From positions 90,785 through 154,784 of the forward strand of contig JAAYBR010000143.1 in the NCBI GenBank assembly GCA_012730045.1: DNA of 64,000 nucleotides. Reading direction: 5' to 3'. This DNA comes from Candidatus Hydrogenedentota bacterium. Its GTDB lineage: Bacteria; Hydrogenedentota; Hydrogenedentia; Hydrogenedentales; CAITNO01. A program made the position numbers and the translations under genes. This document shows, one piece after another, positions 1 through 64,000 of this stretch; position 1 is the first letter of the stretch, and every line of letters begins with the position of its first letter. Under the pieces are notes generated by a model. That model saw nothing but the letters and a program-made list of their open reading frames with translations, was not told the origin of the DNA and did no database searches.

Positions 1-1819
1 ACAGGCGGGACTCGGGCTGATAATACCGGACCACGCCCTTTTTGTCCAGCAGCACCACCTGCGGGATGGCGTTGATCCCGTACTTCACGAAGGTGAAGAA
101 GGGGTCGGCGTCCTTGCCGACGGCGAAGCGGACGTCGTGGCGGCCCAGAAAGGCCTTGATCTCGTCCGCCGTGCTGCTGGCATCGTGGATGCCCAGCACC
201 AGCACGTCCTCCACGCCCTGGAAGGCGTCATGAAGCGCGCGCAGCTCCCCGAGCTGGTTCACGGCGAAGGGGCTGTTGTCGAAGCCGCCCCAGAAGACCA
301 GGATGGTGATCTTGCCCTTGAGGGACTCGTTGGTGAGCGGCTGGGTATTGAACCAGTCGGAGCACTTGATGTCCGGCGCCTCCTTGCCCACGAGGGCGGA
401 GAGGTTGTTCCGGGCCTCGTCGGCCGGGCGCTTTTTGAGGTCCGGCTCGAAGGGCTCCAGGACCACCTTCCGCGCCGCCGGGTCATCCAGCGACACCTTG
501 AAATCCTTTCGCAGGAAGCGCAGGGCGTGCTCCGCCCGGAAGGTCACCTCGTTCTGCTCCGGCTGGTAGTCGAGCTGGATGTCAAAACCGCCCTCCGGGC
601 CGGCGAGCAGCCGGATGGGCTGGGGCAGGTCGAGGGAGGTGATCACGATGCGCCCGTCGCTCTCGGTGTCCCTGGGGGGCTGGACGGTGCCGGTGATCCG
701 GGGCAGTTCCGCGAGCTGGATGTCCTCCAGGCGCAGCTCCTGCTTGTCGCCGAGGTTCACGGGAATCCGCGGCAGGGCCCGGGTCCGGTATCCCGGCGGC
801 GGGGCGATGAGCAGGTCGCCCTCCGGCACGCCCACGCGCAGGCGGAACACCCCCTGGTCGTCTGTGAGGCCCTCCTCGCAGAGGACGCCCTCCACGCGGA
901 ACCCGGCGCGGGTGCCGGGGCAGGGTTTCTTGCCGGGGAGCAGCACGCGCCCCGAGAGGATGCGGGTCTCCGGAAGGGCCAGGTCGTGCGTGACCTCCTC
1001 CCCCTTCACGTCGAGCCCCGCAGGGAGGGGCGACGCGTGGTCCGGGTGCCGCGCGGTGATGAGGTAGCCCCCCTCGGCCACGCGGAGGGCGTAGAATCCC
1101 TCGGGATCGGTCCAGGCGCCCGCCTCCTCACGCTGGCCCCCGATGCCCGTCTGGAGCACGGAGACCCACGCCCGGGGCACGCCACCGCCCTTGGGGTCTG
1201 TGACCCGGCCGCGCACGGCGGTGCCCTCGTAGAGCTGGATGTCCCGCCGCTTTTCCTGGACGGGCAGATAGGCCACGCTGGAGTCGGCGTATTTGCGGTG
1301 GGCGGCCACCAGTTTCACGAAGCCCCCGGGGGGGAGCCCGGGGATGGCCAGTTCGCCGCCGTCGTCACTGCGGAGGGCCGGGAAGCCGTTTTCGGACAAT
1401 TGCTCCACGGGCACGGCAAACTGGTCCGACACCACCATGCTGCGCACCCGCGCGCCGGGCACGGGCAGGAAGTCGCGGTTTGTGACCCGCAGGGACAGCG
1501 AGGCGGCGGGGCCGAGGGTGATGGCCACGGTTTCGTCCGCCGTCAGCAGGCCCGTGCTGCCGCCGAGGGCGAGGCCCTCCTTGCGCACCACGAGCTGGGT
1601 GTGGGCCACGGACAGGTCCGCAAAGCCGAAACGGCCCGAGGACTCCGTGCGGGTGCGCCCCACCGCGGCCCCCTGGACGACCCAGACATCCGCCCCCTCA
1701 ACGGGTTTCTGCTCCGCATCAACGACGGTGCCGCCCAGCGACACCCCAGCCATCGCCTGCGGGGAGAGGACCGCGATCAGTGCCGGCAGCAGGATGGACA
1801 GGGCGCGAAGTGTGCGCAT
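1..1819 (-). CDS. Secreted carboxypeptidase-regulatory-like repeat protein with thioredoxin-like C-terminus (3' end outside window)
   Basis: Reading starts at an ATG at 1819 (MRTLRALSILLPALIAVLS, a signal peptide) with an AAGGA ribosome site just upstream, and stays open for about 606 codons to the window edge. Several beta-sandwich repeats of the carboxypeptidase-regulatory-like type follow (GTVVDAEQKPVEGADV, GRVTDPKGGGVPRAWV). A C-terminal TlpA/AhpC-like domain begins near residue 500 (APDIKCSDW). At the place where WCxxC is expected it reads VFWGGFDNSPF, so the redox cysteines are missing. The cis-proline region (INAIPQVVLLDKKG) is kept. It lies 26 bases downstream of a paralogous gene, probably in one operon. 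The protein is likely periplasmic or surface-exposed; substrate unknown. Confidence 0.75.
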   Translation of the reverse strand, partial: MRTLRALSILLPALIAVLSPQAMAGVSLGGTVVDAEQKPVEGADVWVVQGAAVGRTRTESSGRFGFADLSVAHTQLVVRKEGLALGGSTGLLTADETVAITLGPAASLSLRVTNRDFLPVPGARVRSMVVSDQFAVPVEQLSENGFPALRSDDGGELAIPGLPPGGFVKLVAAHRKYADSSVAYLPVQEKRRDIQLYEGTAVRGRVTDPKGGGVPRAWVSVLQTGIGGQREEAGAWTDPEGFYALRVAEGGYLITARHPDHASPLPAGLDVKGEEVTHDLALPETRILSGRVLLPGKKPCPGTRAGFRVEGVLCEEGLTDDQGVFRLRVGVPEGDLLIAPPPGYRTRALPRIPVNLGDKQELRLEDIQLAELPRITGTVQPPRDTESDGRIVITSLDLPQPIRLLAGPEGGFDIQLDYQPEQNEVTFRAEHALRFLRKDFKVSLDDPAARKVVLEPFEPDLKKRPADEARNNLSALVGKEAPDIKCSDWFNTQPLTNESLKGKITILVFWGGFDNSPFAVNQLGELRALHDAFQGVEDVLVLGIHDASSTADEIKAFLGRHDVRFAVGKDADPFFTFVKYGINAIPQVVLLDKKGVVRYYQPESRL

Positions 1820-1845
1820 CCGGGATTCCTTCAAGGTGCGAATAC

Positions 1846-3873
1846 CTAGGGCAGTGCGGTCAGGCTGGAAAGGGGCGGCAACCCCGAAGTGCGGAGAAGC
1901 ACCCGGCCTTTCGCGTCATACAGCACGGTGCCGCCCGTTTCGCCGGGGCCGCCCGCGTGGACGGAGACGACGCTGCTGTCGCAGGCGTGGCCCCCCCGGA
2001 CCACGACGGCCGGCTGCCATTTCTTGAGAAGGTCCGCGGTGGAGAGGGCGTTCTGCAGGCCCTCGACCACCGCCTGCGCCTCCCCTGCCTCGCAGAACAC
2101 CACGACCAGCGGTTTGTCGTCCGCGACCGCCGGGCCGCAGACCTTCTGGAACGCGCCAAGGGCGTCCCGCCCGACGGGGGCCGCCCCGCCGACGGCGGGC
2201 GCGCCCGACACGGTCAGGTCGCCCAGGTCTGTGTCCGCCCCCGGGGCGGGGTTCTGCACCGCCTTTTCGGGGGGCACATCGCCCGCGCCTGCGACGGCGA
2301 GGCGCTGGGGCACGCCGGGCACGAGGGCGTTCCAGCGGAAGGCCCCCTTCTTGTCCGTGGCCGTGCGCCAGAGCAGCAGGGGGTCGCCGGGGGACGCGTC
2401 GGCGAAGGCCGCGCCGACCAGCGTGTTCGCCAGGGGTTTTCCTTTGCCGTCCACGAGCCGCCCGCTCAGGGAGGCCAGGGGCAGCAGCTTCACCGCCGTG
2501 TCGCGGGCCGCGGCCCGGTCCAGCGCGAACACCGCGCCCTTCGGCGCGCGGGGGTGCTGCACGGTCCCGTAGATGCGGCCGTCCTCCGGCAGGCCCCCGA
2601 TCCGGATTTCGACCCAGCCTTCGGCGTCGGCGGCCAGCCAGCCGAACTGGCGCGGCCGCAGCAGCGACACCACCGCGCCGGGCACCGGCGTCTCCTCGTC
2701 CTCGTCCAGCACCTGCACCCGGAAGACCGGCAGCGGCGCCAGCCACACGCCCGGCAGCTCCAGGTCGCCGCCCGCCACGACGGCCACGCGCACCGCGCGC
2801 GGCTCGGGCGGGAGGTAGCCCGGCGTGGACTCGAAAAACAGCGTGTTCTCCCCCTCCGCCGCCGCCACCGAAAACGTTCCGTCCGCGCCGGAGCGCACGA
2901 CCGCCGCGATGTTGCCGTGGCTCTCCAGGCGGATGCGCGCGCCCGGGATTCCCTTGCCGCCCGCGGCGTCGGCGATGGCGCCGCGGATGGTGCCCGTGCC
3001 CGCGAGGCCCAGGTTCACCGACACCTCGGGCGTTTCGCCCGTCACGGTGAAGAGCTGCCAGCCCGGCGTGGACTGGCCGCTGGCCGTCGCCTGCGCAAGA
3101 TACGCGCCCGGACGCAGCCGCAGGGTGAAGGCGCCGAAGCCGTCGGTGGTTGCCAGGGAGGTGTCATGGGGCGGCAGGCCGCTGCGCGCCAGCACCAGCG
3201 CCCCCGACACGGGCGACTGGTCGCGCCGCAGGCGCACCATGCCCCGCACCAGGATGCCCCGCGACAGGCGCACGGTCACATTCGTGTCCCCGGGCACGAT
3301 GTCCTCCACCGCCTCCTGCGCGTGGTCCGGATGGCCGGCCTTCAGGGCGACGCGCCCGCCCGCGGGCAGGCCCGTCACGGTGAAGCGCCCGTCCTTGTCC
3401 GTCACGGGCTCGCGCACGCCGAACGGTGCGAGCTTTGACAGCGGAATGCCGACCTTCGCCCCGTGCGTCAGGGCGATGCGGGTGATCCGCGCGCCCGCGA
3501 GCGGCGCGTTCTTCTCGTCTGTCACCTTTCCCGACACGGCCGCAGGCGGGTCCAGCACGATGCGCAGCCCGCCCACCTCCTCTCCCAGGGCGAGGTTCAG
3601 ATGCTGTCCGCCAAAGGCCCGCCCCTCGGCGAACGCGAAGACCCCCGTCTCGCCCGAGAAGGCCCCCTCAAACCGGAAGGCCCCCGACGCGTCCGCCTCG
3701 GTGGAAAGCAGATCCCCCGCCAGCCCCGGCTCCACAGAGACCCGCGCCCCCGCCACCGGCCCGCCCTCCGGCGTGACCACCGTGCCGGACACCACCGACG
3801 TCTGGCCCAGCGCGCCCCCGGCGCACAGCACCCCGGCCAGCCCCAGCACACACGCAACGAAATGAGTTTTCAT
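1846..3873 (-). CDS. Secreted protein with about six carboxypeptidase-regulatory-like repeats and a degenerate thioredoxin-like tail
   Basis: The chosen start (3873) gives a clean signal peptide, MKTHFVACVLGLAGVLCAG; an in-frame ATG at 3885 and a longer upstream extension are less likely because the extension runs through repeat DNA. The 675-residue product has about six repeats of the form SGxVxxxxGxPLAGARI followed by DxDGxFxxxGLPAG, typical of the CarboxypepD_reg fold. The last 110 residues resemble a thioredoxin fold (PLVVVFCEAGEAQAVVEGL, later GTVLYDAKGRVLLR) with no CxxC. The gene is paralogous to and probably co-transcribed with the next gene downstream. Function is unknown; adhesion, envelope scaffolding or binding are guesses. 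Confidence 0.75.
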   Translation of the reverse strand: MKTHFVACVLGLAGVLCAGGALGQTSVVSGTVVTPEGGPVAGARVSVEPGLAGDLLSTEADASGAFRFEGAFSGETGVFAFAEGRAFGGQHLNLALGEEVGGLRIVLDPPAAVSGKVTDEKNAPLAGARITRIALTHGAKVGIPLSKLAPFGVREPVTDKDGRFTVTGLPAGGRVALKAGHPDHAQEAVEDIVPGDTNVTVRLSRGILVRGMVRLRRDQSPVSGALVLARSGLPPHDTSLATTDGFGAFTLRLRPGAYLAQATASGQSTPGWQLFTVTGETPEVSVNLGLAGTGTIRGAIADAAGGKGIPGARIRLESHGNIAAVVRSGADGTFSVAAAEGENTLFFESTPGYLPPEPRAVRVAVVAGGDLELPGVWLAPLPVFRVQVLDEDEETPVPGAVVSLLRPRQFGWLAADAEGWVEIRIGGLPEDGRIYGTVQHPRAPKGAVFALDRAAARDTAVKLLPLASLSGRLVDGKGKPLANTLVGAAFADASPGDPLLLWRTATDKKGAFRWNALVPGVPQRLAVAGAGDVPPEKAVQNPAPGADTDLGDLTVSGAPAVGGAAPVGRDALGAFQKVCGPAVADDKPLVVVFCEAGEAQAVVEGLQNALSTADLLKKWQPAVVVRGGHACDSSVVSVHAGGPGETGGTVLYDAKGRVLLRTSGLPPLSSLTALP

Positions 3874-3953
3874 AAGCGGCACCATGAGGTTCAGAGTTCT
3901 CCGCCCACATGGTACAGCAAAGCCGCCGCAGGGGTGCAACAAGTACCGGCCGG

Positions 3954-4025
3954 TGGACAGGGTAGACGGAGTGGACGAAGTGGACGGAATGGACGGGATG
4001 GACGGGATGGACGGAATGGACGGGA
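3954..4025 (+). repeat. 9-bp tandem repeat, 8 units
   Basis: Eight consecutive 9-base units follow the consensus TGGACGGRA, with the first three degenerate and the last five nearly identical. There are no spacers, so it is a minisatellite. It lies upstream of the secreted repeat protein gene on the minus strand. Confidence 0.85.
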
Positions 4026-4042
4026 TGGGGGCGCACCGACAC

Positions 4043-4086
4043 GCGCGCGGAGCGCGCCTTGGAGTGCGGCAGCTTGCTGCCGCCTT
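4043..4086 (+). repeat. Hairpin (REP-like) repeat, copy a
   Basis: The core reads GGAGTGCGGCAGCTTGCTG and continues CCGCCTT; the GCGGCAGC/GCTGCCGC arms pair perfectly. It is preceded by a GC-rich GCGC-type arm. The same core occurs near 35.9, 36.6 kb (+) and 4.2, 36.3, 38.1 kb (-). Confidence 0.8.
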
Positions 4087-4150
4087 CCAGACCGGGCGGT
4101 CACGAAACCCGTGTGGCAACGGTTTGCCCTGGTTCGTCCCGAAACTCCGC

Positions 4151-4216
4151 GCGCGGGCAAGCCCCCGCGAAGAAAGGCGGCAGCAAGCTGCCGCACTCCA
4201 AGGCGCTTCGCGCTGT
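4151..4216 (-). repeat. Hairpin (REP-like) repeat, copy b (inverted)
   Basis: This is the reverse complement of copy a with an extra outer arm (GCGGGCAAGCCCCCGC) before the core. Together with copy a it forms an inverted pair about 175 bases across. Confidence 0.8.
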
Positions 4217-4287
4217 GCACCAGCGGGGTTATGGCACAGGGGGACTCTTGACCTTTCGGGTGAGCGCTGTGCGCCCCTCCCCGCGCC

Positions 4288-4908
4288 TCAGTGGTGCATC
4301 CACTTGCCGCCCTTCATGGTGAGCCAGGTGGCGAGCAGGTGCTCGATGACGCCGAAGGCGTCCTCGACGGGGCCGTACTCGTCCGCCGTGCTGGGCAGCA
4401 GGACGCCGATGTCCACGGCCTCGATGAGGCGGCCGCCGCCCATGCCGGCGATGCCGACGGTCTTCGCGCCGCATTCGCGGGCCGCCGCGACGCCGCGGAT
4501 GATGTTTTCGCTGTTGCCGCTGACGGACATGGCGAAGACCACGTCGCCGGGGCGAAGGAGGACCTTGAGCTGGTTCGCGAAGATGTTCTCGAAGCAGCTG
4601 TCGTTGCCAAGGGCGGTGACGGATGAGGCGTTGTCCGTGAGGCAGTAGGCGCGGAAGGCGGGCTTGCCCTCCAGGGTGGCACCGACGACCAGGTCGTTGA
4701 CCCAGTGGGAGGCCGTGGCGGCGCTGCCGCCGTTGGCGATGAAGTAGAGGGCGCTGCCGCTGGTGCGGGCGTTGTCGAGGAGTTCCGCGACGGCGGCGAG
4801 GCGGTCGGCGTCGGCGGAGGCGCATACCTCCATCACGCGGGCGAAGTAGCGGCGCGAGTACTCCTGAAACGATCCGGATTCCTGGTACATGTTGGCCATG
4901 AGATGCAT
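4288..4908 (-). CDS. SIS-domain phosphoheptose isomerase-like protein
   Basis: The 206-residue product is a single SIS domain of the GmhA type. GmhA converts sedoheptulose 7-phosphate to D-glycero-heptose 7-phosphate for lipopolysaccharide. Sugar-phosphate binding motifs are IANGGSAATASHWVND (about residues 58-73) and VFAMSVSGNSENII (about 125-138). The length matches GmhA (about 190-200). A second possible start, ATG at 4899, is nearby. It lies 44 bases downstream of the aldo/keto reductase gene on the same strand. No other heptose genes are in the window, so the exact sugar is not established; a DnaA-initiator-associating (DiaA) type role is an alternative. Confidence 0.75.
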   Translation of the reverse strand: MHLMANMYQESGSFQEYSRRYFARVMEVCASADADRLAAVAELLDNARTSGSALYFIANGGSAATASHWVNDLVVGATLEGKPAFRAYCLTDNASSVTALGNDSCFENIFANQLKVLLRPGDVVFAMSVSGNSENIIRGVAAARECGAKTVGIAGMGGGRLIEAVDIGVLLPSTADEYGPVEDAFGVIEHLLATWLTMKGGKWMHH

Positions 4909-4952
4909 GGGGCGGGTTCCTTTGTCTGGGGTGTTTCGGTCAGTCTATTGGG

Positions 4953-6062
4953 TTACTTCTGGGCGGCCTGGTAGTCGGCCAGCAGGTCGTCAAAACGCTT
5001 GAGAATGGGAAGCTGCTGCGTGCATTCCTCCTCGCAGCGGCCGCAGCGGACACAGGGCTCCAGCAGCTTCTCCACGTCGGGGGTCCACCAGTGCCAGCGC
5101 ATCTGGTCGAGGGCCGCCTGGGGGCCGTCGAGGAGGCGGCGGTTGTAGGCCTCCATGAGGCGGACCACCGGCACGTCCGCCGGGCAGTCGGCGCAGTAGC
5201 CGCACTGGGTGCAGAAGTCGCGGTAGGCGTCGCGCAGGGCGAGCTGCGTCGCCTCGACCTCGGCCTCCGACAGGAGGGACACGCGCTCCACCGCGTCCAC
5301 CGCCTCGTCCACGTCCTGCCTGTTGCGGAAGCCGACCAGGGCCACCGTGACAGCGGGCAGGGAGAGGTTGAACCGGAGGGCGGCGTACACCATGGAGGGG
5401 TCGCCGGGCCGTCTTAGGGCGGGAAAGCGGTCGGCGTGCCGGGTGAGGAGGCCGCCGCCGAGGGAGTTCATGGTGACGACGCCCAGGCCGCGCTCGTGGG
5501 CGGCGCGGGCGCCGGGATAGCGCAGGAAATGGTTCAGGGCGTTGAGGCCGATGAGCATGCCCTCGAAGAGGCCCTCGCCCTGGTCGAGCATGGCAGCCAC
5601 CTTGTCGTGTTCGAGGTGCGTCGAGACGCTGATGTGGCGGATGAGCCCCTCCTCTTTCAGCTTGCGGAAGGCGTCCAGCACGCCCTCGGCCTTGCGGGCG
5701 GGCAGGTCCTCCGGCTGCACGAGGCACCAGACGTGGTAGAAGTCAATGGCGTCCACGCCCAGGCGCTCCAGGGAGCGCTCGCACTGGGCGCGCACGTCGT
5801 CCGGCTTGGCCATCATGGTCTTCGAGGTGATGTAATGCGGTTTTCCGCTCTTCCGCATCTGCTTCAGGGCGATGCCGAAAATTTCCTCGCTCTTGTCGTC
5901 GCAGTAGACGGGCGCGGTGTCGAAATAGGTGATGCCCCGCTCGTGGGCGTGAACCACCACCTCCGCCATGGTGTCCAGGTCGGTGGAGCTTTCAAAGCGC
6001 ATCCCGCCGAAACCCAGGCGGGAAACAGTCTCTCCGGTCTGTCCAAACGTTGTGTAGAGCAT
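4953..6062 (-). CDS. Aldo/keto reductase with C-terminal 4Fe-4S ferredoxin motifs
   Basis: The start at 6062 follows AGGAAG. An N-terminal aldo/keto reductase barrel carries the usual catalytic residues (FDTAPVY with Asp and Tyr, ITSK with Lys, FYHVW with His). The last 90 residues hold two cysteine clusters, CTQCGYCADCP near residue 282 and CVRCGRCEEEC near residue 334, expected to bind iron-sulfur clusters. This architecture is a recognised bacterial subfamily of putative oxidoreductases of unknown substrate. It is probably cytoplasmic and may take electrons from a ferredoxin-like partner (inference). It is upstream of the SIS-domain gene on the same strand. Confidence 0.85.
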   Translation of the reverse strand: MLYTTFGQTGETVSRLGFGGMRFESSTDLDTMAEVVVHAHERGITYFDTAPVYCDDKSEEIFGIALKQMRKSGKPHYITSKTMMAKPDDVRAQCERSLERLGVDAIDFYHVWCLVQPEDLPARKAEGVLDAFRKLKEEGLIRHISVSTHLEHDKVAAMLDQGEGLFEGMLIGLNALNHFLRYPGARAAHERGLGVVTMNSLGGGLLTRHADRFPALRRPGDPSMVYAALRFNLSLPAVTVALVGFRNRQDVDEAVDAVERVSLLSEAEVEATQLALRDAYRDFCTQCGYCADCPADVPVVRLMEAYNRRLLDGPQAALDQMRWHWWTPDVEKLLEPCVRCGRCEEECTQQLPILKRFDDLLADYQAAQK

Positions 6063-6109
6063 GCATGCTTCCTGTCCGCCCGGCGGGCGGGTCGTGCCGT
6101 TTCAGTGTC

Positions 6110-6718
6110 TCACTGAACCGGCGTCCAAGGCTTTTCCCCGAGGATGAGCTTCTTCACCACCAGCCACAGCAGCACCCCGCCCACGGCGAGGAGGAAGGCG
6201 CCCTGCGCGAGGATGCGGCCCCTGCCGCCGCCGGGCGCCGCTTCCTGTGGCGCGACGGGCGCGGTGCCTGCGCCGCTCTCGGCCGCCGCGGCGGGCTGTC
6301 TGCGGACGGCCTCCACCAGGGCCCGCGCACGGTCCGCGTGGTCCGCGTCGTCCTTGAGGATGGGCCGCCATCCGCCGGGGGTCTCCCGGAAGACATAGCC
6401 CAGGTCTTCCCACGACTTGCGGAGGCGCTCACGGCGCATGGCGCCGGTCTCGTAGGTGATCTCCAAACGGCGGCCCAGGGTGCGGTAGGGTTCCTGGGCC
6501 CCCCAGGGCGTGTCGGGGTACACCTCGATTTCCTGGGTGGGCGCGAAATCCGTGCCGGACTCGCGCACCCAGGCACCGTCCACCTTCAGCCCCGCGTACA
6601 GGGGCGTCCCGCCCTTCTCGCTCACGCGAAACGTGGGGACATCCTGCGGCACCGCCCCCGCGAAGAGGGCGTCCGCCTGGGAAGTCTGCGCCAGAAGCAT
6701 GAACAGGAGCCAAGTCAT
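6110..6718 (-). CDS. Small protein with signal sequence and C-terminal membrane anchor, unknown function
   Basis: The 202-residue product begins with a short hydrophobic leader (MTWLLFMLLAQTSQA), has a soluble middle region (about residues 25-125), an Ala/Gly/Pro-rich linker, and one C-terminal membrane span (GAFLLAVGGVLLWLVVKKLIL). No family was recognised. A TATAAT box lies only 6 bases before the ATG with a TTGCCG at 17-base spacing, so the mRNA may be leaderless. It is divergent from the lipoprotein gene at 6842. Confidence 0.6.
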   Translation of the reverse strand: MTWLLFMLLAQTSQADALFAGAVPQDVPTFRVSEKGGTPLYAGLKVDGAWVRESGTDFAPTQEIEVYPDTPWGAQEPYRTLGRRLEITYETGAMRRERLRKSWEDLGYVFRETPGGWRPILKDDADHADRARALVEAVRRQPAAAAESGAGTAPVAPQEAAPGGGRGRILAQGAFLLAVGGVLLWLVVKKLILGEKPWTPVQ

Positions 6719-6724
6719 GCTTCC

Positions 6725-6753
6725 ATTATACGGCCCGGCGCGGTTGACGGCAA
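6725..6753 (-). promoter_or_regulatory. Predicted sigma-70-type promoter for the 6718 gene
   Basis: On the minus strand there is TTGCCG (6753-6748), a 17-base spacer and a perfect TATAAT (6730-6725). The expected transcription start falls on or next to the ATG at 6718. The -35 box overlaps that of the divergent promoter for the 6842 gene. Confidence 0.5.
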
Positions 6754-6773
6754 CACCGGGGGGGTGTCAGAAT
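6744..6773 (+). promoter_or_regulatory. Predicted promoter for the 6842 lipoprotein gene
   Basis: TTGACG (6744-6749) is followed after 18 bases by CAGAAT (6768-6773), about 70 bases before the start codon. It overlaps the divergent promoter on the other strand. Confidence 0.35.
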
Positions 6774-6841
6774 GGCTGCGGTCTCCGCGCCGGACCGGGC
6801 CGGGGGGAACTCCGGGGCGTCCCCGGGATATAGAGACTTTC

Positions 6842-7882
6842 ATGATGAACACCGCACGACACCCGTCTTTTCCGCTTCTGGCCGGGATGGCCGCGCTTCT
6901 CTGCGTCCTGGCGTGCCTCTGGGGTTGCGCCTCCTCAGGGAAGAACGCCGACAAGGCGCCCCCATCGAAGGAGGGCGGCCCGGCGGCGGCGCAGCCGGCC
7001 TTTCCCGCCGTCTCCTTCGCGCCGGAGACGATGCCCGCAGGGGACTTGGTCCGCCGGATTGGCGAGGAGGTCGGCGGCGGGCTGGTGCTGATCAACGGTT
7101 TGGAGGAGCGTTCCGTCCCGGCGTTCTCGGTGAAGAACGCCCCCTACGGGGAACTGGCGGGCCGTGTGGCGGAGGCGGTCCAGTGCGAGGCTCTTCCCCT
7201 CCCCCACGTCTGGGTGATTTTGCCGTCCGAATATGCCCCCCTGCTGGAGACCGACCTGTCCGGCAGCCTGCCTCCGGAGACAGCCGCCCTGACCGGCACG
7301 GTCGCGTTTGGGGGAAAGACCCCGATGTACAACGTGCTTTCGGTGCTTTCGCAGAATCTGGGGGTCACGTTGGTGGCGGACAACCAGCTCTCCGAGACCC
7401 GGTGCGGCGAGCTGTTCCTGGGGCCCGCCCCCCTGTCCGGGATCCTGGAGGCGGTGTGGATTTCCGCGCGGGTCCCCCGGGAGGCCTACGCTGTGGAGGC
7501 CGTCGGGAATGCGCTGTTCTTCCGGTCCGTCCGGAACGTGACGCCGCCCTCCCTCCTGCTGAACGCGGACGCGCTCACCCCGGAGCAGCGGGCCGTGGTG
7601 GACCGTGTGGTGGACGCGGTGCTTCCGGAGCCGGGCGGCGACCCGGCGGAAACGGCCTTTTCGGCGCGTCCGAAGCCCCTGAAGAACGTGCTCACCCCCC
7701 TGAGCCGGCAGCTGGGCGTGGTGGTGTCGGCGAAGTCCGTTTTCGCGGAGGTGCCGGTGTCGCCCTGCGTGTTCAAGGGGGCGCGCGTGGCCGAGGTGAT
7801 GGACCTCATGCTGCGCCAGTGGCCGACGGACAAGGTCGGCTGGGAGGTGTCCGGGGAGGAGCTGCTGATCCGTCCCCGGTGA
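6842..7882 (+). CDS. Lipoprotein with STN-like repeats
   Basis: Starts at ATGATG (6842); the leader ends in a lipobox (ACLWGC), so the mature protein is a lipid-anchored protein of about 320 residues. The body has three similar blocks of about 70-90 residues of the pattern LVRRIGEEVGGGLVLI..., LSVLSQNLGVTLVADN and LTPLSRQLGVVVSAKS. These resemble the short N-terminal secretin/TonB (STN) fold, as seen in secretin-associated proteins. This resemblance is by eye only. An upstream in-frame extension exists but precedes the lipoprotein signal and is rejected. Converges with the response regulator gene. Confidence 0.6.
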   Translation: MMNTARHPSFPLLAGMAALLCVLACLWGCASSGKNADKAPPSKEGGPAAAQPAFPAVSFAPETMPAGDLVRRIGEEVGGGLVLINGLEERSVPAFSVKNAPYGELAGRVAEAVQCEALPLPHVWVILPSEYAPLLETDLSGSLPPETAALTGTVAFGGKTPMYNVLSVLSQNLGVTLVADNQLSETRCGELFLGPAPLSGILEAVWISARVPREAYAVEAVGNALFFRSVRNVTPPSLLLNADALTPEQRAVVDRVVDAVLPEPGGDPAETAFSARPKPLKNVLTPLSRQLGVVVSAKSVFAEVPVSPCVFKGARVAEVMDLMLRQWPTDKVGWEVSGEELLIRPR

Positions 7883-7894
7883 CCCGGGAGCGGG

Positions 7895-8830
7895 CTACCG
7901 CTCCGTTCTGCGCCGGTCCATGAAGATGACGCTCTTGCCCTCGGTGGGCTGGGCCTTCTGGCGGACCTGGGCGAGGGCCTCGAAGATTTTCTTGGCGCTC
8001 TTGAACTGGCGGTACTGGGTGTGGGCAACGCCGATGGAGAGGGCCATCAGGGGGCAGCGGACCTCGCGGCCCTGGGCGTCCGTGGTGAGGACGTAGCCGT
8101 TTTTCAGCTCCTCGGGCGTGTAGAACGACCGGCTTTCCTTGTCGAAGGTCTCGGCCAGCCCCTCGCAGAAGCGGTCGCGGTCCTCCAGCTTCAGCAGGAC
8201 GATGAAATGCTGGCGCCCCATGTGGGCGGGGAAGCACTCGTAGATGCCCAGGGAACGGGTGAGGGAGAGCAGGGTGCGGGAGAAGGACTGGATGACCTCT
8301 CCCTGGCTCTCCTGGCCGCGGTTCTTGCAGTAGCCCTCAAAGCCGACAATGTCCATGTACACGCAGGCGATGGCCTCTCCGCGCGCGAGCTTGTGGTTGA
8401 TCTCGCGCTTGAGGGCGTCCGTGCCGGGAAGGTTCGAGACGCGGTTGCGGTAGTCCAGCGTGGTCAGCAGGGCGGCCAGGGAGCCGATCTTGTCCATCAG
8501 CCGCTCCAGGGTGAAGGGCTTGGAGAGATAGTCGTCCGCGCCCTGCTCCAGCCCGTGGATGATCTCCGGCTCCTCGCCCAGCGCCGTCAGCATCAGGATG
8601 GCGATCCGGTAGAGTTCCGGGTCCTTGCGCATGCGGCGGCATATCTGATAGCCCGTCGCGCCGGGCAGCATGATGTCCAGCAGGCAGACTTCCGGCTTGA
8701 CCTGCTTGGCGTATTCAAACGCGCCCTCCCCCGTGTTGATCACGAACACCTGGTGCCCCTCGGCGACCAGTTTCGTCTGGATCAACCCGGTGAGATCCAC
8801 TTCATCGTCAACGATTAAAATCCGGCTCAT
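7895..8830 (-). CDS. Response regulator with degenerate GGDEF-type output domain
   Basis: Residues 1-120 are a complete CheY-like receiver: acidic pair D8/D9, phospho-acceptor D52 (LLDIMLPG), T82 (MLTALG) and K104 (LSKPF). A linker leads to a C-terminal domain (about 135-311) with a diguanylate-cyclase-like layout: NLPGTDALKREI at its start and CVYMDIVGFEGYCKNRG as the metal-binding strand. The active-site loop reads HMGRQHF instead of GG(D/E)EF, so it is unlikely to make cyclic di-GMP. It may bind a ligand or partner protein instead. No histidine kinase gene is adjacent. Confidence 0.8.
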   Translation of the reverse strand: MSRILIVDDEVDLTGLIQTKLVAEGHQVFVINTGEGAFEYAKQVKPEVCLLDIMLPGATGYQICRRMRKDPELYRIAILMLTALGEEPEIIHGLEQGADDYLSKPFTLERLMDKIGSLAALLTTLDYRNRVSNLPGTDALKREINHKLARGEAIACVYMDIVGFEGYCKNRGQESQGEVIQSFSRTLLSLTRSLGIYECFPAHMGRQHFIVLLKLEDRDRFCEGLAETFDKESRSFYTPEELKNGYVLTTDAQGREVRCPLMALSIGVAHTQYRQFKSAKKIFEALAQVRQKAQPTEGKSVIFMDRRRTER

Positions 8831-9127
8831 GATAACGATCCCCGTTGTTTACAGGCACTTGCAAGACATGCCCCTGTGCGCCGCACCCGTTGTCGGTTAA
8901 CTATACCGTATTGCCCCGCTTTCCCGCAATAGGTTTCTTCCGGTTGCCGAAGGAAACGCGATCCCCGGGCGGGCCTGCCCGGGGCTGTCAGGCGCGCCGC
9001 AACCCGGCCCCCGGTTCATCCGCCGCCGGACATTATGGGTTTGCCCCCCGATCCGGGTAGAATACCGGCGGTGATTGCGGAGGCTGTGGTGCGGCCGCTC
9101 CGCGACGATTCTGGAAGGAACCATGAC
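8831..9127. other. Divergent intergenic region with promoter and hairpin
   Basis: It holds the predicted promoter of the response regulator gene and an 8-bp-stem hairpin (CCCCGGGC at 8963-8970 pairing with GCCCGGGG at 8977-8984). A weak TAGAAT box at 9058-9063 may serve the lipoprotein gene at 9128, which has a good GGAAGGAA ribosome site. Confidence 0.5.
8900..8929 (-). promoter_or_regulatory. Predicted promoter for the response regulator gene
   Basis: On the minus strand TTGCGG (8929-8924) is followed after 18 bases by TATAGT (8905-8900), about 70 bases before the ATG at 8830. Confidence 0.45.
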
Positions 9128-10243
9128 ATGCGCAAAAACATCCGCGTTTTCGCCCTTGCCGCCGCCGGCCTTCTCCTGGCCCCGGGCTGTGCGAAGGATC
9201 GTCAGGCGGACTTCTCCGCCCTGACGGGGGCGGAGAAGATCGCCTGGTCCATCAACAATCCGCGGGAGGAACTGACGGTTGCGGCCTCCCCCGTGCGCCA
9301 AACCCTCCAGATACTGGGGAGCGCGGGCACGGTGCTTGGATTCGGCATCTCTGCGGCGCAGGACGCGGCGTATGCGAAGGCCATCTCCGACGCCCTGGGC
9401 GAGTACAGCCCCGGCACGGTGTTTGAGCAGCGGCTCGCGGACGCGCTGGCGGCCCATCTGGGCGAAGGCGCGCGCCGGGTGGCCCCCGTGGGCACTGCGG
9501 CCGGCTACAACAACCCGCAGGAGGCAAAGAAGGCGCGCTGGGAGGGGCTGGCGCGGTCCGGCCACTCGCAGGTGCTCGACCTCGACCTGTCCTGCGGCGT
9601 TTTCGGACCCGAGGGCACGCTGGTCACGCGCATCGCGGGGGAACTGCGCGCCCTGCCCGGCGGGAAACTCCTTTGGCGGGACACCGTGACGGTGCACAGC
9701 GGCCCCGTGCTCGCCAGCCGGCGTCTGAGCGACCCGACCAACCGGCTTACCCCCAACATCGCCGCGCCGCGGCTTACCATCAAGGAGAACGCCATCGGCC
9801 AGTGGACCACGGACGGCGGGGACCATCTTCGGGAGTCCTTCGAGCGGAACGTCCGCCGCACGGTGGAGGGGGTGATGACGGCGCTGGAGCTGGAGGAGAC
9901 GGCGGACGGGTATCTGACACTGGGCTGGAACGCCATGTGCCGCAAGCGGCACGCGGAGGCGAACGACCTGCTGCGGCAGGGGCAGCAGATGGCCCCGGAC
10001 CGCGCGGACATCCTGAACGTGATGGCGGTCAATCTTGGCCACGCCAAGAATGTGGAGGAGGCCATGGGCATGGTGCGGGAGGCCCTGGCACGCGACGCCA
10101 ACCATGCGGAGGCGCACTTCAATCTGGCCTGGTGGCTGTCCGAGAAAGAGGGGGAGGAGGCGGAGGCCCGCACGCATTACGAGGCGGCCCTCGCCGCCGG
10201 GGCCCCTGACCATCCCCGCCTGGAGAAGCGTCTCAGAGACTAG
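9128..10243 (+). CDS. TPR-containing lipoprotein
   Basis: The start at 9128 follows GGAAGGAA; a longer upstream frame is rejected because the ATG at 9128 opens a lipoprotein signal ending LLLAPGC. The 371-residue product has a middle domain of unknown type (about residues 30-250) and ends in two to three tetratricopeptide-like helical repeats (LTLGWNAMCRKRHAEANDLL, ILNVMAVNLGHAKNVEEA, AHFNLAWWLSEKEGEEAEA). Such proteins usually scaffold envelope complexes; no partner is evident here. Confidence 0.65.
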   Translation: MRKNIRVFALAAAGLLLAPGCAKDRQADFSALTGAEKIAWSINNPREELTVAASPVRQTLQILGSAGTVLGFGISAAQDAAYAKAISDALGEYSPGTVFEQRLADALAAHLGEGARRVAPVGTAAGYNNPQEAKKARWEGLARSGHSQVLDLDLSCGVFGPEGTLVTRIAGELRALPGGKLLWRDTVTVHSGPVLASRRLSDPTNRLTPNIAAPRLTIKENAIGQWTTDGGDHLRESFERNVRRTVEGVMTALELEETADGYLTLGWNAMCRKRHAEANDLLRQGQQMAPDRADILNVMAVNLGHAKNVEEAMGMVREALARDANHAEAHFNLAWWLSEKEGEEAEARTHYEAALAAGAPDHPRLEKRLRD

Positions 10244-10681
10244 GAGCCGCCTCTGACATTGGCCCTGCCCCCCGGCGTGGTGCTGGCAGCCTGTGAGGGG
10301 TGCCCTCTCCTCCCCCCTCTTGCTGGGGTTTTCCCTCCTTCAACGGGCGTTGCCCCTCCGCGCTTTGACAATAATTGTTCTTGGTAATCATGCCACGTCA
10401 CGCCGCCATTTTTACAAACAGACAAATAACGATATTTTTGGATGTGTGCGGCGAAAAACGAACCGATCGTTTTCTTGTGTCGGGGTTGGCACAAAATATG
10501 CAGGTCACCAAGGCGCAAGTCTTTATTGCTAGGGAGCGCATGTACTGTTGTGTGAGTTGTTTTGCGTCTCGGGTGAGCAGGAAACAGGACTTGCGTTAGT
10601 GCGTGTGGACGCGGGAGGGCGTCTGCGGGTATTAGGTGGCAGGCCGACGGCGGGTTTCGACACGCCGTCGGCCTTGGGTTT
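10244..10681. other. AT-rich gene-free region, possible small-RNA locus
   Basis: No convincing protein gene is seen. Base composition drops sharply between about 10360 and 10560. A TTGACA (10365-10370) and a sigma-54-like site at 10486-10502 both point rightwards, and a strong rightward terminator lies at 10642-10683. A transcript of about 150-300 bases with no coding potential is therefore conceivable. Confidence 0.4.
10486..10502 (+). promoter_or_regulatory. Possible sigma-54 (RpoN) promoter
   Basis: TTGGCAC is followed by AAAATATGCA, so the GG and GC dinucleotides are separated by exactly 10 bases, as in -24/-12 promoters. One mismatch lies in the -12 element (ATGCA for TTGCA). No sigma-54 activator gene is in the window. 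Confidence 0.35.
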
Positions 10682-10683
10682 TC
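10642..10683 (+). terminator. Rho-independent terminator-like hairpin
   Basis: A perfect 11-bp stem (GGCCGACGGCG, 10642-10652, with CGCCGTCGGCC, 10663-10673) has a 10-base loop and is followed by TTGGGTTTT on the plus strand. It also sits just past the stop of the minus-strand GTPase gene, so it may serve both directions. Confidence 0.6.
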
Positions 10684-11740
10684 ACACGTTGAAACGGAAA
10701 TGCAGGATGTCCCCGTCCTGTATCACGTAGTCCTTGCCTTCCAGCCGCACCTTTCCCTTCTCCTTGGCTTTGGCCATGGACCCGGCGGCCATGAAGTCGT
10801 CATAGGCGACGGTCTCCGCCCGGATGAAGCCCCGCTGGATGTCCGAATGGATGACCCCGGCGGCGTCCACGGCGTGGGTGCCCCTGCGGATGGTCCACGC
10901 GCGGACCTCGGGCTCGCCGGCGGTGAGGAAACTCATGAGGCCGAGGAGGCTGTAGGCGGTCTGGATGAAGCGCGTGCGGGACTCCCCGCCCAGCCCCAGC
11001 TCCTCGCGGAAGGACGCGCGGTCCTCCTCGGGCAGCTGCGAGACCTCCATTTCCATGGCGCCGCACAGTTCGATCAGCACCAGCCCGAGGTCTCGGGCGA
11101 TGGAGTCCAGGCCGCTGGGGTTCTCCGCGCCGATGCCGTCCTCGCCGTAGTTGGCGAGAAGCATCATGGGCTTCCGGGAGAGGAACGTGAAACTGCGGAG
11201 CAGGGAGTCCTCCTGCGGGTCCAGCTCCAGCGTCAGCAGGGGGCGCCCCTCCTCCAGATGCGCCCGGCAGCGCACCATCAGCTCATGCTCCCGGTCCCGG
11301 CGGTTTTCCTTTTCCAGGCGCTCGATGCGGCGCTCGATGACGATGAGGTCCGTGAGGACCAGCTCATCCTCCATGGCCCGTGTGTCCCGCGCGGCGTCCA
11401 CGGAGTTCATGGGGTGGCTGACGGCCTGGTTTGCGAAGGCGCGGACGACATGGACCAGGGCGTCCACATTCTTCAGCACCGTCAGGGCGTTCGCGTCCAG
11501 CGCCTTCTCCTCCCCCGCCGCCTCGTTGGGGGCGATGTCCAGAAACTCGACCTCGGCGTAGGTCCGCTTCTTCGGCTTGAAAATCTCCGAGAGGGCGTCC
11601 ACGCGGGCGTCGGGCACCTTGATGACGGCCACATTCGCCTCGCGGCTTCCATAGGCGCCCACGGCGGCCTTTGCCCCGGTGAGGGCATTGAAGACGGTGG
11701 TCTTTCCCGACCGGGCAAACCCGATAATGCCAACCTTCAT
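10682..11740 (-). CDS. YchF/Obg-family GTPase, divergent
   Basis: The 352-residue product aligns by eye along the whole of YchF (about 363 residues): N-terminal P-loop, coiled helical insert, and a C-terminal TGS domain (RAWTIRRGTHAVDAAGVIHSD, then GKDYVIQDGDILHFRFNV). YchF is a ribosome-associated, ATP-preferring member of the Obg group. Two motifs differ from the classical protein: G1 reads GFARSGKTT instead of GLPNVGKST, and the DxxG motif (DIAGLV) is replaced by DIAPNE. The specificity region reads ANYGEDG. It is therefore best called a YchF-like paralogue. An AAGGAAC ribosome site precedes the ATG. Confidence 0.8.
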   Translation of the reverse strand: MKVGIIGFARSGKTTVFNALTGAKAAVGAYGSREANVAVIKVPDARVDALSEIFKPKKRTYAEVEFLDIAPNEAAGEEKALDANALTVLKNVDALVHVVRAFANQAVSHPMNSVDAARDTRAMEDELVLTDLIVIERRIERLEKENRRDREHELMVRCRAHLEEGRPLLTLELDPQEDSLLRSFTFLSRKPMMLLANYGEDGIGAENPSGLDSIARDLGLVLIELCGAMEMEVSQLPEEDRASFREELGLGGESRTRFIQTAYSLLGLMSFLTAGEPEVRAWTIRRGTHAVDAAGVIHSDIQRGFIRAETVAYDDFMAAGSMAKAKEKGKVRLEGKDYVIQDGDILHFRFNV

Positions 11741-11890
11741 GGGGTGTGTTCCTTTTTGCGGCGTGTTGCGGCTGCGGAGTCCGGTGGCGGCCCCGGCGCG
11801 CCGGAGATTCTGCTATGATGGCGGAAGGCGGCCGCGCCGCCAAAACCCGCCCGTTAGCATACCCGCTGCGCGGGAGGAAGGGCAAGCCCC

Positions 11891-13360
11891 ATGCTGGAGA
11901 CGGTCAACCTTTCGGCCTCGTTGGACAAGGAGGAGTACCGGTCGCTGCAGGAGGCCCTGGACCTCCGGCTGGGCCGGATGCAGCGCGGACTCCGGGAGGC
12001 GGGGGTGCCGGTGCTGGTGGTGGTGGAGGGGTGGGACGCGGCGGGCAAGGGTTCCACACTGGGGAGGCTTCTGCAGCCCCTGGATCCGCGGGGGTTCAAG
12101 GTGCACCATGTGGGGCCCGCCACGCCGCTGGAGGGGATGTTCCCGCCCATGTGGCGTTTCTGGAACCTGCTGCCCGCGCGCGGGGCCCTGGCGGTCTACA
12201 ACCACAGCTGGTACCGCAGGGTGTGGAACGAGCCGCTGGAGGGCGGCGCGGATTTGGGAACGGTGCGCGCGGCGTATGAGGAAATCCGGGTGTTTGAGCG
12301 CCAGCTCGCGGACGCCGGGGCGGTGATTGTGAAGTTCTTCCTGCATATCGGCCGCGACGAGCAGGCGCGCCGGTTCAAGGCGCTGAAGAAGGATCCGGCC
12401 TTCGCCTGGAAGGTGGGGCCGGCCGAGAAGGAACGGCACAAGCGCTACGACAAGTATCTGTCCCTGGCCGAGGACATGCTCCGCGAGACCTCCACCCCCT
12501 TCGCCCCGTGGACCATGGTGGCCGCCACGGACGAACGGCACCGGAACACGCGCGTCGCCGAGACGCTGGCGGCGGCCCTGGAGAATGCCCTGGAGCGCCC
12601 CGCGCCGCCCAGGGCGTCCGCGCCCGCCCTGCCGCCGCGCCGGAGCGGCCCGCTGGACCGCGTGAACCCGGACCAGTCCCTCGACAGGGAGGTGTATGCA
12701 AAGCGCCTTCCGAAACTTCAGCAGGAGCTGCGCCGCCTGCAGCATCTGTGCTATCTGCGGCGGCGGCCGGTGGTGATGGCCTTTGAGGGGTGGGACGCGG
12801 CGGGCAAGGGCGGCGCGATCAAGCGCCTCACCCGCGAGCTGGATCCCCGGGGGTACGAGGTGATCCCCGTGGCCGCGCCGGACGGGGTGGAGAAGACGCA
12901 CCATCATCTGTGGCGGTTCTGGCGCAGCCTGCCGAAGGCGGGGCATTTCACGGTGTTTGACCGCACCTGGTACGGCCGGGTGCTGGTGGAGCGGGTGGAG
13001 GGCTACGCGCGCCCGGAGGAATGGCAGCGGGCGTACCGGGAGATCAACGAGTTTGAGGCCGAACTCGTGGAGGCCGGCATGGTGGTCCTGAAGTTCTGGC
13101 TGCACATCAGCCGGGACGAGCAGCTGCGCCGGTTCGAGGCCCGTCAGGAGGACCCGGAAAAGCAGTGGAAGATCACGGAGGAGGACTGGCGCAACCGGGA
13201 GAAGTGGGACGCCTACGAGGCGGCCGTGTCCGCCATGATCGAGCAGACGTCAAGCGCGCAGGCCCCGTGGACCCTCATCGAGGGGAACGACAAGCGGCAC
13301 GCGCGCATGCAGGTGCTCCAGACGGCGGTGGACCGGATTGCGGCGGCGCTGGGCGAATGA
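11891..13360 (+). CDS. pap: Polyphosphate:AMP phosphotransferase (two-domain PPK2)
   Basis: The 489-residue product has two tandem PPK2 kinase domains, each with a P-loop EGWDAAGKG (near residues 46 and 299). Each also has an arginine-rich lid (SWYRRV in the first, TWYGRVLVERVEGYA in the second). Class II PPK2 enzymes of this length transfer phosphate from polyphosphate to AMP, giving ADP, in the cytoplasm. In this class the C-terminal domain is usually the active one, which fits its fuller motif set here. An extended -10 box (TGCTATGAT, 11811-11819) and a GGGAGGAAG site lie upstream. Confidence 0.9.
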   Translation: MLETVNLSASLDKEEYRSLQEALDLRLGRMQRGLREAGVPVLVVVEGWDAAGKGSTLGRLLQPLDPRGFKVHHVGPATPLEGMFPPMWRFWNLLPARGALAVYNHSWYRRVWNEPLEGGADLGTVRAAYEEIRVFERQLADAGAVIVKFFLHIGRDEQARRFKALKKDPAFAWKVGPAEKERHKRYDKYLSLAEDMLRETSTPFAPWTMVAATDERHRNTRVAETLAAALENALERPAPPRASAPALPPRRSGPLDRVNPDQSLDREVYAKRLPKLQQELRRLQHLCYLRRRPVVMAFEGWDAAGKGGAIKRLTRELDPRGYEVIPVAAPDGVEKTHHHLWRFWRSLPKAGHFTVFDRTWYGRVLVERVEGYARPEEWQRAYREINEFEAELVEAGMVVLKFWLHISRDEQLRRFEARQEDPEKQWKITEEDWRNREKWDAYEAAVSAMIEQTSSAQAPWTLIEGNDKRHARMQVLQTAVDRIAAALGE

Positions 13361-13377
13361 CGGGGGGCTCCCCCCCT

Positions 13378-14112
13378 TTACATTGCCAGCCCGCCGTCCA
13401 CGCAGAGAACCCCGCCCGTGATGAACGACGCGTCGTCGGAGGCGAGGAAGAGGACGGCCCTGGCGATTTCCTCCGGCAGGCCGGCGCGGCCCAGGGGAAT
13501 CCGGCTTTCCAGCAGGCGGATGTTTTCCTCGGACATCGGGGCGGTCATGTCGGTCCTGGTGAGTCCCGGTGCGACGACGTTGGCGGTGATGTTGCGGCGG
13601 GCGAGTTCCTGGGCGATGGACTTGGTGAAGGCGATGACGCCCCCCTTGGAGGCGCAGTAGCTTGACATGCCCCCCTGGCCGTGCAGCCCGAGCACGGAGC
13701 TGACATTGACGATGCGTCCGGACCGCTGGCGGATCATGATCTCCGAGGCGGCGCGGCAGCAGAAGAAGACGCCGTTGAGATTGGTCCGGAGCACGGCGTC
13801 CCAGTCCCGGTCTTTCATGCGGGGCAGCAGTCCGTCCCCGGACACGCCGGCGTTGCAGACCAGCGCGTCCAGTCCGCCCAGCCAGGCGGCGGCCTCCCCC
13901 ACCATGCGGTTCACGGCGTCCGGATCGGACACGTCGCAGGCCAGCCCCGCGGCGTCCGGCCCCAGCTCGCGGGCGGCGTTCCGGACGGCGTCCGGGTTGG
14001 TTCCGCAGAAGGCGACCCGCCCGCCCTCGGCCAGGAATCCCTCCACGCAGGCGCGGCCTATGCCGCGGGTTCCCCCGGTCACCAGCACCCTCTTTCCGTC
14101 AAAACGGCCCAT
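13378..14112 (-). CDS. fabG: 3-oxoacyl-[acyl-carrier-protein] reductase
   Basis: A 244-residue short-chain dehydrogenase of FabG length. It has the NADP-binding TGGTRGIG (12-19), the NAG motif (about 89-91), catalytic Ser in VNVSSVLG (about 138), and YCASKGG with catalytic Tyr and Lys (about 151-155). FabG reduces 3-oxoacyl-ACP in fatty acid elongation. It lies 23 bases downstream of plsX on the same strand, the usual gene order for this cluster, which supports the FabG call over other SDRs. Confidence 0.9.
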   Translation of the reverse strand: MGRFDGKRVLVTGGTRGIGRACVEGFLAEGGRVAFCGTNPDAVRNAARELGPDAAGLACDVSDPDAVNRMVGEAAAWLGGLDALVCNAGVSGDGLLPRMKDRDWDAVLRTNLNGVFFCCRAASEIMIRQRSGRIVNVSSVLGLHGQGGMSSYCASKGGVIAFTKSIAQELARRNITANVVAPGLTRTDMTAPMSEENIRLLESRIPLGRAGLPEEIARAVLFLASDDASFITGGVLCVDGGLAM

Positions 14113-14135
14113 GTCGGCGCCCTCCGTTCGGGGGG

Positions 14136-15185
14136 TCAGGGCGTGTCGTCGCCCGCCTCCTGTTGTTCCCGTGTCAGCATTTCGATCTCGTGCTGGCGCA
14201 GGCGCTGGATGTTCTCGCGGATGCGGCTGTTGAGCTGGTTGTCCACGGCGACCTTGGCGCCGATGACGGCGTTTTCCACGCCGCGGGCCGTGGAGGCGCC
14301 GTGGAGGATAATGACCACGCCGTTGATGCCGAGCAGGGGGGCGCCGGGGTGCTCATTGGGGTCCACGCGCGTCTTGAGCTCGCGCAGGGCCTTGTGGGCC
14401 AGCATGGCGCCCAGCTTGCTCATGCTGGACTGCTCAAACTGCTCGCGCAGCATTCTGCCCATGAAGAGGGCGGCCGCCTCGCTGGTCTTCAGGAAGAGGT
14501 TTCCAATGACGCCGTCGCAGACGACCACGTCGGCCCGGCCCTCGTAGAGGGCGCGGGGCTCGATGTTGCCGACGAAGTTGAGGTGCCTCGCGCCGGTGAG
14601 GTTCCGGTGGACCTCGCGCATGACCGCGCCGCCCTTCTGGCCCTCCTCGCCGATGTTGAGCAGGCCGACGCGGGGATTCTCGATGCCGAGGGCGTACCGG
14701 GAGTAGGCGACGCCCATCTCGGCAAACTCGCAGAGCTGGCGCGTGGTGCAGTCCACGTTCGCGCCGAGGTCGAGCATGACCACTTTTCCGCCGACGGTGG
14801 GCAGGGTCTGGCTGATGGCGGAGCGGGCCACGCCCTTGATGGGGCCGAGGACCGTGCGCGCGCCGACCATGACCGCGCCCGTGTTGCCCGCGCTGACCAC
14901 GGCGGCGACCTCGCCCTCCTTGGCGAGCCGCATGGCCGCCATGAGGGAGCTGTTCCGCTTGTTGCGCACGGCCGACACGGGGGACTCGTGCATGCCGATC
15001 GCCTCGGCGGCGTGGTGCACGGAGATCTGCCCGCGTTTCGGGTGGGCCTTCAGGCGCTCGGTGAGGAGGGCCTCGTCGCCCACCAGCACGACATGCACGT
15101 CGTCGCGCAGGCTGGCCTGAACGGCGCCTTCCACCTCGACATCGGGCGCGTTGTCCGAGCCCATGGCATCGAGCGCGATTCTCAT
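14136..15185 (-). CDS. plsX: Phosphate acyltransferase PlsX
   Basis: The start at 15185 gives the conserved N-terminus MRIALDAMGSDNAP; a longer frame to 15236 is rejected. The 349-residue product carries family signatures such as SAVRNKRNSSLMAAMRLAKEG, SAGNTGAVM, and the C-terminal GINGVVIILHGAS. PlsX makes acyl-phosphate from acyl-ACP for phosphatidic acid synthesis and acts at the inner face of the membrane. It lies between rpmF and fabG in a conserved operon. Confidence 0.95.
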   Translation of the reverse strand: MRIALDAMGSDNAPDVEVEGAVQASLRDDVHVVLVGDEALLTERLKAHPKRGQISVHHAAEAIGMHESPVSAVRNKRNSSLMAAMRLAKEGEVAAVVSAGNTGAVMVGARTVLGPIKGVARSAISQTLPTVGGKVVMLDLGANVDCTTRQLCEFAEMGVAYSRYALGIENPRVGLLNIGEEGQKGGAVMREVHRNLTGARHLNFVGNIEPRALYEGRADVVVCDGVIGNLFLKTSEAAALFMGRMLREQFEQSSMSKLGAMLAHKALRELKTRVDPNEHPGAPLLGINGVVIILHGASTARGVENAVIGAKVAVDNQLNSRIRENIQRLRQHEIEMLTREQQEAGDDTP

Positions 15186-15207
15186 GGAATGTCCCTCACG
15201 GGGAACG

Positions 15208-15390
15208 TCAGGCGTTCTTGGGCTTGATAACGACACGGCCCTTGTAGAAACCGGTCTTGAGGCAGACCCGGTGCGGCAGAACGGGCGCCCCGGAATCCGG
15301 ATTCTCGATCACGTTCGGGGCGGTCAGCGCGTGGTGGGAACGCCGCATGCGCTTCTTGGCCTGTCCGGTGCGTCTCTTTGGTACGGGCAT
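15208..15390 (-). CDS. rpmF: 50S ribosomal protein L32
   Basis: The 60-residue product begins MPVPKRRTGQAKKRMRRSHH, the hallmark of L32. The zinc-binding cysteine pattern of many L32 proteins is not present (a single Cys at residue 43), so it is the cysteine-poor form. The true start is the ATG at 15390; the longer open frame upstream overlaps yceD. It sits between yceD and plsX, as in many bacteria. Confidence 0.95.
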   Translation of the reverse strand: MPVPKRRTGQAKKRMRRSHHALTAPNVIENPDSGAPVLPHRVCLKTGFYKGRVVIKPKNA

Positions 15391-15395
15391 CTTGG

Positions 15396-15989
15396 TTACT
15401 CCTTGCGATTTTTGTCGTCGGCAAGATCGGGAAACAGGGAGGCCAGCACGCTCAACGGGGTGTTTTGCGGTTCCCCGCCGCCCTCGGCGGCCGGACACCC
15501 GCAGGGTCCGCCGTTGAGATTTGCCCCGCAACGGGGGCAAAGCCCGAGACACGAATCCTTGCAGACTAGTTTTAGCGGCGCCGAAAGCACAATCTCCTCC
15601 CACACCTGTGGGGCAAGATTGACCTCCCGGCCCGCGATCATAAGCTTTTCACGCTCCGCTCCGTCGCCGTCGTCGTCGTCATCGCCCCCCATTTCGGAAA
15701 GCGCCTCCCCGTTCCTGGCCTCCACATAGACCCAGGCCACCGCGCTGTCCAGCGCCGCGCGGGCCTCTTCGAGGCACCGGTCGCAGGGCTGCGCGTACTC
15801 CCCGCGCACACGGCCGCGGAAAAGGTACTCGCCGCCGCCGAGATCGGTCAGGCATCCGGTGACCTGAACCTCGTCCAGGGGGACGGGGTCGGTTTCCGGG
15901 GGCTGAACCTCGGCCACGGAGAGGCGGACGTCAAGGTCCAACCCGTCGTCCCCGATGGACAGCACCGGGATCTGCAACTTTGCGGTCAC
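15396..15989 (-). CDS. yceD: YceD/DUF177 family protein
   Basis: The GTG at 15989 is preferred because AGGAAGG lies 8 bases upstream; the frame can also be read from a TTG at 16034 with no such site. The product has about 197 residues. It carries the DUF177 cysteine motifs CDRC in the middle and CKDSC...CPRCGANLN...CGC near the C-terminus, plus an acidic stretch (GGDDDDDGDG). YceD is linked to 23S rRNA/ribosome assembly and is almost always next to rpmF, as here (5 bases apart). Confidence 0.9.
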   Translation of the reverse strand: MTAKLQIPVLSIGDDGLDLDVRLSVAEVQPPETDPVPLDEVQVTGCLTDLGGGEYLFRGRVRGEYAQPCDRCLEEARAALDSAVAWVYVEARNGEALSEMGGDDDDDGDGAEREKLMIAGREVNLAPQVWEEIVLSAPLKLVCKDSCLGLCPRCGANLNGGPCGCPAAEGGGEPQNTPLSVLASLFPDLADDKNRKE

Positions 15990-16083
15990 TTGAGTCAGCC
16001 TTCCTGTGGACACAACGGGCCGGAAGTTTACCAAACGCGCGGAATTATGTCAATTTTCCGCCCCCCCTTCGGCGGGGGAAAAG

Positions 16084-16448
16084 GGCAAGCGGGCCTGTAA
16101 GCCGGGTTCTGTCCGGAGGACGCGGGGCCCTCCGTGACGGTCATTCCTCTTGGATCCGCGTCGCCGCGGACCTCCAGCGTCCAACCCGGGACCGGTGCGG
16201 GCCACACCATGGGTCCCCTATTTGGACTTGCTCCGGGTGGGGTTTGGCTAGCCGCCATGTCACCATGACGCTGGTGCGCTCTTACCGCACCTTTTCACCT
16301 TTGCCGGCGGGAAACCCGCAGGCCGTATGTTTTCTGTGCCACTTTCCGTCGGATCGCTCCGCCTTCGCGTTACGAAGCACCCTGCCCTGTGGAGCCCGGA
16401 CTTTCCTCGACGCGCCGAAGCCCGCCGCGACCGTCCGGCCCGCTTGCC
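16084..16448 (-). ncRNA. rnpB: RNase P RNA (type A)
   Basis: The ends form a perfect 12-bp P1 stem (GGCAAGCGGGCC with GGCCCGCTTGCC). Conserved stretches appear in order on the minus strand: GAGGAAAGTCCGGGCTCC then ACAGGGCAGGGTGC near the 5' end, GGTGCGGTAAGAGCGCACC in the middle, and ACAGAACCCGGCTTACAGG at the 3' end. The length of about 365 nt fits bacterial type A. It forms the catalytic subunit that trims tRNA 5' ends. A TATACT box lies exactly 7 bases before the predicted 5' end. Confidence 0.95.
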
Positions 16449-16454
16449 GGGGCA

Positions 16455-16460
16455 AGTATA
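16455..16460 (-). promoter_or_regulatory. -10 box of rnpB
   Basis: TATACT on the minus strand is placed 7 bases before the P1-defined 5' end of the RNA. No good -35 box is seen at the usual distance. Confidence 0.45.
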
Positions 16461-16484
16461 CGCCAACGCGGCCCGCAGGGGCTA

Positions 16485-17318
16485 CTACTGTGCGGCGGGC
16501 GCTTCCGCGGCCGGGGGGGCGGTCTCCGCAGGCGCGGCGGGCGCTTCGGCCGCCGGAGCGGCGGCTTCTGCCGGGGCGGCGGCTTCTGCCGGGGCAGCGG
16601 TTTCCGCCGGGGCGGCGGCTTCTGCCGCCGTCTGTTCCGGCGGGAACAGGTCGGGGTTGGCCGTCTTGAGCGCGGCGAGGGCCTGATCGGCCTTGCCCGC
16701 CACGATGGAGTCGGGGAACGCATTTTGCTGCTGCTCGTAGGACTCGGCGGCCTCCTTCAGCATGCCCAGCTTTTCCTGCATGCGGCCGATGTCATAGGGC
16801 TTGCGGCGCGCGAGGAACTCCCCGGGGAACTCATTGGCAACGCGCTGGTAGAGCTCAAGGGCCTTCTGGTAATCGCCCCCGCCTTCGGCGAGAAAGGCCA
16901 GCCCGTCGAGGGCGCGGCCCGCATAGGGGGATTTTCCGAACTCCTTGCCCACGCGCTCAAACAGCTCCCGTGCCTTGTCCGGCTGGCCGGCCTCCACGGC
17001 GGTTTCCGCGGCGAGATAGACCGCCTCGGCGGTCCAGCGGCCGGCCTCGGGGGCGAACGCCTCAAGCTGTTCCAGGCGCTTGGCGGGGTCCTCTTCAGTG
17101 AGGGCCGCGGCGTAGGCGGAGTCCGTCTTCTCGGCGGCGGCGCTGGACGTGGCGCGGACCGCCAGCCCCGCGACGACGCACAGCACCACGAAGACCGCGC
17201 CTCCGGCGTACATCCACGGGTTTTCGATCACATGGATCAGAAGTTTTTCCCACTCCGACTTCGGGGTGTGGATCAGTTCCTCATGTTCTGCGGCCTGTGT
17301 CTTCCGGGGTCTTGCCAT
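16485..17318 (-). CDS. Membrane-anchored TPR protein (YfgM-like) with Ala/Pro-rich tail
   Basis: The 277-residue product has a cytoplasmic N-terminus (about 35 residues), one membrane span (MYAGGAVFVVLCVVAGLAV, about 36-54), then TPR-like helical repeats (KARELFERVGKEFGKSPYA, KALELYQRVANEFP). The last 55 residues are a low-complexity AAPAEA repeat. The layout resembles YfgM-type periplasmic chaperone-like proteins, but the tail is unusual. It is immediately upstream of rnpB on the same strand. Confidence 0.65.
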   Translation of the reverse strand: MARPRKTQAAEHEELIHTPKSEWEKLLIHVIENPWMYAGGAVFVVLCVVAGLAVRATSSAAAEKTDSAYAAALTEEDPAKRLEQLEAFAPEAGRWTAEAVYLAAETAVEAGQPDKARELFERVGKEFGKSPYAGRALDGLAFLAEGGGDYQKALELYQRVANEFPGEFLARRKPYDIGRMQEKLGMLKEAAESYEQQQNAFPDSIVAGKADQALAALKTANPDLFPPEQTAAEAAAPAETAAPAEAAAPAEAAAPAAEAPAAPAETAPPAAEAPAAQ

Positions 17319-17432
17319 GACTGCTTCAACACTCCTGTGCGGTGTTTACCGGGCGCTCCGTCCGGGGGGGACACCCCCCTGCCTGCGGAAAATCCGGCTC
17401 ATTTCTCTGCGGTTTCGCGCCTGTGGGTCGGG

Positions 17433-17909
17433 TCAGCTGAGGGGCCCCCACTCCACAATTTTCCAGGCGCCCTGATACTTCTCCAGCAACACCGCCATCT
17501 GTCCCTGCAGGTTGATCGGCGGATATTGGCTTGCGTTGACGGGCTCGGCGGTGGTTCCAAACGACTCGACGGCCCGCGCCTGGTCTCCCTGAACCCGTAT
17601 TTTTGGGGGGGTGCGTACGATCCGGAACCCCCGGTAACTGCTCATAACCGTTGTCAAATACTCCCGTATGGCCGCGTAGTCGCGGCCCTCGCTGTCGCGA
17701 TAGTTGGGCGACACATGGGCCAAAACCTGGTACACGCGCTGGCTTTCCATGCCGTTGCAGACATCCTTGAGCACCCGCGCGACCTTTTCCTCCTCGGAGG
17801 ACTTCCCCGCGGAGAAACCGGGCAGGCTTACCGGGAAGCCGCTGGTCTGGCAGGCCTGCATGCCCAGGAGGCACGCCGCCGCGACCGTGGAAAGCAGCAG
17901 GCATTTCAT
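17433..17909 (-). CDS. Small lipoprotein, possible NTF2/SnoaL-like fold
   Basis: The 158-residue product has a lipoprotein signal (LLGMQAC). Its mature part has the pattern of a small cone-shaped alpha/beta domain: helical VARVLKDVCNGMESQ, YAAIREYLTTVMSSYRGF, then strands ending GAWKIVEWGPL. This suggests an NTF2/SnoaL-like fold, only by eye. The start codon sits 1 base after the stop codon of the upstream lipoprotein gene, so the two are probably translated together. Confidence 0.55.
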   Translation of the reverse strand: MKCLLLSTVAAACLLGMQACQTSGFPVSLPGFSAGKSSEEEKVARVLKDVCNGMESQRVYQVLAHVSPNYRDSEGRDYAAIREYLTTVMSSYRGFRIVRTPPKIRVQGDQARAVESFGTTAEPVNASQYPPINLQGQMAVLLEKYQGAWKIVEWGPLS

Positions 17910-17910
17910 C

Positions 17911-18426
17911 TCACACCCCGCCGTCGGGAACCATGTGAAGGATCAGGCGCTGGCCGCGCCCCATGCCCAGGGGCTGCACGGTGACCTCCAGGCGCTTGCC
18001 GGGCTGCTTGAAGAGCATGTAGGCATTGCCATTGGCCTGCTGGACACTCTCCATGTTCCAGCCGCTGGCCGGGCACTGGCTGATGTAGAACTGCGCGACC
18101 TCGTTCTGGTCCGCGCGGATCGTGTAGACCATGCGCCCAATCTGAAGGGTCGGGGACTCGTAGATGTACGAGCGGTCCAGGTCCTCCTTGGCCTTCTCCG
18201 GAAGGGGCACGTCCTTGAACCGCTGGTTGGGCGACATGGCCAGCGACTGCCCGGTCTCGGCGGGCGCCGCCACGGCGGGATCCGCCGCCGCAGGTTCCGC
18301 CGGCGCGGGCTGGGAGTCTTCAAGCAGTTCCACGGGGGGCAGGTCGTCGTTCTTCTGCCAGGGCATGGTCTCGCATCCCGCAAGAAACGCGCAACACAGA
18401 ACGAGGGGAATCAGCGTCCGCTTCAT
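17911..18426 (-). CDS. Lipoprotein of unknown function
   Basis: Starts with MKRTLIPLVLCCAFLAGCE, a clear type II signal. After an Ala/Pro-rich linker (about residues 40-58) comes a domain of about 100 residues (SYIYESPTLQIGRMVYTIRA ... GNAYMLFKQPGKRLEVTVQP). Its pattern resembles lipoprotein domains that sit on the inner leaflet of the outer membrane; no family was identified. It is the first gene of a two-lipoprotein unit. Confidence 0.55.
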   Translation of the reverse strand: MKRTLIPLVLCCAFLAGCETMPWQKNDDLPPVELLEDSQPAPAEPAAADPAVAAPAETGQSLAMSPNQRFKDVPLPEKAKEDLDRSYIYESPTLQIGRMVYTIRADQNEVAQFYISQCPASGWNMESVQQANGNAYMLFKQPGKRLEVTVQPLGMGRGQRLILHMVPDGGV

Positions 18427-18517
18427 GATCGAAAACCTCCTTCAGGTGTGGCCGGCTGTCCGGTCCGCCTCCGCGTTGCGGCGGCTTGATCCGGATGGGG
18501 CGCGGCAAATCAAGGAT

Positions 18518-18547
18518 AGGATAGAAAAACCACGCGGGTCCAGTCAA
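18518..18547 (-). promoter_or_regulatory. Predicted promoter for the two-lipoprotein unit
   Basis: On the minus strand TTGACT (18547-18542) is followed after 18 bases by TATCCT (18523-18518), about 90 bases before the ATG at 18426. Confidence 0.45.
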
Positions 18548-18650
18548 ACGGAAGGACAGCCCTTCTTGCGCCGCGCCCCGGGCGCGCCCGGGCGCTGGCG
18601 GCACTGCCACGCGGCGATACAGTATACTCTTTCGCCAGAGGTGGTGCGCC

Positions 18651-19508
18651 ATGCCGCGGATTTCTGTTGTTGTTCCGTCGTTTGCTCCCCAGGAAGAACT
18701 GCTCGGCCAGCTGTTTGCGTCGCTGGCGGAGCAGTCCCTGTCAGATTTCGAGGTCATCGTGGTGGATGATGGATCGCCCGACCCGGACTATGTGTTTCCC
18801 GACGCGCGTTTTCGGCTGGTGCGCAGGGACCAGCGGCGCGGTCCGGCGGCCTGCCGCAACGCGGGGGCGGCCGAGGCCGCCGCAGAGGCCCTCTTCTTCA
18901 CGGACACGGACTGCCGTTTGGAGAGGGACACGCTGACCCGGGCGCTGGAGGGGCTGGAACGGGCCCCGGTGTCCGTCGGGGACACCATCACGGACGTGAA
19001 AACCGCTTTCGGCGGGCTGGTGGCGGCGTTGGGGTTTCCCGGCGGCGGTATTCTGGGGTTTGAAAAGGTGTGGCGGGTGGACGCCGACGGCTTTGCGAGG
19101 AGTTTCAGCAGCTGCAACGTGGCGTTCCGGAGCGCGTTTTTCAGGGAGATGGGCGGTTTCGATGAGTCTTTTCCCGTGGCCGGCGGCGAGGACACGGTCC
19201 TGGCCCGCCGTGTTGTTGACGGCGGCGGCGCAATTTGGTATGAAAAGAGGCAGCGTGTTTTTCATGTGGAGAAGCCGGACTTGGCCGGGTTTCTGCGGTG
19301 GCAGGTCATCCGGGGCCGGGGCAATTTTCACATTCGCCGGCGTGTTTCCTCCGTGGGAGGCTATTTGCGGTTGCGCGTTTGGACCTTTCGGAACAGTCTC
19401 GCGCGGGCGGGTGTCCTGAGGGCGCCGGCGGTCTTGGCCCTGATTGGGCTGTCCGTCGCCGCGCAGACGGCCGGGTATTGGCTGGAACGGCGGCGGTGGG
19501 CGGGATAA
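18651..19508 (+). CDS. Family 2 glycosyltransferase
   Basis: The 285-residue product is a GT-A fold glycosyltransferase: N-terminal ISVVVPSFAPQEE, nucleotide-binding VIVVDDGSPD (about 35-44), metal-binding FFTDTDC (about 82-88), and the acceptor-side GGEDTVLARRV (about 180). A single hydrophobic stretch near the C-terminus (VLALIGLSVAAQTAGYWL) may anchor it to the membrane. The sugar donor and acceptor are unknown. AGAGGTGG precedes the ATG, and a TATACT box lies at 18623-18628. Confidence 0.85.
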   Translation: MPRISVVVPSFAPQEELLGQLFASLAEQSLSDFEVIVVDDGSPDPDYVFPDARFRLVRRDQRRGPAACRNAGAAEAAAEALFFTDTDCRLERDTLTRALEGLERAPVSVGDTITDVKTAFGGLVAALGFPGGGILGFEKVWRVDADGFARSFSSCNVAFRSAFFREMGGFDESFPVAGGEDTVLARRVVDGGGAIWYEKRQRVFHVEKPDLAGFLRWQVIRGRGNFHIRRRVSSVGGYLRLRVWTFRNSLARAGVLRAPAVLALIGLSVAAQTAGYWLERRRWAG

Positions 19509-19521
19509 TGCCGTGCTCCCT

Positions 19522-19550
19522 GTGACGGAACGGCTGAAAATGTGTATAAT
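19522..19550 (+). promoter_or_regulatory. Predicted promoter of the RND efflux operon
   Basis: GTGACG (19522-19527), 17 bases, then a perfect TATAAT (19545-19550) preceded by TGTG. The leader to the adaptor gene would be about 170 bases. Confidence 0.5.
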
Positions 19551-19727
19551 GGACAAATTATCAGGTTCTTTTTGGCTCCGCGAAACTTTCCCGTGACGCT
19601 GGGCGGTCAAAGGGGTATTGTGTCACAAGGCGATGAGTCGGGTTGGTTTCTGCGGGCAGGAGTGCGGGCTGGACGCGGTGCCCGCACATCTGGGAAGCGC
19701 CCGGCACACGGAACGGATAGGAACATC

Positions 19728-20930
19728 ATGCGCACATGTGAACGTCTGGCCTTTGTCTCCCTTGCGGTGTTTGGAGTGCTGGGTGCGGGGTGCTCCGCGC
19801 CGGTGGAGGGCAAGGCGCCGGACGCGCCCGAGGCCGCGGCGCAGACGGAGCGGATTCTGGTTCCCGTGGAGGTCCAGAAGCCGGCCCGCAAGGACATTTC
19901 CTCGTACTTCGAGACGACCACCCGGGTCCAGGCGGAACGGCGTGTGGAGGTGCTGGCCAAGGGGGCCGGGATTTGCGACCGGGTCTTTTTCGAGGAGGGC
20001 GACCGGGTGGCGGCGGAGGCGGTGCTGGCGGAGCTGGACAAGACGGAGCTGGCCGCGCAGGTGCGGCAGGCGCAGGTGACGCTGCGCCAGCAGAAGACGA
20101 CCTTCGAGATTGCGGAGAAGAGCCTCGCCGAGGGGATCGGCGCCCCGGTGGAGCGCGACAACGCCCGCTTTGCCTATGAGCAGGCGCAGGCGGCGCTGGA
20201 GATGAACGAGGCGCGCCTGGCGCATCAGACGGTGAGGGCGCCCATCGGCGGCATCATCACGCGGCGCTCGCTCCAGGAGGGCATGCTGGTCTCGCCGGGA
20301 ATGCCGGCGTTCACCATCATGGACCCCGACTCCTACGCCCTGCCGATCAGCGTGCCGGAGAAGGAGCTGGCCAAGCTGGCCGTCGGCCAGGAGGCGCTCG
20401 TGCGGGTGGACTCCCTGGAGGGCGAGGAGCTGAGGGCCTCCATACGGCGCATCAACCCGAGCATGGACCCCCTGAGCGGCACGGTCAAGGTGGTGCTGGA
20501 GTTCGGGGAGGCCGACCGCGCGCGCCTGCGCGACTCCGCCTTCGCGAGGGTGCGGCTGGTGATGCAGACCATCAAGGACGCGCTGGTCGTCCCCAAGGAC
20601 GCGATTGTGGAGGAGAACGCCCGCAGTTTCCTCATGGTCGCCGAACCCCCGGCGGCGGAGGCGGGCGCGGAGTCCGCGCATGTGGCGCGCCGGGTGGAGG
20701 TGGAGAAGGGGCTGGAGGACAGCGAGGTGGTGCAGATCCTCTCCGGCGTGTCCGACGAGTCCCTGGTGGTGGTGATGGGGCAGCACGCGCTGAAGCCGGA
20801 CGCGGAGATCTCGGTCACCACCGCGGCCCGGGAGATTGAGTCGCGGAAGGACATGGAGGTGGGCGACGCGCTGGAGGCGGCGCGCAAGAGGGCGGAGGAG
20901 GAGAAGGCCCGCAAGGAGAGTCAGAACTAA
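19728..20930 (+). CDS. RND efflux periplasmic adaptor (membrane fusion) lipoprotein
   Basis: The start at 19728 gives a lipoprotein signal ending VLGAGC; the longer upstream frame is rejected. The 400-residue product has the usual adaptor order. A lipoyl-like half comes first (VQAERRVEVLAKGAGICDRVFFEEGDRV), then an alpha-hairpin (about 105-165), then the second lipoyl half (LAHQTVRAPIGGIITRR). A beta-barrel domain and a membrane-proximal domain follow, and it ends in a charged helical tail (EAARKRAEEEKARKE). It should bridge the two permeases encoded downstream to an outer membrane channel, which is not encoded here. Confidence 0.85.
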   Translation: MRTCERLAFVSLAVFGVLGAGCSAPVEGKAPDAPEAAAQTERILVPVEVQKPARKDISSYFETTTRVQAERRVEVLAKGAGICDRVFFEEGDRVAAEAVLAELDKTELAAQVRQAQVTLRQQKTTFEIAEKSLAEGIGAPVERDNARFAYEQAQAALEMNEARLAHQTVRAPIGGIITRRSLQEGMLVSPGMPAFTIMDPDSYALPISVPEKELAKLAVGQEALVRVDSLEGEELRASIRRINPSMDPLSGTVKVVLEFGEADRARLRDSAFARVRLVMQTIKDALVVPKDAIVEENARSFLMVAEPPAAEAGAESAHVARRVEVEKGLEDSEVVQILSGVSDESLVVVMGQHALKPDAEISVTTAAREIESRKDMEVGDALEAARKRAEEEKARKESQN

Positions 20931-21007
20931 TCCCGCCCAGGCGGACACGGCGTGCAAGACAGACCGGTCACCCGGCTCCGGCGGGTTGACGGCGGCGGAA
21001 GGCGGCA

Positions 21008-24624
<3,617 letters not shown>

Positions 24625-24628
<4 letters not shown>

Positions 24629-27600
24629 GCTTCTCGCTGCCGAAATTCTCGCTGCGCCACCCGATTACGGTGCTGATGTTGAGCCTCAGCACGGTGGCCC
24701 TCGGCGTCATCGCGTGGAACCGGATGCCCCTGAACTTCCTGCCCCGCGTGGACCGGCCGTTCATCGGGGTGTTCATCGCCTACCCGGGCGCGTCGCCCGC
24801 CCAGGTGGAGCAGCAGATCGCCATCCCGGTGGAGGGCGAGCTGCGCACCATCCCCGGCGTCCGCCGGATCCGGACCACCTCCACCAGCTCCGGGTGCGAG
24901 GTCGGGCTGCTGTTCAGCCTGGACACGGACATGTCCATCGCCACGGCGGATGTCCGCGACCGCCTGGAGCGGCTGAAACTGGTCCTGCCCGCCGAGGCCG
25001 ACAAGATGCTGATCCAGCGGTTCAGTTCCGGCTCCATCCCGATCATGGCCTTCGGCATGTTCAAGGAGGGGGACAAGGAGAAGTTCGACCACCTCGCGCG
25101 GACCGTGGTGGAGCCGCGGCTCAGCCGCGTGGAGGGCGTCGCCCAGGTGCAGATCCTCTCCCCCGTCCAGCCGCGGGAGGTTCTCATCGAGTTCAACCAG
25201 GACACGCTTCGCTCCCTGAACCTCAACCTCCCGCAGGTGCTGCAGGCGGTCAGGGAGAGCAGCTTCAACCTGTCGGTGGGGGAGCTTCCGGAGGGCACCC
25301 GGAAGCACTACGCCCGGGTCATCGGCGAGTACCGCCGCATCGAGGACATCGGGGCCATTGTGGTCGGCCCCGGAGGGATGCGGCTCAAGGACGTGGCGGA
25401 GGTCAACTACCGGTCCCGCGAGGAGCAGCAGCAGGTCTCCATGGACGGGGCGGACGGCCTGGCCATCCTGGTGGTCAAGGACTCCGAGGCGAACACGGTT
25501 TCCACCTGCGCGCGGGTCCGGGCCGAGCTGGACAGCATCCTGAAGGAGCCCGCCTTCGACGGGGCGACTTCCCTCATCTTCTTCGACCAGTCCGACCTGA
25601 TCAACCGGGCGCTGAAGAACCTTTTCCTGCAGGGCTTCTACGGGTCCCTGATGGCCATCGGGGTGCTTTTCTTTTTCCTGCACCGGGTCATCCCCACGCT
25701 GGTGGTGGCCTTCGCGATCCCCTCCTCGCTGCTCATCGCCGTGGTCTTCATGTTTTTCACCGGGATGTCGCTGAACATCATCACCATGGTCTCCATGATC
25801 ATTGCCGTCGGCATGCTTGTGGACAACGCGATCGTGGTGGTGGAGAACACGATCCGCCACCGCGACCTCGGGGCGTCCATGGCCGACGCGGCGGTGGACG
25901 GCGCGGCGGAGGTGGGCATGGCCATCTTCGCCAGCACCCTGACCACCATCGTGGTGTTCATCCCCATGTACTTCATGGAGACCGGGCGCATGTCGGTCTT
26001 CATGCAGCAGCTCGGGGGGCCCCTGATCGCCTCCCTCTCCGGCAGCCTGCTCATGGCGGTGACGGTGGTCCCTCTGGTCATGTCGCGCCTGCGCATCTCC
26101 CGGAACCAGAACGTGTTCCAGACCGTCTCGTCCCGCTACTGGCGCGCCCACGCGTCCGACGCCCCGCCCACGGGGATGGTGGGCGGGGTGGTGCACCGTT
26201 TCGGGCGGATCCACCCCATCCAGTGGGTGATCGGCCTCTACGGGGGCCTCGTGCGCGCCGCGCTCCGGCGGCGCGTGCTGTGCCTCCTGCTGCTGGGGGC
26301 GGGCATCTACGTCACCTACGCCTTCCCCATGCAGCATGTGGGCATGCGCCCCATGCCCAAACTGGACACGCGCGAGGTGCGCATTGACGCGCGCATGGAG
26401 CAGAACTTCAACCTGGACATGGCGAAGGACCTGATGAGCCGGATCGAGGCGCAGATAGACCCGCTCCGGGAGACGCTGGCCATCAAGAAGGTGCTCAAGC
26501 TGCACGGGGCGGACGAGGGCTTCATCGAGGTGTACCTGTACACCGAGGACGACGGCCCCATCGGCGAAAACCCGCCCTTCACCACCGAGGAGGTCATGCA
26601 GATCCTCTCGGAGAAGATCCCGAAGCAGGTGCCGGGCGCGGAACTGCGGTTCTCCATGGCCGACGCCGGCCAGTCCGAGGAGGGCGAGACCGTGAGCCTG
26701 TTCCTGCGCGGCGAGGACGGCCAGATCCTGACCCAGTACGCCGAGCAGCTCAAGGCCGTTCTGGGGACGATCGAGGAGATCTCGGACCCCGAGACCAACG
26801 TTGAGCCGGAGGTCCAGGAGGTGCAGGTGCGCATAGACAAGGATCTGGCGCAGCAGGCCGGGGTGAGCCCCATGATCGTGGCGCAGACGGTGGACGCCGC
26901 CCTGCGCGGCACCCGCATGCCGTACCTCAAGCAGGGGCGGCGCGAGGTCTCCGTGTGGGCCCAGTTCCGCGAGGAGGACCGCAAGTCCCAGGCCAACCTG
27001 GAAAACGTCGCCGTGCCCGGGCTGACCGGCCAGCTGGTCCCGCTGCAGCGGCTCACGGATTACAGCAAGGAGGCCAGCCCCACCTCCATCCGCCGGATCA
27101 ACGGCAAGAACGTCATCGCCCTCTCGGCCAAGCTGAACACCAAGAACCTCAGCGCCGTGCGCGCCAAGCTTGAGTCCGCCGTGGAGGACCTCGGGCTGCC
27201 GCCGGGGTACACGGTGGACTTCGGGGAAGAGCTGGAGGACCTGGAGTCGAACATCTTCAACTTCACGACCACCCTGGCCATGGCGGTCATCCTGATCTAC
27301 ATCGTCATGGCCGCGCTCTTCGAGTCCTACCTGCTGCCCCTCTCGATCCTGACCACCGTGCCCATCTCGCTCTTCGGCGCCGTGTGGATGCTCTTTTACA
27401 TGGACAGCCAGTTCGACCAGATCGTGCTCATCGGCTGCATTCTCATGGCCGGGGTGATCGTGAACAACGGCATCGTCATCGTGGACCACATCAACCGCCT
27501 CTACCGCGAACGGGGCGACAGGACAGAGGCCATTGTGCAGGCGGGCATTGACCGGTTCCGGCCCGTCATGATGACCGCGCTCACCACCATCCTCGGGCTG

Positions 27601-27828
27601 GTCCCCCTGGCCATGGCCAAGACGGGCGGCGCCTCCACCTTTGCCGGCCTGGGGCAGGCCCTGATCGGCGGGCTGACCATCGGGACGATCCTCACGCTGG
27701 TGGTCGTTCCCGTGTTCTTCACGCTGCTGGACGACTTTCAAAGGTGGGCCGTGGACTTCTTCGGAAACCTGGCGGGCCGGCGTTTGGACCAGCCGAAGGG
27801 AGCGGACGAGGCGGGCGGCGGCTCGTAG
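24625..27828 (+). CDS. RND-family efflux permease (second subunit)
   Basis: The start at 24625 overlaps the stop of the preceding permease (ATGA); longer in-frame extensions are shadows. The 1067-residue product has the normal RND length and plan: LRHPITVLMLSLSTVALG at TM1, TM4 with AVGMLVDNAIVVVEN (aspartate near residue 400), and a repeat in the second half (IYIVMAALFESYLLP, GVIVNNGIVIVDHIN). Two different permeases with one adaptor recall MdtABC, where the two pumps form a mixed trimer. The substrate cannot be told from sequence. Confidence 0.9.
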
Positions 27829-27875
27829 GCGCACCGCCGGAGGGGCAAAGGGGGGGCAAAACGGAAAGCGGAGGA

Positions 27876-28778
27876 ATGATGTCGTCGTCAGGACATTGGA
27901 TACACGACCTGGACCCCGTTCTCCTGCATCTCTGGGGGGACCGGGGCGTCACCTATTACGGGCTGGCCTATGTGCTGGGCTTCCTGTTCGGCCTGATGAT
28001 CCACCGGCGGCTCCGCCGCCACGGCAGGAGCCCGCTGACGCAGGAGCAGGAGGACACGGCGCTCTTCGCCATGATGATCGGGGTGCTGGGCGGCGCGCGC
28101 CTGGGCTACGTGATCCTCTACGCCCTTCCCGAGACCCTTCAGGACCCCCTCTTCCTGTTCCAGGTCTGGAAAGGGGGCATGTCGTTCCACGGCGGCCTCA
28201 TCGGCGTCCTCATCGCCTGCTGGTATGTGGCCCGGAAAAGCCGCCTCACCCTGGTGGAGTTCGGTGACACCATGGCCCCCCTCGTGCCGATGGGCCTCTT
28301 TCTGGGAAGAATCGCCAATTTCATCAACGGCGAGCTCTGGGGCAACGTGAGCAGCGTCCCCTGGGCGGTCGTGTTCCCGCGGAGCGCCCCCGGCATGCCG
28401 CTGGACATGATCCCCGCCCGGCACCCCTCGCAGCTGTATGAGGCCCTTCTGGAGGGCGCCGTGCTGCTGGCCTTCCTGCAGTGGCGGATCTGGCGCACCG
28501 GCGCGCAGAAGCGCCCGGGCCGCATCAGCGGGGAGTTTCTCCTGCTGTACGCGTTTTTTCGCGTGTTCTGCGAGCAGTTCCGCGAGCCCGACGCGGCCCT
28601 GATTCTTGGCATGAGCCGTGGCGTGTTCTACAGTCTCTTCCTGATCGCGGGCGGGGTGTGGCTGGTGCTCCGCTCCCAGCGGACGGCCCGGTCCGCCGTC
28701 TGGGAGGAATATGAGGCGGCCCCCCGGACACCCGCCCCGCCCAAGGCCCGTCAGGGGAAAAAGACGGGCAGGCGGTGA
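27876..28778 (+). CDS. lgt: Prolipoprotein diacylglyceryl transferase
   Basis: Lgt moves a diacylglyceryl group from phosphatidylglycerol onto the lipobox cysteine of prelipoproteins in the inner membrane. The product has about 300 residues and about seven membrane spans. The family signature GLFLGRIANFINGELWG (about residues 138-154) includes the essential arginine, and SFHGGLIG lies before it. Two adjacent ATGs (27876, 27879) follow GGAGG; the second has the better spacing. It fits the many lipoproteins in this window. The tail is a basic, proline-rich stretch. Confidence 0.9.
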   Translation: MMSSSGHWIHDLDPVLLHLWGDRGVTYYGLAYVLGFLFGLMIHRRLRRHGRSPLTQEQEDTALFAMMIGVLGGARLGYVILYALPETLQDPLFLFQVWKGGMSFHGGLIGVLIACWYVARKSRLTLVEFGDTMAPLVPMGLFLGRIANFINGELWGNVSSVPWAVVFPRSAPGMPLDMIPARHPSQLYEALLEGAVLLAFLQWRIWRTGAQKRPGRISGEFLLLYAFFRVFCEQFREPDAALILGMSRGVFYSLFLIAGGVWLVLRSQRTARSAVWEEYEAAPRTPAPPKARQGKKTGRR

Positions 28779-28788
28779 CCCTTTCCGT

Positions 28789-28817
28789 TTGTGTTCCAGC
28801 AGCGGCCGGGGTATGAT
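28789..28817 (+). promoter_or_regulatory. Predicted promoter of pilT
   Basis: TTGTGT (28789-28794), 17 bases, then TATGAT (28812-28817), about 40 bases before the pilT start. It begins 10 bases after the lgt stop. Confidence 0.4.
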
Positions 28818-28858
28818 CATGCAGGACGCGCCCGCGGCGTCCCGGAGTCATAAGCGCC

Positions 28859-29938
28859 ATGATGAACATGAAAGAGCTGATGTACAAGGCCGTCTCCCTG
28901 AAGGCGTCCGACATCCACATCAAGCACGGCAACCCGCCCATCTTCCGCGTGGACGGCGTGCTGGTCCGCCTGGAGGACCACCCGCCCTTCACGGACGAGG
29001 ATGCCCGGGGGCTGCTGCGGGAGATTGTGGACGACAAGGACCTGGCCAAGTTTGAGAAGCTCATGGACTTGGACACGTCGTTCCTGCTGGAGGAGGTGGC
29101 GCGTTTCCGCGTCAACGCCTGCGTGGACGACGGGCATCCCCGCATTGTGCTCCGGCTGATCCCCCTGCAGATTCTGCCGCTGGAGGCCCTGGACCTCCCC
29201 GTGACGCTGAAGAAGATGTGCCAGCTGAAGAACGGCCTCATCCTGTTCACCGGCCCCACGGGCAGCGGCAAGTCCACGTCCCTCGCCGCCATGATTGACG
29301 AGATCAACCGGTCGCGGCCGGACCACATCATCACGATCGAGGACCCGCTGGAGTTCATGCACGAGGACCACATGGGCATCGTCACCCACCGCGAGGTGGG
29401 CCACGACACGCTGTCCTTCGCGAACGCCCTGCGCGGCGCCCTGCGCCAGGACCCCGACGTGATCCTGATCGGCGAGATGCGCGACACGGAGACGGTGAAG
29501 ACGGCGCTCTCCTCGGCCGAGACGGGGCACCTTGTGCTCTCCACGCTCCACACGGTGGACGCGGTGGAGACGCTGAACCGCCTGCTGGAGTTCTTCGAGC
29601 CGCACCAGCAGATTCACATCCGCAAGCAGCTTGCCAGCGTGCTGCGGTCCATCTGCTCGCAGCGCATCCTGCCCCTGGCCGGGGGCAGCGGCCGCACCGT
29701 GGCCTGCGAGTTGCTCGTCGGCACGCGCACCATCCGCGACTTCATTGAGCAGGGCAAGTCGTTCAAGGAGATCGTGGAGCTGATCGCCGAGAGCAAGGAC
29801 CAGTGGGGGATGCAGACTTTCGACCAGGCGCTCTACGACCTGTGGTCCAAGGGCAAGATCACGGCGGACGTCGCCCTCCAGAACTCCACCAGCCCCAAGG
29901 ACCTCAAACTGCGCATGCAGGGCATGAACGTGCGCTGA
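28859..29938 (+). CDS. pilT: Type IV pilus retraction ATPase PilT
   Basis: The 359-residue product has PilT length and motifs: N-terminal ASDIHIKHGNPPIFRVDG, Walker A GPTGSGKST (132-140), Asp box TIEDPLEF (about 160), Walker B DPDVILIGEMRD (about 198-209), and His box GHLVLSTLHT (about 222-231). PilT hexamers power pilus retraction from the cytoplasmic side. No other pilus genes are nearby, so its partners are elsewhere. The C-terminal AIRNLIRE-type motif of classical PilT reads GTRTIRDFI here. Two start ATGs (28859, 28862) are possible. Confidence 0.9.
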   Translation: MMNMKELMYKAVSLKASDIHIKHGNPPIFRVDGVLVRLEDHPPFTDEDARGLLREIVDDKDLAKFEKLMDLDTSFLLEEVARFRVNACVDDGHPRIVLRLIPLQILPLEALDLPVTLKKMCQLKNGLILFTGPTGSGKSTSLAAMIDEINRSRPDHIITIEDPLEFMHEDHMGIVTHREVGHDTLSFANALRGALRQDPDVILIGEMRDTETVKTALSSAETGHLVLSTLHTVDAVETLNRLLEFFEPHQQIHIRKQLASVLRSICSQRILPLAGGSGRTVACELLVGTRTIRDFIEQGKSFKEIVELIAESKDQWGMQTFDQALYDLWSKGKITADVALQNSTSPKDLKLRMQGMNVR

Positions 29939-29959
29939 GGCGGAGCGGAAGGAAAACAA

Positions 29960-29997
29960 AAAGGCCGCCCGCGTCCCCAGGGGACCGGGCGGCCTTT
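29960..29997. terminator. Bidirectional terminator between pilT and sodB
   Basis: An 11-bp outer stem (AAAGGCCGCCC with GGGCGGCCTTT) encloses a second small hairpin (GTCCCC-AG-GGGAC). A-rich and T-rich flanks suit both converging genes. Confidence 0.8.
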
Positions 29998-30011
29998 CCT
30001 GTCTCTTGCGG

Positions 30012-30605
30012 CTACTCCTGAAAGGGCGTCTTCAGGTTCTTGTTCACGAAGTCCCAGTTGACCACGTCCCAGAAGCCCTCGATGAACTTCGGGCGGGCGT
30101 TGCGGTAGTCAATGTAGTAGGCGTGCTCCCAGACGTCCAGCGTGAGCACAGGCTCCTTGCCGTGGCGGAGCGGCGTGTCGGCGTTGCTCAGCGGCAGGAT
30201 CTCCAGCTTCCCCGAGGGGTCGGCGGCCAGCCAGGCCCACCCGGAGCCGAACAGCTTCGCCGCCGCCGTGGAGAATTCCTGCTTGAAGGCGTCGAAGGAG
30301 CCCCACTGGGCCTCGATCAGGCCCTTGATCTCGCCCTGGGGCGCGCCGCCGCCGCCCGGGGCCATGCAGTGCCAGAAAAAGCTGTGGTTCCAGGCCTGGG
30401 CGCTGTTGTTGAACACCGGCCCCTGGCCGTCCAGCACCACCTGCCGCAGCGCGAGGTCAGACTCGGGCTTGCCGTCCACCAGCCCGTTCAGGTTGGTGAA
30501 ATAGGCGGCGTGGTGCTTCCCGTAGTGGAAGGACATCTGCTCCTCGGACACGAAGGGGTTCAGGGCGCCAAGATCGTACGGAAGTTCGGGCTGTTTGAAG
30601 CTCAT
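30012..30605 (-). CDS. sodB: Superoxide dismutase, Fe type
   Basis: The 197-residue product converts superoxide to oxygen and hydrogen peroxide. Metal ligands are H27 (FHYGKHH), H74 (WNHSFFW), D157 and H161 (LDVWEHAYY). The glutamine in FNNSAQAWNH (Q70) is at the position typical of iron enzymes, which favours SodB over SodA. No signal peptide is seen, so it is cytoplasmic. GGGAG precedes the ATG. It converges on pilT across a strong terminator. Confidence 0.93.
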   Translation of the reverse strand: MSFKQPELPYDLGALNPFVSEEQMSFHYGKHHAAYFTNLNGLVDGKPESDLALRQVVLDGQGPVFNNSAQAWNHSFFWHCMAPGGGGAPQGEIKGLIEAQWGSFDAFKQEFSTAAAKLFGSGWAWLAADPSGKLEILPLSNADTPLRHGKEPVLTLDVWEHAYYIDYRNARPKFIEGFWDVVNWDFVNKNLKTPFQE

Positions 30606-30698
30606 CGGGGTTCTCCCTCTCTTTGCGGTGTGACAGTTGACCCGCCCGAAGGGGCGGCGTTCTCTTTCCCAGTAAACAGGCGGACGGCGGGTTCTATT

Positions 30699-31952
30699 TC
30701 ACCCCACGCCCAGCACTTCCACTGTGAACCCGGCGTCCACCCAGCGGCCGGCGGGGAGCAGGCGGTGCGCGTCGTACACCCGCCTGCCCCGCATGCGGGC
30801 CGCCGCGTCCGCGGGGTCCAGCTCCGCGAAGGCGCTGTGCGCCGTCGCCACCAGGAGCAGGTCGGCCCCGTCGAGGCACGCCTCCGGGGACAGGTTGGGC
30901 AGGGGCGCCCGCTGTGCGAGCGGGTCGTGGGCGCGCACTTCGCAGCCCCGCTCCCCCAGCAGCCGCGCCAGGGCCAGCGAGGGGCTTTCCCGCAGGTCGT
31001 CCACGTCGCCCTTGTAGGCCAGGCCGAACAGCGCGACAATGGGCTGCGGAACGCCCGCGAGCATCGCCATCACGCGGTCCGCCACGTGGGCCGGCATGGC
31101 GTCGTTCACCCGCCGGGCCAGCGCGATCAGAGGGGTGCTGCCGGAGAAGCGCTCCACCAGAAACCACGGGTCCACGGAGATGCAGTGGCCGCCGACGCCC
31201 GGCCCCGCGCGGTGGAGCCCCACCCGGGGATGCCGGTTCGCCAGCCGCATGACGGACCAGAAGTCTATCCCCATCGCCTCGCAGAGCACCGCCGTCTCGT
31301 TCGCCAGGGCGATGTTCACGTCGCGGAAGGTGTTCTCGATCAGCTTCACCATCTCCGCCGTCGTCGCGTCCGTCAGGAGGATGTCCCCCTTCACAAAGCG
31401 GGCGTAGAGGTCGCGGGCCCTTTCCGCCGCCTGCGGGTCCGCGCCGCCGATGACCCGGTCGTTCTCCACCAGCTCCTCGAAGATGCGCCCCGGCAGCACC
31501 CGCTCCGGGCAGTGCGCCAGAAACACGTCCTCCCCCACCCTTCTCCCCCCCGCCTCCAGAATCGGGCGCAGCAGCTCCGCACAGGTGCCCGGCGGCGAGG
31601 TGGACTCGAGAATCACCAGCGACCCGGCCCGCAGAAACGGCGTGAGCGCCTCCGCGGCAGCGGCCACATGGCGCATGTCCGCCCGCTTGTCCGCCGTCAG
31701 CGGCGTCGGCACGGCGATGATGAACACGTCCGCGGGCGCCGGGGTTTCCGCCGCGCGCAGGGTTCCCGCCGCGACCACCGCCTTCAGCCGGTCGCGCAGT
31801 CCCGGTTCCTCGATGTGCGGCTCCCCCCGCCCCAGCGCCTCCCGCACCAAGGGGTTCGTGTCCACCCCCAGCACCCGGCAGCCCGACTCCGCCAGCATCA
31901 CCGCCGTCGGCAGGCCGATATACCCCATGCCCAGTATGCAGACGTCCGTCAC
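30699..31952 (-). CDS. wecC: UDP-N-acetyl-D-mannosamine dehydrogenase
   Basis: The 417-residue product oxidises UDP-ManNAc to UDP-ManNAcA for surface polysaccharides. It has an N-terminal NAD fold (VCILGMGYIGLP), ESTSPPGT, the family-specific AHCPERVLPG (147-156), ENTFRDVNIALANE (about 206-219), and the catalytic cysteine C257 in GPGVGGHCISVDP. RLANRHPRVG matches the WecC branch rather than UDP-glucose dehydrogenase. The 2-epimerase gene wecB, its usual neighbour, is absent here. Confidence 0.88.
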   Translation of the reverse strand: MTDVCILGMGYIGLPTAVMLAESGCRVLGVDTNPLVREALGRGEPHIEEPGLRDRLKAVVAAGTLRAAETPAPADVFIIAVPTPLTADKRADMRHVAAAAEALTPFLRAGSLVILESTSPPGTCAELLRPILEAGGRRVGEDVFLAHCPERVLPGRIFEELVENDRVIGGADPQAAERARDLYARFVKGDILLTDATTAEMVKLIENTFRDVNIALANETAVLCEAMGIDFWSVMRLANRHPRVGLHRAGPGVGGHCISVDPWFLVERFSGSTPLIALARRVNDAMPAHVADRVMAMLAGVPQPIVALFGLAYKGDVDDLRESPSLALARLLGERGCEVRAHDPLAQRAPLPNLSPEACLDGADLLLVATAHSAFAELDPADAAARMRGRRVYDAHRLLPAGRWVDAGFTVEVLGVG

Positions 31953-32042
31953 AGGCGCACTCCTTCGCCGCGCGCTCGCCGCGCGGACAGGGCATTATAG
32001 CCCGCCGTGCCGCCGGAGAATCACCATGGGGTCACGGGGGAC

Positions 32043-32954
32043 TCAGGGTTTGTCCAGCCAGCCGTGCAGGCGCATCCAGTCCGCGCAGTGGCCGGTCCAG
32101 GTCTCCAGCACCTTGTCGCCCCGGCCCATGCCGTAGCCGTGCTCGCCGCGCTCGTACACGTGCAGCTCGCAGGGCACCTTGGCGTCGCGCAGGGCCTTGT
32201 AGAAGTTCAGGCTGTTCTCCACGGGCACCACGGAGTCCCCCGTGCTGTGGACCAGGAAGGCCGGCGGCGTCTCCTTGGTGACCCGCTCGTCGTTCGCCAG
32301 CAGGTCCAGGAGCGCCGGGTCGGGGTCCTCGCCGAGCAGGTTGTGGCCCGAGCCCGCGTGGCCGTAGGGGGGCTTGAACGTGATCACGGGGTAGATCAGC
32401 ACCATGAAATCCGGGCGGCAGGACACGCGGTCCACGGGGTCCTTCGCCGCCGGGTCGCCCGCGTCGAAGTGGGTGCCCGTCGTGGAGGCCAGATGCCCGC
32501 CCGCCGAGAAGCCGAGGATGCCGATGCGGTCGGGGGTGATCCCCCACTCCCCCGCCCGGCTGCGCACGAGGCGCAGGGCGCGCTGGGCGTCCTCCAGCGG
32601 CACCGGATGCCGGTAGGGGGCCACCCGGTAGCGCAGCACCACGCCGGCCACGCCGAGACGGTTGAGCCACTGCGCGACCTCGTAGCCCTCGTAGCCGATG
32701 GCCAGGCCGCCGTAGCCGCCGCCGGGGCAGATGACGACCGCCGCGCCGGTGGCCGTTTCTTTGGGCGCGGGGAACACGGCGATCCGGGGCGTGTCCGCCT
32801 CGTCCGTGCCCTTGGCCGCCGGCGCGCCGTCGGGCCACAGGGGCAGCACCTCGATGCCCTCGGGCGGCGGGGAGATCTCCCCGGCATGCACGAAGGGGCA
32901 GAGCGCGGCGCCCAGAACAACGGCCGCCGCCAGACAGGTCCAAAGGGGTTTCAT
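32043..32954 (-). CDS. Secreted alpha/beta-hydrolase (esterase/acetylxylan esterase-like)
   Basis: The start at 32954 opens a signal peptide (MKPLWTCLAAAVVLGAALCP); a longer frame upstream is rejected. The 303-residue product has the oxyanion motif ICPGGGYGGL (about 73-82), nucleophile serine in GFSAGGHLA (about 155-163), aspartate in STGDSVVP (about 243), and histidine in GEHGYGMG near the end. This matches the BD-FAE/acetylxylan esterase group that removes acyl groups from plant or algal polysaccharides. The natural substrate is an inference. It probably acts in the periplasm or outside the cell. Confidence 0.8.
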   Translation of the reverse strand: MKPLWTCLAAAVVLGAALCPFVHAGEISPPPEGIEVLPLWPDGAPAAKGTDEADTPRIAVFPAPKETATGAAVVICPGGGYGGLAIGYEGYEVAQWLNRLGVAGVVLRYRVAPYRHPVPLEDAQRALRLVRSRAGEWGITPDRIGILGFSAGGHLASTTGTHFDAGDPAAKDPVDRVSCRPDFMVLIYPVITFKPPYGHAGSGHNLLGEDPDPALLDLLANDERVTKETPPAFLVHSTGDSVVPVENSLNFYKALRDAKVPCELHVYERGEHGYGMGRGDKVLETWTGHCADWMRLHGWLDKP

Positions 32955-33145
32955 CGCGGTTCCTCCTGAAATCGAAACGGGTTTCCGCCCCGCGCCGCGC
33001 TTCCGGCGGACGGCGGAAAGGTTGTCGGGTATAATACCGCTTTCCCGCGCAAACCTCGAATCCCCCATCACACAGGACCCGGGATCAGAGGGAAAGAGGG
33101 CGCCTCTATTTGAAAAAGAGGTCTCAGACCGCAGGCATTCCGACA

Positions 33146-33394
33146 AGAGATTGCCGCGCTTCGCTCGCAATGACTGCGAAAACGCGCGTCATTGCGAACG
33201 TAGTGAAGAGATTGCCGCGTCCGCCGGGGCGTTGGCGGGAACGAGATTGCCGCGCTTCGCTCGCAATGACCGCGGAAATAAACGTCATTACATTGACCGC
33301 AAAAACGCACGTCACCGCAATGACCGTGGAAATAAACGTCGCTGCAATGGCCGCAGGAATACACGTCATTGCGAACGTAGTGAAGCAATCTCGT
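33146..33394. repeat. Cluster of four dispersed repeats, two in each orientation
   Basis: Two copies (33146-33174, 33243-33270) read GATTGCCGCGCTTCGCTCGC then AATGAC. Two copies in the other orientation (33190-33217, 33367-33394) begin CATTGCGAACGTAGTGAAG. Together they make an interrupted inverted-repeat cluster just upstream of the U32 gene. Confidence 0.8.
33263..33370 (+). repeat. 27-bp tandem repeat, 4 units
   Basis: Four contiguous 27-base units (33263, 33290, 33317, 33344) begin GCAATGACCG and end ACGTCATT, differing at a few positions each. A fifth, separate relative begins near 33168. The unit starts inside the dispersed repeat, suggesting it was amplified from it. Confidence 0.8.
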
Positions 33395-33461
33395 GCCCGC
33401 AAGCGCCCCGATTCGCGCCATGTTTTGTCCCGCGACCACCAAGAATTCACGAAAGGCCCTT

Positions 33462-35849
33462 ATGTCCCCGCATACCCCCCCCTGCCCTTCCGGCGGTTCC
33501 CCCAGACCGCCGGAACTGCTCGCGCCCGCCGGGCGCATGGAGGCCTTTCTCGCGGCACTGGACGCCGGAGCGGACGCGGTGTATGTCGGCGCGCACCAGT
33601 TCAACGCCCGGCTGCGCGCGCACAACTTCACGCGGGACGACCTGGCCCGCATGGCGGCGCTGGCGCATGACCTGGGCCGGAAACTGTACATCACCCTGAA
33701 CACGCTGGTGCGGGACGACGAGCTGAATGACGTCGCGGCGCTGCTGGACGACCTGCGGCGCATCGGCCCGGACGCGCTGATCCTCCAGGACCTGGGGGTG
33801 CTGCGCCTGGCCCGGACCCTGTGTCCGGAGATTCCCCTGCACGCCTCCACCCAGATGACCATCCACAACGCCGACGGCGCGCTGGCCGCCCAGAAGATGG
33901 GGTTTGACCGGGTCGTGCTGGCGCGGGAGCTGACGGTGGACGAGATCCGGGCGGTCCGGAACGCCTGCCCGGTGGCTCTGGAGGTGTTCATCCACGGCGC
34001 GCTGTGCTATTCCGTGTCCGGACAGTGCCTCTTCAGCAGCCACGTCCACGGCAAGAGCGCGAACCGGGGCTTGTGCCTCCAGCCCTGCCGGCGCGCCTTC
34101 TTCGACGGCGCGGGGCATAAGGGCAACGCGTATTCCACGCGGGACCTCGACGCCACCGCCGTGCTGGGGCGGCTCGTGGAGGCGGGCGTCACCTCGCTGA
34201 AGATCGAGGGGCGGCTGAAGCCCGCCGAGGCCGTCGCCCAGATTGTCCGCGCCTACCGGCTGCTGCTGGACGCCTGGCCCCGCATCGGCCGGGAGGAGGC
34301 CGCTGAGGCGCGGCGGCTGCTGGATTCCGCCGTGGGCCGGGAATCCTGCACCGGGTACCTCTCCGCGCCGCGTCCCGCGGGGCTGCTCGGCGCCGCCGAG
34401 TCGCAGTCCGGACGCCGCATCGGCACCACGGTGTCCTGCCGCACGCCGGGCCATATCGCGTTCCGGCCCACGGAACCTGTGAGCGCGGGCGACCGCCTGC
34501 GCGTGCAGGCGCGCCCCGGCCAGCCGCCCGTGTCGGTGACGGTGCGGGAACTGCTGCTGGACGGACGCCCCGTCAAGCGGGTGCAGGCGGGGCGGGGGGT
34601 GGAAGTGGCGGTCCCCTGCCCTGTTCCGGCGGGCGTGGCCGTCGTGAAGGCGGCGGACGCCGGGGCGCGGCCCAAGGGCTTCCAGAACCGTCTGGAGAAA
34701 CTTGAGGCCCGCATGGGGCGCGCGGAAAAGGCGCGCTTTCCCGTGCAGGTCCGCACCGGTCAGGGCGGCGTGACGCTGAAGGCGGAGGCCGGCGCGGGGG
34801 TGTTGGTGGAACTGCGGCACCCCTGGACCCGGCGCGGGGAAATCCCGCACGGCGAGGCCCTGGAAATACTGGCCACCGACACGGCATCAGCATCGGTGCG
34901 GCTCGCGCCGGAGGGGTCGGACCCGCCCGCCCCCTTCCTGATGAAGCCGGAGGAACTGGCGGCCTTCCGCGACCGCTTCCTCGCGCGGCTGGAGGCCGCG
35001 CTGAACGAGGCGCGGGACGCGGCGGTGGCCGCCGCTGTGGCCCCCGCTGTGGCCCCCGGCGGCGGGAACCCGGATTCCCGGCCCGTCTGCTGGGTGATTC
35101 TTCCCGCCCTCGAAGGCTTGGCCGTCTTCCGGCAGGCGCTGGCGGAGCGGCCGGGCACGCGCGCCGTCCATTGGATGGCGCCGCTGGCCGCAGTGGACGA
35201 CCCCGCCTTCGCCGCCGCGCTGCGTGCCGTTGCCGCCCCGGACAGGGTCGGGGTGGTTCTGCCGCACCTCGTGTTTGACCCGAAGGCGCTGGCGGAGGCC
35301 CACGCGCGCCTGCGCAAAGCCGCGCAGCTCGGGGTGCAGACCGTCGCGGCGTCCAACCCGGCCGGGTTCCAGATGCTCTCCCGGCTGGGCAAACGCCGCC
35401 TGGAGACCCTGGTCCTGCCGTCCATCGGGTGCATGAACCGGGCCTGCCTCGCCCAGTTGTCCGCCTTGGGCGCGAATGCCGCCGCCTGTTCCCTGGAGGC
35501 GGACGCGGAGACCCTGGAAGCCCTCCTTTCGGCGAAGGGCGGGATCCGCGCCGCCGTCGTGCGCCATGCCCACGTGCCCCTGTTCCAGTCCCGCGCCCCC
35601 GGTCCCGTGGTGCCCTCCGGCACCCTCCGCCTCGAGGAGCCCCCCGTGGACGTGCGCGTGGAACGCCGGGGAGACCTCACGGTGACCCTCTCCCCAAGGG
35701 TGTTCGCGCATGCTGTCGCGGACCCGTCCGCGGACTGGGTATACGACTTCACCTGGGCGCAGGAAAGCCCCGACACCCTCGCGGCCATCCTAACCGAAGA
35801 CAGGACCCGCCTCGAAGGCAACCACGGCACCCCCAACAGCACCGGATAA
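33462..35849 (+). CDS. Large peptidase U32-family protein (RlhA-like)
   Basis: The start at 33462 follows GAAAGG; frames extending upstream run through repeats. The 795-residue product has the U32 barrel (PELLAPAGRMEAFLAALDAGADAVYVG), the region LHASTQMTIHN, and the signature EVFIHGALCYSVSGQCLFSS. Cysteines C182, C189, C205 and C209 probably belong to an iron-sulfur site. Members of this size include RlhA, which hydroxylates a 23S rRNA cytidine; TrhP and UbiU are relatives. True peptidase activity is doubtful. The last nine residues (NHGTPNSTG) are repeated in a downstream duplicated copy. Confidence 0.8.
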   Translation: MSPHTPPCPSGGSPRPPELLAPAGRMEAFLAALDAGADAVYVGAHQFNARLRAHNFTRDDLARMAALAHDLGRKLYITLNTLVRDDELNDVAALLDDLRRIGPDALILQDLGVLRLARTLCPEIPLHASTQMTIHNADGALAAQKMGFDRVVLARELTVDEIRAVRNACPVALEVFIHGALCYSVSGQCLFSSHVHGKSANRGLCLQPCRRAFFDGAGHKGNAYSTRDLDATAVLGRLVEAGVTSLKIEGRLKPAEAVAQIVRAYRLLLDAWPRIGREEAAEARRLLDSAVGRESCTGYLSAPRPAGLLGAAESQSGRRIGTTVSCRTPGHIAFRPTEPVSAGDRLRVQARPGQPPVSVTVRELLLDGRPVKRVQAGRGVEVAVPCPVPAGVAVVKAADAGARPKGFQNRLEKLEARMGRAEKARFPVQVRTGQGGVTLKAEAGAGVLVELRHPWTRRGEIPHGEALEILATDTASASVRLAPEGSDPPAPFLMKPEELAAFRDRFLARLEAALNEARDAAVAAAVAPAVAPGGGNPDSRPVCWVILPALEGLAVFRQALAERPGTRAVHWMAPLAAVDDPAFAAALRAVAAPDRVGVVLPHLVFDPKALAEAHARLRKAAQLGVQTVAASNPAGFQMLSRLGKRRLETLVLPSIGCMNRACLAQLSALGANAAACSLEADAETLEALLSAKGGIRAAVVRHAHVPLFQSRAPGPVVPSGTLRLEEPPVDVRVERRGDLTVTLSPRVFAHAVADPSADWVYDFTWAQESPDTLAAILTEDRTRLEGNHGTPNSTG

Positions 35850-35938
35850 CCATCCCGGCAGCACCCCGGACACACCGCATTCCCTCCCGTGTCACAGAGC
35901 GCGAAGCGCCTTGGAGTGCGGCAGCTTGCTGACGCCGT
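35811..35938 (+). repeat. Direct repeat R1, copy 1
   Basis: From the CTCGAAGGC inside the last U32 codons to the hairpin repeat, this stretch matches 36516-36644 at about nine bases in ten. Confidence 0.85.
35900..35938 (+). repeat. Hairpin (REP-like) repeat, copy c
   Basis: Reads GCGCGAAGCGCC then TTGGAGTGCGGCAGCTTGC; the right arm of the central hairpin has one change (TGACGCC for TGCCGCC). Confidence 0.8.
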
Positions 35939-35998
35939 TCAGACCGGACATCACGACGGCTTCCTGCGGATGAACGCCCTTGCGGCATGGAAGACAAG

Positions 35999-36171
35999 AC
36001 TCAACGCAGAGACGCAGAGAACGCCGAGAGGGAGGGAGAATGGGAAACGTGTTTCCAACCCGGAAGCACATGCAGAATGCCCGTGATGTGGCCGGTGAAA
36101 ACCTCAGAAGATCGTGGGCAGGATGCCTTTGCTGTTACTCTTCATCTCCGCGTTCTCTGCGTCTCTGAGTT
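35999..36171. repeat. Inverted repeat with 22-24 base arms
   Basis: Left arm 35999-36024 (ACTCAACGCAGAGACGCAG then AGAACGC) is the inverse of the right arm 36150-36171 (GCGTTCTCTGCGTCTCTGAG then TT). The 125 bases between have no gene. It lies between hairpin copies c and d and looks like a small non-autonomous element. Confidence 0.7.
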
Positions 36172-36245
36172 AAAGGGGCCCTCATCTCCTAAGGACTGTG
36201 GCCCGAGTGGAGAGAGGAGGTTAGCTCCTGTCGCGTGTCCGTCCA

Positions 36246-36314
36246 CGCGTGGGCAAGCCCACGCGAAGAAAGGCGGCAGCAAGCTACCGCACTCCAAGGC
36301 GCGCTTCGCGCGCG
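36246..36314 (-). repeat. Hairpin (REP-like) repeat, copy d (inverted)
   Basis: Three successive hairpins can be drawn: CGCGTGGGC-AA-GCCCACGCG, then GCGGCAGC-AA-GCTACCGC, then GCGCG-CTT-CGCGC. It is oriented opposite to copy c. Confidence 0.8.
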
Positions 36315-36524
36315 ATCCCCGCCCTCTGCCCTCTCGTTCTTGCTTCTCCGCGCCGCTGTGCCTCCGTGTGAGTCCCCTCTTCCGCTCTTCCGGCCGGAAC
36401 CCTTTTCCCTGATGCGCGATTAACGGTACCATTCCGTTACTTCTTCCCGAAACCACAGGTGCCTTTATCCGTGCTCCGCTCCGTGCGTCCCCAGTCCTCC
36501 ATCAGCGACCGCGAACTCGAAGGC
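36260..36524 (+). repeat. Direct repeat R2, copy 1
   Basis: This stretch matches 38086-38399 with small gaps. It includes the hairpin repeat, the segment CCGCTGTGCCTCCGTGTGAG, GGCCGGAACCCTTTTCCCTG and ATGCGCGATTAACGGTACC, and the first 22 codons of the MFS transporter. Confidence 0.85.
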
Positions 36525-36554
36525 GACCACGGCACCCCCAACAGCACCGGATAA
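36459..36554 (+). pseudogene. Fused remnant: MFS N-terminus joined to U32 C-terminus
   Basis: From a GTG at 36459, 22 codons match the start of the MFS transporter gene at 38334 (shared SSISDRELEG). At CTCGAAGGC the frame passes directly into the last codons of the U32 gene (HGTPNSTG, stop TAA). The fusion is in frame and only 31 codons long. It marks the junction of a tandem duplication and is not a functional gene. Confidence 0.8.
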
Positions 36555-36644
36555 CCACTCCGGCAACGCCCCGTACACACCGCATTCCCCCCCCGTGCCA
36601 CAGAGCGCGAAGCGCCTTGGAGTGCGGCAGCTTGCTGCCGCCTT
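36516..36644 (+). repeat. Direct repeat R1, copy 2
   Basis: Second copy of 35811-35938, beginning at the CTCGAAGGC junction and ending in a hairpin repeat. Confidence 0.85.
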
Positions 36645-36674
36645 CCCCCCGCGCGGGCCTGCCCGCGCAGCGCG
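36604..36674 (+). repeat. Hairpin (REP-like) repeat, copy e
   Basis: Carries all three hairpins of the family: GCGC-GAA-GCGC, the GCGGCAGC/GCTGCCGC core, and CGCGCGGGC-CT-GCCCGCGCG. It faces copy f across the low-GC gene. Confidence 0.8.
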
Positions 36675-36966
36675 TCCTCCAGACCCCAGACCTCCGACGG
36701 ACTCCCCCCTGGGATCGCCAGGCTCCAGCCTGGCACCGCGCGCCCATGCGCGCGCCCGCTCTTATTCCTCCAGACTCCCGGCTACAGACTCCGGACTCAT
36801 CCCTCCTATTGACACCGCACACCCTTTCGGCTATTATTTCCCCATGCTCAGAAGTGCGACAGAAACCTAACGCCCCTAAGACCCAAACGATGGGCCGTGC
36901 CCCCCCCGCGGGCTGCCTATCGTCACGCCATTAGAGTCGTCAACCGTGGCGAAGGAGTGTTTATCG

Positions 36967-37791
36967 ATGAATGTCCGATGTCGTATGAGGGTGCTATTTG
37001 TTGGTGTGATAGTTGTTCTTGGAGCGTTTTCCAGCGCCGCGCTGGATAGAGAGTCGCTCTATCAAACAAATTGCGATGACTTCTTGAGGACTATTCGCGA
37101 AGCACTACCTATAGAAGATGCTCTAGAAAAGGAGTTGCGGATCGGAAAGGTCCTTGATTACATGGATGGAATTACCGGAATCGACGGTTGTGCCGACGAA
37201 CTGTGCAAAATAGCTTCAGAAACAGAACATCTTCGCTTGAAACTTGTGTTCTATATGTATTTATGTACATCGGGAAGAATACTTTACAGTCAATATGGGT
37301 GCGGTATCGTTCGCAGGGCAGTTGATGTCTTTCTTTATCCAGAGAAATGCGGCGATGCTGTTGACTCAGTAACAACAACTGTGGCAGTGATAGTGTTAAG
37401 AAAAGTGTTTCGCATGTGCAAGTATAGTGTGCGCCCTATCATTATGTATAGGCTTGTGCGCAACACTGATGTCAAGGACAGGCGAGAGAGCTACTTTCGG
37501 GAATTAGGTAACTATCTGCAAGAAATGAGTGACAGCGAGGTGTTTCATATTTGTTCTCTTCATGGCGAAGACGCCCAGTTTAGGAAAGCTACGGCCTGTG
37601 ATCCCATAAGGGAGCGATTCGCAACTATAAAATCAGGAAAATATGTTTTTCAGAGCAGAGAGGACCTTCTGTGCGCCTTGCAGAGGGAAATCGAAGGGCT
37701 CGTCACAGAGTTTAATGAACATTATCAAGACAAAGAGGTTCAGCCGTTCGCAGGCACATGGGGAGGAAGAGCGCTTCCCCCTGGTTTGTAG
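36967..37791 (+). CDS. Low-GC orphan gene, predicted secreted or membrane-anchored protein
   Basis: The ATG at 36967 has GAAGGAG 9 bases upstream; a GTG at 36946 is a weaker alternative. The 274-residue product begins with a basic then hydrophobic leader (MNVRCRMRVLFVGVIVVLG, cleavage likely near SSAALD). The rest is mostly helical, with nine or so scattered cysteines and no motif I recognise. Third codon positions are A/T-rich, unlike every other gene in the window, which suggests recent acquisition. It lies inside duplication unit 2 between oppositely oriented hairpin repeats e and f. Confidence 0.65.
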   Translation: MNVRCRMRVLFVGVIVVLGAFSSAALDRESLYQTNCDDFLRTIREALPIEDALEKELRIGKVLDYMDGITGIDGCADELCKIASETEHLRLKLVFYMYLCTSGRILYSQYGCGIVRRAVDVFLYPEKCGDAVDSVTTTVAVIVLRKVFRMCKYSVRPIIMYRLVRNTDVKDRRESYFRELGNYLQEMSDSEVFHICSLHGEDAQFRKATACDPIRERFATIKSGKYVFQSREDLLCALQREIEGLVTEFNEHYQDKEVQPFAGTWGGRALPPGL

Positions 37792-38333
37792 CCGTGAATT
37801 TCGATATGAGGCCCCCCTGTCTGTACGCATGTCCGTGTCCAATGCTCGCATGATGTGGTCCTCAGGATTCGGCTGTCGTCGCCTGTTTCCAGCCCCAGTC
37901 AAATTATCCGGATGCCCATCTGCCGAATTGGAGACTTTCTTCTCCGAGTGGGTTCTCGGGCGGTGTTCTTCTGGTGGCGGGGTTCACGCCGGAGTGGGCG
38001 CTGGTGCTGGAGGATCCGGGAATTGCTGCCGTACCGGAATCGCGTCTACGTTTGTGTTCTTCAGGCAGCCCCGCGCGGGCGAGCCCGCGCGAAGAAAGGC
38101 GGCAGCAAGCTACCGCACTCCAAGGCGCGCTTCGCGCGCGATCTGCGGTTTCCTCCGTCATTGTGTTGCTGCGGCGCGCTTCGCGCGCGTTCCCCGCCCC
38201 CTGCCCTCTCGTTCTCCCCTCTCCGCGCCGCTGTGCCTCCGTGTGAGTCCCCTCTTTCGCTCTTCCGGCCGGAACCCTTTTCCCTGATGCGCGATTAACG
38301 GTACCATTCCGTCACTTCTTCGTGTAACCACAG
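37792..38333. other. Gene-free region before the MFS gene
   Basis: The first 250 bases are mixed in composition and hold no credible gene, possibly decayed cargo of the inserted segment. From about 38071 on it is hairpin copy f and direct repeat R2 copy 2. Confidence 0.6.
38071..38140 (-). repeat. Hairpin (REP-like) repeat, copy f (inverted)
   Basis: CGCGCGGGC-GA-GCCCGCGCG, then the GCGGCAGC/GCTACCGC core, then GCGCGC-TTC-GCGCGC. It faces copy e. Confidence 0.8.
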
Positions 38334-38399
38334 GTGCCTTTTCCCGTGTTTCGTTCCGTGCCCCCCCAGTCCTCCATCAGCGACCGTGAACTCGAAGGC
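38086..38399 (+). repeat. Direct repeat R2, copy 2
   Basis: Second copy of 36260-36524, here running into the intact MFS gene. It has a roughly 50-base insertion (about 38141-38190) relative to copy 1. Confidence 0.8.
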
Positions 38400-39884
38400 G
38401 GCATGCGCGCCCTCGTGCTGGACGGGGTGTTTATCCAGTCGCACACGGTGCTGACGACGGGGGCGTTCCTGATCGGGTTTGCGCTGGCGCTGGGGGCGAG
38501 CAACAGCGTGATCGGGGTGCTGGCGGCGCTGGGGCCGCTGGCACTGGCGTTTCAGATCCCGGCGGTGTACCTCGTGCAGCGGCTGCGGTGGCGGAAATGC
38601 ATCGTCCTCGTCGCGGCCACGCTCAGCCGGAGCATGTGGCTGGTGATGGCGGCGATCCCCTTCGTGCTGGAGCGGCGGCTCCAGATCCCGGTGTTCCTCG
38701 GCGCGCTGATGGTCCACTACACCCTGGGGAACATCGGCGGGTGCGCGTTCAACTCGTGGATCCGGGACCTGATCCCCCAGCGCCGCCTGGGCGAGTTTTT
38801 CTCGCGTCGGATGACCCTGGCGACGGCGGCGGGCGCGCTGGTCAGCCTGGGGGCGGGGTTTGGCGTGGACGCGTGGAAGCTCCACCTGCCGGGGGCGCCG
38901 GGCGGCGCGGCGGGCGCGTATGTCGCCGTGTTCCTGCTGGCCATGGTGTTCGGCATGCTGAGCGTGCACCAGCTTTTCCGGGCGCCGGAGCCGGTGATGC
39001 CGACGGGGGCGGACGAGCCCTTCCTCCGGACCCTGCGCCAGCCCCTGCGCGACCGGAATTTCCGGCAGGTGCTGATCTTTCTGGGGGCGTGGAACTTCGC
39101 CCTCAACTTCGCGGCGCCCTTCTTCGCCGTCTACCTCCTCCAGCGGCTGGGGATGGACATGTCCTGGGTCATCGGCCTGACGGTCCTGAGCCAGGCGGTG
39201 AATGTGCTGTTCTTCCGGTTCTGGGGGCGGCTGGCGGACCGGTTCTCGCACAAGGCAGTGCTGGCGGTGTCGGCACCGCTCTTCATCTTCTCGTTCCTGC
39301 TGTGGCCCTTCACCACGATGCCGGAGCAGTACTTTCTCACCATCCCCCTGCTGCTGGTCATTCACATCCTGGCGGGGATCGGCACGGCGGGGGTGAACCT
39401 CTGCACCGGGAATCTCGCCCTGCGGCTCGCGCCCTACGGCAAGGCGGGGGCCTATCTGGCGGTGAACTCCCTGGTGTCCGGGCTGGCGGCGGCGGTCTCC
39501 CCGGTCATCGCGGGGTTCAGCGCCGACTGGTTTGACTCACAGCAGCTTGTGCTGACCCTGCACTACGCCTCCGCAGGGCCCGAGGGCGCGGATTTCGTCA
39601 TGCCCGCCCTGGACCTGCGCGGGCTGGACTTCCTCTTCTTCATCGCGTTCTTCCTGGGGCTGTACGCCATGCACCGGCTGGTGACGGTGCGCGAGGAGGG
39701 CGAGGTGAAGGAGGCGGACGTGCGTCGCGCGCTGCTGGACGAGATGGGCCGCGCGGTGCGCCAGGTGTCCACGGTGGCGGGGGTGCGCCAGATGATCATG
39801 GCCCCCTTCACGCTGTTCCGCCCCGCGCCCGCCCCCGCGCCGGAGGATCAGCCTTCCGGCAACGGCGACGCGAACACGTCGTAG
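38334..39884 (+). CDS. Major facilitator superfamily transporter
   Basis: The 516-residue product has about 12 hydrophobic spans and the loop pattern of MFS permeases (FFRFWGRLADRFSHKAVL between TM8 and TM9). GTG at 38334 is used; GTG at 38346 or ATG at 38403 are alternatives, and the upstream portion also occurs in the duplicated copy. The C-terminal tail (about 70 residues) is cytoplasmic and charged. Substrate unknown. Its 3' end overlaps the convergent rimO gene by 37 bases. Confidence 0.8.
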   Translation: MPFPVFRSVPPQSSISDRELEGGMRALVLDGVFIQSHTVLTTGAFLIGFALALGASNSVIGVLAALGPLALAFQIPAVYLVQRLRWRKCIVLVAATLSRSMWLVMAAIPFVLERRLQIPVFLGALMVHYTLGNIGGCAFNSWIRDLIPQRRLGEFFSRRMTLATAAGALVSLGAGFGVDAWKLHLPGAPGGAAGAYVAVFLLAMVFGMLSVHQLFRAPEPVMPTGADEPFLRTLRQPLRDRNFRQVLIFLGAWNFALNFAAPFFAVYLLQRLGMDMSWVIGLTVLSQAVNVLFFRFWGRLADRFSHKAVLAVSAPLFIFSFLLWPFTTMPEQYFLTIPLLLVIHILAGIGTAGVNLCTGNLALRLAPYGKAGAYLAVNSLVSGLAAAVSPVIAGFSADWFDSQQLVLTLHYASAGPEGADFVMPALDLRGLDFLFFIAFFLGLYAMHRLVTVREEGEVKEADVRRALLDEMGRAVRQVSTVAGVRQMIMAPFTLFRPAPAPAPEDQPSGNGDANTS

Positions 39885-41227
39885 ATGCCCGATGCGGTGA
39901 TGCGGGCGTCCACGAAATCGCCGGCGGCGACCGCGCCCGGCGCGGCGGACAGCCAGATCGTTCCGTCCACCTCGGGGGCCTCAAAGGGTCCCCGGCACTG
40001 CCACAGGCCTGATTCCGGCTCCCGATGCTCGACCAACAGGCGTTCCACCGCGCCCACGCGCGCGGCGTTGAGCTCCGCCGTGACGGCGGCCTGCGCCTCC
40101 AGCAGCCGGAGCCGCCGGCGCTCGCGGGTGGACTCCGTTGGGAGGTCCGGGAACCGCTCCGCCGGGGTGCCCTCCTCGGGGGAATAGGCGAACACGCCCA
40201 GCCAGTGGAAGCGGTATTCCTTCAGCAGGGACACAGCCTCGCGGAAGATCTCGCGGGTTTCGCCGGGGAACCCCGCGATCAGGGTGGTGCGCAGCACCGC
40301 GCCGGGCAGGCGCTTGCGGATGCGGGACAGGAGCCGGGCTGTGCCGAGGGTCGCCGAGGGCCGCCGCATTTTCTTGAGCATTTCCGGTACCAGGTGCTGG
40401 AGGGGAATGTCCAGATACGGGACCACCTTCCCCTCCCCCGCCATGACGTCCAGCAGGCGGTCGGTGATGCCGCCGGGATAGGCATAGAGGCAGCGGACCC
40501 GAAAGTCTCCCGGGACCGCGCACAGGTCGCGGAGCAGCTCCGGCAGCCGGTAGTCGGGGTACAGGTCGTTCCCGTAGGCCGTGATGTCCTGGGCGATGAG
40601 GTTCAGCTCGCGCACCCCCTGGCGCACCAGGCTCCGCGCCTCGCGCAGGAGGAACTCGCGGGGCAGCGACGCGAAAGGCCCCTTGATGGCGGGAATCGCG
40701 CAGAAAGCGCAGCGGTGGTTGCACCCGTCGGCGATCTTGAGCCAGGCCGACGGCCCCGACTCCAGCCGCAGGCGGGGCTGGGCGGGCACCTCGTCCATGG
40801 AGGGGCGCGCCCTGACCAGCGCGGCACATCCCCCCCCGGCGGGCGGCCGGGTGACCGAGGCCACGAGGTCCGCCACCTGGCCGACGCCGACCCATCCGTC
40901 CACCTCGGGGAGCTCCTTCTGGAGTTCGCCGGGGTGGCGCTGGACCAGACAGCCCGCGGCGTAAAGCCGCGCGGGGCGTCCCGTGGCCTTCTTGCGCTCG
41001 GCCCACGCCACCAGGGACTCCACGCTCTGGATCTTCGCGTCGGCGATGAACCCGCAGGTCAGGACGACCACGGCGTCAAAATCCTGCCGGCATTCGTCGG
41101 GATCCATCGGTGCGACGCGGACCTCGCAGCCCCTGCGGGCAAGGGCGCCGGCGACATGCTCCATGTCCACGGTGTTCTTGTCGCAGCCCAGCGTGACCAA
41201 ACCTATCCGGGGCTTTTTCGCGGGCAT
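39848..41227 (-). CDS. rimO: Ribosomal protein S12 methylthiotransferase RimO
   Basis: The 459-residue product is a methylthiotransferase: an N-terminal MTTase domain with cluster cysteines C15, C58 and C93. A radical-SAM domain follows with C169, C173 and C176 in ADGCNHRCAFCAIP, then a C-terminal TRAM-like domain. IPAIKG and the spacing of the first cysteine (VTLGCDKNTVD) favour RimO over MiaB. RimO adds a methylthio group to an aspartate of ribosomal protein S12, using two 4Fe-4S clusters. Confidence 0.88.
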   Translation of the reverse strand: MPAKKPRIGLVTLGCDKNTVDMEHVAGALARRGCEVRVAPMDPDECRQDFDAVVVLTCGFIADAKIQSVESLVAWAERKKATGRPARLYAAGCLVQRHPGELQKELPEVDGWVGVGQVADLVASVTRPPAGGGCAALVRARPSMDEVPAQPRLRLESGPSAWLKIADGCNHRCAFCAIPAIKGPFASLPREFLLREARSLVRQGVRELNLIAQDITAYGNDLYPDYRLPELLRDLCAVPGDFRVRCLYAYPGGITDRLLDVMAGEGKVVPYLDIPLQHLVPEMLKKMRRPSATLGTARLLSRIRKRLPGAVLRTTLIAGFPGETREIFREAVSLLKEYRFHWLGVFAYSPEEGTPAERFPDLPTESTRERRRLRLLEAQAAVTAELNAARVGAVERLLVEHREPESGLWQCRGPFEAPEVDGTIWLSAAPGAVAAGDFVDARITASGIYDVFASPLPEG

Positions 41228-41318
41228 TTGCGGTTTCCCGGCTCCTTTGGTAGCATGACGCGGCGTTTTTGCCGCAAGTTTCCCGATCTCACACCTTCAC
41301 GGGACCGGAGCAGTGTAC

Positions 41319-42896
41319 ATGGAAGCAGGACACGGATTCAGCGTTCTTGACTGGGCAATCATCCTCGTCTACATGGCGGGGATGCTGGTCATCGGCGCGG
41401 TGGTGTCCCGCCGCCAGAACGACACGGAGGAGTTCTTCCTCGGCGGGCGCACCATGCCCGCGTGGGCGGTCGCGCTCTCCGTCATCGCGTCCTCCCTGAG
41501 CGCGGCCACGTTCATCGGCGTGCCGCAGATGTCCTTCTCCGGCGATTTGCGCTACCTCTCGACCTACATCGGGGCGTGCCTTGGCGGGTTCGTGGTGGCG
41601 GTGTTCTTCGTGCCCCCGCTGTACCGCGCCGGGACCATCACCATTTACGGGTATCTGGAGCGGCGCTACGGCGTTGCGGCCAAGATCGCGGCCTCCGCCC
41701 TCTTCCTCTTCGGGCGGCTGCTGTCCTCCGGCGCGCGGCTGTTCATGGCGGGGATCGGCTTCGCCCTCATGTGGTACGGGGGCACCTCCCCCGGCGAGCT
41801 GGTCCCCGTGATCATCGTCCTGGGCGTCGTGGGCACCATCTACACGGTGTGCGGCGGCATCCGCGCCGTGATCTGGACCGACACCGTCCAGATCACCGTG
41901 ACGGTCATCGCGGCGACGGCGGCGGTGTTCTTCCTGCTGCGGTCCATCCCCCTGCCGGTTCCGGAGATTGTGGCCGCGCTACGGACCGCCGAGGGGGGCG
42001 ACAAGCTCCTCCTCGTGGACACCAGTCTGAGCCTCAGCTCCCCTTACACCATCTGGGCGGGGGTGTTTGCCATGACCGTGGTGACCGTCTCCACGCACGG
42101 GGTGGACCACGACATGCTCCAACGGGTCATGTCGGCGCGGTCGCCCCTGCGGGGCGGAATGGCGCTGGCGGGCTCCATGCTCCTCACGGTGCCGGTGGTG
42201 GCGCTGTTCCTGGGCATCGGCCTGCTGCTGCACATTTATTACGCCCGCCCGGACCTCATGGGCGCGGCGGCCCCGGCGGACGTGCTGGCGGACACCAAGG
42301 ACGTCTTTCCGCAGTATGTGCTCTGGCACATCCCTTCCGGGCTGCGGGGGCTCATCATGGCGGGGCTGTTCGCCTCCGCCATGAGCACCTTCGACTCGGC
42401 GATCAACGCCATGGCGAGCTGCCTGATCGCGGACATCTACCTGCCCTGGCTCGCCTGGCGCGGCCGCCGCGACGGGTCCACGGACGGCGCCAAGGAGACC
42501 CATCTGGCGGCGTCCCGCACCGCCGTGGCCCTCATGGGCGCGGGACTCACGGTCTTCGCCGTCTTTGCCGTGTACATGCAGCAGAGCGGCAACACGCGGC
42601 TGATAGACTTCGCCCTGGGGGTCATGGCCTTCGCGCTGGCGCCGCTGCTGGGCGTGTTCTGCGCGGCCCTGTTCACCCGGCGCGGCAACGCGGCCAGCAT
42701 GCTGCTTGCCACCGCCATCGGTGTGGTGCTGGTGCTGCTGCTCCAGCCGTGGATGTTCCCCGCCGTCCGGTGGGAATGGTCCGTCGGCTGGCCCTGGCAC
42801 TGGGTGATTGTCAGCCCGGTCTGTTTCCTGATCTGCATCGCCGGAAGGCCCGCGCCGGTGCGCGGGACCGACGGCCCGGAGGACGCCGCATGTTGA
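41319..42896 (+). CDS. Sodium:solute symporter family transporter
   Basis: The ATG at 41319 is chosen because GGAG lies 8 bases upstream; a GTG at 41313 is possible. The 525-residue product has about 13 spans and SSF signatures: DTEEFFLGGRTMPAWAVALS near residue 32, SSLSAATFIG, and GLFASAMSTFDSAINAM (about 346-362). The closest known roles are sugar, sialic acid or nucleoside uptake with sodium. It overlaps the CNT gene by 7 bases, suggesting the two serve related nutrients, probably nucleosides or sugars (inference). Confidence 0.85.
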   Translation: MEAGHGFSVLDWAIILVYMAGMLVIGAVVSRRQNDTEEFFLGGRTMPAWAVALSVIASSLSAATFIGVPQMSFSGDLRYLSTYIGACLGGFVVAVFFVPPLYRAGTITIYGYLERRYGVAAKIAASALFLFGRLLSSGARLFMAGIGFALMWYGGTSPGELVPVIIVLGVVGTIYTVCGGIRAVIWTDTVQITVTVIAATAAVFFLLRSIPLPVPEIVAALRTAEGGDKLLLVDTSLSLSSPYTIWAGVFAMTVVTVSTHGVDHDMLQRVMSARSPLRGGMALAGSMLLTVPVVALFLGIGLLLHIYYARPDLMGAAAPADVLADTKDVFPQYVLWHIPSGLRGLIMAGLFASAMSTFDSAINAMASCLIADIYLPWLAWRGRRDGSTDGAKETHLAASRTAVALMGAGLTVFAVFAVYMQQSGNTRLIDFALGVMAFALAPLLGVFCAALFTRRGNAASMLLATAIGVVLVLLLQPWMFPAVRWEWSVGWPWHWVIVSPVCFLICIAGRPAPVRGTDGPEDAAC

Positions 42897-44158
42897 GACT
42901 GGTCAGCGGGCTGGGGCTGGTGTGCTTTTTCGTCATGGCCTGGGCGCTTTCGGAGAACCGCAGAAAAGTGCCGTGGCGGGTGGTGTTATGGAGCGTGGGA
43001 CTCCAGGCGGCGCTGGGCCTGCTCGTGCTGCGCACCGGATGGGGGCGCGGCTTCTTCGCGGGGGTCAAGGCGGGTTTCGACCTGCTGACCGAAGGGTCCA
43101 CCGCGGGGGCGCAGTTCCTCTTCGGGTCCCTGTCCCAGGTGTTCATCCTCGACCACGCGATGGCCCCGGGGCCGGGCGGCGAGATGGCGCAGCAGGCCCC
43201 CTTCGTGGTGAGCGCCGTGTTTGCGTTCAACGTCCTTCCGGTGATCATTTTCGTGGCGGCGGTCTCCGCCATGCTCCAGCATTTCGGCGTGATCCAGGCC
43301 GTGGTGCGGGGCATGGCCTGGCTCATGCGGCGGACCATGAAAACCTCCGGCGCGGAGACCTTCGGCGCGGCCCTGCTGGTGTTCACGGGCATCGAGTCCG
43401 CCACGGCCCTCGGCGGCTATCTGGCGAAAATGACCCGCTCCGAGCTGTTCACCATCCAGACGGCCTACATGGCCACCATCGCCGCGAGCGTCATGGTGGC
43501 CTATGCGTCCTTCGGCGCGGAGCCGGGCCACCTGCTGGCGGCGTCGCTCATGAGCGCCCCGGCGGCCATCGCCCTGGCGAAGCTCATGGTGCCGGAAACG
43601 GGAACGCCGGAGACCGGCTCCGCCGCCCACCGCTTCGAGATGCCCGTCGAGAGCGTGAACGTCTTCGACGCGGCGGCGCGCGGGGCCGCCACGGGCCTGA
43701 ACATGGCCCTGAACGTCGGCGCGCTGCTGATCGTCTTTGTCGGCCTGATCTTCCTGCTGGACAAGGGGGCCACGGCCCTGACCGGGGAAAAGCTGACCGT
43801 GATCCTCGGGGTGGCGTTCCGGCCCTTCGCATGGCTCATGGGCGTGCCCGGGCCGGACATCCGCACAGCCTCCGAACTGCTGGCCACCAAGACCGTGTTC
43901 AACGAGTTTCTGGCCTACCAGCAGCTCCAGACGCTGATTGCCGACGGCGCGCTGTCCAGGCGCAGCGTCGTCATCCTCACCTACGCCCTCTGCGGCTTTG
44001 CCAATCTGGGCAGCATGGGGATCCTCATCGGCGGCCTGTCCGCCCTCGCCCCCGAGCGCCGCGCCGAAATCGCACGCCTCAGCCTGTGGGCCGTCGTTTC
44101 CGGCACCCTCGCCTCCTTCTGCACCGCCTGCATCGCCGGGATGCTCGCGGCGGAGTAG
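42890..44158 (+). CDS. Concentrative nucleoside transporter (NupC/CNT family)
   Basis: The ATG at 42890 has GGAGG 7 bases upstream and overlaps the symporter stop; longer in-frame extensions are shadows. The 422-residue product carries CNT motifs: FTGIESATALGGYLAKMTRS (about 164-183), AYMATIAASVMVAYASFG, TVFNEFLAYQQL (about 335-346), and the C-terminal YALCGFANLGSMGI. CNT proteins import nucleosides with protons or sodium. Confidence 0.88.
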   Translation: MLRLVSGLGLVCFFVMAWALSENRRKVPWRVVLWSVGLQAALGLLVLRTGWGRGFFAGVKAGFDLLTEGSTAGAQFLFGSLSQVFILDHAMAPGPGGEMAQQAPFVVSAVFAFNVLPVIIFVAAVSAMLQHFGVIQAVVRGMAWLMRRTMKTSGAETFGAALLVFTGIESATALGGYLAKMTRSELFTIQTAYMATIAASVMVAYASFGAEPGHLLAASLMSAPAAIALAKLMVPETGTPETGSAAHRFEMPVESVNVFDAAARGAATGLNMALNVGALLIVFVGLIFLLDKGATALTGEKLTVILGVAFRPFAWLMGVPGPDIRTASELLATKTVFNEFLAYQQLQTLIADGALSRRSVVILTYALCGFANLGSMGILIGGLSALAPERRAEIARLSLWAVVSGTLASFCTACIAGMLAAE

Positions 44159-44513
44159 TCCGCGCGGGCGGCGGGACGCTTGCGTAACAAGAATGGCCGA
44201 TCGGGGCGGTTTGCGTACCGCCGCCGTCCCGGCGGCCTTGTCTTAGGTGCTTGCCAGGCCCCCCTTCCCCTGCCCCAAAACGGGCAGGCGGCCTGAAATC
44301 GGGCGGGTTTCCGGGGGCCTTCGGGGAATGGGCGGTCTTTCTTCATTTCTCGTAAATCCTTGCGGGACAATGTTTATGAAGAGCATAATATCCCCATGTT
44401 GCGGGGAGGCCCTGTTGGCACGGCCCTTGCCTTTCCCCTGCGGGCCGGTTTGGTGTTTCGCGCAGAGCGCGGCCGGTCCGATCCAACCCCCAAGCGGAAG
44501 CGGAGAGAAGAGC
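44159..44513. other. Intergenic region upstream of the Gld-like ABC operon
   Basis: Two overlapping hairpins (GGCGGT-TTGCGT-ACCGCC at 44205-44222 and CCGCCG-TCC-CGGCGG at 44221-44235) follow the CNT gene and may end its transcript. A predicted promoter lies at 44360-44389. No gene is seen. Confidence 0.5.
44360..44389 (+). promoter_or_regulatory. Predicted promoter of the Gld-like ABC operon
   Basis: TTGCGG (44360-44365), 18 bases, then CATAAT (44384-44389), about 125 bases before the ATPase start. Confidence 0.4.
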
Positions 44514-45467
44514 ATGATCAGAGCAAAGAAGCTGACGATGCATTACGGTCCCGTGGTGGCGCTGGACAATGTGTCGTTCGAGGTGAACCGGGGAGAAATC
44601 GTCGGTTTGCTGGGCCCGAACGGCGCGGGGAAGTCCACGTGCATGAAGATCCTGACGACCTACCTGTACCCGACGCGGGGCACGGCGGAGGTCGGCGGGG
44701 TGGACGTGCTGAAGGACCCCCTGAAGGTGCGCAAGCTCATCGGCTACCTGCCGGAGATCCTGCCGCTGTACATGGACATGGAGGTGCGGTCGTACCTCCA
44801 GTTCGTGGGGCGGGCGCGGGGCCTTTCAGGCGGCACCCTGAACAGCCGGATCAACGCCGTGTTGGAGACGTGCGGGCTGCGCCCCATGTTCCGCAAGGTG
44901 GTCCGGGAGCTGTCCAAGGGGTACAAGCAGCGCACGGCGCTGGCGCAGGCGCTGATCCACGACCCCGACGTGATCATCCTGGACGAGCCGACGTCGGGCC
45001 TGGACCCGCACCAGATCCTGGAAATCCGCCACCTCATCGAGCGGCTGGCGAAGGAGAAGACGGTGATCCTCTCCACGCACATCCTCCAGGAGGTGGAGAC
45101 GACGGCGGACCGCATTGTGATCATCAACCGCGGCCGGATCGTCGGCGACGGCACGCTGGAGGAGCTCCGGAGCAAGGCCAAGGACGGCGAGCGGATCCTG
45201 GTGGCCGTCGAGGGCGCTTCCGACGAGGCCGAGCGCCTGCTTTCGGGCGTGGAGGGCGTCCGCCGGGTCGAGGCCGCCGGAAAGGTGGACGGGTGCCCGG
45301 CCTTCACCCTGCACACGGCTTCGGGCCGTAACCCCTGGCGCGAGGTGAACGAGCTGGCGCGGGGGCGCAACTGGAAGCTGCGGGAGCTGGGCGACCGGCC
45401 CCTGACGCTTGAGGAAACCTTTCTGAGGCTGACCGAACGGGCGACGCAGGGCGCGGCTCGCGACTAG
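44514..45467 (+). CDS. ABC transporter ATPase, GldA-like
   Basis: The ATG at 44514 follows GGAGAG; a longer upstream frame is rejected. The 317-residue product has Walker A GPNGAGKST (34-42), signature LSKGYKQR (about 138-145), Walker B VIILDEPTSGLDP (about 158-170) and the switch histidine in STHILQE. The C-terminal 90 residues are a small domain common in ABC-2 exporters. It is followed 12 bases later by the fused permease gene, so it should energise that exporter at the inner membrane. Confidence 0.88.
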   Translation: MIRAKKLTMHYGPVVALDNVSFEVNRGEIVGLLGPNGAGKSTCMKILTTYLYPTRGTAEVGGVDVLKDPLKVRKLIGYLPEILPLYMDMEVRSYLQFVGRARGLSGGTLNSRINAVLETCGLRPMFRKVVRELSKGYKQRTALAQALIHDPDVIILDEPTSGLDPHQILEIRHLIERLAKEKTVILSTHILQEVETTADRIVIINRGRIVGDGTLEELRSKAKDGERILVAVEGASDEAERLLSGVEGVRRVEAAGKVDGCPAFTLHTASGRNPWREVNELARGRNWKLRELGDRPLTLEETFLRLTERATQGAARD

Positions 45468-45479
45468 GAGAGAGAACCA

Positions 45480-48023
45480 ATGCGCAACATCATCGCCATA
45501 CTTCGCAGGGACCTGGGCGCCTACTTCACGTCGCCCATTGGCTACATCTTCATGATGGTGTTCATCACCATCAGCGTGGGGCTGTACATCACCTCCTTCT
45601 TCGTGTTCCCCGTGGCCGACATGCGGCCCTACTTCGAGAACCTCCCGCTCCTGCTGTGCGTGTTCATCCCCGCGGTGACCATGCGCATCTGGGCGGAGGA
45701 GCGCAAGGAGAACACCTGGGAGATGCTCCTGACCTTCCCCATGCAGGCGTGGGAGCTGGTCATGGGCAAGTTCTTCGCCGCCCTGGTCTTCTACGTCATC
45801 ACCCTGGCCGCCACCTTCACCGTGCCGGCCATGCTTTTCTCCCTGGGGACCCCGGACCCCGGGATGATCCTCGGCGGGTACCTCGGCACCCTGCTCATGG
45901 GCGCCTTCTTCCTGTCCCTGGGCATCCTCTTCTCGGGGTTTTTCAAGGACCAGATCGTCGCCTTCGTGGTGACGCTCCTGACCTGCCTGGGCTTCTTCCT
46001 GCTGGGCACGTCGTTCATCTCCGCCTACATTGACGGCCGCGTGGCGGGGCTCGGCTCCCTCCTCTCCGACCTGATGGGCGTGTTCACGCACTACACCCCC
46101 TTCGTGCGCGGCGTGGTGGACGTGGCCGACCTGGCCTTCTTCCTTGCGTGGATCGTTATCTTTCTGGCGCTGAACGTGCTCTTCATTGACGGGCGCAACC
46201 GCCCGCGCGCGCGGACCATCTTCGCCGCGGCCGTGGTGATGAGCGCGGCCATCGGCCTGCTCTTCAACTACCTGCTGGCGGGCAGCAGCATCGCCCGCGC
46301 CGACCTGACGGAGGGAAAGATCTACACGGTGTCCGACGCGACGCGCGACATCCTGTCCAAACTGGACAGCGAGGTGCAGGTGAAGGTGTACATCACGCCG
46401 AAGGACAAGATGCCGACGCAGATGCGCGCGCTGGAGACGGACATCACGGACAAGCTGGACGAGCTGCGCATCGCCGCGGGCGGCAATCTGTCCTACGACG
46501 TGGTCTACCTGGAGGCCGCCAACATCCAGTACACCGAGCCGGAGGCCGAGAAGGAGGACGGGGAGAAGGACGAGAACGAGGCCATTGAGAAGCGCATGCT
46601 GGACAAGGGTGTGGAGCCTTTCAGCGTTCAGGCCATCAGCGAGGACGAGATGACCAACAAGCTCGTCTACTCCAGCATGGGCATCGCCTACAAGGACAAG
46701 GCCGAGGAGATCCTGCCGCAGGTCATCCCCGACGAGATGAACAGCGGCGGCTTCGGCGCCGTGCCGCTCTCCCAGCTGGAGTACCGCGTGGCCAACACGG
46801 TCTACAAGATGAGCCGGACCAAGGCCCCCGTGGTCGCCCTGGTGGCGCCGAAGGAGGCGGTCAGCATCGACCCGCAGATCCGGGCGATGATGATGCAGAT
46901 GGGCCAGCCCGTGCCCGACCAGGAGGACCCCTACGAGGTCCTGCAGCAGGTGCTGGAGATGGAGAAGTACGAGGTTCAGCGCGTGGACCTGACCAAGGAC
47001 AGCCCGCTTCCGGAAGAGTACGACACCCTGGTGGTCGTGAACCCGCGCAGCCTGAACGAGCGGCAGCTCTGGGAGATCAACCGGGCGCTGCACAGCGGCA
47101 GGCCGGTGGTCATGGCGGTGCAGACCTACGAGTGGAACTACCAGGCCACCCGCCAGGGCACGCAGATCCAGCGCCGCGAGGAAAACCCGGGGGTTAACCC
47201 GCTGCTGGAGAAGTACGGCCTGGGCGTGAGCGACGCCGTGCTCATGGACACCAGCCACACGACCCTGACCATGCAGGGCGGCCAGGGCATCCAGGCGCTG
47301 ATGGGCCAGCCGTTCAAGCTGCCCACGCACATCGTGGTCGGGAACGCCACCATGGACCCGGAGTCCCCGGTCACCAACCGCCTCAGCCAGCTCCTGTACC
47401 TCTGGGGCACCGCGCTGGATCTCAAGGAGGACAAGCTCAAGGAGCTTAACCTGGAAGCGAAGACCCTCATGCGCAGTTCCGGCGGCGCGTGGACCGTTCC
47501 GGGGAAAGACCAGATGACCGGGCAGTCTTTCGAGGCGCCGGCCTCCGGACAGTCCTACCCGCTCATGGCCGTGGTGACGGGCCAGTTCCCGGACGCCTAC
47601 GCCGGGACGCCGCGTCCCGCGTGGCCCAAACCCGAGCAGCAGCCCGGCATGCCCCCCGCCCCGGACGAGCCGGACAACGAGCCCGCCGCGTCGCCCGTGG
47701 AGGCGAAGCCCTCGAAACTGGTGCTGCTGGGCTGCTCCGAGCTGTTCCGCAAGAACTTCCTCCAGCGCGCCAATCTGGACCTGTTCCTGAACAGTGTGGA
47801 TTCGGTGTCGCTGGACGAGAACCTCATCAAGGTGCGCGGCCGCAAGCCGGTGGACCGGATCATCAGCGAGAAGCTGTCCGACACCACCAAGATGGTCTGG
47901 CGCTTCGCGAACTACGGCCTGGCCAACCTGGTCATCGCGGCTGCCGGCCTCGCCGTGTTCGCCTACCGCCGGAGCGCGCGCAACGCCTACACGGTCGCGC
48001 AGGCGCGGCAACAGGCCAATTAA
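45480..48023 (+). CDS. Fused ABC-2 permease (GldF-like) and GldG-like protein
   Basis: Residues 1-240 are an ABC-2 permease with six spans (FTSPIGYIFMMVFITISVGLY, RIWAEERKENTWEMLLTFPM typical of GldF). A seventh span (about 245-270) leads into a long periplasmic GldG-type region (about 275-810: LTEGKIYTVSDATRDILSKL, YEVLQQVLEMEKYEVQRVDL). A C-terminal span (LVIAAAGLAVFAYRRSAR) ends it. In Flavobacterium GldF and GldG are separate. Here one 847-residue chain carries both. The exported substrate is unknown. Confidence 0.85.
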   Translation: MRNIIAILRRDLGAYFTSPIGYIFMMVFITISVGLYITSFFVFPVADMRPYFENLPLLLCVFIPAVTMRIWAEERKENTWEMLLTFPMQAWELVMGKFFAALVFYVITLAATFTVPAMLFSLGTPDPGMILGGYLGTLLMGAFFLSLGILFSGFFKDQIVAFVVTLLTCLGFFLLGTSFISAYIDGRVAGLGSLLSDLMGVFTHYTPFVRGVVDVADLAFFLAWIVIFLALNVLFIDGRNRPRARTIFAAAVVMSAAIGLLFNYLLAGSSIARADLTEGKIYTVSDATRDILSKLDSEVQVKVYITPKDKMPTQMRALETDITDKLDELRIAAGGNLSYDVVYLEAANIQYTEPEAEKEDGEKDENEAIEKRMLDKGVEPFSVQAISEDEMTNKLVYSSMGIAYKDKAEEILPQVIPDEMNSGGFGAVPLSQLEYRVANTVYKMSRTKAPVVALVAPKEAVSIDPQIRAMMMQMGQPVPDQEDPYEVLQQVLEMEKYEVQRVDLTKDSPLPEEYDTLVVVNPRSLNERQLWEINRALHSGRPVVMAVQTYEWNYQATRQGTQIQRREENPGVNPLLEKYGLGVSDAVLMDTSHTTLTMQGGQGIQALMGQPFKLPTHIVVGNATMDPESPVTNRLSQLLYLWGTALDLKEDKLKELNLEAKTLMRSSGGAWTVPGKDQMTGQSFEAPASGQSYPLMAVVTGQFPDAYAGTPRPAWPKPEQQPGMPPAPDEPDNEPAASPVEAKPSKLVLLGCSELFRKNFLQRANLDLFLNSVDSVSLDENLIKVRGRKPVDRIISEKLSDTTKMVWRFANYGLANLVIAAAGLAVFAYRRSARNAYTVAQARQQAN

Positions 48024-48050
48024 GAACCTCTAAACAGCGGAGACAAGACA

Positions 48051-50234
48051 ATGAGCCCGAAGAAACTCATTCCGTTCCTGGTCGTCCTGCTCGTGCTCGC
48101 GGGGCTGGTCGCGTGGCGGAAAGCGTCCGAGAAGAAGCCTGGAACCATCGTGGAGCAGGTGAAGCTGGAGACCCTGGCGGGTGACTCCCTGAAGGCGGAG
48201 GACATCGCCCGCGTGGAGCTGTACGCCGGGTCCAAGCCCGAGGAGAAGGTTGTCCTCGCCAAGGAGGGCGACGCCTGGAAGATCGCCTCCCTGCACAACG
48301 CCCCGGCGGACAAGGAGGCCGTGGACAAGTTTGTGAAGAGCCTGGTCGGCCTCAAGGGCGAGTTCCGCGCCACCGCCGAGGGCGACGATAAACTGGCCGC
48401 CTTCGAGCTGAAGGACGACCAGGCGTTCCACGCCAAGGGATACAAGGACGGGTCGGACGCCCCCGCCTTGGACGTGCTGGTCGGAAAGACCGCCGACTTC
48501 CGGACGGTGTTCATCCGCAAGGCGGGGGACTCCCGCGTGCATGTGGAGGGCACCAACCTCAAGCGCGACGCCGGGGTGACCGATTCCGGCGACACCGCGG
48601 CGCCCAAGCCCACCAAGTGGCTCAAGACCGAACTGCTCGCCCTGGACAAGACGAAGATCACCCGCGTGGCCCTGACCCTGCCGGACAAGGAACTGGTCTT
48701 CGAGCGGCATGAGAAGCCCGCGGCAGAGGCGCCGCCCGCCGAGGCGGAAAAAGCCGAGGGCGGCGAGGCCGCCCCGGAGGCGCCGAAGGCGCCCGAGTAC
48801 GAGTGGAAACTTGCGTCCGGCGGCTTCGACCAGAAATTCTCCAACATGGAGCTGGAGACCCTGCTGGGCCGTTTCACGAACCTGACGGTCACCGACGTGG
48901 CCGACCCCGCCAAGAAGGCCGAGATCGGCTTCGAGCCGCCGCAGTACAAGGCGGTGATCTCCGTCGAGGGGCAGGACGACGTGGTGCTGCTGGGCGGCCG
49001 GACCGCCCCGGGCCAGAACGCCTATGTCCAGGTGGGGACCGCCGGCGACGCGCTCATCTACGAGATGAACAAGATCAACTTCGAGCAGGTGTTCATCAAG
49101 GGCGCGCCCATGTTCACCCTGCCCGCGCTCACGGTGGCGAAGGAAAAGGCCGCCCGCGTGGAGGTGACCCAGCCGAACGGCAGGGTCGCCGTGGCGCAGG
49201 CCGACGGCGCATGGTCCCTCACGGAGCCCGTCTATGAGCTGGAAAAACAGCAGCTCACGGCGGACAACCTGGTCAACACGGCGGTCGCCCTGAAGGCCGT
49301 GGACTACGCGGACGGTGTCCAGGACGACGCCTCCTTTGACAAGACCGTCCTCATCGAGAGCCCCGACGGCAACCACACCATCCGTCTGGGCGGGCCGTCC
49401 AAGTGCATCGAGGGTGTCTACGCCCGCTTTGACGACAACCCCGCCACGCTGGTCGTGTCCAAGACCGACGCGGCCAAGCTCCTCGCGCCGGCCCGTGACT
49501 ATTACGTCATGGCCGTGCTGGGCGGACGGCTGGACGATGTGAACCGCATCGAGTTCGCCGGCGACGGCGGCCCCTTCGCCGTGTCCAAGTCCGGGGAAAC
49601 CTGGAGTCTGGAAAAGGGCGGTGCGACCACCCCCGTGCCGAACGACATGGTGGAGGACTTCCTGTCCACCGCCCGCGGCTTCCAGCTGGCGGGCCCGGTG
49701 CCGGGACAGCCGGCTGTTCTCGAAGGCGCGGCGTTCTCCGTGGTGTGCCGCAATGCGGACGGCACGGCGGCGTCGCTGGAGTTCGGCCCCGAGACGGAGG
49801 GCCGCCAGAAGGTGGTCTTGGGCGGCGCGTCCACCCTCTTCGACGCGGAGGCCCCGGTGGTGGCGCAGTTGCGGGAGGCGCTGAACACGCTGGCAAACCC
49901 GCCCGCCCCCGAGCCTGAGCCCTTGCCGGAGACCCAGCCGATGCCCGCCGCCGCAGCTCCGGCAGCGCCCGCGCCTTTGCCCGAGATTTCCCACGAAATC
50001 GTGGAAATGCCCACCGAAGCCGCGCCTGCGGCGGCTGCGGAAGCGCCTGTTGCGGCTGCGGAGGCGCCTGTTGCGGCTGCGGAGGCGCCTGTTGCGGCCC
50101 CGGTGCCCGAAACCGCGCCTGCGGCGGCTGCGGAGGCGCCTGTTGCGGCCCCGGCACCCGAAGCCGCGCCTGCGGCGCCCGTTGAAGCGGCGCCCGTGGT
50201 GGTGGTTTCCGAGCCCGCCGCGGCCGCGCAGTAG
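48051..50234 (+). CDS. DUF4340-domain protein with Ala/Pro-rich tail
   Basis: The 727-residue product has an N-terminal membrane span (LIPFLVVLLVLAGLVAW) and a large extracytoplasmic region with DUF4340-type repeats (KEGDAWKIASLHNAPADKEA, DGAWSLTEPVYELEKQQLTA, SGETWSLEKGGATTPVPNDM). The last 100 residues are Ala/Pro/Glu repeats from 21-base DNA repeats. DUF4340 proteins commonly follow GldG-like genes and are thought to be part of the same exporter. It lies 27 bases after the fused permease. Confidence 0.8.
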   Translation: MSPKKLIPFLVVLLVLAGLVAWRKASEKKPGTIVEQVKLETLAGDSLKAEDIARVELYAGSKPEEKVVLAKEGDAWKIASLHNAPADKEAVDKFVKSLVGLKGEFRATAEGDDKLAAFELKDDQAFHAKGYKDGSDAPALDVLVGKTADFRTVFIRKAGDSRVHVEGTNLKRDAGVTDSGDTAAPKPTKWLKTELLALDKTKITRVALTLPDKELVFERHEKPAAEAPPAEAEKAEGGEAAPEAPKAPEYEWKLASGGFDQKFSNMELETLLGRFTNLTVTDVADPAKKAEIGFEPPQYKAVISVEGQDDVVLLGGRTAPGQNAYVQVGTAGDALIYEMNKINFEQVFIKGAPMFTLPALTVAKEKAARVEVTQPNGRVAVAQADGAWSLTEPVYELEKQQLTADNLVNTAVALKAVDYADGVQDDASFDKTVLIESPDGNHTIRLGGPSKCIEGVYARFDDNPATLVVSKTDAAKLLAPARDYYVMAVLGGRLDDVNRIEFAGDGGPFAVSKSGETWSLEKGGATTPVPNDMVEDFLSTARGFQLAGPVPGQPAVLEGAAFSVVCRNADGTAASLEFGPETEGRQKVVLGGASTLFDAEAPVVAQLREALNTLANPPAPEPEPLPETQPMPAAAAPAAPAPLPEISHEIVEMPTEAAPAAAAEAPVAAAEAPVAAAEAPVAAPVPETAPAAAAEAPVAAPAPEAAPAAPVEAAPVVVVSEPAAAAQ
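50037..50200 (+). repeat. In-gene 21-bp repeats coding Ala-rich tail
   Basis: Units around GAGGCGCCTGTTGCGGCTGC recur four times, interleaved with variants reading GAAACCGCGCCTGCGG. They encode AEAPVAA-type peptides at the C-terminus of the DUF4340 protein. Confidence 0.7.
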
Positions 50235-50255
50235 AAAAGGAGCATCTGGAGATTT

Positions 50256-50295
50256 GGGGCTGCCGGCGGAAGCGCCGGCGGCCCCTTTCCCGTTT
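50256..50295 (+). terminator. Terminator after the Gld-like operon
   Basis: GGGGC-T-GCCGGCG (50256-50268) pairs with CGCCGGC-G-GCCCC (50273-50285) around a GAAG tetraloop, followed by TTTCCCGTTT. Confidence 0.6.
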
Positions 50296-50326
50296 CTAAG
50301 AGGTGAACCCATCAGGAGACAACCCG

Positions 50327-51433
50327 ATGCAGCACAGAATCCGCCTTTCCGTGTGCGCTGTTGCGGTGCTCTGCGCAGGCCTGGCCGCCGGGGCGCAGGA
50401 GGCGCTTGACCAGTCCCGGCGCACCGCCCTTGTCACCGCAATCGAAAAGGCCGGCCCCGCCGTGGTCACCATCAACACGGTGCAGATCCGCCGGGAACGG
50501 CTCTCGGACCCCTTCTACGACCTGTTTCTTTTCGGGCCCGCCCCCGTGCGGGAGGAGGCGGTGGAGGGCATCGGCAGCGGGTTCATCCTGGACGCCGGGG
50601 GGCACATCCTCACGAACTACCATGTGCTTCAGGACGCGGACGCCATTTCGTCCGTCACCCTGCCCAACGGGAGGCGCCTCGAGGTGGACCTGGTCGGCTC
50701 CGATGAGCGCTCCGACCTGGCTGTGCTGAAAGTGCGCGAGACGGGGGACGCCCCCCTGCCCTTCGCCCCCCTGGGCGATTCGGAGTCCCTGATGACCGGG
50801 GAATGGGTCATTGCCATCGGGAACCCCTTCGGGAACATGATGCGCGACCCGCAGCCGAGCGTCAGCGTGGGCGTGGTTTCCGCCACGCACCGGCGGGTGA
50901 GCCGGGAAATCGGGCAGGGGGAGCGGTTCTACCAGGACCTCATCCAGACCGACGCGGCCATCAACCCCGGGAACAGCGGCGGCCCCCTGATCAACGCCCT
51001 GGGCGAGGTGGTCGGGGTGAACACCATGATTTTCAGCAACACAGGGGGCTATCAGGGGCTGGGCTTTGCCATTCCCGCCAGCCGGGTCCGCCGGATCGTG
51101 GATGAACTCCTCACGCACGGGCGGCGGCGCAGTCCGTGGTTTGGTTTCCGGGGCCAGGCGGTGGAGGAGGTCAGCCCCCATGTGCTCCGCCGTCTGGACG
51201 TCTCCGCAGAGTCCGGCGTCCTGGTGACCGAGGTTTTCCCGGCGTCCGCCGCGGACGAGGCGGGGCTGCAGCCGGGGGATGTCGTGGTGCGGATAAATGG
51301 CGAGGCGGTGGCGCACCCGACGGATGTGGACTTCATCAACTGGGGGCTGTTTGTCGGGGACCAGGCGACCTTCGGCCTGAACCGGGCCGGGAAAGCCCTG
51401 CGCGTGCCCCTCACCGTCCGGGAATACCGGTGA
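50327..51433 (+). CDS. HtrA-family trypsin-like serine protease, one PDZ domain
   Basis: The ATG at 50327 follows AGGAGA; a GTG at 50303 is rejected. The 368-residue product has a signal peptide (RLSVCAVAVLCAGLAAGAQ), a protease domain with H99 (TNYHVL), D130 (RSDLAVL) and S217 (GNSGGP), and a single C-terminal PDZ domain (about 270-365, GVLVTEVFPASAADEAGLQP). It is a DegS/HtrA-like periplasmic quality-control protease. A second, two-PDZ paralogue is encoded at 55755-57173. Confidence 0.88.
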   Translation: MQHRIRLSVCAVAVLCAGLAAGAQEALDQSRRTALVTAIEKAGPAVVTINTVQIRRERLSDPFYDLFLFGPAPVREEAVEGIGSGFILDAGGHILTNYHVLQDADAISSVTLPNGRRLEVDLVGSDERSDLAVLKVRETGDAPLPFAPLGDSESLMTGEWVIAIGNPFGNMMRDPQPSVSVGVVSATHRRVSREIGQGERFYQDLIQTDAAINPGNSGGPLINALGEVVGVNTMIFSNTGGYQGLGFAIPASRVRRIVDELLTHGRRRSPWFGFRGQAVEEVSPHVLRRLDVSAESGVLVTEVFPASAADEAGLQPGDVVVRINGEAVAHPTDVDFINWGLFVGDQATFGLNRAGKALRVPLTVREYR

Positions 51434-51473
51434 GGCCTGAAACCGGCTTCGGGCAAGAAAACCAAACAAACGA

Positions 51474-51502
51474 TTGTATTGCGGGGGTCAAAATGGTAAG
51501 AT
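51474..51502 (+). promoter_or_regulatory. Predicted promoter of perR with possible operator
   Basis: TTGTAT (51474-51479), 17 bases, then TAAGAT (51497-51502). An ACAA-N4-TTGT inverted repeat (51466-51477) overlaps the -35 box and could be a regulator site. Confidence 0.35.
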
Positions 51503-51613
51503 GTAAAACGGTATTGGGATTGGCATGGGCGCGGAAAGGTTCCCTTTCCGCGAAGTGCGCCCGGTCCCGCCGGAAGCGTCTTTCCGGGGACGGGCGCGCA
51601 TGGAGTGAAAGGT

Positions 51614-52033
51614 ATGGAATCCGCCAGCAGACAGCGAAGAATGACCCGGCAGCGCCGGGTGATTCTGGATGAGTTGCGCAGACTGAGCTGCCACCCCTCG
51701 GCTGAAGAACTGCATGGCATTGTCCGCCGCGCCATGCCGGGCATCAGCCTGGGCACGGTGTACCGGAACCTTGACGTCCTCTGGAAGGCCGGGAAGATTC
51801 TCAAACTGGAGGCGCTCGGCGCGCAGACGCGGTATGACGGCGACATCCGGCCGCATTACCATGCGCGGTGCCTTCAGTGCGGCCGGATCGTGGACCTTAG
51901 GCCCCATCAGGTGGCCGGAGTGGGCGACCCGCGCGTTTTGGACGGGATGTTCATGGCCACGGGATGGCGGCTGGATTTCGAGGGGCTCTGCCCCGCCTGC
52001 GCCGGGAATGAATCCGAAGCGGAGGCGTGTTGA
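51614..52033 (+). CDS. perR: Fur-family peroxide regulator PerR
   Basis: The ATG at 51614 has GGAG 8 bases upstream. The 139-residue product has an N-terminal winged helix (LGTVYRNLDVLWKAGKI) and a metal-binding C-terminal half. The five PerR regulatory ligands are kept: H27, D75, H81, H83 and D94 (HPSAEEL, RYD, HYHARC, IVDL). Two CxxC pairs (C86/C89, C126/C129) form the structural zinc site. PerR senses hydrogen peroxide by histidine oxidation and represses defence genes. Ferritin and peroxiredoxin genes follow directly, which supports the call over Fur. Confidence 0.85.
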   Translation: MESASRQRRMTRQRRVILDELRRLSCHPSAEELHGIVRRAMPGISLGTVYRNLDVLWKAGKILKLEALGAQTRYDGDIRPHYHARCLQCGRIVDLRPHQVAGVGDPRVLDGMFMATGWRLDFEGLCPACAGNESEAEAC

Positions 52034-52057
52034 GAAGAAAACTAAGGAGAACGTCCC

Positions 52058-52579
52058 ATGATGAAACCGGAAATGCAGAAAGCCTTCAACGCCCAAATCA
52101 ACGAGGAGCTGTTTTCCTCCTATCTGTATGCGGCCATGGTCAATTACTTTGAGCAGCAGAATCTCAAGGGAATGGCCGCCTGGATGCGCGTGCAGGTGCA
52201 GGAGGAACTCATTCACGCCACCAAGCTTTTCGGGTATGTGCTGGAGAGAGACGGCGCGGTGGAGCTCAAGGCCATCGCCGCCCCCAAGGCGGCTTGGAAA
52301 TCGCCGCAGGAGGCCTGGAAGGCCGCCCTTGCCCACGAACAGCACATCACCGCCTGCATCTTGGACCTGCACGCAAAGGCGGTGGAGCTTAAAGACCCCG
52401 CCAGCACCATATTCCTCGAGTGGTTCGTCACGGAGCAGGTGGAGGAGGAGTCCAACGCCCGCGACATCGTGGCGCAGATGGAGATGGTGAAGGGCGCGCC
52501 GGGCGGCCTGTTCATGCTCGACCGCGAGCTGGGCGGCCGGCCCGCCCCCGCAGGAGGCGGGGCCGCTTCCGCGACCTGA
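52058..52579 (+). CDS. ftnA: Non-haem ferritin
   Basis: The 173-residue product is a four-helix ferritin with ferroxidase ligands E17, E50, H53, E94, Q127 and E130 (NEELFSSYLY, QEELIHA, HEQHITA, TEQVEEE). It oxidises ferrous iron and stores it as mineral in the cytoplasm, limiting Fenton chemistry. AAGGAGA precedes the ATG. It is the second gene after perR, 24 bases apart, and ends in a strong terminator, so perR and ferritin are one transcript. The last 15 residues are a Gly/Ala/Pro-rich extension. Confidence 0.9.
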   Translation: MMKPEMQKAFNAQINEELFSSYLYAAMVNYFEQQNLKGMAAWMRVQVQEELIHATKLFGYVLERDGAVELKAIAAPKAAWKSPQEAWKAALAHEQHITACILDLHAKAVELKDPASTIFLEWFVTEQVEEESNARDIVAQMEMVKGAPGGLFMLDRELGGRPAPAGGGAASAT

Positions 52580-52604
52580 CCCCCACGTTTTTTCCAGGCC
52601 CATA

Positions 52605-52640
52605 CCCCGGCGGAATAATCGCAATTCCGCCGGGGTTTTT
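52605..52640 (+). terminator. Rho-independent terminator after ferritin
   Basis: A perfect 12-bp stem (CCCCGGCGGAAT with ATTCCGCCGGGG), 7-base loop and TTTTT tail. Confidence 0.9.
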
Positions 52641-52741
52641 CAATGCAGTTGGGAGCGGTTCCTGTTAGCTTTCCGGCGAGAGCGCCGTCCCGAAAAACAC
52701 CGCCCGTGCCAGGCGGAACACCACACCCCAGGAGGTTACCC

Positions 52742-53332
52742 ATGAGCGTTCAAGTTACCCAGCCGGCCCCGGACTTCAAGGCCACCGCCGTGATGCCGGA
52801 CAACTCCTTTAACGAGAAGTTCCAGCTTTCCGACTACCGGGGAAAGCACGTGATTCTGTTCTTCTACCCCCTGGATTTCACCTTCGTGTGCCCCTCCGAG
52901 ATTATCGCCTTTGACAGGCGGGTGAAGGAGTTTGAGGAGCGCGGGGTGCAGGTGGTGGGCGTTTCGGTGGATTCCCATTTCACGCACTGGGCGTGGAAGA
53001 ACACCCCGGTCGAGAAGGGCGGCATCGGCAACATCCAGTACCCGCTGGTGTCCGACCTGACCAAGCAGATCGCCCGGGACTACGGGGTGCTGGTGAACGA
53101 GGCCGTCGCCCTGCGGGGCCTGTTCCTGATTGACAAGGAAGGCCTTGTGCGCCATGCCCTGGTCAACGACCTGCCGCTTGGCCGGAGCGTGGACGAGGCA
53201 CTTCGGATTGTGGACGCCCTCCAGTTTCACGAGGAGAACGGGGAGGTCTGCCCGGCGAACTGGCGCAAGGGCGCGGAGGGCATGAAGGCCTCCGCCGAGG
53301 GCGTGGCCGAGTACCTTTCCAAGAATGTTTGA
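52742..53332 (+). CDS. ahpC: 2-Cys peroxiredoxin (AhpC/Tsa family)
   Basis: The 196-residue product reduces hydrogen and organic peroxides. The peroxidatic cysteine is C50 in DFTFVCPSEI, with T47, and the resolving cysteine is C170 in GEVCPANW, marking a typical 2-Cys enzyme. CCAGGAGG lies upstream of the ATG. A terminator separates it from ferritin, so it has its own transcript, but its place next to perR and ferritin suggests shared peroxide control. The reductant (AhpF or thioredoxin) is not encoded nearby. Confidence 0.93.
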   Translation: MSVQVTQPAPDFKATAVMPDNSFNEKFQLSDYRGKHVILFFYPLDFTFVCPSEIIAFDRRVKEFEERGVQVVGVSVDSHFTHWAWKNTPVEKGGIGNIQYPLVSDLTKQIARDYGVLVNEAVALRGLFLIDKEGLVRHALVNDLPLGRSVDEALRIVDALQFHEENGEVCPANWRKGAEGMKASAEGVAEYLSKNV

Positions 53333-53359
53333 CCGGGGCGCCCCGGCGCCCCGCGAAGC

Positions 53360-53395
53360 GGGCCGGACCCATTGAAAGGGCCCGGCCCTTTTTTG
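53360..53395 (+). terminator. Terminator after ahpC
   Basis: GGGCCGG (53360-53366) pairs with CCGGCCC (53382-53388), followed by TTTTTT. Confidence 0.75.
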
Positions 53396-53598
53396 TTTTT
53401 TTTGGAGAAAGGGGGGGAAAAGCGCTTCAGGCGCGCATTTTCTCCGGCCTGCCGGTTGACCGCGAACGGCAAAATGCGATATGCTTTGTTTGTGCGTGCG
53501 TGGTTTCACGGCGGACTGGGCGGCCTCGCGCAAGGCCGTTGGAGTGTGCCAGGGGGTTTTTGTGCGGTGTCGCGCGGCGGGGTTACCCACAGGTTCCA

Positions 53599-54606
53599 GT
53601 GAGCACTTCGAAACTGACAGGACTTGAAATCATTGGCGACGTCATCCGGGAGCACTATGATCTCGGGGAGGTCGCCGTGCCGCGCCAGCTTGAGACGACG
53701 CACCAGCGGCGGCACCGCAAGATGGTTGTGGAGACGTCCCAGGGCTTTTTCATGGCCAAAACCTACCGGAACGACCCCGCATCGGTGGACTCCCTGTATT
53801 TCCAGCACCGTCTCTCGGAGTTTCTCGCGGAGAACGGCCTCCCCGTGGCGAAGATTCGGGCCACCCGGGACGGGAGGACCTTTGTGGTCCAGGACACGTG
53901 GTGCCTGGAGCTGCAGCAGTTTGTTCTCGGGCACAGCATGATGGTGAACGAGGCGACGCTGCAGGTTTCCGGATCGGCCCTGGGCCGGCTCCATCAGGTG
54001 TGCCAGGGGATGCCGGTGCCCCCGCGCGACGCGCGCAAGTGGCGGTTCAGCGAGGTGCCTCAGGAGACCTTCCAGAAGTTCTACGAAATGGCGCTCAAGG
54101 AGCGGGCCGACCAGAAGATCCAGGGGCACTGCAACAACATTGTCCTCTTTCTCCAGCAGGCGAAGGAGGTGCTGAACATTGACAAGCGCTACGCCTTCGA
54201 GACGGGGCTTATTCACGGGGACTGGCACGGGGGCAACCTGCTGTTCGACGGCGACACGCTCAAGGCGATCATAGACCTGGAGTTCGCCGGCGACGGGTGC
54301 TATCTGGAGGACATCTCCTACGCCGTGTCCAACCTCTGCATCCGCACCACCACCAGTCCGGAGAAGATGTCCTTCCGCACGGACAAGCTGCTGGGGGCCT
54401 ATGAGCGGCACCGCGCCCTCTCCTACGCCGAGCGGGTGGCCCTGTATTACGCCGTGGGCGTGAAGCATGTGACCACGGTGTGCTACCAGACGCCCCAGCA
54501 GGGCGGCCGGGTGGCCGGGTACTCCCCCGCCCAGTGGATGGGCATCCTGGACTCCCAGACCCACTGGTTGGGCGAGCAGTCGCGCCGTGCGCGCTGGGGC
54601 GAATAA
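53599..54606 (+). CDS. Aminoglycoside phosphotransferase/choline-kinase-fold protein
   Basis: The GTG at 53599 is used because the frame upstream runs through the ahpC terminator; the exact start is uncertain. The 335-residue product has an N-lobe with MVVETSQGFFMAKTYR and a C-lobe with the catalytic loop LIHGDWHGGNLLFDG (about 208-222) and metal-binding IIDLEFAGDGCYLEDISYA. This is the APH fold seen in CotS-like, homoserine and sugar kinases. The substrate is unknown; antibiotic resistance should not be assumed. Confidence 0.75.
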   Translation: MSTSKLTGLEIIGDVIREHYDLGEVAVPRQLETTHQRRHRKMVVETSQGFFMAKTYRNDPASVDSLYFQHRLSEFLAENGLPVAKIRATRDGRTFVVQDTWCLELQQFVLGHSMMVNEATLQVSGSALGRLHQVCQGMPVPPRDARKWRFSEVPQETFQKFYEMALKERADQKIQGHCNNIVLFLQQAKEVLNIDKRYAFETGLIHGDWHGGNLLFDGDTLKAIIDLEFAGDGCYLEDISYAVSNLCIRTTTSPEKMSFRTDKLLGAYERHRALSYAERVALYYAVGVKHVTTVCYQTPQQGGRVAGYSPAQWMGILDSQTHWLGEQSRRARWGE

Positions 54607-54640
54607 CCCCCCCCCTCTTCGCCCCCTTCCCCTTCCGGCC

Positions 54641-55633
54641 TCAGCGAATGCGCGAATTCTCCGCCGTCTGCCACATGTCGCAGTTTGGCCCGAGGACGCG
54701 CTTGAGGGGATAGGTCAGCTCGTTGAGCTGGGCGATTGCCGCGGGGCCGATGTCCGCCACGGCGCGCAGGTTGCCGAGCAACTGCGAGGGGTTGCGCGCC
54801 CCCAGGACAATGGAGGCGACCCCCGGCTGCGCCACCAGCCAGGAGAGGGCCATTCCCTCCACGGTGAGCCCGACGGCTGCGGCGAAGTCGCGCAGGTCGG
54901 CCACCGTGTCCATCAGCAGGTTTTCGTGGCCGTCCTCGCCGTGCCGCGTGCCGTCGCGGTGGCGGGAGAAGTGGCGGGTGCGGCGGCGCAGCATCGGGAT
55001 GTCCTCAATGGAGGCGTAGCGCCCCGTGAGGAGCCCCTGCATCAGGGGCATGTAGGCCAGCACGGAGACACCGAGGTCCCGGCAGGCCGGGATGACCTCG
55101 TACTCCACGGCGCGGAACAGGAGATTGTAGCCGACCTGGTCGGAAACGGCGCCTCCCCGCGCACACCAGCTTCCCAGGTCCCGGGGGCCGAAGTTGGACA
55201 CCCCGATCTCACGGATTTTTCCCTCGTCGCGCAGGGCATCCAGGGCGGCCCGGGTGTCCTCAAAGGGGACGGTCCTGCTTGGCCAGTGGACCTGGTAGAG
55301 GTCAATGCAGTCGGTGCCGAGGCGGCGCAGGCTGGCCTCGCAGGAGCTGCGCACCCTGTTGGGGGCGCAGTTTTCCGGGGAGACCTTGTCCGCGATGTAC
55401 ACATCCTTTCGGCGGGGTCCCAGCGCCTTTCCCAGGGCCTCTTCGGACGCCCCCGCGCCGTACATTTCCGCGGTGTCGAAAAGGGTGATCCCCCCATCCA
55501 GCGCCACCTGCACCGCCGTCTCCGCGTTCGCGGCGTCGTCATCCCCCCAAAACTCGGCATCGCCGATCTGCCAGGCGCCGAAAGAGACGACCGACACCAT
55601 CCAGTCCGTCCGGCCAAGGCGGCGGTATTCCAT
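54641..55633 (-). CDS. Aldo/keto reductase
   Basis: The start at 55633 gives MEYRRLGRTDWMVSVVSFG, the usual N-terminus; the open frame further upstream is rejected. The 330-residue product has the catalytic set: Asp/Tyr in LFDTAEMYG, Lys in YIADKVS and His in YQVHWP, plus GVSNFG and IVLGARN for NADPH binding. It is an AKR of the YajO/IolS type, lacking the Fe-S tail of the other reductase in this window. Substrate unknown; cytoplasmic. Confidence 0.85.
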   Translation of the reverse strand: MEYRRLGRTDWMVSVVSFGAWQIGDAEFWGDDDAANAETAVQVALDGGITLFDTAEMYGAGASEEALGKALGPRRKDVYIADKVSPENCAPNRVRSSCEASLRRLGTDCIDLYQVHWPSRTVPFEDTRAALDALRDEGKIREIGVSNFGPRDLGSWCARGGAVSDQVGYNLLFRAVEYEVIPACRDLGVSVLAYMPLMQGLLTGRYASIEDIPMLRRRTRHFSRHRDGTRHGEDGHENLLMDTVADLRDFAAAVGLTVEGMALSWLVAQPGVASIVLGARNPSQLLGNLRAVADIGPAAIAQLNELTYPLKRVLGPNCDMWQTAENSRIR

Positions 55634-55704
55634 GGGTTCGGTTCCTTCCAGGGGTTGGCTGTCCCTGGAGATTCTAAGAAAACGCGCGGCCGATTCACAA
55701 GAAC

Positions 55705-55736
55705 GCGGCGCGGCATCCCCGGGGATGCCGCGCCGC
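55705..55736 (-). terminator. Perfect 32-base palindrome, probable terminator of the DegQ-like gene
   Basis: GCGGCGCGGCATCCCC is followed directly by its complement GGGGATGCCGCGCCGC. It lies 19 bases past the stop of the DegQ-like gene. It has no clear T-run, so it may also act as an mRNA-stabilising hairpin. Confidence 0.5.
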
Positions 55737-55754
55737 GGGCGGCCGGGGCCGCCG

Positions 55755-57173
55755 TCAGTCCTTCGGCACCCGGATGACGGTGATGTCCGGGTCGTTGCTG
55801 CCGCGCACGAAGCGGACCAGCACCGACTTGCCCGGGACGGCATGCTTCTCCAGGGTGGAGAGGAAATCGGCCGGGGAGGCCACGGACTGCTGGCCGATCT
55901 CGGTGATGACGTCGCCCTGCATGAGCCGGGCCTCCTCCGCCGGGCTTCCCGGCTCGACATCGGTCACGACCACGCCGCGGAGCGCGGCGTCCAAGCCCAT
56001 GCGCTCGAGCAGCTGCGGGGTCAGCTCCTGCACACGGATGCCGAGAACCGCCTTGTCCTGCGCGGCGCGCCCTTCCGCGAGGTTCCGCTCCATCAGGGTG
56101 ATTTCAATGTCCGCGGGGGCCTTGTCCCGCCAGACTTCCAGGATGATCTTGGTGCCCGGCGTGAAGGAGGAAATCCGGCGGACCAGCTCGCTGGCGGTCT
56201 TCACGGGCTCCCCGTTGACCTTGCGCACCACGTCGTAGGTCTTGATGCCCGCCTTGTCCGCCGGCGTGTCCGGCTGGACCTGGCGCACGACCGCGCCGTC
56301 GCTGTCCGGCAGGCCGAGGGAGTCCACGTCGGCGTAGTCCTTCGCGTCGTCAATGGAGACGCCGAGGTAGCCGCGGGAGACCTTGCCCTTGGAGATGAGC
56401 ATCGGGACGGCTTCCTTGGCCGTGTTGATCGGGATGGCGAAGCCGATGGAGTTGGCGCCGAGGATGATCGCCGTGTTGATGCCGACCACCTCGCCCCGGA
56501 TGTTGCACAGGGGGCCGCCGCTGTTGCCCAGATTGATGGCGGCGTCCGTCTGGATCAGGTTCTGGAACGTGAGCCCCTGCGCGGCCAGCTCGGCCAGGCC
56601 CTCGCGCCCCAGGGCGCTGATGTGGCCCACGGACATGGACCCCTCAAGTCCCCGCGGACTCCCGAAGGCGATGGAAAACTCGCCCACCTTCAGCGCGTCC
56701 GAGTCGCCCAGGGGAATGGCGCGCAGCGGCTCGTCCGCCTCGATTTTGATCACTGCCAGGTCCGTTTCCGGGTCGGTGCCGGAGACGACCGCCTCGTACT
56801 CCTTGCCGTTGGAGAACCGGACGGTGATCTCCTCCGCCTCCTCCACGACGTGGTTGTTGGTGATGATGTAGCCCTCGGCGTCGTAGACGAACCCGGATCC
56901 GGTGCCCCGGGGCCGGGCGGGCATTCTGCGGCGGTCCTCCGGGGACGGGACGGGCAGGTTGAAGAAGCGGTAGAGCTCCTCCATCCGGCCCATTTCCATG
57001 CCCTGGTCCTTTCCCTTCACGTCAATGGTGACCACGGAGGGGCGTATTTGGTCATGCAGCTGGACGAAGCCGTCCTCGAGCTGCTGCAGGATGGGGGGCT
57101 GCGCGGAGGCGTTGCCCGGCGCGGCCAGGGCGGCGACGGCCGCCAGGGCGATCAGGAAGGCGTGTTTTCTCAT
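55755..57173 (-). CDS. DegQ/DegP-like (Do family) periplasmic serine protease
   Basis: The start at 57173 opens a signal peptide (MRKHAFLIALAAVAALAAPG); a longer frame is rejected. The 472-residue product has a protease domain with H108 (ITNNHVV), D138 (ETDLAVI) and S218 (LGNSGGP), then two PDZ domains (about 280-370 and 385-470, the second starting VLGIRVQELT). This is the DegP/DegQ layout: a folding-stress protease and chaperone of the periplasm. It lies 25 bases downstream of glnD on the same strand. Confidence 0.9.
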   Translation of the reverse strand: MRKHAFLIALAAVAALAAPGNASAQPPILQQLEDGFVQLHDQIRPSVVTIDVKGKDQGMEMGRMEELYRFFNLPVPSPEDRRRMPARPRGTGSGFVYDAEGYIITNNHVVEEAEEITVRFSNGKEYEAVVSGTDPETDLAVIKIEADEPLRAIPLGDSDALKVGEFSIAFGSPRGLEGSMSVGHISALGREGLAELAAQGLTFQNLIQTDAAINLGNSGGPLCNIRGEVVGINTAIILGANSIGFAIPINTAKEAVPMLISKGKVSRGYLGVSIDDAKDYADVDSLGLPDSDGAVVRQVQPDTPADKAGIKTYDVVRKVNGEPVKTASELVRRISSFTPGTKIILEVWRDKAPADIEITLMERNLAEGRAAQDKAVLGIRVQELTPQLLERMGLDAALRGVVVTDVEPGSPAEEARLMQGDVITEIGQQSVASPADFLSTLEKHAVPGKSVLVRFVRGSNDPDITVIRVPKD

Positions 57174-57198
57174 GGTGTGCTCCTTTTCAGGTTGCTGT

Positions 57199-59886
57199 TC
57201 AGGTTCCGGGGTGTCCGAAGATAGCCTCGCGGAGGCTGGTCCGGACGGATTCCAAGGCACGTTTGTCTTCAATTTTCCGGCCGTCCTTTCGGACGTAGAA
57301 CGAGTCGCGCACCCTGCCCACCTCGGTCATGATGTGCGCCGCCGTCACGTCCACGCCCGTGCGGGCGAGGGTGCGCGCGATGTCGTGCAGGAGGCCGGTT
57401 CGGTCTCCGGTCACCACGTCCACCACCGTGTCTGTGCGGGACGCGCGATTGTCTATCTCAACGACGGTCCTCACGGGAACGACTGACGTGCGCAGGGCGA
57501 AAAGACGGGTGCGCGCGCGCTCCACGAGGGGCTCGGCCTCCTCCCCGCCCCCGAGCACGTCGCGCAGGAGCCCCTCCAGTTCCGCGAACTCGTTCTCCGT
57601 GAGCGGCCGCCGCGACACGGAGTCCTCCACCAGAAAACAGTCCACCACCCAGCCGTCATTCCGGGTGAAGAGGGCGGCGTTCTGGATGCTTATCAGGCGC
57701 GAGGCCATGACACCCGCGATGTCGGCAAAGAGGCCGCGCCGGTCGCGCGTGCAGACGATGACCTCGCTGGGGCCGGCGTCCCCGCTTCCCAGACATCTGA
57801 CCCCGAGTCCCGAGCGGGCGGCGTCCTCCAGGCAGGCCAGATGGGCGGCCACCTGCGCGGGGGAGAAGGTGAACACATAACGGTCGCCCATGCCCGCCAG
57901 GTGCGCGAGCACCGCGTCGCGGGGGCGGTCCGGCAGGCCGTCGGCGATGAGGGCCGCCTTTGCCCCGCGCAGGTCCTGCTCCCCGGGGGTCTCGCGCCCC
58001 GTCAGCAGGCGCTCGGTCTGGAAGTGGAGCTTCATGAGCAGGGAGCCCTTCCACTCGTTCCAGACATTGGGCGCGACGGCGCAGAGGTCGGCATAGGTGA
58101 CCAGGAGGAGCATGGCGAGCGTGTCGGGCGACCGCACGAGTCCGGCGAACCCCTGGACAACGTCCAGATCCTCCGTGTCCCGGTAGAACGCGATGTCCGA
58201 CATGGTCATGTGGTGCTCGACGAGGAAGAGCACGCGGAGGGCGTCGTGCTCGGGCAGGGCGAGCCGGTCGCAGACGGCGCGGGCGACGCGGACGCCCTCT
58301 GCGACATGGATCTCGCCGGCGGCCTTTCCCAGGTCGTGCAGAAGGATGGACAGCACGAGCAGGTGGGGCTCTCCGATCCGTTCGAGGACCTCGTTCAGGA
58401 AGCGGCCGACGGGCCCTTTCATGGCGGGGATCTCCGCGAGGGCCTCCACGGCCCGGAGGGTGTGCTCGTCGACGGGGGAGCTGTGAAAATCCTCGTAGCG
58501 GACCAGTCCGCGGACGGCGGCGAACTCCGGGAGGTAGGCGCCGAGGACGCCGGTCCGGGCGGCCTCGCGCAGGGCGGTGCCCGCGCCGGAGAAGCGTCCG
58601 CAGACGGCGAGGAAGAAGCGGCGGACCACGTTGCTCTCGCGGAACTCCTGGCCCGCGAGGCGGGCGTTGAGGGAAACCCAGTGCGCGGTGCCGGGGCTGA
58701 GGGGGGCGACCCTTCGGGCGCACTCCCAGAAAACCTCCATGAGGCGCGCGGGGTTCTCGGCGAACCAGTTCTTGTCCGACGGGTCCGCGCAGAGCTGGCC
58801 GTTGTGCAGGGTCATGCGGGCGCGGTTCTGCGCCCGGTCGGCGAAGAGCGAGGCGATGCCGGCCTGGTCGCAGACGCGGGCGGCGGCGTGCATGAACTCG
58901 CGCACGCGCGCGGCGCTCTGGTAGTAGTCCTCCATGAGGCGCCCGACCGCGCCGGCGCTTCCGGTGCCGTAGCCGAACACGGAGGCGATGTGGGCCTGCA
59001 TGGGGAAGGCCAGCCGGTTGTCGCAGCGTCCGGCGTGGAAGTGCATCTCGTTGCGTGTCCGCCAGAGGAAGTCGAGGCTCTCCATCAGGTCCAGATGCTC
59101 CATCGGCGTGATGAGCCCCTCGCGCTCCATGTCGTCGAGGGAGAAGACGCCCCTGCCGAGCATGACCATCCACAGGGCGGCGTGGAAGTCCCGCAAACCG
59201 CCCGCGTTCTCCTTGATGTCCGGCTCCGGGGCGTAGAGGTCCCGCTGTTCGGCCGGGAGGGACTCCAGGCGCTCGCGCCGCCGGATATGCGCGAGGATGC
59301 CCTCCTTGGTCCGGGAGGGCAGGTCGGCGAGCAGGAGTTTCAGCCGGCCCAGGGTGGTGGCGTCCCCCCCCACCAGGCGCGCCTGGAGGTAGGTGGTGCA
59401 GACCTGGGGGTCCGTGGCCGCCAGTGCGGCCGCCTCGCCGACACTGTGCAGGGCGAATCCGGCGGAGAACCCGATGTCCCAGAAAAGGGGGTGCAGAAAA
59501 CTGGCCAGGCGCTCGATCTCCCCGTCCAGTTCGGAGTCGAACAGCAGGGAGACGTCCAGGTCGGAAAAGGGGCTCATCTCCCCCCGTCCGTAGCCGCCCA
59601 GGGCGCACAGGGCCACGCGGTTGAGCACAACGCCGGAGTTGCGGCTCCAGGCCAGGCCGAACTCGAGGGCGGCGCGCACCACGTCGTCGCACAGCACGGT
59701 GAGCTGGTGCAGCGTGTTTGCCCCGGACTCCCCGGCTGCGTGGCGGTTCCGGATGGCGCGCCGGCTTTCGAGCACGTGCATGCGGATGGCCTGCAGGCAC
59801 ACCGCATGGGGCACCTCCCGGAACTGGCGGGGCTCCGTGCGGGCCAGGCCGCGCAGGGTGTCGAAATCGGCCGCCGCAACGGTCAT
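57199..59886 (-). CDS. glnD: [Protein-PII] uridylyltransferase / uridylyl-removing enzyme GlnD
   Basis: The start at 59886 overlaps the stop of the upstream gene (ATGA). The 895-residue product has the four GlnD domains. These are a nucleotidyltransferase with GGYGRGEMSPFSDLDV (97-112), a helical GlnD-UTase region (PDIKENAGGLRDFH), an HD domain (LLHDLGKAAGEIH near residue 513), and two ACT domains (VIVCTRDRRGLFADIAGVMA and DVVTGDRTGLLHDIARTLA). GlnD uridylylates PII under nitrogen limitation and removes UMP under excess. No glnB or amtB is nearby; it is the last gene of a Bat-type run. Confidence 0.92.
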   Translation of the reverse strand: MTVAAADFDTLRGLARTEPRQFREVPHAVCLQAIRMHVLESRRAIRNRHAAGESGANTLHQLTVLCDDVVRAALEFGLAWSRNSGVVLNRVALCALGGYGRGEMSPFSDLDVSLLFDSELDGEIERLASFLHPLFWDIGFSAGFALHSVGEAAALAATDPQVCTTYLQARLVGGDATTLGRLKLLLADLPSRTKEGILAHIRRRERLESLPAEQRDLYAPEPDIKENAGGLRDFHAALWMVMLGRGVFSLDDMEREGLITPMEHLDLMESLDFLWRTRNEMHFHAGRCDNRLAFPMQAHIASVFGYGTGSAGAVGRLMEDYYQSAARVREFMHAAARVCDQAGIASLFADRAQNRARMTLHNGQLCADPSDKNWFAENPARLMEVFWECARRVAPLSPGTAHWVSLNARLAGQEFRESNVVRRFFLAVCGRFSGAGTALREAARTGVLGAYLPEFAAVRGLVRYEDFHSSPVDEHTLRAVEALAEIPAMKGPVGRFLNEVLERIGEPHLLVLSILLHDLGKAAGEIHVAEGVRVARAVCDRLALPEHDALRVLFLVEHHMTMSDIAFYRDTEDLDVVQGFAGLVRSPDTLAMLLLVTYADLCAVAPNVWNEWKGSLLMKLHFQTERLLTGRETPGEQDLRGAKAALIADGLPDRPRDAVLAHLAGMGDRYVFTFSPAQVAAHLACLEDAARSGLGVRCLGSGDAGPSEVIVCTRDRRGLFADIAGVMASRLISIQNAALFTRNDGWVVDCFLVEDSVSRRPLTENEFAELEGLLRDVLGGGEEAEPLVERARTRLFALRTSVVPVRTVVEIDNRASRTDTVVDVVTGDRTGLLHDIARTLARTGVDVTAAHIMTEVGRVRDSFYVRKDGRKIEDKRALESVRTSLREAIFGHPGT

Positions 59887-60674
59887 GGCCGCGCCTCCCC
59901 CGTGTCCGGCGGCGGGGCGGGGGCGCCGTCGCCGCGCAGGAACGACGCGGGCGCGTCCACGGGCACGATGGCGGCGCGCGCAAGCCAGCCGCGCTCCCCG
60001 CCGACGGTGGAGACCAGCGCCCAGTCCTGGGCGGTGCGCTCCACGGCGACCCGGTCGCCCTCGTACAGCATGAAGCGCGGGGTGTCCTCCGTGCTCCGGG
60101 AGAAGTAGACGGGAACCTCGGTGTCCACGGCCACGGCGAGGGGCACGGGGTTCGCCTTGGACCAGGCCGCGCCCGCCGTCAGGGCGAGCAGGGCGCACCC
60201 CGCCGCCGCCGCGGTCTTCCAGTAGGGAATCCGCCGGATCTGCGCCGCCGTGAGGAGGGTAAGCAGTCCCCACCAGAAGAAGAGGGCCAGGCCGGCCGCG
60301 ATGCCGGGACGAAGCCCGTCGGCCCAGAAGAAGAGCGCCTGCCGCCAGTCGGCGGGCAGGGGGCGCGCGAGGTTCCGCTGGGTTCGTTCCAGCACCTTTT
60401 CCAAATTGACGCGGGCCGCCTCCAGTGCGGGGTCCAGACGCAGGGCGCGCTCATAGCAGGCCACCGCCTCGCCGAGTTCGCCGGCCTGGAAGAGGGCGTT
60501 GCCGAGGTTGTAGAACACCGCCGCGTTGCCCGGCTCCGCCTCGGCAACGGCGGCGAACTTCTCCGCCGCCAGGGCGTGGTTTCCCTCCCGGTAGGCGGTC
60601 TTGCCCGCGGCGAAGTCCTCCAGGACTGCCGGGGAGGCGAGGGTGATCAGCACAGCCGCAACCAGGTGTGTCAT
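59883..60674 (-). CDS. BatE-like protein: TPR, two membrane spans, SH3 domain
   Basis: The start at 60674 overlaps the stop of batD (ATGA); the longer open frame is rejected. The 263-residue product has a signal sequence, two TPR units (AVFYNLGNALFQAGELGEAV, YERALRLDPALEAARVNLEK), two membrane spans (IAAGLALFFWWGLLTLLTA and TAAAAGCALLALTAGAAW), and a bacterial SH3-like domain near the C-terminus (MLYEGDRVAVERTAQDWALV). This is the BatE layout. Bat proteins are linked to envelope stability and oxidative stress tolerance. Confidence 0.75.
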   Translation of the reverse strand: MTHLVAAVLITLASPAVLEDFAAGKTAYREGNHALAAEKFAAVAEAEPGNAAVFYNLGNALFQAGELGEAVACYERALRLDPALEAARVNLEKVLERTQRNLARPLPADWRQALFFWADGLRPGIAAGLALFFWWGLLTLLTAAQIRRIPYWKTAAAAGCALLALTAGAAWSKANPVPLAVAVDTEVPVYFSRSTEDTPRFMLYEGDRVAVERTAQDWALVSTVGGERGWLARAAIVPVDAPASFLRGDGAPAPPPDTGEARP

Positions 60675-62431
60675 GGGGCCGTCCCCTCCATCAGCGCCCG
60701 CCGCAGGGGCTCCAGCAGGGCCTCGGCGCGCGCCCGCAGGGATTCCAGGTCTCCGGGCGGCAGTGCGGCCCCCGAATAGCGCGCCCTTTCGCAGGCGCGC
60801 AGGATGTCCGTGGTCTCCTTGACCAAGGAAAGGTCGCACCCGTGTCCGCCCAAAAGGTCGGCCACGTCGGACGCGGTGAGTCCGGCGGCGTTGACGTTGA
60901 CCAGGTCGGCGACGAAACCGGCGAGGGCGAGCTGGACCGGTTCCGCCGACTGGCCGTCGGCGCGGCCGAGCGCCCCCCGGGCGCGTTTCAGGGCATGCTG
61001 CCGCCGGGCGTAGGGAATGTCCGTCTCCAGGCGCCGCCGGCGGTGCAGCCAGAGCCACAGCCCGCCGTACAGGGGGAGGGGCAGCAGCGCGGCCAGCAGG
61101 GCCAGGGCCGGTCCAGTCCGCCGCGCGCCAAGCCCCGCGTCCTCGATGAGCGGCAGCAGGTCGTCGCTGACCGGAAGCACCACCGAGCGCTGCTCCTCCC
61201 GGGCGCCGCCCGCAGTGACCAGCTCCTGGGAGCCCTGGGCCGCGACGGCCACGGTGATCTTGCGCGCGGGGATGCTCTCGGTCTTGTAGTTCTTCAGGAT
61301 GGGGGCGAAGAACACGTAGGAGACCTCCGGCAGTTCGTGTTCGCCGGGCTCCAGGGGCGTGACGGCATAGCGGAACTGCTTGGTCCCGTTTCCCGCCGCC
61401 GCGTTGTCCTGCACCGTCTCCACCTCCGGCCCCGCCAGGTGCGCCCACGGGATGGGCGGGACCGAGGGCGCGCCGATGGAGTCCGGGTTGCCCTCGCCGG
61501 TCACGGAGATGACCCACTGCGCGGGCACGCCCTGGGCGAGAATGCCCGAGGGGAATTCCGCAGTGACCCGGTACTTGCCGACGGCCCCCGAAAAGCCATC
61601 GGGCGGCGCGGGAAGGGGCTTGACGGTCACCGCGATTTCCGGGGCGGCAAAGCCGCGTATGGCGGACGCGGGCCGCCAGCCGTCCGACCAGATGACCTGC
61701 CCCTGCCACCGCCAGCCCCCGATGGCCAGGGTGCCCGATGTGGTGGGGTACAGCACCTGGGAGATTTCCGTGACCCGGTAGGAGAGGTTTCCCCGGGTCT
61801 CCTTGGACTGCCGGCTGGTCTGGGGGCCGGTGTAGAATCCGGAAGTCTCCGGCAGGGGGAGGTTCTGGGGGGTGCGCAGGTCCACGTTGAACGAGTCAAG
61901 AATCAGAATCCGCAGCAGGAGCGTCACCGCCTCCCCCTGAAACACCTCGCTCTTGTCCACCCGCGTCTCCGCCATCGCCATCTCCTCGACCGAGATGCCG
62001 TCGTTGCGCGCCCCACTCTGGCGGCCGCCGGCCACCGGCCCGCCCACCTCAAGCGTGAGGGGCTGGGTGAGGTATTCCTGGCCGTCCACGCTGATCTTGA
62101 CCGGGGGAATGCGGTAGGTGCCCTCTTTCTCGGCCCATCCGCGATAGCGCCAGGTGCGGCTTTGGGACTTGGTGGACCGGCCGTTCACAATGGTGAAACT
62201 GGACGCGGAACTCACCTCGGGCGCGTCCAGCACCAGCCCCGTGTCCGTGACGGGGGTCACATCGGGGTTGCGGACATCGCTGCCCGCCGCCTGAAGCGTC
62301 AGCAGGAACACCTCCCCCACGCCGACCCTGTTCGTGGACAGGGACGCGCTGACGGGGCTCTGCTGGCACCAGGCCGCCAGCCCCGGCAGAAGCGCCGCGA
62401 AGACCGCGGTTTTCCAGAGGATTCCGCGCAT
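60671..62431 (-). CDS. batD: BatD-family protein
   Basis: The ATG at 62431 shares its first base with the upstream stop (TGATG); GTG codons up to 62440 are alternatives. The 586-residue product has a signal peptide (MRGILWKTAVFAALLPGLAA) and several BatD beta-domains: VSASLSTNRVGVGEVFLLTL, then VDKSEVFQGEAVTLLLRI, and TEISQVLYPTTSGTLAIG. It ends with one span (GPALALLAALLPLPLYGGLW, about 440-460) and a cytoplasmic tail. BatD is an inner-membrane-anchored periplasmic protein of the Bat complex. It is coupled on both sides by overlapping codons. Confidence 0.85.
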   Translation of the reverse strand: MRGILWKTAVFAALLPGLAAWCQQSPVSASLSTNRVGVGEVFLLTLQAAGSDVRNPDVTPVTDTGLVLDAPEVSSASSFTIVNGRSTKSQSRTWRYRGWAEKEGTYRIPPVKISVDGQEYLTQPLTLEVGGPVAGGRQSGARNDGISVEEMAMAETRVDKSEVFQGEAVTLLLRILILDSFNVDLRTPQNLPLPETSGFYTGPQTSRQSKETRGNLSYRVTEISQVLYPTTSGTLAIGGWRWQGQVIWSDGWRPASAIRGFAAPEIAVTVKPLPAPPDGFSGAVGKYRVTAEFPSGILAQGVPAQWVISVTGEGNPDSIGAPSVPPIPWAHLAGPEVETVQDNAAAGNGTKQFRYAVTPLEPGEHELPEVSYVFFAPILKNYKTESIPARKITVAVAAQGSQELVTAGGAREEQRSVVLPVSDDLLPLIEDAGLGARRTGPALALLAALLPLPLYGGLWLWLHRRRRLETDIPYARRQHALKRARGALGRADGQSAEPVQLALAGFVADLVNVNAAGLTASDVADLLGGHGCDLSLVKETTDILRACERARYSGAALPPGDLESLRARAEALLEPLRRALMEGTAP

Positions 62432-63258
62432 CACCACCACCCCCCCTTGAAGTCAATCCGCTGGCGGACATTGCGGAGCTCCTTCTGCTCGCGCTTGTCC
62501 GTCTCCTCCAGCGATTCCAGGAGGGCGCGCAGGCTTCCGTTCTCCATGTCCTTCTCTTCCTCCTCCGTCCCGTCCTCCTGCTCTTCCGCCGCAGGCTGCG
62601 TCTCCTGCTCCTCCGCGGTCTGGGGCTCTTCCTGTTTCTCCTTTTCCTGTTCCTTCTCCTCCTCCTGCTGCTGCCCCTGCTGTTGATCCTGCTTCTGCTG
62701 GTCCTGCTGTTCCTGCTGGTTCTGGTCGCTCTTGGACTGCTCGGAGGACTGTTCGGAGGGCCGGGTCAAGAGTACCACAAGTTCGCCGGGGGCCAGAGGC
62801 ATGCCCCGGAAGACGACGGTGTCGCCGGGCCGCGCCTGCACCGTGCCCGCGAGGGCGGTGACAATTTTTCCGTCGAGGAGCGCCTCAATGCGCACTTCCA
62901 TCGCCGCCGTGTCGCCGTCCTGGGACGGCAGCAGGGTGACGGCGGCGGAATAGGTCGCGTTGATGGGGAAGCGGGTTTCCTGTCCCGGCGCGAGTTCCCG
63001 GGCCGCCGTTCCAACAAACTCGTATCCCGCGAAACCGAGGGGCTTAAGGGCGGCCTCCAGTGCGGCCAGGCGGTCGTCCGCCGGGGGCACGGCCACCGGG
63101 GGATTGACGCCGCAGACGGCGGTCAGGACGCAGGCCACGGGTGCGGGCGCCGTGCCGGGGCCGGGGGCCGCGGCGGGCGGCGCCAATTGGGCGGCCGCGA
63201 GGGCGCCGCATCCGGCGGCGGAAAGGGCGATGAGCAGGCATCGGAGCAAGGGCGTCAT
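62431..63258 (-). CDS. Secreted protein with Gln/Glu-rich C-terminus in the Bat run
   Basis: The start at 63258 overlaps the stop of the TPR gene (ATGA). The 275-residue product has a signal peptide (MTPLLRCLLIALSAAGCGAL) and an Ala/Pro linker. A globular region follows (about 60-165, LAALEAALKPLGFAGYEFVG ... VVFRGMPLAPGELVVLLT). The last 100 residues are a highly charged Gln/Glu/Lys-rich low-complexity stretch, probably disordered or coiled-coil. No family was recognised. Position between TPR and batD genes suggests a part in the Bat complex. Confidence 0.65.
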   Translation of the reverse strand: MTPLLRCLLIALSAAGCGALAAAQLAPPAAAPGPGTAPAPVACVLTAVCGVNPPVAVPPADDRLAALEAALKPLGFAGYEFVGTAARELAPGQETRFPINATYSAAVTLLPSQDGDTAAMEVRIEALLDGKIVTALAGTVQARPGDTVVFRGMPLAPGELVVLLTRPSEQSSEQSKSDQNQQEQQDQQKQDQQQGQQQEEEKEQEKEKQEEPQTAEEQETQPAAEEQEDGTEEEEKDMENGSLRALLESLEETDKREQKELRNVRQRIDFKGGWW

Positions 63259-63959
63259 TTCTCGTCCTCCCCTGCCTTTTCCGGGACCACCAGGCGGGCC
63301 GCGTTGCCCTCGCTTTCGACCCGGGCGCCCGGCCACTGGGTGTCTATGTTCAGGAAGTAGGCGCGCGGCGGCTGTTTCTGGTCTTCCGGCGGCGGCTGCT
63401 GTTCCTGCCCCTCCTGCTTCTCCGGCGGGTTCTGGAGCAGTTCCTTGAGCCGCAGGCGGAGGTGGTCCAGATTGGTCTGAGCGCCCGGATGATCGGGATG
63501 CTCCTCCAGGAACTTGTCAAACGCCGTGATGGCGCCCCGCAGGGCGGCGACAGCCTCCTGGTGCTGCTCCTTTTCGGCGGGGTGCGCCAGGGCGGCGCGC
63601 GCCAGCGCGGCGGCCCGCGCAAAGGCCGCGCGGGGCTTCCATTCGGGCGGGGCCGCCGACTCGGCCACGCCGAACATGCGCTCCGCCTCTGCGTACATCT
63701 CCAGCGCGGCCGCGGGGTCCGCCTCGGCGCGGGCGGCGGCCGCGGCATACAGGGCCTCGCCGAGGGCGTAGTTTAGTTCGGGGGCGTCCGGGTGGTCCAC
63801 CTGGGCCTCCCGGAGGGCCTCCACCGCCTGGTCGGGCTGCCCGGAGACGGTGAGTTCCTGCGCCTTTTTCAGCACGGTGCCGACGCCCGCCGCGTGCGCG
63901 GCGGCGGCAAGCACCAGGGCGCAGAGGATGAACACGGCCAGGGGGAAGCGCTTATCCAT
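63255..63959 (-). CDS. BatC-like TPR protein
   Basis: The 234-residue product has a signal peptide (MDKRFPLAVFILCALVLAAA) and TPR-type repeats (AQELTVSGQPDQAVEALREA, LNYALGEALYAAAAARAEAD, LRGAITAFDKFLEEHPDHPG). A proline/glutamine-rich linker and a short C-terminal strand region (FLNIDTQWPGARVESEGNAA) follow. Its place upstream of batD fits BatC. Its start overlaps the tail of a gene entering from the right edge. Confidence 0.7.
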   Translation of the reverse strand: MDKRFPLAVFILCALVLAAAAHAAGVGTVLKKAQELTVSGQPDQAVEALREAQVDHPDAPELNYALGEALYAAAAARAEADPAAALEMYAEAERMFGVAESAAPPEWKPRAAFARAAALARAALAHPAEKEQHQEAVAALRGAITAFDKFLEEHPDHPGAQTNLDHLRLRLKELLQNPPEKQEGQEQQPPPEDQKQPPRAYFLNIDTQWPGARVESEGNAARLVVPEKAGEDEK

Positions 63960-64000
63960 GTTCGGCGAGCCTCCCCGCCGCGCGCAGGCGGCGTGCCCGG
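63952..64000 (-). CDS. 3' end of an upstream gene (partial)
   Basis: An open frame enters from the right edge and ends in RARRLRAAGRLAEHG followed by TAA (63954-63952), overlapping the start of the TPR gene by 8 bases. The overlap pattern matches the rest of the run. By position it could be a VWA-domain Bat gene, but only 15 codons are visible. Confidence 0.4.
   Translation of the reverse strand, partial: RARRLRAAGRLAEHG

Follow-up and report, generated by a model that had tools for sequence, protein, structure and literature searches.

The interval between two plus-strand genes of a Candidatus Hydrogenedentota genome, one for a U32 family peptidase (33393-35849; Pfam PF01136, E = 1.3e-67) and one for an MFS transporter (38346-39884; Pfam PF07690), contains repeated copies of both gene ends, which raises the question of whether it was duplicated in tandem, assembled from mobile repeats, or misassembled. 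We addressed this within a 64-kb stretch of DNA (64,000 bases, hereafter the window). A word search of the window agreed with the first-pass annotation in placing the 9-base sequence CTCGAAGGC on the plus strand at 35811, 36516, and 38391. The first copy (A, 35811-35819) is located within the U32 tail, while the last (C, 38391-38399) consists of native MFS codons (LEG of ELEGG, which is EVEGG in the further relative G002). These delimit two plus-strand units of the lengths originally given, 705 bases (unit 1, 35811-36515) and 1875 bases (unit 2, 36516-38390), with the last U32 codons, LEGNHGTPNSTG, forming the left end of unit 1. Both flanking genes are real and were left intact by the duplication. 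Just upstream of the U32 gene (33100-33450), ORFs extend over repeats that read as IASEARQS/RFARND-type peptides, a repeat-derived spacer.

Alignment of 35811-36515 with 36516-38390 illustrates that both units start with the U32 tail and end with the MFS start, as had been claimed. Unit 1 comprises the U32 tail, an inverted-repeat arm, a 300-base middle, a second repeat arm, and the MFS upstream region and head; unit 2 has the same two ends around a different middle of 1.4 kb. Positions 35811-35936 matched 36516-36642 at 92% identity, and 36298-36525 matched 38173-38400 without gaps, also at 92%. Homology is therefore limited to about 355-400 bases per unit, and the middles (35941-36242 and 36643-38068) are unrelated. 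Some of this homologous sequence belongs to dispersed repeats with dozens of other copies, which could have inserted independently, and hence we take proof of duplication solely from 35811-35882 and 36395-36525. The former, part of the U32 tail, recurs at 36516-36588, differing at 6 of its first 71 bases. The latter, comprising the MFS upstream region, a Shine-Dalgarno site (AGGTG), and the MFS head, recurs at 38270-38400, with 12 differences over 121 bases. These values fit the earlier estimate of about one difference in ten bases. Within the 4.46 Mb genome, both blocks exist only as these two copies (90%-92% identity). The locus thus holds two directly repeated copies side by side, with ends that are unique to it, and because these ends are gene ends in head-to-tail order, they indicate a tandem duplication. 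Mutations are unevenly spread between the copies, with 55 invariant bases in a row in the MFS upstream region (36383-36437), a sample that would be too small for a claim of selection.

The middle copy of the 9-base sequence (B, 36516-36524, plus strand) marks the duplication junction, which reads CGCGAA, then CTCGAAGGC, then GACCACGG. Sequence leading into 36516 matches what precedes the MFS copy, and sequence leaving it matches what follows the U32 copy. For two sites drawn at random from this window, the probability of 9 or more matching bases is 1.5e-4. The window contains four further occurrences of the same sequence (35109 and 49719 on the plus strand, 48399 and 54193 on the minus strand), giving 7 in total versus 1.19 expected, so the word itself is favored in the GC-rich coding DNA of the window, and the weight of the match as evidence is somewhat reduced. 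The junction evidence is nonetheless independent of the word alone, as the flanks match copies C and A too. Immediately after the 9-mer, copies B and C have G (36525 and 38400) and copy A has A (35820), which suggests that the crossover occurred one base further on or that this base was changed by later mutation.

The MFS head is joined in frame to the U32 tail at 36516, as was also proposed, producing the reading VPLSVLRSVRPQSSISDRELEG/DHGTPNSTG, followed by a stop codon, when read from 36459. This putative mini-ORF (36459-36554, plus strand) has 31 codons, or 27 if started at GTG 36471. Comparison with the N-termini of relative G002, whose MFS homologue fits a start at GTG 38346, suggests that GTG 36471 in the mini-ORF and GTG 38346 in the MFS gene, each 9 bases past AGGTG, are the likelier starts. 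The end of one unit is therefore joined to the start of the next at an exact 9-base match, the arrangement of a microhomology-mediated tandem duplication, and a single such event with its junction in the match, as first suggested, is the best-supported reading. We also considered the 9-mer as the target-site duplication of a transposon and rejected this, since the supposed element consists of gene ends that are unique to the locus, rather than an element found with its ends at other sites.

Tandem duplications with short junctions are a kind of mutation already known in bacteria, and the locus is a well-preserved example rather than a new system. For example, a 9-bp GC-rich microhomology has served as the border of a tandem duplication in Escherichia coli using the TDAH method (PMC11111574). 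In a Salmonella study, junctions at 7 and 9 bp of microhomology went unconfirmed, in contrast to several longer ones (PMC3411829), which counts against a 9-base match as the junction here. The duplications in both studies share with this locus a direct head-to-tail copy, a short exact match at the junction, and a unit end fused to a unit beginning, with possible promoter capture. They differ in that the laboratory duplications are recent with identical copies, whereas here the copies are old (8%-10% divergence), intergenic sequence makes up nearly the whole unit, and the cargo of one copy is different.

Dispersed repeats mark the points where the units cease to be homologous and where homology returns. 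A palindromic repeat of 70-85 bases forms the left (35899-35940, minus strand) and right (36231-36316, plus strand) arms in unit 1, as well as those in unit 2 (36605-36668, minus strand; 38069-38142, plus strand), with homology to unit 1 resuming at the last of these. This repeat is present at at least 59 places in the genome (36231-36316 and 58 others), a lower bound, as are all repeat counts here, from the stretches of genome read. Copies often occur as inverted pairs 45-80 bases apart, and many assembly contigs end in one. In a scan of 84,980 species genomes, the metagenome-assembled genome (MAG) of the sister species was the only one with the exact 33-base core of the repeat. Together with two or three further repeat families, the palindromic repeat makes up much of the interval. 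These families include a second to the left of a low-GC gene in unit 2 (36675-36806) and a third to its right (37971-38042), the latter also present on contigs C44, C95, and C138. Two different dispersed repeats lie about 230-250 bases apart at three loci (37971-38042 with 38219-38266; L146:3149-3437; L147:2270-2547), and this constant spacing may perhaps reflect one larger composite repeat. An Rfam search of the U32-MFS interval gave no match. The palindromic repeat resembles REP/BIME/REPIN-type repeats in being short, intergenic, present in many copies, and often arranged in inverted pairs. It differs from them in its absence from the flanks read around four of five Y1_Tnp (RAYT-type) genes, leaving a RAYT link unsupported. 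Other intergenic tandem duplications (91%-94% identical) were found beside copies of the palindromic repeat at L103:7855-8462, L090:1-352, and L087:1416-1939 (contigs C88, C43, and C8), which indicates that the process is recurrent in this genome. The repeat itself is part of the setting and not the thing duplicated.

To place the duplication in time, we compared this genome (G000) with the sister species (G001, Hydrogenedentota MAG USPA_maxbin.121). The U32 genes differ at 59 of 400 fourfold sites (14.8%), versus about 8%-10% between the locus-specific blocks of the two copies. Hence, the duplication probably took place after the two species had separated, provided that the spacer evolves neutrally, while the divergence between copies supports the earlier statement that the event was not recent. 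The sister U32 lacks the tail from LEG on (LEGNHGTPNSTG) and ends in TLAATAANEYRA before its stop codon. It is followed directly, where unit 1 stands in G000, by a minus-strand gene (L041:1990-2910) with weak matches to NucS/YhcG nuclease domains. Beyond this nuclease-like gene, the sister contig contains sequence like 36185-36242 and then ends in the palindromic repeat at the equivalent of 36314. The next matching sister contig starts at the equivalent of 43662, and the MFS side lies outside both. In G002, RimO-MFS followed by LysR, purM, and purL (named from translations) takes the place of U32, and more distant genomes also have MFS neighbors that differ from those in G000. In other family members, U32 and MFS either occupy separate contigs or share one, oriented toward each other and no more than a few kb apart. 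A scan of genome contigs with MFS as the query found no relative.

The middle of unit 2 carries an orphan gene (36967-37791, plus strand; 274 amino acids) with AAGGAG before its ATG, an N-terminal signal-like stretch, and a GC content of 45.6%, compared to 69%-73% in neighboring genes. A promoter-like site lies ahead of it on the same strand (TTGACA-17-TATTAT, 36809-36837; 11/12, by consensus match only). Searches of Pfam and NCBIfam families returned nothing significant, and no homologue was detected in 68 genomes of the class or in the plasmids, phages, and viral contigs searched. The AlphaFold model was unusable (mean pLDDT 43.8). Next to the right repeat arm, on its inner side, the sister sequence is matched at 41 of 58 positions by unit 1 (36185-36242), versus 17 of 58 for unit 2 and 32 of 58 for the best of 300 shuffles, which makes it more likely that the unit 2 middle is a replacement than the original. 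Its ends coincide with a dispersed repeat, and this middle, with its orphan 46% GC gene, accordingly looks like a replacement by sequence comparison. Since the change in sequence coincides with repeat arms on both sides, recombination at the repeats would be the simplest route. The first-pass annotation had cargo gained or lost after duplication; the later change of cargo stands, and the comparison narrows it to an apparent replacement in unit 2.

Taken together, it is very probable that the U32-MFS interval was tandem-duplicated at the 9-base match after the split from the sister species, that the copies diverged, and that the bracketed middle was later exchanged or enlarged. The stretch from the last U32 codons to the first MFS codons would have been duplicated head to tail by illegitimate exchange at CTCGAAGGC, between the U32 tail and MFS codons 16-18 (counted from GTG 38346), possibly via replication slippage or end-joining at short homology. 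In this way, the duplicated MFS upstream region and head would have been fused to the duplicated U32 tail, leaving the in-frame remnant of 27-31 codons, after which the copies drifted apart to about 90%-92% identity. Palindromic repeats already in the interval would have bracketed the middle, which was presumably swapped or enlarged later by recombination at the repeats, and unit 2 now carries an orphan AT-rich gene preceded by a promoter-like site of its own. The duplication is most likely a neutral relic, whose presence can be explained without giving it a function.

One alternative, which we consider doubtful, is promoter capture, with the duplication retained for supplying the newly acquired low-GC ORF with an upstream copy of the MFS promoter. 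The MFS upstream copy, with its long invariant run and Shine-Dalgarno site, does lie about 400-500 bases upstream of this ORF on the same strand, and promoter capture by transferred genes through microhomology-based tandem duplication has been described (PMC11111574). However, the ORF comes with a strong promoter-like site (36809-36837) and a Shine-Dalgarno site of its own, palindromic repeats intervene, the duplicated MFS upstream block has no promoter-like match, and the cargo seems later than the duplication and so cannot have been its driver. Another alternative, to which we also give little credence, is that the U32-MFS interval is a cassette site in which recombination at the inverted repeat arms exchanges the stretch they enclose, with the tandem duplication having doubled the site and let new cargo enter without loss of the old. 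The cargo of the interval is a NucS/YhcG-like nuclease gene in the sister and the orphan AT-rich gene in unit 2.

An assembly artefact, in which two strain variants of the interval from a metagenome were joined head to tail although the organism has a single copy, is quite improbable. The genome is MAG-like (155 contigs), many of its contigs end in the palindromic repeat, and a divergence of 8%-10% could equal that between strains. Nonetheless, usual metagenome assemblers work with a word length above 9 bases, and the 9-base match is too short for graph joins. In addition, 36317-36604 is contiguous, free of the palindromic repeat, and carries diverged copies of both ends, while the window contains no N and no second such structure within its 64 kb, and the stated contamination is 0.05%. 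Judged from the assembled sequence alone, a simple artefact is therefore unlikely. Lastly, while dispersed repeat sequence forms a substantial part of the interval, it is scarcely credible that independently mobile repeats inserted side by side built both units, as the unit-defining ends are non-repeat gene ends in the right order that occur nowhere else in the genome.

Tandem duplication at the 9-base match thus remains the preferred reading. The locus preserves, in an uncultured phylum, the traces of a short-junction duplication whose two ends, joining point, and subsequent divergence can all still be read. Such events leave in-frame fusions of gene ends and short remnant ORFs, and annotation may mistake these remnants for genes. 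The locus also illustrates the uptake of foreign genes by repeat-rich spacers.
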